Below are positions 1-32,177 of a DNA stretch of 32,177 nucleotides, piece after piece. The translations under genes were made by a program, and so were the position numbers. Source of the DNA: an uncultured Bacilli bacterium (lineage in GTDB: Bacteria > Bacillota_I > Bacilli_A > RF39 > UBA660); the NCBI GenBank assembly GCA_944359085.1, contig CALVSQ010000014.1:1-32177 (forward strand), in the 5' to 3' direction. Every line of letters starts with the position of its first letter. Position 1 is the stretch's first letter. The notes beneath the pieces were generated by a model. It was given only the letters and a program-made list of their open reading frames with translations. It did not search any database and was not told the origin of the DNA.

Positions 1-285
1 ATGATGATAACAAACATTTTATTTAAAAAATATATTCTAATGTATTTTGTTATAATAAATTTTATAACTTTTATAGTGTTTGCTCTTGATAAAATTTATG
101 CTATAAAGAAAAAATGGCGATATAAAGAAGTCTCTTTATTTGGAATGTGTTTAGCTGGTGGAGCAATTGGTGGATTTTTAGCAATGCATTTATTTCGGCA
201 CAAAACTAAGAAAAAAGTTTTTGTGATTGGAGTTCCATTAATAATAATAATTCATTTAGTTATTATTATGTGGTTTATAAAGTAA
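1..285 (+). CDS. DUF1294 family small membrane protein
   Basis: A 94-residue protein with a hydrophobic N-terminal helix, a short basic loop and a C-terminal helix. The pattern FALDK near residue 28, a WRYKE motif, a GG-rich second helix and FRHKTKKK is what I know of the DUF1294 family (small two- or three-helix membrane proteins of unknown function). The window opens exactly at the ATG, so the ribosome binding site and any upstream start cannot be seen; an alternative ATG lies at codon 2. A hairpin terminator follows about 14 bases after the stop, so this is the last gene of its transcript. Family assignment is good; function is unknown. Confidence 0.75.
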   Translation: MMITNILFKKYILMYFVIINFITFIVFALDKIYAIKKKWRYKEVSLFGMCLAGGAIGGFLAMHLFRHKTKKKVFVIGVPLIIIIHLVIIMWFIK

Positions 286-298
286 TTTAAAAATGACT

Positions 299-326
299 AA
301 ATTGTAATAGTTATTACAATTTTTAT
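299..326 (+). terminator. Rho-independent terminator after the DUF1294 gene
   Basis: The arms AAATTGTAATA and TATTACAATTT pair perfectly (11 bp) around a GT loop, with a T-rich tail. The stem is AT-only, so strength is uncertain, but position directly after a stop codon supports it. Confidence 0.6.
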
Positions 327-355
327 TTGATATAATATTTAAAGGAGATGATAAA

Positions 356-1495
356 ATGGGATATGTTGAAGCTATTAAAACAGCAATTTTAATTTTTCCT
401 TTAATTGCTTTTTTATTTACATTACCATTTATTTTACATCAATATCATAAATATGGAGCAATTCATAAATTTCGAACTTTAATTATTTATTCATTTATTT
501 TATATATGATAACTATTTATTTTTTAGTTATTTTACCACTTCCTAGTATAAGTGATGTAACTAAACCGGATAAAATAATGAATTTAATTCCATTTTCTTT
601 TGTTGACGATTTTATAAATAAAAGTTCTTTTATTATAAATGATCCTAACACATATTTACAAGCGTTAACTAGTTCAAGTTTTTATGTTGCAGCATTTAAT
701 ATTTTAATGATTATACCATTTGGAATGTATTTAAGATATTATTTTAAATTTAGTTTTAAAAAAGTATTTTTCTTTAGTTTTTGTTTAAGTTTATTTTTTG
801 AATTAACGCAATTATCGGGACTATATTTTATTTATCCTTATCCATATCGATTATTTGATGTTGATGATTTAATATTAAATACTTTAGGTGGTGTATTAGG
901 CTATTTAATAATGGGAATAGTTGATAACTTTTTACCAACTCGTGATGAAATAGATAAACAAGCAAAAGAATTGGGTAAAACAGTATCAGGTTTAAGAAGA
1001 ATTACATTATTCTTTTTAGATATGTTTATTTTTGTTATATTTACTATTTTTATAAGTATATTTACTAAAAAAGCTATTTATATTTCTTTTATAATATATT
1101 ATATTTTAATACCTTATTTTAAAAATAATCAAACATTAGGTGGTAAATTTTTAAATGTTAAGTTAGATTTTCCTAATAAAAAATTAATAAGATTAACATT
1201 AAGAATAATATTTATTTATGTATATTATTTTATATTAGTTTATTTTTTAGGAATCGGATCAATTGCAATAATAAGTTATTTTAACTTAAATACATTTATA
1301 TCTTTTATTTTATATGTTTTAGTTTTATTAGGAGTATTTACTTTTTATTTAACAAATATAATAATAATTTTAAAAGATAAAACTATATTTTATGATAAGT
1401 TATTTAAAGTTACATATGAAAGTACAATTTTAATTGAAGAAGAAATTCATGATGAATCTGAAGGTGATGAAAATGAAAAAAGAGAAGATATTTAA
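356..1495 (+). CDS. VanZ-like / RDD membrane protein
   Basis: A 379-residue polytopic membrane protein. Residues ~1-190 resemble the VanZ fold: several helices with a conserved FFELTQL segment and a short DVDDLILNTLGGVLGY motif typical of VanZ-like proteins. Residues ~210-350 look like an RDD domain: LFFLDMFIF, then a loop with NQTLGGKFLNVKL. The C-terminus is an acidic cytoplasmic tail. The start is supported by AAAGGAGATG seven bases upstream. VanZ-RDD fusions are widespread in Bacillota; VanZ itself gives low teicoplanin resistance by an unknown route, but no resistance role can be inferred here. The last 23 bases overlap the next gene, implying coupling. Confidence 0.75.
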   Translation: MGYVEAIKTAILIFPLIAFLFTLPFILHQYHKYGAIHKFRTLIIYSFILYMITIYFLVILPLPSISDVTKPDKIMNLIPFSFVDDFINKSSFIINDPNTYLQALTSSSFYVAAFNILMIIPFGMYLRYYFKFSFKKVFFFSFCLSLFFELTQLSGLYFIYPYPYRLFDVDDLILNTLGGVLGYLIMGIVDNFLPTRDEIDKQAKELGKTVSGLRRITLFFLDMFIFVIFTIFISIFTKKAIYISFIIYYILIPYFKNNQTLGGKFLNVKLDFPNKKLIRLTLRIIFIYVYYFILVYFLGIGSIAIISYFNLNTFISFILYVLVLLGVFTFYLTNIIIILKDKTIFYDKLFKVTYESTILIEEEIHDESEGDENEKREDI

Positions 1496-1652
1496 AATAT
1501 TAACATTTATCTTTATGATTTTAACTTTTATTGGAGCAGGATATGTATTACTAAATAAAGGACAGGTAAGTGCGGGATATGCAGTTATTCCAAGTTTATT
1601 TTGTGCCATATTTTCTCAATTAGCAGTTTATGAAAAATTTAAAAATAAATAG
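1473..1652 (+). CDS. Small two-helix membrane protein
   Basis: A 59-residue protein, unrecognised at family level, with two hydrophobic segments (ILTFIFMILTFIGAGYVLL and a second around residues 29-50) and charged ends. The ATG at 1473 is preferred over the longer frame opening at 1434, because AAGGTGAT lies just upstream and the upstream extension is entirely within the VanZ-RDD coding region. It overlaps that gene and is followed 11 bases later by another membrane protein gene, so the three are likely co-transcribed. Confidence 0.6.
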   Translation: MKKEKIFKILTFIFMILTFIGAGYVLLNKGQVSAGYAVIPSLFCAIFSQLAVYEKFKNK

Positions 1653-1663
1653 GAGATACATTT

Positions 1664-2151
1664 ATGAAAAATAAAATATTTAATCCAATTATTATTTTTA
1701 TAATCGGTTTAATATTAGGTATTGTTTCAAAATTGTTTGATATTTATACAGAAATATTAGGAAATATATTTTCTGAATTTGCTGTTTGGATATTGTTTGG
1801 AACTTTAATATCTATATATAGTGATAATAAAAAGAAGGCAATGATAAATGTTTTTCTATTTTGTATAGGTATGTTAATAACTTATTATTTAACAGCGCAT
1901 ATTACTCATTCTATATATGGTTGGGCATTTATTAAGGGTTGGACTTTGTTTGCTTGTGTTTCACCTATATTTGCATATTTCACTTGAATGACAAAAGAAA
2001 AAGGGATTTTGCCTTTAATAATTCGTATAGGAATAATTGGAGTATCAATATTTTCTAGTATGTTTTTATTTACTTTTGATATATTTGATTTAATAATAAA
2101 TTTAATATTAATATATTTTTTATTCTTTAAAAAAATTAAAAGATCTAATTA
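1664..2151 (+). pseudogene. Multi-helix membrane protein gene interrupted by an in-frame TGA
   Basis: Starts at ATG 1664 with AGGAGATACATTT upstream. It reads 107 codons to TGA at 1985-1987, then continues in the same frame for 54 more codons to TAA at 2149-2151. The downstream part begins MTKEKGILPL, is hydrophobic and ends in FFKKIKRSN, the expected style for the C-terminus of a four- to five-helix membrane protein. The residues around the stop read FAYFT-stop-MTKEKG. My recollection of related Bacillota membrane proteins is that a Trp sits at this point, so TGG to TGA is the simplest explanation. No Shine-Dalgarno precedes ATG 1988. The ORF is marked as broken, although low-level readthrough or a truncated functional product are alternatives. 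Confidence 0.6.
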
Positions 2152-2226
2152 AATTATTTTTTAAGTATTTTATTAATATATTAAGTATTATTTTTAATAT
2201 AATCCTTGAATGTTAATAAGCATTGC

Positions 2227-2255
2227 TTGTAGCAACGGACTATTCTTTATATAAT
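2227..2255 (+). promoter_or_regulatory. Predicted sigma-A promoter for the XRE regulator gene
   Basis: TTGTAG at 2227-2232 and TATAAT at 2250-2255 are separated by 17 bases, 30 bases before the start codon. The -35 box is weak, the -10 perfect. Confidence 0.5.
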
Positions 2256-2284
2256 AGTTTTGTAAAGAAAGGAGTTGTTTTAAA

Positions 2285-2794
2285 ATGTTAAAAGATAATA
2301 TTAAATCAATAAGAAAATCAAAAGGACTTTCTCAAGAAGAACTTGCTATAAAGTTACATGTTGTTAGACAAACAATTTCTAAATGGGAACAAGGATTATC
2401 AGTACCTGATTCGGAAATGTTGATTTCAATATCAGAAGTTCTTGAAACACCAGTAAGTAGTTTATTAGGCGAAAATATTATTGAATCTAAAGTTGATGAT
2501 TTGAAAGTAATTTCTGAAAAATTAGAGATAATAAATTTTCAATTATCTCAAAGGAAGAGTACAAGAAGAAAAATAGTTCGTTGGTCGTTAATTTCTTTAT
2601 GTATAATTATAATATTAATTTTTCTATTTTTATTCCTGTTAAATAGTTCTTATTTAAATTGGGATTATAATGATCCTGAAAAGGCGGTTTTAGGAGTTAC
2701 TTTACATTCAATTGAATGGCTATTTATGAGGATAGCACCAATTATTCTTATTGGATTATTTATTGGAATTATTTTAACTCGAAAGAAATCTTAA
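2285..2794 (+). CDS. XRE-family regulator with membrane-anchored C-terminus
   Basis: A 169-residue protein. Residues 1-65 are a Cro/C1-type helix-turn-helix: LSQEELAIKLHVVRQTISKWEQGLSVPD is the classic helix 2-helix 3 pattern. A short coiled linker follows, then two transmembrane helices (~96-118 and ~145-165). The start is supported by AAAGGAGTTG. Proteins with an HTH and membrane tail commonly regulate adjacent ABC transporters or respond to envelope signals; this gene lies just upstream of an ABC ATPase/permease pair, separated by a terminator. DNA binding is confident; the regulated target is inference. Confidence 0.8.
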   Translation: MLKDNIKSIRKSKGLSQEELAIKLHVVRQTISKWEQGLSVPDSEMLISISEVLETPVSSLLGENIIESKVDDLKVISEKLEIINFQLSQRKSTRRKIVRWSLISLCIIIILIFLFLFLLNSSYLNWDYNDPEKAVLGVTLHSIEWLFMRIAPIILIGLFIGIILTRKKS

Positions 2795-2808
2795 AATTGT
2801 TATATTTA

Positions 2809-2845
2809 AAATTACTTTATATTAAAATATAGAGTAATTTTTTTA
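2809..2845 (+). terminator. Rho-independent terminator between regulator and ABC genes
   Basis: Arms AAATTACTTTATA (2809-2821) and TATAGAGTAATTT (2828-2840) pair with one mismatch and a 6-base loop, followed by a T run. Confidence 0.6.
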
Positions 2846-2891
2846 TTTATGATATAATCAATTAAAATAGTAATTTATTAAAGGAGTATTT

Positions 2892-3587
2892 ATGAAGTTA
2901 ATAATTGAAGGATTAAAGAAAAATTTTGAAAAAAAAGAAGTTTTAAAAGACATAAATTTTGAATTTGAAAAAGGGAAAATATATGGTTTATTAGGTAGAA
3001 ATGGGGCCGGTAAAACAACTTTATTTAATTGTTTAAATGAAGATTTATCTGTTGATGCTGGTAAATTCTTTTTAAAAGATAAAGAACCTAGAAAAATAGA
3101 ATCAGATGATATCGGCTATGTTTTATCAACTCCTAATGTACCAGAGTTTTTAACTGGAAGAGAATTTTTAAAATTTTTTATTGAAATAAATAAAAATAGA
3201 ATAAAAAATAATAAAACTATTGATGAATATTTTGACTTTATGAAAATAGATAATGACGATAGAGATAAATTATTAAAAGATTATTCACATGGTATGAAAA
3301 ACAAAATGCAAATGTTAGTTAATATAATTGCTAATCCTAGTATTTTATTATTTGATGAACCATTAACATCTTTGGATATTGTTGTGCAGGAAGAAATGAA
3401 ACAAATGCTTAAAAGTATTAAAAAAGATCATATAATTATATTTTCGACTCATATTATGGAACTAGCTTTAGATTTATGTGATGAAATAGTAATTTTGAAC
3501 AAAGGTATTTTAGAAAAAATAGATAAGAATGATTTGGATAACACTAAATTTAAAGATAAAATTATAGAAGCATTGAAGGAGGAATAA
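2892..3587 (+). CDS. ABC transporter ATP-binding protein
   Basis: A 231-residue ATPase. Walker A is GRNGAGKTT (residues 35-43), Walker B is ILLFDEPLTSLD and the switch histidine is in STHIME. The signature loop reads YSHGMKNKM rather than canonical LSGGQ, a variation common in BcrA/CcmA-type drug or antimicrobial-peptide transporters. AAAGGAG supports the start. It energises the membrane protein encoded immediately downstream (stop and next ATG are 1 base apart). The substrate cannot be predicted; export of a peptide or a cell-envelope role is plausible from the family. Confidence 0.9.
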   Translation: MKLIIEGLKKNFEKKEVLKDINFEFEKGKIYGLLGRNGAGKTTLFNCLNEDLSVDAGKFFLKDKEPRKIESDDIGYVLSTPNVPEFLTGREFLKFFIEINKNRIKNNKTIDEYFDFMKIDNDDRDKLLKDYSHGMKNKMQMLVNIIANPSILLFDEPLTSLDIVVQEEMKQMLKSIKKDHIIIFSTHIMELALDLCDEIVILNKGILEKIDKNDLDNTKFKDKIIEALKEE

Positions 3588-3588
3588 T

Positions 3589-5169
3589 ATGTTAAAAACT
3601 TTTATTACATCCTTTAAATTAAAAAATACATATCGTGTTAATAGTATTATATATTCTTTAAAAGGGCTTCCAGTGATTAATAAAATTCTCCCTAATACTT
3701 TGTATAAAAACAAATTTTTAAAAATATTTGGTAATATAATTAGTATTTTATTTGAAATAATAGGTACATTTTTATGGAAAGGATTATATGTTTGGTTAGT
3801 ACTTGGTTGTATGACTTTTGCTTATAAAACTAATCCAGTGAATACATTTTTACATTTATTTGTATTTGCAACTTTAATAGGTGGAATATTGAACACATAT
3901 ATGCTAAATCCTACTAAAGATAAATATTATGCAATTATTTTAATGAATATGGACGCAAATACTTTTGCAACAACAAATTATTTTTATTCAATGTTAAAAC
4001 TTATAATAGGATTAATGCCATTTACAATTATTTTTGGATTAATGTTAAATGTTCCATTATTAATTTGTATATCAATGCCATTTTTTGTAGCTACGATTAA
4101 AATTATTGTAATAGGTATATTTTCTATATCTGATTTTAAAAAAAATAGAGTTGTTAAAAATGAAAATTTGCCAACTAAAAAAGTTTGGATATTACTAGCA
4201 TCACTATTATTATTAGGCTTTGGATTACCATATTTAGGTGTTGTAATTAATCAAATTATTTATATTATTTTATTTTTAATAAGCATTGTTTTTGCAATCA
4301 TCGCATTAAAAGAAATAATAACATTTAAAGATTATAAAAAAATGTATAAATTACTTTTAACGAATGAAAATGTTTATGCTGTTCAAAATGCAAATAGTAC
4401 CAAAATGATTAAAGATAATATTGCTAAAAAAATTGAGTATAACGGGGATATTACAAGTAATAAAACTGGTTTTGCATATTTTCACGAATTATTTGTAAAA
4501 AGACATAGTAAATTATTAACCAAAGCTATAAAAAAGCAAACAATAATTATAATAGGAATTTTTATTATATTGTTTATAGTAATATTTTTAAATCCTACTT
4601 TAAAAGAAAAATTAAACAGCTTACCACTTATATATTTACCATATTTTGTATTTATAATGTATATGTTAAATAGAGGAACAACAATAACCCAAGCGATGTT
4701 TATGAATTGTGATCATAGTATGTTGACATATCGTATATATAGAACCCCTAATGTAATTTTAGGAGTATTTAAAGAAAGATTAAAAACTTTAATATTACTT
4801 AATCTAATTCCTGCTTTAGCTATTGCAATAGGTCTTGTACTTCTTTTATATTTTACTGGTGGGACAAGTAATTATTTAAATTATTTTATAATATTTATAT
4901 CTATTATTGCTATGTCAATATTTTTCTCTGTTCATTATTTAGTTATGTATTATCTTTTACAACCATATAATGTAAATACTGAAATTAAAAGCAGTACTTA
5001 TATTGTTGTTCAATGGATAACTTATTTTGTTGCATATTATCTTATAGATAAAAAGATACCAACTTTATATTTTGGTATATTAATGATTGCTTTTTGTATC
5101 ATTTATTCATTAATCTCATTGTTTATTGCTTATAAATATGCACCTAAAACTTTTAAAATCAGACAATAG
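3589..5169 (+). CDS. ABC transporter permease, large multi-helix
   Basis: A 526-residue membrane protein with about ten to twelve hydrophobic segments and a soluble cytoplasmic insert around residues 245-305 (basic, with TNENVYAVQNANSTKMI). The start follows GAAGGAGGAATAAT and is essentially contiguous with the ATPase stop, so the two form a transporter. I do not recognise a characterised subfamily; the long single-chain permease resembles ABC-2-type exporters of Bacillota. A terminator follows at 5261. Confidence 0.8.
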   Translation: MLKTFITSFKLKNTYRVNSIIYSLKGLPVINKILPNTLYKNKFLKIFGNIISILFEIIGTFLWKGLYVWLVLGCMTFAYKTNPVNTFLHLFVFATLIGGILNTYMLNPTKDKYYAIILMNMDANTFATTNYFYSMLKLIIGLMPFTIIFGLMLNVPLLICISMPFFVATIKIIVIGIFSISDFKKNRVVKNENLPTKKVWILLASLLLLGFGLPYLGVVINQIIYIILFLISIVFAIIALKEIITFKDYKKMYKLLLTNENVYAVQNANSTKMIKDNIAKKIEYNGDITSNKTGFAYFHELFVKRHSKLLTKAIKKQTIIIIGIFIILFIVIFLNPTLKEKLNSLPLIYLPYFVFIMYMLNRGTTITQAMFMNCDHSMLTYRIYRTPNVILGVFKERLKTLILLNLIPALAIAIGLVLLLYFTGGTSNYLNYFIIFISIIAMSIFFSVHYLVMYYLLQPYNVNTEIKSSTYIVVQWITYFVAYYLIDKKIPTLYFGILMIAFCIIYSLISLFIAYKYAPKTFKIRQ

Positions 5170-5260
5170 CAAATATTTTTAACAAGAGTGGAAATTATTT
5201 TAATGTTATTTATTGTTTGGTGGGTATATTTAGAAAAATAGATAAATATTAATTAAGAAC

Positions 5261-5287
5261 GAACTAATTTTGTTAGTTCTTTTTTAT
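5261..5287 (+). terminator. Rho-independent terminator of the ABC operon
   Basis: GAACTAA / TTAGTTC pair perfectly with a 5-base loop and a TTTTTT tail, about 90 bases after the permease stop. Confidence 0.7.
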
Positions 5288-5336
5288 TTAGATAAAAAGA
5301 TATGATATAATATTATTAATAAATAGGAAGTGAGAT

Positions 5337-6044
5337 ATGAACCAGGAAAAATTTGGACAATTTATAAAAGATATAAGAAAAAAGAATAATTTGACGCAAA
5401 AGCAATTAGCTGATAAATATAATGTAACTTATCAAGCCGTTAGTAAATGGGAAAATGGTAAAAATATGCCAGATACTTATTTAATAAGACAAATTAGTAA
5501 AGATTTTAATGTTAGTTTAGATGAATTGTTTGATGGAGAATATAAAGAAGAGTCTAAAAAAGAAAAAAATAATATTAAAATAATAATTTCTTTAATTATT
5601 CTATTTTTATTTTTAATAATATCAATAATTATATTAATAACTAGAAATGATGATTTTACATTTAAAACTTTATCAAGCAATTGTGAGAATTTTAATATAT
5701 CAGGCAATATTTCTTATAATGAAAATAAATCTGCTATTTATATAACTAATATTAAATATTGTGGTGGTGATGATACAGAAGAATATAAAAAAATTGAATG
5801 TACTTTATATGAAGAACATAATAATACTGTAATAAAAATAAATTCATATGAATATGATGAAAAATCTATAACATTAGAAGAATTTTTACAAAGTGTAACA
5901 TTTACAGTTGACAATTATGAAAATGATTGTAAAAATTATAAAGATAATAGTCTATATTTATCTATTTTAGCAACAACTTATGATGATAAAGTAATTACTT
6001 ATAAAGTACCTTTAAAATTAAATGAAAATTGTCCTATTAATTAA
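5337..6044 (+). CDS. XRE-family regulator with single TM and extracellular domain
   Basis: A 235-residue protein. Residues ~5-65 are an XRE helix-turn-helix (LTQKQLADKYNVTYQAVSKWENG). A single hydrophobic helix at ~82-102 is followed by about 130 residues predicted to be outside the cell, carrying five cysteines. The topology (cytoplasmic DNA-binding head, one TM helix, exported sensor) suggests a one-component transmembrane regulator. The start follows AGGAAGTGAG. A perfect terminator ends the gene, so it is monocistronic. The ligand is unknown; cysteines could make it redox-responsive, which fits the redox genes next door, but that is inference. Confidence 0.75.
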   Translation: MNQEKFGQFIKDIRKKNNLTQKQLADKYNVTYQAVSKWENGKNMPDTYLIRQISKDFNVSLDELFDGEYKEESKKEKNNIKIIISLIILFLFLIISIIILITRNDDFTFKTLSSNCENFNISGNISYNENKSAIYITNIKYCGGDDTEEYKKIECTLYEEHNNTVIKINSYEYDEKSITLEEFLQSVTFTVDNYENDCKNYKDNSLYLSILATTYDDKVITYKVPLKLNENCPIN

Positions 6045-6067
6045 CTCAACTAAATGTTGAGTTTTTT
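6043..6067 (+). terminator. Rho-independent terminator
   Basis: AACTCAAC / GTTGAGTT form an 8-bp stem with a 5-base loop and a T tail; the stem starts within the stop codon of the upstream regulator gene. Confidence 0.75.
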
Positions 6068-6132
6068 CAACCTCTTCTTTATTGTTTTTTATTTTATGCT
6101 TTTGTAAAATTAAAATTGAAAGGAGAGATTTT

Positions 6133-6828
6133 ATGAATAAAAAATATGTCATTATTGGATCAATTATTGTTTTTGTTGTTTTATTAGTAGGCGTTTTCGT
6201 TTGTTTAAATAAAAATGAAAAGCCATTGCCATTACCAGAACTTGCAGATGGTATTAGAGGGGAACAGTTTGGAATAGATAAAAATATTAATGAAGCTACT
6301 ATTGATAATTATTTAAATCGAGATGATACTGTTTATCGTGATGTAAGACCACTTGAAGATGTTGCTCCTTGGGAAAATAAAGGTGGCGATAGATATATTT
6401 CAGCATTTATACCTGGATTTGAAGTAGTACCTTATATATATTTAGCTGGTTTTTCTGATAAATATATAGAAGAAAAAAAAGAAGAAGGTGTGGAAGGATT
6501 ATATCAAGGTAAATCATTATTTACAATAAATGATGATGGAACATATACCGCAAATTATGAAGAATCTATGGATATACTAGAATATTTATTTCCTAAAGAT
6601 AAGAACATATTTATTATATGTGGTGGTGGTGGATATGCCGGACTTACAAAAAATTTGTTAGTTGCTTTAGGATGGGATGAAAATAAAATTTATAACATTG
6701 GTGGCTTCTGGTATTATGAAGGAAATAATAGTGAACAAATAAAAAGAACTATTGATGGTAAAGATTATTATGATTTTTGGAAATTAAATTATCATAATAT
6801 TGATTTTAATACTTTGAGGGAAAAATAA
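6133..6828 (+). CDS. Membrane-anchored rhodanese-like protein
   Basis: A 231-residue protein with an N-terminal signal-anchor (residues ~4-24) and an external rhodanese-like domain. YRDVRP (~68-73) matches the conserved rhodanese DVR entry, and IICGGGGYAG places Cys163 in the active-site loop, followed by a helix and GWDENKIYNIGGF, a typical rhodanese end. The ATG at 6133 is chosen because AAGGAGAG is correctly spaced; the 17 codons upstream in frame lack such a site. The stop overlaps the next start by one base, so it is coupled to the thioredoxin-like lipoprotein. The likely role is sulfur transfer or thiol chemistry outside the membrane; the donor and acceptor are unknown. Confidence 0.75.
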   Translation: MNKKYVIIGSIIVFVVLLVGVFVCLNKNEKPLPLPELADGIRGEQFGIDKNINEATIDNYLNRDDTVYRDVRPLEDVAPWENKGGDRYISAFIPGFEVVPYIYLAGFSDKYIEEKKEEGVEGLYQGKSLFTINDDGTYTANYEESMDILEYLFPKDKNIFIICGGGGYAGLTKNLLVALGWDENKIYNIGGFWYYEGNNSEQIKRTIDGKDYYDFWKLNYHNIDFNTLREK

Positions 6829-7712
6829 TGAAAAAAATAGCAACATTATTAATTGTTTGCATATTAATGACAGGATGTAATAATAAAGTTTTTAAATTAG
6901 AACAAAAGTACTATGAAAACTATAACCAAGAAAATCCATTTTTAGAAATTGAGAATGAAGATTTAAATAAACTAATTGAAGATAAAGAAAGTTTTGCTAT
7001 TTTTGTCTATCAACCAATGTGTGTTACTTCAAGTGATTTTGAACAAGTATTAAAAGATTTTACAAACAAATATCAAATTAATTTTTATAAAATATCTTTT
7101 TCTAATATAAAAGATACAATTTTAAAAAATAAAATAAAATATTATCCTTCATTCGTTATATTTGAAAAAGGAAAAGTAGTTGATTATTTAGAATCAGATA
7201 AAGATGAAGATATAGAATATTATAAATCTTTTAATGGATTTGAAGAATGGTTTACAAAATATGTTCAAATAGGAAACAATACTTCTGATAATACAAATTT
7301 TGAAGATAATAATTTAGAAACTTCAGATCAAGATAATCAAGAAATTAATGATTTAGAAAATATAGAATTAGATATTGTTCATGAAGAAAATAAGGTTAAT
7401 ATTTATTTTTTTGGGGGAAATGGCTGTCCACATTGTGAAGAGGAAATGCAATTTTTTGAAAGCATAGAAAAAGAATATGGTAAATATTATAACTTATATA
7501 AATTTGAAGTTTGGTATAATGACGAAAATGCGAGACTATTTAATATCTTTGCTAATGCTATGGGAGATAATGCCCAAGGCGTACCTTATACTATAATTGG
7601 AGAACATTCATTTATTGGTTTTGGTGAAAATTATAAAGAAGAATTTATAAAAACAATAGAAGAACAACATAAAAACAATTTTGATATATATTTTGACAAA
7701 ATTAAGAAGTAA
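6828..7712 (+). CDS. Lipoprotein with two thioredoxin-like domains
   Basis: A 294-residue exported lipoprotein: signal peptide with lipobox LMTGC, lipidated Cys17. Domain one (~45-125) is thioredoxin-like but its motif is CVTS (Cys65, Ser68), so it lacks the resolving cysteine. An Asn/Asp/Glu-rich linker (~150-185) leads to domain two (~188-285), with CPHC (Cys200, Cys203) followed by EEE and a cis-proline segment VPYTIIG. The second domain closely resembles the N-terminus of the protein at 30306. Probable extracytoplasmic disulfide exchange, coupled to the rhodanese gene. A terminator follows immediately. Confidence 0.8.
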   Translation: MKKIATLLIVCILMTGCNNKVFKLEQKYYENYNQENPFLEIENEDLNKLIEDKESFAIFVYQPMCVTSSDFEQVLKDFTNKYQINFYKISFSNIKDTILKNKIKYYPSFVIFEKGKVVDYLESDKDEDIEYYKSFNGFEEWFTKYVQIGNNTSDNTNFEDNNLETSDQDNQEINDLENIELDIVHEENKVNIYFFGGNGCPHCEEEMQFFESIEKEYGKYYNLYKFEVWYNDENARLFNIFANAMGDNAQGVPYTIIGEHSFIGFGENYKEEFIKTIEEQHKNNFDIYFDKIKK

Positions 7713-7725
7713 AAACTTCTTTTTT
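7705..7725 (+). terminator. Rho-independent terminator
   Basis: AGAAGT / ACTTCT around AAAA, followed by a T run; the stem overlaps the lipoprotein stop codon. Confidence 0.65.
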
Positions 7726-7765
7726 ATATGTGTTAAAAAGTTATTATTTGATGTATGCAATTAAG

Positions 7766-7794
7766 TTGTAGAAATATTATATAAATGATATAAT
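7766..7794 (+). promoter_or_regulatory. Predicted sigma-A promoter for the DUF1287-flavodoxin genes
   Basis: TTGTAG and TATAAT are separated by 17 bases, 44 bases upstream of the ATG at 7839. The -35 box is the same hexamer as in the promoter at 2227. Confidence 0.5.
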
Positions 7795-7838
7795 TGAAGC
7801 ATAAATAATTTTATTTTAATTATATTGGAGGTAAAATA

Positions 7839-8486
7839 ATGAAAAAGAAAATACTTTTTATTACAATAATTATTTTTATAATATTCTTGATTTTGTATTT
7901 TCTTTATATTTTTAATTATATTCCTCATAAAAAATATTCTAATTATTATTTTGATATTGAAAACTATACAAGTGATTTTGATATGGATAAAGATGGGATA
8001 GATGATCAAACTGATATATTAAATAGTGTAAGAGAATATATCAGTACTAAACCTAAATATAAAAGTAAATATTATGCTAATGGTTATCCAGATGATGGAT
8101 ATGGTACTTGTGTTGATGTAGTTGCTTTCGGTCTTTTAAATGCAGGTTATGATTTAATGAAGTTAGTTAATGAAGATATAAAACTAAATAAAGAACAATA
8201 CAATATTGATGTAATTGACAAAAATATTGATTTTAGAAGGGTTGATAATTTAAAAATATTTTTCAAAAATAACGCTATATCTTTAACTTTAGATGTTAAT
8301 GATATAAAAAATTGGCAAGGTGGGGATATTATTATATTTGAAAATCATATTGGAATTATATCAAATAATAGAAATAAAAAAGGAATACCGTTTGTGATTC
8401 ATCATGCTAGTAAATACCAATTATATTATGAAGAAGATATATTAGAACATAGAAATGACATCGTAGGTCATTATAGAATGAGTTAG
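7839..8486 (+). CDS. DUF1287-like membrane-anchored papain-fold protein
   Basis: A 215-residue protein with an N-terminal signal-anchor (~4-26). Residues 46-56 contain D-x-D-x-D-G-x-D, a calcium-loop pattern like EF-hand or thrombospondin-3 repeats. The rest resembles DUF1287/NlpC-P60-like hydrolases: YGTCVDVVAFGLLNAGYD puts a candidate nucleophile Cys91 at a helix start, and GGDIIIFENHIGIIS supplies His170. The start follows TTGGAGG. Probable role is a cell-surface peptidase or amidase; the substrate is unknown. The flavodoxin gene begins 8 bases later. Confidence 0.7.
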   Translation: MKKKILFITIIIFIIFLILYFLYIFNYIPHKKYSNYYFDIENYTSDFDMDKDGIDDQTDILNSVREYISTKPKYKSKYYANGYPDDGYGTCVDVVAFGLLNAGYDLMKLVNEDIKLNKEQYNIDVIDKNIDFRRVDNLKIFFKNNAISLTLDVNDIKNWQGGDIIIFENHIGIISNNRNKKGIPFVIHHASKYQLYYEEDILEHRNDIVGHYRMS

Positions 8487-8494
8487 GTGATTAT

Positions 8495-8995
8495 ATGAAA
8501 GTAGCAATTATTTATTCAAGTATTACAGGAAATACTAAATTATTAGCTGAAACTATTAAAAGTGAAATAAAAGAAGAGATAGTTTATTTTGGTAAACCAA
8601 TAACTGAAGAAATTGATGCTGATATTTATTTTATTGGTTCTTGGACTAATAAAGGTGACGCATCAAATGATATTATTAATTTTTTAAAGAAATTAAAAAA
8701 TAAAAAAATAGCTTATTTTGGTACAGCAGGCTATGGTGGAAGTACAACTTATTATGACACTTTATTTAGTAGAGTAAAACAATACATTGATCATTCAAAT
8801 ACAATTTTAGGTAGCCTTTATTGTCAAGGAAAAATGCCAATACAATTTAAAGAACGATATATAAAAATGATAACTGAGAATCCAAATGACAAAAATTTAG
8901 AAGTAAGCCTTAAAAATTTTGAAGATGCTCTTACTCATCCAGATAAAAAAGATTTAGAAACCGTTAAAAATTGGACAAAAGAGATGTTAAGATAA
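8495..8995 (+). CDS. Flavodoxin-family protein
   Basis: A 166-residue protein. The N-terminal strand plus SSITGNT (8-14) is the FMN phosphate-binding loop of flavodoxins; IGSWTNKGDA and FGTAGYGGSTTYYD are the later FMN-contacting loops. TAGGTGATT supports the start. The C-terminal ~40 residues extend beyond the usual short-chain flavodoxin with a predicted helical segment. It is an FMN electron carrier or small NAD(P)H-quinone-type reductase of unknown partner, co-transcribed with the DUF1287 gene. Confidence 0.85.
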   Translation: MKVAIIYSSITGNTKLLAETIKSEIKEEIVYFGKPITEEIDADIYFIGSWTNKGDASNDIINFLKKLKNKKIAYFGTAGYGGSTTYYDTLFSRVKQYIDHSNTILGSLYCQGKMPIQFKERYIKMITENPNDKNLEVSLKNFEDALTHPDKKDLETVKNWTKEMLR

Positions 8996-9046
8996 CACTT
9001 TTGAGATAATTATTCTTTTATTTTAAAAATAGAAAGGAAAATAAAA

Positions 9047-9400
9047 ATGATTTATGAATTAAAATTACAACCAAGATATTATAATTACATGTTAAACGGA
9101 ACCAAGAGAATTGAATTAAGATTATATGATGAAAAAAGAAAAAATATTAAATTAGGTGATACTATAAAATTTTTGAAAGAGCCTGATTTAAATGAATCAT
9201 TTGATACTAAAGTTGTTGGCTTATTAAGACATAATTCATTTGAAGAATTAATTAGTGATTTTGATATTACTATTTTAGCAGATATTTCTATGTCAAAAGA
9301 TGAACTTCTAAATGAACTTGAAAAATTTTATCCAAAAGATAAACAAGAAAAATATGGTGTTTTAGGTATTAGAATAGATATTAGAAAAGAGTTTAGATAA
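9047..9400 (+). CDS. ASCH-domain protein
   Basis: A 117-residue protein of typical ASCH length. It opens with LKLQPRYYNYMLNGTKRIELRLYDEKR, the ASCH-type pattern in which a G-x-K-x-x-E-x-R loop contributes the conserved Lys and Glu, then LGDTIKF, a conserved strand of the PUA-like fold. The ASCH superfamily is linked to RNA binding or RNA/nucleoside processing (some members are amidohydrolases). AGAAAGG supports the start. It is two bases upstream of the DUF3592 membrane gene. A second ASCH protein lies at 21161. The substrate is unknown. Confidence 0.8.
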   Translation: MIYELKLQPRYYNYMLNGTKRIELRLYDEKRKNIKLGDTIKFLKEPDLNESFDTKVVGLLRHNSFEELISDFDITILADISMSKDELLNELEKFYPKDKQEKYGVLGIRIDIRKEFR

Positions 9401-9402
9401 TA

Positions 9403-10416
9403 ATGAATAAAAAATATGAATTAATATATAAATTAATAGCTGAATTAGTTATTATGGGATTTTTCTTATTTTCTTTTATAAGTAATAATATTTTTATTAA
9501 TTTTATGTTTATCCCTTTTATAATTTGTATATCGGGTGATGTTGTAAAAAATATACTTTTATTAAAAGGAGAAAACGTAAACAATAGACTATTTGAAAAA
9601 ATATTTATTATAGGAATTTTATCATTTGTTTTTCTATTTTTAATATTATGGACAGGATTATCTATTTTAAGTAAAGATTACTCATTAATAATAGTATCTA
9701 TTCCTTTTTGGATAATTGGTATTTTTTTAGTAAGAAAAAAATTATTTGGAAAAGAAACTAAGTTATTTAAAAAATTTAATTTTAAACAAATATTTCCTTA
9801 TTTATTTTTAAGTTTATTTATTTTAATTGGAATTGTTATGTTATATTTTGGAATAAGTAATTCATTTAGAAATTTAAGTAAGACTAGTAATTATATAGAA
9901 ACTATTGGGTATTTTGTTGATCATGAAATATATAATAGTGATGAAGATGGAACTACTTATAAATTGATATATTCTTATAATGTTAATAATAAAGAATATA
10001 CTGTTTCAACTGATTATGGAACTAATATGATTCCAAAAGAAGGTAGTAGTAGAATTATTAAATATAATCCATCTAATCCTAGCGAAGCAATTATATCAGG
10101 TGGTAGTAGTGAAATAGTTTTATTATTAATTGGAATTATGTTTACAATGATTCCATTTGTTATATTTATAAATATGTCTCCTAAAATTAAAGAAAAATTA
10201 GATAATCTAAATTTTAATGTGACAACATTATTAATAGGGATCGTATTTTTAATAATTGGTTTTATGGCTTTATATATGATGACAGGTACATTTTCTATTA
10301 TAGAAATGTATAAATCATTTAGTTTAAATTATTTAATACCATATTTAATTTTATTAATGTTTATAATTGTAGGAATTTTATTAATTATAGGAAGTTTTAA
10401 AAGAAATAGTGAATAA
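9403..10416 (+). CDS. DUF3592-containing membrane protein
   Basis: A 337-residue protein with about eight hydrophobic helices: four in the N-terminal 165 residues and more after residue 235. Between them an extracytoplasmic stretch (~165-230) reads GYFVDHEIY, YKLIYSYNVNNKEYTVS and IKYNPSNPSEAII, the signature of DUF3592 domains. The AAGAG in the end of the ASCH gene serves as ribosome binding site, so the two are coupled. Function unknown. Confidence 0.75.
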   Translation: MNKKYELIYKLIAELVIMGFFLFSFISNNIFINFMFIPFIICISGDVVKNILLLKGENVNNRLFEKIFIIGILSFVFLFLILWTGLSILSKDYSLIIVSIPFWIIGIFLVRKKLFGKETKLFKKFNFKQIFPYLFLSLFILIGIVMLYFGISNSFRNLSKTSNYIETIGYFVDHEIYNSDEDGTTYKLIYSYNVNNKEYTVSTDYGTNMIPKEGSSRIIKYNPSNPSEAIISGGSSEIVLLLIGIMFTMIPFVIFINMSPKIKEKLDNLNFNVTTLLIGIVFLIIGFMALYMMTGTFSIIEMYKSFSLNYLIPYLILLMFIIVGILLIIGSFKRNSE

Positions 10417-10455
10417 TTTTATAATTTATCCGCAAATTAAAATTGGAGGGAATTT

Positions 10456-10845
10456 ATAGATAAAAACGAAATTAATGTATTAGATGAATTAAATAAAGGT
10501 GCTTGTATGGGAATGGATGCGATTCATTTTATATTAGATAAAGTAGAAGATGAAAAATTAAAAAATGTTTTAAAAGAATAATATGAAAAATATAAATCTA
10601 TATTTAGTAAAATAAATGAATTATATCCTGGTGCTAAAGAACCACATGAAACAAATGCAATTAATAAAGCTTTAACTTGGTATGGAGTTGAAATGAAAAC
10701 TCTTATGGATAATAGTTCTTCTAAAATAATTGAGGGAAGAAAATTATTAAATCATAAAGAAATTGATGGAAAAGTTCACAAATTAGTTCAAGAATATGTT
10801 GCTATGCAAGAGGATTCAGTAGAAAAATTAAAAAAATTTTTATAG
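10456..10845 (+). pseudogene. Decayed ferritin-like/helical protein gene
   Basis: A reading frame of ~130 codons follows a good Shine-Dalgarno (TTGGAGGGAA), but the start position carries ATA (10456-10458) instead of ATG, and TAA at 10579-10581 interrupts it; it ends at TAG 10843. Conceptual protein: ELNKGACMGMDAIHFILDK, then after the stop YEKYKSIFSKINELYPGAKE, KALTWYGVEMKTLMDNSS, IIEGRKLLNHKEIDG and LVQEYVAMQEDSVEKLKKFL. This resembles a family of small helical, ferritin-like (DUF2383-type) proteins of Bacillota; from memory intact members have extra residues between the DNSS and IIEG segments, so a small internal deletion is likely. Two independent lesions argue for true decay. Confidence 0.7.
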
Positions 10846-10886
10846 AATAATTTATATTAAAAGTAATAAAATATAATGGTGATATA

Positions 10887-11342
10887 ATGAAAATTAATTT
10901 TAAATCTTTATTATTATGTATCGTTATTACTTTTTTTATTGGCAGTTTCTTTGCTTTGTTTATAGGCAGTAATTCATATAGTGATTTAAATAAAGCTATT
11001 GATGTTCCAGGTTATATTTTTTCAATTGTTTGGAGTATTTTATATTTATTAATGGGAATATCATTATACATTATTTATGAAAGTTATGGATATAATAAGA
11101 AAAATGCGATAAAAATCTATTTTTTACAATTATTAGTTAATTCTTTTTGGACTTTAATATTTTTTGGATTTAAATTATATTTATTAGGTTTTATTTGGAT
11201 TTTATTGTTGATAGTATTAGTTATTATTATGATCATTAAATTTTATAATATTAATAAATTAGCAGGTTTAATGAATATTCCATATTTATTTTGGTTAATT
11301 TTTGCTGGATTTTTAAATTTATCAATAGTTATTTTAAATTAG
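10887..11342 (+). CDS. tspO: TspO/MBR-family membrane protein
   Basis: A 151-residue, five-helix membrane protein, the usual TspO length. Conserved features are PGYIFSIVWSILYLLMGISLYIIYES (the P-x-x-x-F-x-x-W-x-x-L-Y-x-x-M-G pattern), FLQLLVNSFWTLIFFG, and YLFWLIFAGFLNLSIVILN. TspO proteins bind porphyrins and related ligands; the bacterial role varies (stress, tetrapyrrole regulation). The start follows AATGGTGATATA. It stands alone between a pseudogene and spoIVB. Confidence 0.8.
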   Translation: MKINFKSLLLCIVITFFIGSFFALFIGSNSYSDLNKAIDVPGYIFSIVWSILYLLMGISLYIIYESYGYNKKNAIKIYFLQLLVNSFWTLIFFGFKLYLLGFIWILLLIVLVIIMIIKFYNINKLAGLMNIPYLFWLIFAGFLNLSIVILN

Positions 11343-11418
11343 AAATTATTGTAAATTATAAATGATTGTTTTTAGAGAATAATATAAATGTAGTCTATGT
11401 TAGAAAAGGAGATGTCTG

Positions 11419-12381
11419 ATGTTTAAAAAAGCATTTCTTTTCTTTCTTCTACTTATTCCTTCTATTGCTTTAGCTTATTCAGACTACGTTTATGTTGGCG
11501 GTGAAAACATCGGTATTGAATTAAAAGCAGATGGTGTTTTAATTGTTGGCTTTTACAAAGTAAATGATTCTTATATTGCTAGTGATGCTGGATTAAAAAT
11601 AGGAGATAGAATAGTTTCAATTAATAATCAAGAAATTAATTCTATTTATGATTTAACTAATCAAATTAAATTAAGCAATGGTAATATAAATATTACTTAT
11701 GTAAGAGATAATGAAACTAAGACAACTGCTTTAACCTTACCAAAAGAAAATGATACCTATAAAACTGGTATTTATGTAAAAGATAGTATTACAGGTATTG
11801 GAACATTAACTTATGTTGATCCTAATACAAAACTATTTGGAGCATTAGGTCACGAAATAATTGATAGTAGAACTGGTCAAATTTTAAGTATTTCTGGTGG
11901 TAGTATATATGATTCAACAGTTACTGATATTGAACCAAGTTCTAATGGTGTACCAGGTGAAAAGAATGCTCAAATAGATACAGAAAGTATTAATGGTACA
12001 ATATTTGAAAATACTATAAAAGGGATATTTGGTAATTATACAGATGATTTCGATGATTCAAAACTTTATAAAGTTGCTAAGCCTGATGAAATAAAAAAAG
12101 GGAAAGCTAAAATTTTAACTGTTTTAGAAGATGATGTAGTAAAAGAATATGAAATTGAAATTACTAAAATAAGTAAAAATCAAGATACTAAAAACATATC
12201 ATTTAAGATAACAGATTCTGAATTACTTCAAAAAACAAATGGTATAGTGCAGGGGATGAGTGGTTCGCCTATTATTCAAGATGACTACATAATAGGTGCG
12301 GTTACCCATGTCGTTGTTGATAATCCACATAAAGGTTATGGTATATTTATTACTAGTATGTTAGAAGAAGGAGAAAACTAA
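11419..12381 (+). CDS. spoIVB: SpoIVB-type S55 serine peptidase
   Basis: A 320-residue exported protease. It has a signal peptide (1-19), a PDZ domain (~28-110, with DAGLKIGDRIVSINNQEI) and a peptidase S55 domain. Candidate triad: His145 in GALGHEI, Ser281 in GMSGSPII and Asp266 in KITDSELL; the 15-residue Asp-Ser spacing matches B. subtilis SpoIVB. In that organism SpoIVB is made in the forespore and triggers sigma-K activation. This copy is about 100 residues shorter than B. subtilis SpoIVB. AAAGGAGATG supports the start. spo0A, often next door in other Bacillota, is not present here. A terminator follows. Confidence 0.9.
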   Translation: MFKKAFLFFLLLIPSIALAYSDYVYVGGENIGIELKADGVLIVGFYKVNDSYIASDAGLKIGDRIVSINNQEINSIYDLTNQIKLSNGNINITYVRDNETKTTALTLPKENDTYKTGIYVKDSITGIGTLTYVDPNTKLFGALGHEIIDSRTGQILSISGGSIYDSTVTDIEPSSNGVPGEKNAQIDTESINGTIFENTIKGIFGNYTDDFDDSKLYKVAKPDEIKKGKAKILTVLEDDVVKEYEIEITKISKNQDTKNISFKITDSELLQKTNGIVQGMSGSPIIQDDYIIGAVTHVVVDNPHKGYGIFITSMLEEGEN

Positions 12382-12400
12382 GAGGATATTTCCTCTTTTT
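12380..12400 (+). terminator. Rho-independent terminator of spoIVB
   Basis: AAGAGGA / TCCTCTT with a TATT loop and T tail, starting within the stop codon. The same AGAGGA/TCCTCT stem recurs in the duplicated terminator flanking the IS1182 element. Confidence 0.8.
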
Positions 12401-12501
12401 AGTATAAATAATTAAATAACTTGATTTTTTTTAAAATATAGGTTATAAATATTTATATATAATTTTTAGTTTTTGTACTAAAATATAAGGAGAATTTAAT
12501 T

Positions 12502-12828
12502 ATGGATATAAAAGAATTTTATGGCATTGGTATTATAGAAGTTTTTTGGAGATATGATGAATTTACTGAAGATTGGAAAAAAGCTTTTATAGAAATATAT
12601 ATTCCAAAAAATGAAGGATTTAATTATGGAGAGCAATATTGTATTAAATATTCTTTTTTAAATAATAATATTGTTGTTGATGAAGAAATATTTGAATCAT
12701 CTAAATTAAATTTATCTTATAAAAAAATAAATGAAAATTTATATGATGTCTATATTTTAGACGAAAAACATAGATTTAATAAAGCTCAATTATTATATTT
12801 AATAGATATTATAAATAAGAAAAATTAA
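12502..12828 (+). CDS. Hypothetical acidic protein
   Basis: A 108-residue soluble protein with no signal peptide, transmembrane segment or motif I recognise. It has many aromatic and acidic residues and alternating hydrophobics (IIEVFWRYDEFTEDW, AFIEIYIPKNEGF) that suggest a mostly beta fold, ending in a short basic helix. ATAAGGAG is well placed before the ATG. It is monocistronic. It may lie near an old recombination site, because the IS1182 element begins 176 bases downstream. Confidence 0.6.
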   Translation: MDIKEFYGIGIIEVFWRYDEFTEDWKKAFIEIYIPKNEGFNYGEQYCIKYSFLNNNIVVDEEIFESSKLNLSYKKINENLYDVYILDEKHRFNKAQLLYLIDIINKKN

Positions 12829-12983
12829 TAATATTTTTCATTATGTTATAATAAGATTGTAGAGATTTTATAAAAAAATAAAATAAGAAATATAATAATG
12901 TCAGAACTGGTTGGAAAATAATTAAAATATTGAATTTGTGCTTATGAAAAAAATATATAAGTGAAGAAAAACACAATAAATTA
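12829..12983. other. AT-rich intergenic segment without a recognisable gene
   Basis: About 155 bases between the hypothetical gene and the palindrome flanking the IS1182 element. Only short open stretches are seen (MSELVGK and MKKIYK peptides) without family resemblance. A TATAAT-like hexamer lies at 12848. I see no supported gene or RNA here. Confidence 0.4.
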
Positions 12984-13004
12984 AAAAGAGGATAATCCTC
13001 TTTT
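12984..13004. repeat. Left copy of 21-bp palindromic target duplication (terminator stem)
   Basis: Perfect 9-bp stem AAAAGAGGA / TCCTCTTTT around a TAA loop, directly abutting the left inverted repeat of the IS1182 element. An identical 21-bp copy abuts the right end at 14668-14688. Confidence 0.85.
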
Positions 13005-13021
13005 CAGACTGTTGACAAATA
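13005..13021. repeat. Left terminal inverted repeat of the IS1182 element
   Basis: The 17-mer CAGACTGTTGACAAATA, exactly complementary to 14651-14667. Confidence 0.9.
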
Positions 13022-13072
13022 AATTTTGTTAATAGTCTTTTTATTTTAAAAATAATTTGATATAATAAATAT

Positions 13073-13126
13073 GTAAGGTTGCTTTTATATTCCAAAAATA
13101 AAGCTTACGAAACCTTACTTTTTTTG
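13073..13126 (+). terminator. Terminator-like hairpin inside the IS left end
   Basis: GTAAGGTT (13073-13080) pairs with AACCTTAC (13111-13118), and the inner GCTTTTA can pair with TAAAGC; seven Ts follow. It lies upstream of the transposase -10 box, so it would stop transcription entering from the flank, a known way of limiting transposase expression in insertion sequences. Confidence 0.55.
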
Positions 13127-13143
13127 TAAAAAAATGGTATAAT
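13115..13143 (+). promoter_or_regulatory. Predicted transposase promoter
   Basis: TTACTT and TATAAT are spaced 17 bases, 33 bases before the transposase ATG. The -35 box overlaps the terminator-like stem just upstream. Confidence 0.45.
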
Positions 13144-13176
13144 TATTATGGAATATAAAGAAAAGTAAGTGATTAT

Positions 13177-14574
13177 ATGGCAATGACAAAAAGACCAAAA
13201 AGACAATATTGTAGTGAAATAGTAAATTTAGAAGATATGGTACCACAAGACCATTTCTTAAGAGTAATAGAAAAATATTTTGATTGGAACTTTGTATATG
13301 AAGAAGTAGAAAAATTATATTCAAAAGTTGGACGTAAAAGTATCGATCCAGTAGTTTTAGTGAAAATTCATATACTAAAGTTCCTTTTTCATGAAGATAG
13401 TTTAAGAAGAACCTATGAGAATTTAAAATACAATAATTTATATAGATGGTTTATCGGATATAATTTATGTGAAGAAGTTCCAAATCATTCAACATACTCA
13501 CAAAACTATAAAAGAAAATTTTGTAAACTAGAAAAGGATTTATTACAAACAGTATTTGATAAAGTAATAGAATTATTAATAAATTATAACTGTTTAGATA
13601 TGACAGCGGTATATATAGATTCAACTCATACTAAAGCATCAGCCAATAAAAAGAAAAATCATAAGGAATTAATAAAAATAGAAGCAAAAAAATATCGAAA
13701 AGAATTAGATTTAGAGATAGCTTTAAAAGGATTACATGAGGAAGATTTAACAGAAGAAGAATATTTAGAAGAAGTAGAAAAAATATTAAAATGTAATGAA
13801 GAAGTTGATACAGAAGAAGTTATTGGAGAAAAAGAAGTAATAGTAAGTGATGTAGATAAAGATGCAGGAATGTTGTATAAAAGTGATAAAGAAAAAATGT
13901 TTGGATATAATACAAGTGTTATATGTGAAAACAACAACTATATTCTAACAGTAGATACAAACGGAAGTAATATTCATGATTCAGTTGCTTTTTATGATTC
14001 ATTTAAAAATTTAATTAATCACTTTGATATATCTAATATAAAATATTTTGTAGGAGATGCAGCTTATTTAACAAATCATATATGTAAAATAATAATAGAT
14101 TTAGATATGATACCGGCTTTTCCATATACCAGAAAAGGATATAGAAAAAATTATTTAAAGAAATATGAATTTGTATATGATGAATATAATGATATTTATA
14201 TTTGTCCCAATGAAAAAGATTTAATACCAACAGGAAGAATAGATAAAAATGGATATAAAATATATAAAGCTAATGAACATGATTGTTCAAAATGTCCATT
14301 TAAAAATCAATGTACAAAAAGTAAATCAAAACAAATCTTAAGACATGTTTGGGAGGAATATAAAGAAATGACTAATGATTATAGACATCAGGATGATGTA
14401 AAAGAAGTATATAAGCAAAGGCCACAACATATTGAAAGAATCTTTGCTGATGGAAAAATGAAATATGGACTTAGAAGTACGTACTTTAGGACAAAAGAAA
14501 GGGTTCATCGAGAATTAACCCTTCTTTATGCGTGTATGAATTTGAAAAAGTTTGCATTACACCATTATGCATAG
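13177..14574 (+). CDS. IS1182-family DDE transposase
   Basis: A 465-residue transposase, full length for the family. The N-terminus is a DUF772-type domain (NLEDMVPQDHFLRVIEKYFDW; LVKIHILKFLFHEDSLRRTYEN). Candidate catalytic acids are Asp in YIDSTHTKASANK, Asp in YFVGDAAYL and Glu in HIERIFADGKMKYGL. A Cys cluster (CSKCPFKNQC) precedes the last. A Glu/Lys-rich insertion (~residues 165-225) separates the first motif from the rest. The start follows AAGTAAGTGATTAT. No frameshift, so the element is likely active. Confidence 0.9.
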   Translation: MAMTKRPKRQYCSEIVNLEDMVPQDHFLRVIEKYFDWNFVYEEVEKLYSKVGRKSIDPVVLVKIHILKFLFHEDSLRRTYENLKYNNLYRWFIGYNLCEEVPNHSTYSQNYKRKFCKLEKDLLQTVFDKVIELLINYNCLDMTAVYIDSTHTKASANKKKNHKELIKIEAKKYRKELDLEIALKGLHEEDLTEEEYLEEVEKILKCNEEVDTEEVIGEKEVIVSDVDKDAGMLYKSDKEKMFGYNTSVICENNNYILTVDTNGSNIHDSVAFYDSFKNLINHFDISNIKYFVGDAAYLTNHICKIIIDLDMIPAFPYTRKGYRKNYLKKYEFVYDEYNDIYICPNEKDLIPTGRIDKNGYKIYKANEHDCSKCPFKNQCTKSKSKQILRHVWEEYKEMTNDYRHQDDVKEVYKQRPQHIERIFADGKMKYGLRSTYFRTKERVHRELTLLYACMNLKKFALHHYA

Positions 14575-14650
14575 TATAGAAATATACTATAATTTTATTG
14601 ATATAACTATATTTTTACAAAAAAAAGACAAATAAGTCATTTTATAGACC

Positions 14651-14667
14651 TATTTGTCAACAGTCTG
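14651..14667. repeat. Right terminal inverted repeat of the IS1182 element
   Basis: Exact reverse complement of the left 17-mer, ending directly at the right copy of the palindromic duplication. Confidence 0.9.
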
Positions 14668-14688
14668 AAAAGAGGATAATCCTCTTTT
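14668..14688. terminator. Right copy of palindromic duplication; terminator of the minus-strand small gene
   Basis: Identical to 12984-13004. On the minus strand it starts at the stop codon of the 29-aa gene and ends in a T run, so it is that gene's rho-independent terminator; the symmetric T/A tails make it bidirectional. The element inserted here and duplicated it. Confidence 0.8.
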
Positions 14689-14777
14689 TAAATTAATACT
14701 AATGATGCTAATGTTGATATTACCATAATTGCTAACATAACAATAGCCATTATTTTTCCTACTTTTTCGTTCTTCAT
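14688..14777 (-). CDS. 29-residue single-helix membrane peptide (possible DUF4044)
   Basis: The minus strand reads ATG at 14777 through TAA at 14688. The product begins MKNEKVGKIMAIV, is basic at the N-terminus and then hydrophobic to the end (VISTLASLVLI). A good Shine-Dalgarno (AAGGTGATTAAG) precedes the ATG and a terminator starts at the stop codon, which together mark a real short gene. Length and layout resemble the small DUF4044 membrane proteins of Bacillota, but that match is from memory and weak. The gene diverges from spoIIM. The IS1182 element sits immediately after its stop. Confidence 0.6.
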   Translation of the reverse strand: MKNEKVGKIMAIVMLAIMVISTLASLVLI

Positions 14778-14863
14778 CTTAATCACCTTAATTAATTATA
14801 CTATATTTTTTGTAAAAAAGGAATATTTTTATTTAATTTTAATATCTTTAAATAGGTGAAAAT

Positions 14864-15475
14864 ATGGACAAACTAAAAATAAAAATAAATAAAAAAATAT
14901 TCGTGTTTTTATTCGTATTAATGTTGATGGGAATAATCGCTGGATCTATTTTCACAACAATTTTAAATAGTTCTGATAAAGAATTAGTGATTAATCATTT
15001 AAATGAGTTTATTGACAATATAAATAATAATAGATTAGATTATTTATTTGCTCTAAAAAACAATTTAATTACTAATATTAGTTATGTAATATTAATATGG
15101 TTATTAGGTATTTCTGTTATTGGATTGCCTATTATAATTATCATGTTTTTTACTAAATGTTTTATTCTGGGTTTTAGTGTTGGTGCTATTTTAACTACTT
15201 TTAAATTAAAAGGAATATTAGTAAGTTTAGTATATGTATTTCCGGGTCAAGTGATTAGTTTATTATTTTTATTATTACTAATGATGTATTCAATGAGTTT
15301 CACTTTTAAAATGATATATGCAATATTAAAAAAGAAGTCAATTGATTTTAAATTGATTATGAATAAATATTTTAAAATTTTATTAATTGTTTTAGGTGTT
15401 GTTATATTAATGAGTTTATATGACACTTATTTAATGCCAAGATTAATAAAACTTTTAATTCCTTTCATTATGTGA
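14864..15475 (+). CDS. spoIIM: Stage II sporulation protein M
   Basis: A 203-residue membrane protein with five or so hydrophobic helices, close to the B. subtilis SpoIIM length (~214). Conserved features are an N-terminal helix ending MGIIAGSIFTTIL, then a soluble loop, LFALKNNLITNISYVILIWLLGISVIGLPIIII, KCFILGFSVGAIL and GILVSLVYVFPGQVISL. SpoIIM joins SpoIID and SpoIIP in the septal peptidoglycan-degrading complex of engulfment. AATAGGTGAAAAT supports the start. It ends in TGA, so UGA is used as a stop here. mnmA begins 23 bases later. Confidence 0.85.
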   Translation: MDKLKIKINKKIFVFLFVLMLMGIIAGSIFTTILNSSDKELVINHLNEFIDNINNNRLDYLFALKNNLITNISYVILIWLLGISVIGLPIIIIMFFTKCFILGFSVGAILTTFKLKGILVSLVYVFPGQVISLLFLLLLMMYSMSFTFKMIYAILKKKSIDFKLIMNKYFKILLIVLGVVILMSLYDTYLMPRLIKLLIPFIM

Positions 15476-15498
15476 TATAATGTTTTCGGTGAAGACGT

Positions 15499-16599
15499 AT
15501 GAAAAAAGTTGTAGTTGGTATGTCAGGCGGTGTTGATAGTAGTGTAGCCGCTATCTTACTTAAAGAACAAGGTTATGAAGTAATAGGATTATTTATGCGT
15601 AATTGGGATGCTTCTTTAAATAATGATATTTTAGGTAATCCAACATTAAATAATAATATTTGTCCCCAAGAACAAGATTATAATGATGCTATAGAAGTTT
15701 GTAAAAAAATAGGTATTCCATTACATAGAGTAGATTTTGTTAAAGAATATTGGGATTATGTATTTACTTATTTTTTAGATGAATTAAAAAAAGGAAGAAC
15801 TCCTAATCCTGACATAATGTGTAATAAATATATTAAATTTGATATGTTCGCTAAAGAAGCAATTAAATTAGGTGCTGACTATATTGCTACTGGTCATTAT
15901 GCGAGAATGGTTGATGGTAAATTATTAAGAGGAGTGGACGATAATAAAGATCAAACTTATTTTTTATCTCAAGTATCTAAAGAACAATTAAAAAATGTAT
16001 TATTTCCTGTTGGACATTTAAATAAAAAAGAAGTAAGAGCAATTGCTAATAAATATGATTTAATTACAGCTAATAAAAAAGATTCAACTGGTATTTGTTT
16101 TATTGGTGAAAGAAATATTACTAAATTTTTAGAAAATTATCTACCTAATACTCCAGGTGATATTGTTAATATTGAAAATAATGAAGTTATAGGTAAACAC
16201 ATTGGTTTGATGTATTATACAATTGGTCAAAGAAGAGGATTAAATATTGGTGGCTATGAAGATAGAATGTTTGTTGTTGGTAAAGATTTAAATAAAAATA
16301 TTTTATATATATCTTTAGGTAATAGTGAATATCTATATAGTGATTCATGTATCGTTACTGATATTAATTGGTTAGGTGATGAAAAAGTTAGTAAATGTAC
16401 AGCTAAGTTTAGATATCAACAACCTGATAATGATGTTGAATTAGAGTTTATTGATGATTATATTTTAGTTAAATATCCTCAAAAAGTTAAATCTGTAACA
16501 CCAGGTCAAGCATGTGTATTTTATTTAGGTGAACAATGCTTAGGTGGTGGCATAATTAAAGAAGTAAGAAAAAATAATGAAAAACTTTGGTATCTCTAA
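15499..16599 (+). CDS. mnmA: tRNA-specific 2-thiouridylase MnmA
   Basis: A 366-residue enzyme that puts sulfur on U34 of tRNA-Lys/Glu/Gln. [11 protein letters not shown] (7-17) is the PP-loop for ATP adenylation of the uridine. The two catalytic cysteines are Cys108 in [12 protein letters not shown] and Cys200 in [17 protein letters not shown] and [13 protein letters not shown] are also family hallmarks. The sulfur donor is a cysteine desulfurase, a candidate for which lies at 28459. Length and motifs are complete. GGTGAAG supports the start. A terminator overlaps the 3' end of the gene. Confidence 0.97.
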
Positions 16600-16608
16600 A
16601 GTTTTTTT
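16581..16608 (+). terminator. Rho-independent terminator overlapping the mnmA end
   Basis: AAAACTTT (16581-16588) pairs with AAAGTTTT (16598-16605), with a T run. The 5' arm lies in the last codons of mnmA. Confidence 0.7.
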
Positions 16609-16628
16609 CATATACTTTTACTTTACGC

Positions 16629-16656
16629 TTGACAATTGACAATAATGTGGTAAAAT
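16629..16656 (+). promoter_or_regulatory. Strong sigma-A promoter for the HTH gene
   Basis: Perfect -35 TTGACA and -10 TAAAAT, 16 bases apart; a second TTGACA overlaps the spacer, as a repeated ACAATTGACAAT stretch that could serve as an operator. AGGAGGG lies 8 bases before the ATG. Confidence 0.7.
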
Positions 16657-16677
16657 TATTGTAGGAGGGTTAACAAA

Positions 16678-17448
16678 ATGAATAAATTAAACGAATTGTT
16701 ACATGAACTTGGCATATCTAAAGTCAAATTAGCAAAATTTTTAGGAGTATCTAGACAAATGATATACAATTATTTGGAACTAGATAATATCAATAAATGG
16801 CCAAAAGATAAGAAAGTATTATTATTAAATTTATTAGGAGTAAAATCAGCTGAAGAAATTAGTAAAATTAAAATAACTACTGATTATATATATGAAGTAG
16901 ATGATAGACTTAATTCTTTAACTAAATCTAACGAAGGAGATAATAATTTAGCATTAGATGGTTTAGGTAAAAAACAAAAAATATTATTACAAGATATTAT
17001 AGAATTATTAAAAGAGAAAGTTGAAGACGAAAACGATAGCGAAGGATATTACACATTATTGTATTTATATCACTATCTACAATCAATTGATAATTCTAAA
17101 GAATTGAAATATATTTTAGGTTATGTATCTAAAGCAGCAGGTTTTACAAAACCAATGGAGTTTGTTTTTGATGAAGAACAACAATTTACTTTTGAAAGTA
17201 TTTTATTTTCAGCATTTTCATTGTATAACGGTGGTGGAGCTTCTAAAACTAAGTTAGCTGCATCTCACGAAAGATTTGTAGCTCAAATTGAACACAAAAT
17301 TGAAGAAAAGATGAGTAGAACAATGGAATTAAATACTGTTAAAGTACAAGCTTTAAAAGAATTAGGATATACTGAAATAAATGAAAATAATGCTACTGAA
17401 GTATTTGAAAAAATAGCCGAAATACAATCAAGAAAAGTAACTAATTAA
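16678..17448 (+). CDS. HTH-containing protein of unknown function
   Basis: A 256-residue protein. Residues 1-60 form a helix-turn-helix (KVKLAKFLGVSRQMIYNYLELDN), with the next stretch KVLLLNLLGVKSAEEI. The central 100 residues are alpha-helical and include a highly charged run (LLKEKVEDENDSEGYY); the C-terminal third (KTKLAASHERFVAQIEHKIEEKM) is helical. I recognise the HTH but not the remainder. It has one of the best promoters and ribosome sites in the window, so it is probably well expressed. It is upstream of the HNH-like gene, separated by a weak terminator. Confidence 0.7.
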   Translation: MNKLNELLHELGISKVKLAKFLGVSRQMIYNYLELDNINKWPKDKKVLLLNLLGVKSAEEISKIKITTDYIYEVDDRLNSLTKSNEGDNNLALDGLGKKQKILLQDIIELLKEKVEDENDSEGYYTLLYLYHYLQSIDNSKELKYILGYVSKAAGFTKPMEFVFDEEQQFTFESILFSAFSLYNGGGASKTKLAASHERFVAQIEHKIEEKMSRTMELNTVKVQALKELGYTEINENNATEVFEKIAEIQSRKVTN

Positions 17449-17490
17449 GTTGGTGATGTGTATGAAAAAAAGTAATATAATATAAATTTA

Positions 17491-17519
17491 AGAGCAATAG
17501 GTTTATTGTCTCTTTTTTT
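17491..17519 (+). terminator. Weak rho-independent terminator
   Basis: GAGCAATA pairs with TATTGTCTC with one bulge, followed by seven Ts, upstream of the HNH-like gene. Confidence 0.5.
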
Positions 17520-17536
17520 GTGGAGGAGTATTTTAA

Positions 17537-17932
17537 ATGGATGTAACAAATTTAATGATTAAAAGATTTAATATAAGAGAATTAGGATATGATTTTATGG
17601 GATATTCTTTACAAACAGGAACTATTTTGACTTTTCATCATTTAATTATACCTAATAGATTAGGTGGGCGTAGAACTATTGATAATGGAGCTATTTTGTG
17701 TGGTGATACAGCTCATACATATCTTCATTTAATTGAATTATTAAATCAACACATTTTTAATTTAATAACTAGTGAAATGATTGATATGAATGTAAAAAGA
17801 GAATTAAATATTTATAATTTAAAAAGAATTAATGAAATTTTATGTGAATTTGAAAATTTATATTGTGATAAAAAAAATTCTAAAGATGAACCTTTTATAA
17901 AAGAAAAATATAAAGAAAGAATATTTACATAA
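17537..17932 (+). CDS. Small HNH-like endonuclease-fold protein
   Basis: A 131-residue protein. Residues ~30-65 carry an HNH-like signature: TFHHLIIPNRLGGRRTIDNGAILC, then TAHTYLHLIE, with His34/His35, Asn50, His60 and His64 in the expected order for a beta-beta-alpha-metal fold. There is no zinc-cysteine pair. The C-terminus is lysine-rich. GTGGAGGAG supports the start. It may be an accessory or degenerate nuclease; catalytic competence cannot be judged from sequence alone. Confidence 0.65.
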   Translation: MDVTNLMIKRFNIRELGYDFMGYSLQTGTILTFHHLIIPNRLGGRRTIDNGAILCGDTAHTYLHLIELLNQHIFNLITSEMIDMNVKRELNIYNLKRINEILCEFENLYCDKKNSKDEPFIKEKYKERIFT

Positions 17933-17977
17933 TTTGTAAATTTTAGTGTAAAAATATATATAAATTATAAAAGAATA

Positions 17978-18005
17978 TTGATTATATTTTATTTTTTGAT
18001 ATACT
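17978..18005 (+). promoter_or_regulatory. Predicted promoter for the deacetylase gene
   Basis: TTGATT and TATACT are separated by 16 bases, 53 bases upstream of ATG 18059. Confidence 0.4.
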
Positions 18006-18058
18006 AGGAAATAGTATTGTTTTAAGAAACATATTATTAAGTAGTTTGGAGGTAGTGT

Positions 18059-19417
18059 ATGAAAAGACATTTAAATAAAAGAGGCAAAATATTAGTTTTA
18101 AGTTTGAGTTTAATTATTTTAATAAGTGGTATATTTGTGATAAAAGGATTAAATAAAAAAGAAGAATTGCATATATTGGAAAGTACAGATAATTATGATT
18201 TAAAAATAGATTATCCTGATGTAGAAAATAAAAAAATAAAACAAAAAATTGATGAATATGTAAAAAAACAAAAAGATGATTTTCTTAATAATGTTAAAGC
18301 TGTAGAGAATATTGAACAACCTAAATATGATTTTAATTTAAGTGTTAATGTAAATGATTATAAAAATATTACTCATGTTTATATGTTGACATTTGCTTAT
18401 ACCGGGGGAGCGCATTATACTAGAGATGATACAAGCTTACATTATGACAATAAAACAAAAGAATTTGTTGATTTAAAATATTTCTTTAAAGATGAAGAAT
18501 CATTTAAAAAATTATCTAGTATCGCTTATTATTATGTTTTAAAATTAGAAGATAAAACATTTGATGAATTATGGGTTAAAAGAGGAACTGATCCAACAAT
18601 AGATAATTATCAACACTTCAATTTTAAAGATGAAGGTTTAGAAATATTATTCCCACCTTATCAAATTGCTTCATGGGCTGATGGGGAAATAAAAATAACT
18701 ATACCTTATGAAGAAATAAACGATTTATTAAAAGAAGAATATAGAAATACAAGTAAAGAAGAAGAAGTTGTAAGTATCATTCCTGAAGTAAGAGATTTAA
18801 CTAAATATCAAGATAAAAAATTAATTGCTTTTACTTTTGATGATGGTCCTAGTGAAACTAATACGAATTATTTGTTAGATAATTTAGACAAGTATGATGC
18901 TAAAGTTACTTTCTTTGTTTTAGGTAGTAGGGTAAATAGTAATAAAGAAACAATTAAAAGAGCTTATTTAGAAGGTAATGCTATTGGTAGTCATACTTAT
19001 AATCATAGAAATTTAAATTTATTAAGTGATGTTGCTTTAATGAATGAAGTAAAAAAAACAAATGAAGCTATTAAAGAGGTAATTGGTACGAGTCCAACTT
19101 TATTAAGACCACCTTATGGTAACTTAACTGCTCATGGTAAAGAACTTGCTAATATGAGTATTGTTTTATGGAATATTGATCCTTTAGATTGGAAATATAA
19201 AGATAAAAATAGAGTAGCTCAAGAAATAATTGAACATGCTCATGATGGTGCTATTATATTAGTTCATGACATATATAAATCATCAGTAGAAGGCGCTTTA
19301 CTCGCTATGGAAGAATTACAAAAACAAGGTTATGCTTTTGTAACAATTAATGAAATGGCACAACTAAGAGGTATTGAATTAGATACAACAACATCATATT
19401 TCAGCATGAAGAAATAA
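18059..19417 (+). CDS. PdaC-like membrane-anchored polysaccharide deacetylase
   Basis: A 452-residue exported enzyme: signal-anchor (~10-29), a DUF4163/DUF3298-like region (~45-230, with FAYTGGAHYTRDDTSL) and a C-terminal NodB domain (~250-440). NodB motifs: TFDDGP (Asp261/Asp262), SHTYNH (His312, His316), RPPYG, WNIDPLDW and LVHD (His403). The architecture matches B. subtilis PdaC, which deacetylates peptidoglycan N-acetylmuramic acid and gives lysozyme resistance. AGTTTGGAGG supports the start. A strong terminator follows. Metal-site residues are all present. Confidence 0.9.
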   Translation: MKRHLNKRGKILVLSLSLIILISGIFVIKGLNKKEELHILESTDNYDLKIDYPDVENKKIKQKIDEYVKKQKDDFLNNVKAVENIEQPKYDFNLSVNVNDYKNITHVYMLTFAYTGGAHYTRDDTSLHYDNKTKEFVDLKYFFKDEESFKKLSSIAYYYVLKLEDKTFDELWVKRGTDPTIDNYQHFNFKDEGLEILFPPYQIASWADGEIKITIPYEEINDLLKEEYRNTSKEEEVVSIIPEVRDLTKYQDKKLIAFTFDDGPSETNTNYLLDNLDKYDAKVTFFVLGSRVNSNKETIKRAYLEGNAIGSHTYNHRNLNLLSDVALMNEVKKTNEAIKEVIGTSPTLLRPPYGNLTAHGKELANMSIVLWNIDPLDWKYKDKNRVAQEIIEHAHDGAIILVHDIYKSSVEGALLAMEELQKQGYAFVTINEMAQLRGIELDTTTSYFSMKK

Positions 19418-19432
19418 TAATTAAATTAACGT

Positions 19433-19468
19433 AAACCCCAATTATACTTTATATAAGATTGGGGTTTT
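19433..19468 (+). terminator. Rho-independent terminator of the deacetylase gene
   Basis: AAACCCCAAT (19433-19442) and ATTGGGGTTT (19458-19467) pair perfectly. The G/C content is unusually high for this window. Confidence 0.85.
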
Positions 19469-19628
19469 ATAATAATTCATTAAATATAATATTATTTTAA
19501 ATTTTTATAATCTTGATAACAAGATTTTATTATATATATGATTAAAAAACTAGTATTGATTGATAAAAAAATATTAAGTTGATGATATAATATGTATAAT
19601 AAGTTTATTAATTATTATGAGGTGAATT

Positions 19629-21113
19629 ATGATCAAAATACTATTGGATACAAACATTTTTATATATTTAGAAGATAATAAAGTAACTGAAGAGAAAATT
19701 TTATTGTTAACAAAACGATTATTTGATTCAAATGAATATAAAATAGTTATTCATCCCAAGACAAAATTAGAAATAGAAGGAATGAAAGATAAAAAACAAA
19801 AAGAAATTTTCAAATCTAAAATAGCAGTGTACAAAGAAATAATTAATCCACCAATAGCTGATGAAAAATTTCACAAATTAGTAGGATATAAAAATTCTCA
19901 CGATTTAATAGATAATGAATTACTTTTTGCTATACAAAGAAATTGTGCATCATATTTGATAACAAATGACAGTAAATTAAAGAAAAAAAGCATATCACTT
20001 GGGTTAGAACAAAAAGTATTATCTATTGAAGAAGCTTTAGAAATATTTAAACCTGAAACACCAATAGAAATTAAAAAACCACCTTTTATAGAAGAAAAAT
20101 TTCTTTATGAATTAGATTTAGATGATCCATTTTTTGATTCCTTAAAAGATGATTATGCAGGGTTTGAAAACTGGTTTAAAAAGAAACAGTATGAAGAAGC
20201 TAAAGCTTTTGTTACCATGAATAATAAAAATATAACATCATTTCTAATGCTAAAAGAAGAAGGAGAAAATGAAAAATATGATTTATTTGATAAACCAATG
20301 AAACCATGCAAAAGATTAAAGATTTCTACACTAAAAGTTTCTGATACAGGAAAGAAAATAGGAGAAACGTTTGTGAAAATAATTATGGAGAAAGCTATTC
20401 AGTTAAATGTTGAAGAAATATATGTAACAATATTTGATAAGCAAAAATATTTAATAGATTTTTTAAATGATTATGGATTTCATTTTTATTGTAGAAAAAG
20501 CACTATAAAATCAAACGGAATTGTAGAAAAAGAAAATGTCTACATAAAAAATGCAAAACCTATAGAAGAATATTATCCATTTATTAAATTGGACAATAAA
20601 AAAGCATTTATAATTCCGATTAAAGAAAAATATCATAATATTCTTTTTCAAGAGTCTGAAAAACAATATCAAATGTCTCTAGATGATATTAAAGGATTAA
20701 ATACTTCTTCAAATTCTTTAAAGAAAGCTTATTTATGTAATTCTAATATTAAACAAATTTCTTCAGGAGATATTGTAATTTTTTATTCATCAGGATTAAA
20801 AAAAAGTATAACTTTTCTTGGTGTTGTTGATGCGGTATTTAACAATTTTATAAGTTTTGATGAAATGTATAATACAGTTAGAAAACGAACTGCATATAGC
20901 AAAGAAGAATTACAAAAAAATTATAAAAAAAATAAATTAGTCATTTTATTTAAACATTACTATTCATTTAAAGAATTTATTCCTTTTAAATTTTTATTAG
21001 AAAATAATATAGTTAATGGTAATATTCAAACAATTATGCAGATTAAAATTAATGATTTAGAAAAAATATTAGAAAAGTGTAAACTTGAAAAAGAAAAATA
21101 TATTATTAAATAA
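19629..21113 (+). CDS. PIN nuclease-GNAT-EVE/ASCH-like fusion protein
   Basis: A 494-residue multidomain protein. Residues 1-140 are a PIN domain: LLDTNIF (Asp7), LEIEGMKD (Glu50), SHDLIDNELL (Asp92, Asp95) and TNDSKL (Asp114) supply the acidic metal site. Residues ~195-310 look like a GNAT acetyltransferase: LKISTLKVSDTGKKIGETFVKIIMEKA is strand 4, a degenerate acetyl-CoA loop and the following helix, and FLNDYGFHFY is strand 5 onward. Residues ~325-485 resemble a PUA-like EVE/ASCH domain (SGDIVIFYSS, LGVVDAV). It is followed at 21161 by a stand-alone ASCH gene. ATTATGAGGTGAATT supports the start. This points to RNA cleavage plus acetylation and modified-RNA recognition, but the biological role is not established. 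Confidence 0.75.
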   Translation: MIKILLDTNIFIYLEDNKVTEEKILLLTKRLFDSNEYKIVIHPKTKLEIEGMKDKKQKEIFKSKIAVYKEIINPPIADEKFHKLVGYKNSHDLIDNELLFAIQRNCASYLITNDSKLKKKSISLGLEQKVLSIEEALEIFKPETPIEIKKPPFIEEKFLYELDLDDPFFDSLKDDYAGFENWFKKKQYEEAKAFVTMNNKNITSFLMLKEEGENEKYDLFDKPMKPCKRLKISTLKVSDTGKKIGETFVKIIMEKAIQLNVEEIYVTIFDKQKYLIDFLNDYGFHFYCRKSTIKSNGIVEKENVYIKNAKPIEEYYPFIKLDNKKAFIIPIKEKYHNILFQESEKQYQMSLDDIKGLNTSSNSLKKAYLCNSNIKQISSGDIVIFYSSGLKKSITFLGVVDAVFNNFISFDEMYNTVRKRTAYSKEELQKNYKKNKLVILFKHYYSFKEFIPFKFLLENNIVNGNIQTIMQIKINDLEKILEKCKLEKEKYIIK

Positions 21114-21160
21114 AATATTATAAATTTATGTTATAATTAAAATAATAGGAGTTGGTTAGA

Positions 21161-21535
21161 GTGTGTAAAATATTAATGCCTATTAATCCTTGTTATGTTG
21201 AAGAAATTTTATCTGGAAGAAAAAAATATGAATATAGAAAAATAAAAGCTAAAAAAAGCATTATTGATAAAATGATAATATATTCAACTTCACCAGTAAT
21301 GAGAGTCGTAGCAGAAGTTGATATTGAAGAAATTATAGAAGATACTCCAGAAAAAATATGGAATTTAACCAAAGAACATTCGGGGGTTTCAGAGGATTTT
21401 TATTATAAATATTATAAAAATAAAAATTATGCGATTGCATATAAATTAGGAAATATTAAAAAATATGAAAATCCTAAAAAACTTTCTGAATTTGGAATAA
21501 ATTATACTCCACAATCATTCATATATTTAGATTAA
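21161..21535 (+). CDS. ASCH-domain protein downstream of the PIN-GNAT fusion
   Basis: A 124-residue protein starting with GTG at 21161: AGGAG at 21147-21151 is 9 bases upstream, while the in-frame TTG at 21152 directly abuts the AGGAG and so is unlikely. The start reads KILMPINPCYVEEILSGRKKYEYRK, with the conserved G-x-K-x-x-E-x-R of ASCH domains; MIIYSTSPVMRVVAEVDI is the core strand. It lies 47 bases after the fusion gene with no terminator between, so the two are likely co-transcribed. A bidirectional terminator follows. Confidence 0.75.
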   Translation: MCKILMPINPCYVEEILSGRKKYEYRKIKAKKSIIDKMIIYSTSPVMRVVAEVDIEEIIEDTPEKIWNLTKEHSGVSEDFYYKYYKNKNYAIAYKLGNIKKYENPKKLSEFGINYTPQSFIYLD

Positions 21536-21563
21536 AAACAACATATTCTATATATGTTGTTTT
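21535..21563. terminator. Bidirectional terminator between convergent genes
   Basis: AAAACAACATAT (21535-21546) pairs with ATATGTTGTTTT (21552-21563), placed between the ASCH gene (+) and the FAD oxidoreductase gene (-); both strands have T-rich tails. Confidence 0.7.
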
Positions 21564-21582
21564 AATATTTTTAGAAACAATT

Positions 21583-22959
21583 TTACTGCTTTTTATATGT
21601 TATGTTATAACAACTTGGTCCCATAATACAATTACCGTCAATATCAAATCTTGAACCATGACAAGGACAATCCCAAGTTAATTCTACATCATTGAATAAC
21701 AAATTACACTTTAAATGAGGACATTTATTATATACTATATGTTTTTTATTATTTTTATCAATATAAATACCTACATTATCATTATTAATTTTAGTAAATA
21801 TAACATTTTTAGAATTCCATTTTTTATTAGGTATTAATTTATTTTCAATAAGTGTTTTAGAAGTTGATAATAAATTATTAATATTATTTATTCTAAATAT
21901 TAAATTTCTTTTTGGAGAAAATAACCCATATTCTTTATCATATAAAATGATATCACTTAATATTTTACCTGCTATCGTACCATTAGTCATACCCCATGTA
22001 TTATAACCGGTTCCAATTAATAAATTATCTTTTAATTTTCCTATAATAGGTAAATGATCTATAGTTATAATATCGTGATTAGACCAAATATATTCTATAT
22101 CACCATAAATATTGGCTTCTTTAATTAAATTATTAAAATTTATATTTTCATTATACTTATTAGTTATTTTGTGTGAACCATTTAAATAAATTAAATTATC
22201 ATTATAATATCGCATTGATATTGTAGGTATTTTAGACGTTATTGAAGATATTTTTTTGTTTTTAACGTTTTTAACACTACATAAATAAGATCTTTCTAAA
22301 TAACAATGAATTGGAATTAATAATTGAAATAAGAAAAAAGGGTAGTGACAAGCTAAAATAATTTTTTTAGCTTGTATTTTATATTTATCTGTATAAACTA
22401 AATCATGGATTTTAATAACATTTGTCTTTTCATATATTTCAATATTATTTTTTAATAATATTTCTTTTAATTTTAATAAATATTTAATTGGATGAAATAC
22501 ATAAGTATCTTTAACTGAAATAGAATTTTCATTAATATTTACTTTAATATTAAATGATTCTAATAATTTCTTTTCTTTTATTAAATTATCTTTATTTTTA
22601 TCATAAACAAATGATTCTACTTGTTCTAAGTCACATTCAATATTTTCTTTTTCTATTATATCTTTAATGATATTAATAGCTTGTAACTGATATTTTAAAT
22701 AGGGTAGTGCCTTATCTTTTAATTTAGTATATATTAATTCTTGTAAGTAGGTTATTTTAGCAGTTGATTTTGATGTGGCTCCACATCCTATTTGATTTTT
22801 TTCTACTATAACTACTTTTAAGTTTTTATTTATTAAATGATAAGCTGTAGTTAAACCTGTTATCCCACCACCAATTATTAAAACATCACATTCTATATCT
22901 TTGTTTAATTTATTTATTTTGTTTTTATAATCTTTCATCCAAATACTTTGTTTTTTCAT
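21583..22959 (-). CDS. FAD-dependent oxidoreductase with C-terminal Rieske domain
   Basis: A 458-residue protein. The N-terminus is a dinucleotide-binding Rossmann fold (DVLIIGGGITGLTTAYHL), then CGATSKSTAKITYL as in the DAO/glycine-oxidase family. LIGTGYNTWGMTNG is the C-terminal FAD contact. The last ~50 residues form a Rieske [2Fe-2S] domain: Cys413-x-His415 (NKCPHL) and Cys431-x-x-His434 (DCPCHGSRF). Such DAO-Rieske fusions occur in many Bacillota; the substrate is unknown. On the minus strand AGGTGATTGT precedes the ATG. The gene's promoter region lies next to the IS110-type element. Confidence 0.88.
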   Translation of the reverse strand: MKKQSIWMKDYKNKINKLNKDIECDVLIIGGGITGLTTAYHLINKNLKVVIVEKNQIGCGATSKSTAKITYLQELIYTKLKDKALPYLKYQLQAINIIKDIIEKENIECDLEQVESFVYDKNKDNLIKEKKLLESFNIKVNINENSISVKDTYVFHPIKYLLKLKEILLKNNIEIYEKTNVIKIHDLVYTDKYKIQAKKIILACHYPFFLFQLLIPIHCYLERSYLCSVKNVKNKKISSITSKIPTISMRYYNDNLIYLNGSHKITNKYNENINFNNLIKEANIYGDIEYIWSNHDIITIDHLPIIGKLKDNLLIGTGYNTWGMTNGTIAGKILSDIILYDKEYGLFSPKRNLIFRINNINNLLSTSKTLIENKLIPNKKWNSKNVIFTKINNDNVGIYIDKNNKKHIVYNKCPHLKCNLLFNDVELTWDCPCHGSRFDIDGNCIMGPSCYNITYKKQ

Positions 22960-23020
22960 ACAATCACCAATATTAATATGTCCAATATTATTATTTGTAT
23001 GTTATACTTAATACAAGGAT

Positions 23021-23030
23021 ATAGGTGACT
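23021..23030. repeat. Subterminal inverted repeat at the 3' side of the IS110-type element
   Basis: ATAGGTGACT, exactly complementary to 24625-24634. Confidence 0.7.
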
Positions 23031-23099
23031 AACTATTAAAAGTCAATAGGAATTTAAAACTTTTAAAAAAAAGTCACAAAATGGGAAAAAATCCACGAC

Positions 23100-23260
23100 A
23101 AAACACTTCAAAAATATTAAATTTTAAAAATTTTTGAAGTTGCCCAATAATTTATTTATTCCAATTTCCTTTTGACATAATAATTTTATTTATTTAAATA
23201 TATATGTCGTTTTAATTACTAATTTTTCAAAAAATGAAAAATCAGTAATTAAACTCCAAC
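23100..23260 (-). ncRNA. Candidate bridge RNA in the 3' noncoding end
   Basis: Two stable stem-loops lie between the transposase stop and the element end. One has a 17-bp stem with one mismatch (arms 23211-23227 and 23237-23253, 9-base loop). The other is an 11-bp perfect stem (23105-23115 with 23130-23140, 14-base loop). IS1111-group elements are known to encode the target-guiding bridge RNA on this side of the gene. Exact boundaries and guide loops are not resolved; only structure and position support this. Confidence 0.35.
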
Positions 23261-23311
23261 AAGGTAACAAATAAAACTATAAAGTCAAAAGTTTTCTCGG
23301 CATAAAGTAAA

Positions 23312-24475
23312 TTATTTTAGTAAAGATGGATTAAAATCCATATTGTATTTTTCAAGTGAGTAAATAACTCTAATAAGTTTTTTACAAACATGAGATAATG
23401 CAACTCTATGACATTTACCTTCAGAACGTTTCTTAAGGTAATAGTCATAAAAAGTTGGTGAAAATTTTAAGATTGTTAAAGAAATATTCATTAAAGAATA
23501 TCTTAAATGACCGGAGCCATGTTTAACCATTTTACCATTATGAACAATGGTACCTGATTGAATAATACTTGGTTCAAGTCCAGCAAATGCTAACATTTTA
23601 TTAGAAGATGAAAAATTAGAAATATCGCCATATTCAGATAAAATAGTAGCAGCTGAAATTTCACCTAAACCTGGAATAGATAACATTCTAGGATTAAGTT
23701 CTTTGATAATTGTTGAAATTTGTTTATCTATTGGATCAATTTTGTCATTAAAGTTATTAATAATAGAGACATAAGTAGAAATAAGTAAATCAGAATTATT
23801 ATCATGATGACCAACTGAATTTTTAGCAATTTCTTTAAGTTTGGCAAATTTGGCATAAGAAAATTTACCATGAGAAATACTTCTTAAAGAATCAAAATCT
23901 CTCATTAAAGCAATATGTTCAGTGTTTTTATATTTTTCTAAAATATAAAGCAAAGTAGTAGATATACGGTTATTAAAAAATTGCTTTAATTCAGGAAAAG
24001 ACTTGTCTAATTCATTAGTTAAAAGTACTAAAAATTTACTTCTTTCTTTAATTAATAATTCTCTAGCTCTACATAGTGACTTTAATGTATAAATGTGATA
24101 TAATAAATCCGAATTTGGTTTGAAAGGAACAGACATTAAGTAAGTAGCGATAGTTAAACTATCAGCTTTATCAGTCTTAGTTCTACGTAAACTACGAGTT
24201 TTTAAAAACTGATGAATGACAAGAGGATTCATTTTCATAAATGAGAAACCTTGATCAATTAAAAACAGTTCCAAATTCAAAGAATAGTGTCCAGTTGCTT
24301 CAAAGGCAATATGGACTTGGGATTTATTATAGGATTTCAAATAGTCTAATAGATATTGAAATCCTTTTTTGTTATTATCAAAAGAAGCATTTTCAACAAT
24401 TACTTCACCTGTATTTGAGATAATACAGAAATCGTGTTTGTATTTTGATATATCTATACCAATATAGTATGTCAT
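23312..24475 (-). CDS. IS110-family DEDD transposase
   Basis: A 387-residue recombinase starting at ATG 24475, where the minus strand has TTGGAGGTG correctly spaced; the frame extends 20 codons upstream without a site. The N-terminal RuvC-like domain has YYIGIDISK (Asp7), FEATGHYS (Glu) and KTDKADS (Asp pair). The C-terminal transposase_20 domain has LSIPGLGEISAATILSEYGD and AFAGLEPSIIQSG, which carries the serine expected as nucleophile. No lesions, so potentially active. Confidence 0.92.
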   Translation of the reverse strand: MTYYIGIDISKYKHDFCIISNTGEVIVENASFDNNKKGFQYLLDYLKSYNKSQVHIAFEATGHYSLNLELFLIDQGFSFMKMNPLVIHQFLKTRSLRRTKTDKADSLTIATYLMSVPFKPNSDLLYHIYTLKSLCRARELLIKERSKFLVLLTNELDKSFPELKQFFNNRISTTLLYILEKYKNTEHIALMRDFDSLRSISHGKFSYAKFAKLKEIAKNSVGHHDNNSDLLISTYVSIINNFNDKIDPIDKQISTIIKELNPRMLSIPGLGEISAATILSEYGDISNFSSSNKMLAFAGLEPSIIQSGTIVHNGKMVKHGSGHLRYSLMNISLTILKFSPTFYDYYLKKRSEGKCHRVALSHVCKKLIRVIYSLEKYNMDFNPSLLK

Positions 24476-24505
24476 TATAAACACCTCCAAATTAGTTTGT
24501 TTGCA

Positions 24506-24662
24506 CTGTAAGTTTGACACAGAATTTCTAATCATGTAATCACGTAATCTAATAAAACATCGATTAGTTAAAAACTAACGTGTTAACTAACTAATAAACA
24601 ATTAAATTAAAAATCTGTGGTTTGAGTCACCTATTACCAGTCCACAATGTGGCTGTAAGTTT
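24506..24662. repeat. Direct repeat CTGTAAGTTT at the 5' side of the element
   Basis: The 10-mer CTGTAAGTTT occurs at 24506-24515, inside the element upstream of the transposase, and again at 24653-24662, just outside the right subterminal repeat. It could mark the real boundary or be chance. Confidence 0.35.
24625..24634. repeat. Subterminal inverted repeat at the 5' side of the IS110-type element
   Basis: AGTCACCTAT, exact reverse complement of 23021-23030. Confidence 0.7.
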
Positions 24663-24685
24663 ATAGAAACAAATCCACAGTGCGA

Positions 24686-24717
24686 GATATATTATACATC
24701 TAGTAGTATAATATATC
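24686..24717. other. 12-bp perfect palindrome upstream of the esterase operon
   Basis: GATATATTATAC (24686-24697) pairs perfectly with GTATAATATATC (24706-24717), with an 8-base loop. No T tail follows. It may be an operator or a hairpin in the promoter region; the right arm contains a TATAAT -10-like hexamer. Confidence 0.45.
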
Positions 24718-24786
24718 AAAAAATATAATAGAAAGGGATCAATCTAATAGATTAATATTTCTATAAGATTGATTATACGTGAGTAT

Positions 24787-25689
24787 ATGAAAAAAATAAC
24801 AAAAAAAATAATAACTAAGTTATCTAAAATAGATATAGATTATAAAAAAGAAAGAATGTTAAAAGAAATAATTTCAAATGAAAAAAATATAAAATATATA
24901 GATACTTTTATATTAGTTAAAGATCATAATGTAAAAATAAGATTATTTGTTCCTAATGTAGTTAATCAAGTAATTATTTATTTTCATGGTGGTGGATTTG
25001 TTACAGGTAATATTCATACCTATAGTAGAACTTGTTATGATTTAGCTAATAATACTAATTCTTTAGTTATATCAGTTGATTATCGATTAGCGCCTGAATA
25101 TCCTTTTCCTAATGGATTAATTGATTGTTATAACGTTACAAAATACTTATATAGTGAGGATAGTTTTTTAGATAATAAAAATATTGCTATAATGGGTGAT
25201 AGTGCTGGAGGTAATATTGCAAGCGTAGTATCAATTATAGCAAGTGAAAAAAAGGAATTTAAAATAGATAAACAAATTTTATTGTATCCCATGACTTATC
25301 ATATTCATGATGAAAGTTGTAAATTTGATTCTGTAAAACAAAATGGAAATGATTATATTTTAACTAATAAAAGGATTGATAATTATTTAGATTTATATGT
25401 TAAAGATAAAAAATATTTAAAGACTAAATATGTATCACCTTTAAATGCTGATAATTTATATAACCAACCTGATACTTTGATTATTACAGCCAGTTTAGAT
25501 CCATTAAGAGATGAAGGAATTGAATATGGAAACAAATTAATGAAATTTGATAATAAAGTTAAAATGTATCAAATTGATAATATTCATGGCTTTTTTACTA
25601 TACCTATTAACAAAAAAGAAATAATTGAATGTTATAATTATATAAATGATTTTTTGGGAGATGGTTTAATTGAAAAAAAAGTGGTTTAA
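24787..25689 (+). CDS. HSL-family alpha/beta hydrolase (esterase)
   Basis: A 300-residue esterase. HGGG (67-70) forms the oxyanion hole, GDSAGG contains nucleophile Ser139, and Asp238 (SLDPLRDEG) and His267 (NIHGFF) complete the triad; VDYRLAPEYPFPNGL is typical of the hormone-sensitive-lipase/acetyl-esterase family. ATG 24787 is preferred, with GTGAG just upstream; a TTG six codons earlier has no site. It overlaps the next start, so it is the first gene of a three-gene operon. Confidence 0.88.
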   Translation: MKKITKKIITKLSKIDIDYKKERMLKEIISNEKNIKYIDTFILVKDHNVKIRLFVPNVVNQVIIYFHGGGFVTGNIHTYSRTCYDLANNTNSLVISVDYRLAPEYPFPNGLIDCYNVTKYLYSEDSFLDNKNIAIMGDSAGGNIASVVSIIASEKKEFKIDKQILLYPMTYHIHDESCKFDSVKQNGNDYILTNKRIDNYLDLYVKDKKYLKTKYVSPLNADNLYNQPDTLIITASLDPLRDEGIEYGNKLMKFDNKVKMYQIDNIHGFFTIPINKKEIIECYNYINDFLGDGLIEKKVV

Positions 25690-26896
25690 ATTAGACAATG
25701 CAGCTAAAATATTCCCACCTGTCAGTAATAGAAAAGATCCTAAAGTTTTTAGATTTGTTTGTGTTTTAAAAGAAAATATTGATAAAAACATTTTGCAAGA
25801 ATCCGTTAATGAAGCACTTAATTTTTTTCCTAATTTTAGATCAATATTAAAAAAAGGTTTCTTTTGGCATTATTTAGAAACAACTGATTTTAATCCAATT
25901 ATTAAAGAAGAAAAAAAAGATATATGTAGTCCAATTTATAATAATAATAAAAAGAAATTATTATTTAGAGTAAATTACTATAAAAATAGAATTAATTTAG
26001 AAGTATATCATGCATTAACCGATGGAACAGGTGCTTTGGAATTTTTAAAAACAATAGTTCATATTTATATTAGCAAAAAATACGATATCGAAGAATTTAA
26101 TTTTGATTATGATGCGTCAATAAATGAAAAAAGTACTGATAGTTTTAATAAATATTATAAATTTCAATTAAACAAAATAGAAAAACCAAATAAAGTTTAT
26201 CAAATTAAAGGAGAAAAATTAAACAAAATTAGAGTAATAAATGGATGCATGAACACTAAAGATTTAATTGATTTAGCTCATAAATACAATACTACTTTAA
26301 CTGGTTTAATTGTAAGTATTTATATTTTAGCTATTAAAGAAAATATGAATTTAAAAGATGAAAATAAATTTATTACTATTGATATTCCAGTTAATCTAAG
26401 AAAATATTTTAAATCACAAACAGCTAGAAATTTCTTTAGTGTTATTAAATTAAAATATAATGGTTCTGATAATTTGGAAGATATAATAAAATATGTTGAT
26501 AAAAATTTAAAGAAAGAATTAAAAAAAGATAATTTGTTTAAAACAATGAATAAATATGCTACTTTTGAACATAATTTTTTAATTAGATTAATTCCCTTAT
26601 TTGTTAAAAACTTTATATTAAAAATAATAATAAAATTTGTGAAAACAACTACTACAGTTACTAATTTAGGTATAATTAAAGTAGACGATTCAATAAAATA
26701 TTATATTGATAGTTTTGAAGTGTATGTAAGTACTGATAAAATGCAGATATCAATGTGCTCTTATTTAGATAAATTAAATATATCATTTACTTCTATATTT
26801 GATAATATGGATATAATTAAAGACTTTTATCGTAAACTAAGTTCTTTTGGTATAGATATAATAATATCTAGTAATAATGTAGAAGGTGTAGAATGA
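25670..26896 (+). CDS. Condensation-type acyltransferase (alcohol acetyltransferase-like)
   Basis: A 408-residue protein in the CoA-dependent acyltransferase/NRPS-condensation superfamily. HALTDGTG (His114, Asp118, Gly119) is the catalytic H-x-x-x-D-G motif, and IDIPVNLRKYF is the second conserved segment. It starts with TTG at 25670 in the esterase 3' end, where GGGAGATGG is correctly spaced, giving a 20-base overlap. No carrier protein or adenylation gene is nearby, so it probably acylates a free alcohol or lipid. It ends in TGA overlapping the next ATG. Confidence 0.8.
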   Translation: MKKKWFKLDNAAKIFPPVSNRKDPKVFRFVCVLKENIDKNILQESVNEALNFFPNFRSILKKGFFWHYLETTDFNPIIKEEKKDICSPIYNNNKKKLLFRVNYYKNRINLEVYHALTDGTGALEFLKTIVHIYISKKYDIEEFNFDYDASINEKSTDSFNKYYKFQLNKIEKPNKVYQIKGEKLNKIRVINGCMNTKDLIDLAHKYNTTLTGLIVSIYILAIKENMNLKDENKFITIDIPVNLRKYFKSQTARNFFSVIKLKYNGSDNLEDIIKYVDKNLKKELKKDNLFKTMNKYATFEHNFLIRLIPLFVKNFILKIIIKFVKTTTTVTNLGIIKVDDSIKYYIDSFEVYVSTDKMQISMCSYLDKLNISFTSIFDNMDIIKDFYRKLSSFGIDIIISSNNVEGVE

Positions 26897-27546
26897 GAAT
26901 ATGTAAAAAATGTAATTTAAAAATTAAAACTGATTCTGATATATGTCCTTTATGTCAAAATAAATTAATAGGTAAAAAAGAAGATAATATTTTTCCAACT
27001 ATTCCTAATATTTATAAAAAATATTTTACTTTTTTTAAAATATTATTATTAATTAGTTTTATTATATCTTTAATATGTATAACAATTGATTTAATGATAA
27101 ATAAATATCATTTTAGTATATTTGTTATATTAGGATTTATTTGCTTATTTATTATTTTAAAAACAGCTTTTAATAATAAAGAAAGTTTATTTAAATCAAT
27201 TTTAAGTCAATTAATAATTTTGAGTATTTTATCTGTTTTATGGGATTATTTTACAGGATTTCATTATTGGTCAATTACTTATGTTATACCTATTTTATGT
27301 ATAATTTGTAGCATCAATTTAGCTATTCTTTCTATTGTACTTAAAGATTATTTAGATGAAGAAATATTTTATTTTATATGTATTGCTTTAATAGGGGTAA
27401 TTCCATTAATTTTTATTATTATTGGAATACCTAATAAACTTCCTTCTATTATATCAATATTATTAAATTTGATATGTTTTATAAGTTTATTAATTTTTAA
27501 ATTCAAAGATGTTAAAGAAGAATTAAAAAGAAGAATGCATATTTAA
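26893..27546 (+). CDS. Zinc-ribbon membrane protein, DUF6320-like
   Basis: A 217-residue protein. The N-terminus has two CxxC knuckles (ICKKCNLKI and ICPLCQNKL), a zinc ribbon, followed by about six transmembrane helices (from ~46 to ~203) and a basic tail. The layout matches proteins called DUF6320 that accompany the esterase and acyltransferase in other Bacillota (recollection). The ATGA overlap couples it to the acyltransferase. Plausibly a membrane anchor or regulator of the pathway; function unknown. Confidence 0.75.
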   Translation: MRICKKCNLKIKTDSDICPLCQNKLIGKKEDNIFPTIPNIYKKYFTFFKILLLISFIISLICITIDLMINKYHFSIFVILGFICLFIILKTAFNNKESLFKSILSQLIILSILSVLWDYFTGFHYWSITYVIPILCIICSINLAILSIVLKDYLDEEIFYFICIALIGVIPLIFIIIGIPNKLPSIISILLNLICFISLLIFKFKDVKEELKRRMHI

Positions 27547-27568
27547 TTTACATTCTTCTTTTTTTTTG
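27528..27568 (+). terminator. Rho-independent terminator of the esterase operon
   Basis: AAGAAGAATG (27528-27537) pairs with CATTCTTCTT (27551-27560), then eight Ts; the 5' arm is in the last codons of the DUF6320-like gene. Confidence 0.8.
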
Positions 27569-27618
27569 ATAAAATTAATATTGAGGTATATAAGATAAAT
27601 TTAGAAAGAAGGTGAATT

Positions 27619-28455
27619 TTGCAACAAGATACTTTATTAAATTTATTTGAAGGAAAAGAGATAAGAAGTATATGGGATAGTGAAAAAGAGGAATATTATT
27701 TTAGCATTATAGACATAATAAATGCATTAACCGAAAGTAAAGAGCCAAAAAGATATTGGACAGATTTAAAAAGAAAGTTAATTACTGAAGGTAGCCAACT
27801 ATACGAAAATATCGTACAGTTGAAAATGACTGCTAAAGATGGTAAAATGAGAAATACAGATGTCTTGGATACAAAAGGAATATTAAGACTCATTGAATCA
27901 ATTCCTTCACCAAAAGCCGAACCTTTTAAATTATGGCTAGCATCTTTAGGAGATGAACGAATAAATGAAGTATTTGATCCTGAAATTGCAATCAATCGAG
28001 CAGTTGAATATTATAAAAAAAGAGGATATGATGATAAATGGATCAAAGTACGGCTTAATGGTATTGTTGATCGTCATAAATTAACAGATACTTGGAAAGA
28101 AAGTGGTATAACAAAAGATTATGAATTTGCTATTCTTACCAATGAAATATACAAAGAATGGTCAGGAATGAAAGCTAATGAATATAAAAAATTTAAAGGG
28201 TTAAGAAAAGAATCATTGAGAGATAATATGACTGATATTGAGGTAGCTCTTGCAAATTTGGGTGAAATTGCAACAAGAGAGCTTACTAAAGAATATAAGC
28301 CATATGGTTTAAAAGAAAATAAGAAAATAGCTAAAAAAGGTGGGAGTATTGCAAAAAATACTCGTAATAATTTAGAAAAAGAATTAAATAGAAATATTGT
28401 AACTAATGAAAATAAATTAAATTATCAATATATAAAACAAATTGAAGAGGTGTAA
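27619..28455 (+). CDS. BRO-N family / phage antirepressor-like protein
   Basis: A 278-residue protein. Residues ~10-110 form a BRO-N-type domain: EIRSIWDSEKEEYYFSIIDI, YWTDLKRKL, TDVLDTKGILRLIESI and PFKLWLASLGDERINE. The C-terminal half (~120-278) is helical, with YKKRGYDDKWIKVRLNGI, as in DinD/antirepressor-like proteins often found in prophages. TTG 27619 is the start, with AAGAAGGTGAA well spaced. It ends 3 bases before the cysteine desulfurase ATG, whose ribosome site lies inside this gene. There are no other phage genes here, so it is likely a domesticated or mobile single gene. Confidence 0.8.
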   Translation: MQQDTLLNLFEGKEIRSIWDSEKEEYYFSIIDIINALTESKEPKRYWTDLKRKLITEGSQLYENIVQLKMTAKDGKMRNTDVLDTKGILRLIESIPSPKAEPFKLWLASLGDERINEVFDPEIAINRAVEYYKKRGYDDKWIKVRLNGIVDRHKLTDTWKESGITKDYEFAILTNEIYKEWSGMKANEYKKFKGLRKESLRDNMTDIEVALANLGEIATRELTKEYKPYGLKENKKIAKKGGSIAKNTRNNLEKELNRNIVTNENKLNYQYIKQIEEV

Positions 28456-28458
28456 AAA

Positions 28459-29571
28459 ATGACATATTTAGATTATTCTGCTACTACTCCAGTAAATGAA
28501 GAAGTTTTAAATACATTTGCTGAAGTTAGCAAAAATTATATTGGAAATCCTAATTCATTACATAAATTAGGTGTAGAAGCTAATGAAATTATTAAAGCTT
28601 CAACTAAACAAATAAGTAATTTGTTAAATATTAAAGAAAGTGAAGTGATTTATACTAGTGGTGCTTCAGAATCAAACAACACGGCAATTAAAGGAATCGC
28701 TTTAAAATATCAAAATAGAGGTAAACATATTATTACGACTGAATTTGAACATTCTTCAATATATGGACCTTTAACATATTTACAAAAACAAGGATTTAAA
28801 GTTGATTTTGTTAAAACTAATGAATTTGGTATGGTTGATGTTAATAATTTAAAAGAATTGTTAACGGATGAAACAATTTTAGTTAGTATTGGTTATATCA
28901 ATAGTGAAATAGGTATTATACAACCTATAGATGAAATAGGAAAGTTACTAAAAGATTATCCTAAATGTTATTTTCATGTTGATATGACTCAAGCTTTAGG
29001 AAAAATAAATATTGATTTAACTAATGTTGATTTGGCTAGTTTTTCAGCGCACAAAATATATGGTATAAAAGGAATAGGTATGTTATATAAAAAAGAAAAT
29101 ATTTCTTTAGAACCATTAATTCATGGTGGGAAAAGCACCACTATATATAGAAGTGGTACACCAGCTACTGCTTTAATTGCATCTTTTGCTAAAGCAATGC
29201 GTTTAATATTAGAAGATTTAGATAAAAAATATGAATATATATCTAAATTAAATAAAATGTTAAAAGATGGTTTAAATTATGATAACGTTTATATAAATAG
29301 TAATGAGCATTGTATTCCTAATGTTTTAAATGTTAGTGTAGTAGGGGTTAAGCCTGAAACAATGTTACATGCTTTAGAAAAACATGATATTTATATATCA
29401 ACACAAACGGCTTGTTCAACTGGTACTATTTCTAAATCTGTTTATGCTTTAACAAAAGACGAGAATAGAGCTAAGTCAAGTATTAGAATTAGTTTATCTC
29501 ATTTAACTAAAGAAAGTGATATTGAATATTTTTTAGAAAAATTTGACGTTTGTTACAAGGAGTTAATATGA
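28459..29571 (+). CDS. Cysteine desulfurase (NifS/IscS family)
   Basis: A 370-residue PLP enzyme that takes sulfur from cysteine. It opens TYLDYSATTP, the family start. His98 in EFEHSS stacks on PLP, Lys199 in SAHKIYG is the Schiff-base lysine, and Cys319 in TQTACSTG carries the persulfide. RSGTPA is a further signature. The partner could be MnmA (15499) for tRNA thiolation, or Fe-S/thiamine synthesis; no iscU or thiI is seen here. It ends in a TGA overlapping the dCMP deaminase ATG. Confidence 0.93.
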   Translation: MTYLDYSATTPVNEEVLNTFAEVSKNYIGNPNSLHKLGVEANEIIKASTKQISNLLNIKESEVIYTSGASESNNTAIKGIALKYQNRGKHIITTEFEHSSIYGPLTYLQKQGFKVDFVKTNEFGMVDVNNLKELLTDETILVSIGYINSEIGIIQPIDEIGKLLKDYPKCYFHVDMTQALGKINIDLTNVDLASFSAHKIYGIKGIGMLYKKENISLEPLIHGGKSTTIYRSGTPATALIASFAKAMRLILEDLDKKYEYISKLNKMLKDGLNYDNVYINSNEHCIPNVLNVSVVGVKPETMLHALEKHDIYISTQTACSTGTISKSVYALTKDENRAKSSIRISLSHLTKESDIEYFLEKFDVCYKELI

Positions 29572-30053
29572 GAGTAGATAAAAATAATTATTATTTAGAT
29601 ATTGCAGAAGCAACTTTAGAAAGATCAACTTGTGCTAGAAGAGCCTTTGGGGCAGTTATAGTTAAAAATGATGAAATTATTTCAACAGGTTATAATGGTG
29701 CTCCAAGAGGTAGAAAAAATTGTACTGATTTAGGTTATTGTATGCGTGAAAAATTAGAAATACCACGTGGCGAAAGATATGAAATGTGTAGAAGCGTTCA
29801 TGCTGAACAAAACGCTATTATAAGTGCCGCTAGAAAAGATATAATAAAAGCAACTTTATATTTAGTAGGTAAAGAGGTAAGTACAGGTGAATATGTTAAA
29901 AATGCTATGCCTTGTATGTTTTGTAAAAGATTTATAATTAATGCGGGAATTAAAAAAGTAGTTGTTAGAAAGACAAAAGATGAATATACCGAAGTAGATG
30001 TTGACAATTTTATTAAAAATGATGATAGTCTAGAAGGGGTGTTTGGTTATTAA
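29568..30053 (+). CDS. dCMP deaminase
   Basis: A 161-residue zinc deaminase that converts dCMP to dUMP for dTMP supply. HAE (78-80) supplies zinc ligand His78 and catalytic Glu80; Cys116 and Cys119 in PCMFC complete the zinc site. NGAPRGRKNC is the family's substrate and allosteric region. The start is ATG 29568, with AAGGAG upstream in the desulfurase gene; the frame is open further upstream but without a site. It overlaps the mini-thioredoxin gene by 11 bases. Confidence 0.92.
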   Translation: MRVDKNNYYLDIAEATLERSTCARRAFGAVIVKNDEIISTGYNGAPRGRKNCTDLGYCMREKLEIPRGERYEMCRSVHAEQNAIISAARKDIIKATLYLVGKEVSTGEYVKNAMPCMFCKRFIINAGIKKVVVRKTKDEYTEVDVDNFIKNDDSLEGVFGY

Positions 30054-30309
30054 ACTAATTAGAATAAGTGCCGTATGGTGCCCAGCATGTTTAATTATGA
30101 GATCTAGAATGCAAGAAATAGAAAAAAGATTTCCTAATTTTGAACATATAGAATATGATTATGATTTAGATGAAGATATTATAAGTAAATATAAAGTTGG
30201 TGACATCTTACCAGTATTTATTTTATTAGATGGTGATAAAGAGGTAACAAGATTAGTAGGCGAAAAATCAGTTGAAGAAATTGAAAACAAATTGAGGTGC
30301 TTTGAATGA
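30043..30309 (+). CDS. Small cytoplasmic thioredoxin-like protein
   Basis: An 88-residue thioredoxin-fold protein with the redox motif WCPAC (Cys13, Cys16) and the cis-proline segment LPVFIL. No signal peptide is seen. TTG 30043 is the start, with AAGGGG upstream; it overlaps the dCMP deaminase end. Its TGA overlaps the next ATG, so translation is coupled to the thioredoxin-CcdA gene. It could be the cytoplasmic electron donor for that protein, as thioredoxin is for CcdA/DsbD; that is inference. Confidence 0.8.
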   Translation: MVIKLIRISAVWCPACLIMRSRMQEIEKRFPNFEHIEYDYDLDEDIISKYKVGDILPVFILLDGDKEVTRLVGEKSVEEIENKLRCFE

Positions 30310-31472
30310 AAAAAATAATATTCTTACTAGCTTTATTATTATTTTTGCCGAAAGTAAATGCTTTAGATATTCATTTATTTTATTCAGAACTATGTAGTAC
30401 TTGTGAAGAAGAAATAGAATTTTTAGAAGAATACAAAAAAGAAGCAAATATAAATATTATTTATTATGAAACTACTAAAAATAAAGAAAATGATGAATTA
30501 TTAACTAATGTTAGAAAAGCTTTAAATAATAATGACAAAACTATTCCATATACTGTTATAGGAACAACTGGAATTACTGGTTTTAATGAAACTGTTAAAA
30601 ACCAAATAAAAGCTGCTTATGAATATTATACTGATGAATTTGTTGACATTGTTGAAGTTGTAAAAAATGATTTAGATGTAGATTATGAAATAATTCCACC
30701 AGAAGGAGAATATAATGTTCCAATATTAGGTAATATAGATCCTAAAGATGTATCATTACCATTAGTTGCAGTTATAATAGGTTTTATTGATGGGTTTAAC
30801 CCTTGTGCAATGTGGGTTTTATTATTTCTATTATCAATAATAGTTACCATGAAAGATAGAAAGAAAATGTGGACTATTGGTTTAACATTTTTAATAACAT
30901 CTGCTTTAGTTTATTTAGCATTTATGTTAGCATGGTTACAAGTTGCTATAACTTTATCACAAATAGTATGGGTAAGATTTATAATATCTTTAATAGCTTT
31001 ATTAGGTGGAGCTATCAATTTAACAAGTTATTATAAGGAAAGAAAAAAAGATAATGGATGTGCAGTTGTAAATAAAGAACAAAGAAAATCAATATCAAAA
31101 AGAATTAATAAAATAGTAAAACAAATTGATAATAAAAAAACATTTTATTTAGCTATATTAGGAGTTATGGGATTAGCAGTTTCAGTTAACTTAATTGAGC
31201 TTGCTTGTTCTTCAGGATTGCCTTTAATATTTACTCAAATATTAGCTATCAATAATTTGAATAGTTTACAATATTTAATCTATATTTTAATTTATGTTTT
31301 ATTTTTCTTAATTGATGATATTGTTATATTTGCAATTGCTATGAAAACATTAAAATTAACAGGTATATCAACTAAATATAATAAATTATCACATTTAATA
31401 GGCGGTATATTGATGTTATTAATTGGTATTTTAATGATTTTTAAACCAGAATGGTTGATGTTTAATTTTTAA
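30306..31472 (+). CDS. Exported thioredoxin-like domain fused to a CcdA/DsbD-like membrane domain
   Basis: A 388-residue protein: signal peptide (1-19), an external thioredoxin-like domain (~20-115) with CSTC (Cys30, Cys33) and IPYTVIG, a linker, then about six to eight helices (~150-385). Two intramembrane cysteines, Cys167 in GFNPCAMW and Cys301 in ELACSSGLP, match the redox pair of CcdA/DsbD. Electrons would pass from a cytoplasmic thioredoxin (neighbour, ATGA-coupled) through the membrane to the N-terminal domain. The external domain is related to the lipoprotein at 6828. A terminator ends the transcript. Confidence 0.85.
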   Translation: MKKIIFLLALLLFLPKVNALDIHLFYSELCSTCEEEIEFLEEYKKEANINIIYYETTKNKENDELLTNVRKALNNNDKTIPYTVIGTTGITGFNETVKNQIKAAYEYYTDEFVDIVEVVKNDLDVDYEIIPPEGEYNVPILGNIDPKDVSLPLVAVIIGFIDGFNPCAMWVLLFLLSIIVTMKDRKKMWTIGLTFLITSALVYLAFMLAWLQVAITLSQIVWVRFIISLIALLGGAINLTSYYKERKKDNGCAVVNKEQRKSISKRINKIVKQIDNKKTFYLAILGVMGLAVSVNLIELACSSGLPLIFTQILAINNLNSLQYLIYILIYVLFFLIDDIVIFAIAMKTLKLTGISTKYNKLSHLIGGILMLLIGILMIFKPEWLMFNF

Positions 31473-31484
31473 ACATCTTTTTTT
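31457..31484 (+). terminator. Rho-independent terminator after the thioredoxin-CcdA gene
   Basis: GATGTTTA (31457-31464) pairs with TAAACATC (31470-31477), with a T run. Confidence 0.8.
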
Positions 31485-31509
31485 GTGGTATAATTATTTA
31501 GGTGATTTT

Positions 31510-32097
31510 ATGAATTATCAATTAGAATTAGAAAAAATAATAAATAATTTAGATGGAAGAAAAACATTATTATTACATAGTTGCTGTGCTCCTTGTAGTA
31601 GTTATGTAATAACTTATTTAAAAGATTATTTTGATATCACTATTCTTTACTATAATCCTAATATTGAACCAATTGAAGAATATAATAAAAGAAAAGAAGA
31701 ACAAATTAGATTATGTAATTTATTTAATATTAAAGTATTGGATTGTGATTATGATAATAACTTATTTCATGAAACTGTATTAGGTTTAGAAAATTGTAAA
31801 GAAGGTGGAAGTAGATGTTTTAAGTGTTATGAATTAAGATTAAGAAAAACTGCTTCTTTAGCTTCTAATTATGATTTTTTTGGAACCACTTTAACTGTAA
31901 GCCCTTTTAAAAATAGTAATAAATTAAATGAAATAGGTTTAAGTTTAGAAAAAGAGTATAATGTAAAGTATTTGATAAGTGATTTTAAGAAAAAAGATGG
32001 ATATAAAAAAAGTATTATACTATCTAAGGAATATGACTTATATAGACAAGATTTTTGTGGTTGTATATATAGTAAAAGAGATAAAATAATTGATTAA
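31510..32097 (+). CDS. queH: Epoxyqueuosine reductase QueH
   Basis: A 195-residue enzyme for the last step of queuosine synthesis in tRNA anticodons. The N-terminus has HSCCAPCSSY (vicinal Cys25-Cys26, with Cys29); CFKCYELR (Cys103, Cys106) and FCGC (Cys183, Cys185) supply further cluster and redox ligands, as in the QueH/DUF208 family. The ATG at 31510 has TTAGGTGATTT upstream; an in-frame ATG at 31483 lies in the preceding terminator tail and lacks a site. Confidence 0.92.
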   Translation: MNYQLELEKIINNLDGRKTLLLHSCCAPCSSYVITYLKDYFDITILYYNPNIEPIEEYNKRKEEQIRLCNLFNIKVLDCDYDNNLFHETVLGLENCKEGGSRCFKCYELRLRKTASLASNYDFFGTTLTVSPFKNSNKLNEIGLSLEKEYNVKYLISDFKKKDGYKKSIILSKEYDLYRQDFCGCIYSKRDKIID

Positions 32098-32105
32098 AAC
32101 ATGTC

Positions 32106-32161
32106 AATAATTTTTGATTAATTCCTAAAAATAAATTAAAATAATTTTTTGATTAGTTCCT
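32106..32161. repeat. Short direct repeat downstream of queH
   Basis: Two copies of a ~21-bp motif (AATAATTTTTGATTAATTCC at 32106 and a near-identical copy at 32140-32161 with one extra T and one A/G change). Function unknown; the window ends soon after. Confidence 0.5.
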
Positions 32162-32177
32162 TTTTCTTTTGAAAATT

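What the first reader, a model, noticed from the sequence alone, without database searches (positions are those of the whole stretch)
23021..24634. IS1111-type element with a candidate bridge RNA in its 3' noncoding end
The transposase has the DEDD and serine signatures of IS110 recombinases. The 10-bp subterminal inverted repeats and the longer noncoding side downstream of the gene fit the IS1111 subgroup, whose bridge RNA is encoded on that side. Two strong hairpins occupy this region (17-bp and 11-bp stems). IS110 bridge RNAs are reprogrammable guides, so a new lineage from an unusual host is worth cataloguing.
Basis: partly seen in the sequence, partly recalled or inferred. Interest (0 to 1): 0.52.

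Follow-up and report, generated by a model that had tools for sequence, protein, structure and literature searches.

The report
RNA-guided insertion element at gene starts
This is an RNA-guided jumping gene whose guide RNA sits upstream of its enzyme gene, not downstream as first thought, and which with its relatives lands in the short gap between a gene's ribosome-binding site and its start codon.

Summary
The transposase is real and is an IS110-family RNA-guided recombinase. The element runs from about 23028 to 24781 (minus strand), about 150 bp past the proposed end. Those bp plus the 5' noncoding region form the left end, which holds a complete IS110-type bridge RNA upstream of the gene: 5' hairpin, extra hairpin, target-binding and donor-binding loops. 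Its structure is supported by covariation over 36 relatives. Target guides match each element's own flanks far better than shuffled flanks. Joining right end to left end at the CA/CT core gives a -35/-10 promoter with 17-bp spacing in all 34 elements parsed. Empty sites in related genomes confirm the ends. The '10-bp inverted repeat' is the right target guide matching the right junction. The 17-bp hairpin lies in an unrelated nested 153-bp repeat. The notable part is the target: 49 of 54 insertions have a start codon of an ORF of 60 aa or more 3-12 nt from the core, versus 5% of random positions, and the right guide contains Shine-Dalgarno-like sequence. Two copies in this genome differ at 10 positions, five in the target guides. 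Mechanism known; target class unusual.

The parts
23028..24781 (-). Whole element, one core copy included (core TG on + strand at 23026-23027 and 24780-24781)
   Evidence: Empty sites in relatives; equal core at both ends in 31 of 32 elements; 17-bp junction promoter in 34 of 34 parsed
23312..24475 (-). IS110-family transposase, 387 aa, D8 E59 D102 D105 S307, SD GGAGG at 24484-24488
24500..24773 (-). Predicted bridge RNA in the left end
   Evidence: Fold z -5.6; named structure 86.2% of cells paired versus 30-40% when slid, 18 pairs with two-sided change
24738..24773 (-). 5' stem-loop (ATCAATC...GATTGAT)
   Evidence: Covarying pairs in helices 1-2
24686..24717 (-). Extra hairpin between 5' stem-loop and target loop (GATATATTATAC...GTATAATATATC)
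   Evidence: Helix 3, 6 of 12 pairs with two-sided change; shortened or missing in some subfamilies
24656..24664 (-). Left target guide (ATAAACT + UA at the core position)
   Evidence: Own-flank match 209/330 versus 167 expected, 0 of 5000 permutations
24628..24638 (-).
   Evidence: Own-flank match over positions 1-5 127/150 versus 90.0 expected, 0 of 10000 permutations
24582..24596 (-). Left donor guide (TATTAGTTAGTTAAC), like right-end TTAATAGTTAGTCAC
   Evidence: Sequence and conservation in alignment A1
24540..24549 (-). Right donor guide (GATTACGTGA), complementary to left-end TCACGTA(TA)ATC; switches CGTG/CGAG with core CA/CT
   Evidence: Alignment A1
24678..24683 (-). 5' arm of bridge RNA closing stem GCACTG; 3' arm CAGTGC at 24503-24508
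   Evidence: Helix 4, 95.8% of cells paired, one pair with two-sided change
24771..24779 (-). Left-end tip CGTATAATC with the -10 box of the circle-junction promoter
   Evidence: alignment A1, where the motif was also used to pick rows
23028..23047 (-). Right-end tip TTGACTTTTAATAGTTAGT with the -35 box of the circle-junction promoter
23154..23306 (.). Nested 153-bp palindromic repeat (MITE-like) in the 3' noncoding region; holds the 17-bp hairpin
   Evidence: Found elsewhere without this right end
24787..25689 (+). Target gene: alpha/beta hydrolase, start codon 5 nt from the core

Best explanation
An IS110-group insertion sequence. Shown by sequence: a DEDD/serine recombinase, a bridge RNA encoded in the left end upstream of it, guides that match the flanks and the element's own ends, a shared CA/CT core, and empty sites. 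Inferred from IS621: after excision the right and left ends join at the core and make a promoter (TTGACT-17 bp-TATAAT) that transcribes the bridge RNA and then the transposase. The first loop pairs with the target (left guide to the bottom strand, right guide to the top strand), the second with the donor junction, and the recombinase swaps strands at the core. The right target guide contains a Shine-Dalgarno-like sequence (AGGTG, AGGAG or GGAGA in most elements), so insertions fall between ribosome-binding site and start codon, with the transposase antisense to the gene. The left guide varies and selects among such sites.
For: Family. Left-end conservation up to the core in relatives. Structure covariation. 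Left-guide and right-guide matches to own flanks beyond permutation. Equal cores at both ends, 31 of 32. Junction promoter with 17-bp spacing, 34 of 34 parsed. Empty sites with a single core (e.g. TTTAATAGG-TG-AGAATATG in L238; L241 and L243 alike). Start codon of an ORF of 60 aa or more 3-12 nt from the core in 49 of 54 insertions versus 561 of 10800 random positions. A one-contig genome with a 36%-identical relative shows the same style of site (AGAAAGG-AAAAA...ATG), start codon 8-13 nt away in 6 of 10 copies.
Against: No RNA or transposition data. RNAalifold on the mixed alignment found only the target-loop stems, 11 pairs, 1 with two-sided change; the fuller structure was named by me from one sequence. 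The permutations ignore relatedness. Left-guide matches are imperfect (209 of 330) and flanks are AT-rich. The window's own left and right flanks are not the original pair; the hydrolase's original left neighbour is on another contig.
Confidence: 0.93

Rival explanations
1. IS1111-type element ending at 24634, bridge RNA in the 3' end, 10-bp subterminal inverted repeats.
For: Inverted match present; 3' noncoding region of about 284 bp folds strongly.
Against: The left 'end' continues about 150 bp with conserved covarying structure; empty sites place the end at 24780; most of the 3' fold is a nested repeat found elsewhere; target and donor guides all lie upstream.
Confidence: 0.03
2. The 150 bp beyond 24634 is a separate dispersed repeat that the element uses as a target.
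For: The two full copies in this genome differ at 9 positions in 24634-24724 but at 1 elsewhere.
Against: In the own genome the repeat is found only next to the element or at broken contig ends (4 strong matches); the region is continuous with the 5' noncoding region in the aligned relatives; empty sites lack it; the -10 box at its far tip completes a 17-bp-spaced promoter.
Confidence: 0.03
3. The guide/flank agreement is base composition or shared ancestry, not pairing.
For: AT-rich genomes; most flanks contain CAT near the core; elements are related.
Against: Shuffling flanks among elements with the same core never reached the observed match (0 of 5000; 0 of 10000); the signal peaks at one register.
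Confidence: 0.05

Closest known systems
IS621 (IS110 group, E. coli), bridge RNA system
   Same: DEDD plus serine recombinase; left-end RNA with 5' hairpin, target loop then donor loop; left guide 5' of right guide; core in the guides; right-end/left-end promoter; gapped pairing of right donor guide with left end (PMC11208160, PMC11208158, passages read)
   Different: About 275 nt predicted RNA instead of 177; extra hairpin and a long-range closing stem; target is the gap between Shine-Dalgarno and start codon, not REP-type repeats (IS621 target recalled, not checked here)
ISEc21 (IS110 group)
   Same: Upstream noncoding region gives the guide; circle junction makes a promoter; target matches ordered bottom strand then top strand (PMC11187229, passages read)
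   Different: ISEc21 targets a conserved stretch inside IS3-family transposase genes; this lineage targets many host gene starts
ISEc11 / ISXne4 (IS1111 group)
   Same: Natural re-targeting between relatives through changed guides (PMC11187229, passages read)
   Different: Guide RNA downstream of the gene, long subterminal repeats; here upstream and no long subterminal repeat at the true ends

Membership tests
IS110 group | DEDD RuvC-like domain plus Tnp domain with catalytic serine | tested here: met
IS110 group | Bridge RNA in the left end, upstream of the gene | tested here: met
   Guides and covarying stems in 24500-24781; expression not measured
IS110 group | Left target guide (bottom strand) 5' of right target guide (top strand) | tested here: met
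IS110 group | Core dinucleotide shared by both junctions, no longer duplication | tested here: met
   31 of 32; empty sites
IS110 group | Promoter across the joined right and left ends | tested here: met
   34 of 34 parsed with 17-bp spacing; sequence only
IS110 group | Short 2-3 bp subterminal repeat (ATA/TAT) | tested here: met
   Right end AATAGTTAG, left end CGTATAATC; by inspection
IS110 group | RNA bound by the recombinase and required for transposition | not testable with these tools
   Needs experiment
IS1111 group | Guide RNA in the right end, downstream of the gene | tested here: not met
   Guides lie upstream; the 3' region holds a nested repeat
IS1111 group | Subterminal inverted repeats of 7-17 bp at the two ends | tested here: not met
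   The 9-10 bp match pairs the right junction with the internal right target guide, not with the left end
IS1111 group | Transposase clusters with IS1111 transposases | not tested
   No tree built; the two PDB hits at E up to 1e-5 are IS621 and ISCro4

The most novel reading that the evidence does not exclude
A lineage of bridge-RNA elements, with left-end matches in 144 of 386 sampled genomes of one host family (some weak), has fixed its right target guide on the Shine-Dalgarno sequence, a motif that recurs before many genes, and lets the left guide drift to pick among gene starts. Near-identical copies in one genome already carry different guides. The left end may also carry a replacement ribosome-binding site (AGAAAGG on the gene strand, as CCTTTC in 33 of 36 left ends) plus a hairpin that brings it near the start codon, so the gene it lands in front of stays expressed.
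Probability: 0.3. Interest if true: 0.65.

Novelty: new member of a known kind. Interest (0 to 1): 0.45.

Why it matters
It corrects the anatomy of a candidate RNA-guided recombinase and gives a large natural set of guides with matched targets. If gene-start homing holds, it shows how a programmable element can use a motif that occurs before many genes while limiting damage to coding sequence, and it gives material for testing how bridge RNA guides change in nature.

Tried and rejected
Rejected: bridge RNA in the 3' end, the 150 bp as a separate target repeat, and rewriting of the guide after insertion. On the last: G123 and G143 each have two copies with one and the same left guide at different flanks, and the copies of one type in G083 share guides, so ordinary guide-directed insertion plus guide mutation suffices.

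Led nowhere: no Rfam match in the window at gathering thresholds. Viral contigs: 5 pattern matches, none a relative. RNAalifold on the 36-row alignment recovered 11 pairs only. Paper searches (open PMC subset) listed no paper that I recognised as describing an IS110 element aimed at Shine-Dalgarno sites; only passages of PMC11187229, PMC11208160 and PMC11208158 were read, other hits only as listings.

Selections made: of 61 parsed elements, five rows were dropped (reverse-strand hit in L093, a spurious second start in L198, L201, L204, L131), leaving 56. L109 has no flank, so 55 entered. L083 and L109 were dropped from the start-codon count for short flanks, leaving 54. The 36 rows of A1 were picked by me from the 56 for length and diversity. 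Right-guide rows: 30 with a usable right end. misread two of them (L200, L202); one search repeats the count. Junction spacing: 34 of the 56 had a right end that the pattern could read. Elements were found by motif (GTATAATC, GTGGATTTG), so conservation of those motifs is partly by selection.

Full report
WHAT IS THERE. The window is contig C14 of an AT-rich, fragmented genome (1.13 Mb, 59 contigs, 68% complete). The ORF at 23312-24535 on the minus strand encodes an IS110-family transposase. Its D8, E59, D102, D105 and S307 (numbering from the ATG at 24475) align with the catalytic DEDD and serine residues of IS621 (residues named in PMC11208158).

BOUNDARIES. A second copy, contig C53, is identical over the proposed element except for one base, but its right flank stays about 93% like the window's beyond position 24634, up to about 24785. 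In relatives from the genome collection (31 loci) the same region is conserved from the transposase start out to CGTATAATC. Beyond that the flanks are unrelated. The two junctions carry the same dinucleotide, CA or CT, in 31 of 32 elements. If right and left ends are joined at that core, TTGACx and TATAAT stand 17 bp apart in 34 of 34 elements that could be parsed, as expected for the circle promoter of IS110 elements (PMC11208160, passages). Empty sites: in G008, G003 and G002 the gene left of contig C39's element copy is followed by the hydrolase that lies right of the window's element, with one core (L238: GATATAATTTAATAGG-TG-AGAATATG; in L238 the shared gene itself aligns about 1.1 kb further on, in L241 and L243 directly). 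So the element spans 23028-24781.

BRIDGE RNA. The left end folds into a 5' hairpin, an extra hairpin, a target loop and a donor part closed by GCACTG/CAGTGC (z -5.6). On 36 aligned left ends the named structure pairs 86.2% of cells against 30-40% when slid by 1-3 columns. Its covariation score is 0.138 against 0.020-0.048, with 18 of 49 pairs changed on both sides; the count of further pair types does not exceed shuffles (37 versus 37.6). An unbiased RNAalifold run recovered only 11 pairs, so the outer helices rest on the named model. Left-guide letters match the own left flank at 209 of 330 positions against 167 expected when flanks are exchanged among elements with the same core; none of 5000 permutations reached it, and the register scan peaks at zero offset. 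Right-guide positions 1-5 match at 127 of 150 against 90.0 expected, none of 10000 permutations. Donor guides are visible as TTAGTTAGT (right end) and TTACGTGA/TTACGAGA (left end), the latter switching with the core.

The 10-bp 'inverted repeat' pairs the right junction with the right target guide inside the RNA. The 17-bp hairpin lies in a 153-bp palindromic repeat (23154-23306). That repeat sits in the 3' region of three IS110 lineages (window, L087, L186) but elsewhere lies without the right end: of the 20 loci fetched, L249, L254 and L255 have the right-end tail (L254 and L255 are the same places as L087 and L186), and L251 has a distantly related transposase nearby without that tail. The other hairpin is the terminator-like stem after the gene, present in different sequence in relatives.

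TARGET. In 49 of 54 insertions a start codon of an ORF of at least 60 aa stands 3-12 nt from the core on the opposite strand; 561 of 10800 random positions do so. Most rejoined sites read AGG-TG, AGG-AG or GGAGA-TG followed by 5-9 nt and ATG, a ribosome-binding site. A distant relative (about 36% identity) in a one-contig genome, G083, inserts at AGAAAGG-AAAAA sites, with a start codon 8-13 nt from the core in 6 of 10 copies. REP repeats (PMC1525189, listing only), attC sites and IS3 codons (PMC11187229, passages) are the targets I met in print; four searches listed none of this type.

GUIDE CHANGE. Window and C53 differ at 10 positions. Nine lie in 24634-24724, five of them in the two target guides, and one lies elsewhere. 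Each left guide fits its own flank better than the other's: window 6 of 7 against 4 of 7, C53 7 of 7 against 3 of 7, counted by hand. In G123 and G143, two copies each share one left guide. Natural re-targeting is already described between relatives (PMC11187229), so this is a close-range example, not a new principle. That both copies come from one strain cannot be shown with this assembly.

CAVEAT ON THE WINDOW. The window's left flank is followed in G009 and G014 by another gene (TATAGGTGAGTTTATGAAAATATTG, G009; G014 alike with one extra base), and the hydrolase's original left neighbour is on contig C39. The two halves of the window were therefore joined through the element, by recombination between copies or by misassembly. 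The left-end evidence is not affected, because guides and left flank lie within about 150 bp; right-flank matches in multi-copy genomes may be.

VERDICT. An IS110-group member by every defining feature that could be tested. Not IS1111.

Noticed in passing
window 22780-23025 and 24782-25029: The two flanks are not neighbours in relatives: the left flank precedes another gene in G009 and G014, and the hydrolase follows the contig C39 gene in G002 and G003 (and its upstream sequence in G008). The window was joined through the repeated element (recombination or misassembly).
   Followed up: yes
window 23154-23306: 153-bp palindromic repeat (TTTATGCCGAGAAAACTTTTGAC...AAGGAAATTGGAATAAAT) scattered in the host family; flanks often look like the two arms of a hairpin, as if it inserts into hairpin loops.
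   Followed up: partly
window about 24730-24737 (CCTTTC, gene strand AGAAAGG): CCTTTC after the 5' hairpin in 33 of 36 left ends (0.48 expected in shuffles). It could be a replacement ribosome-binding site for the downstream gene, or an anti-Shine-Dalgarno that hides the transposase's own site.
   Followed up: partly
L191 (G402:C12) and L205 (G432:C11): Short derivatives: left end and target loop joined directly to right-end/target sequence, without the rest of the left end. Possible non-autonomous guide-only elements.
   Followed up: no
left flanks C39, C40, C27, C13 in G000: A TATAAT-like box lies about 4-5 nt before the TAGGTG target site in four contigs, so the hit genes appear to have very short 5' untranslated regions.
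   Followed up: no
window 13177-14574 (+): Intact IS1182-family transposase (NF033551, 343 bits).
   Followed up: no
window 21583-22959 (-): FAD-dependent oxidoreductase with a C-terminal Rieske domain.
   Followed up: no
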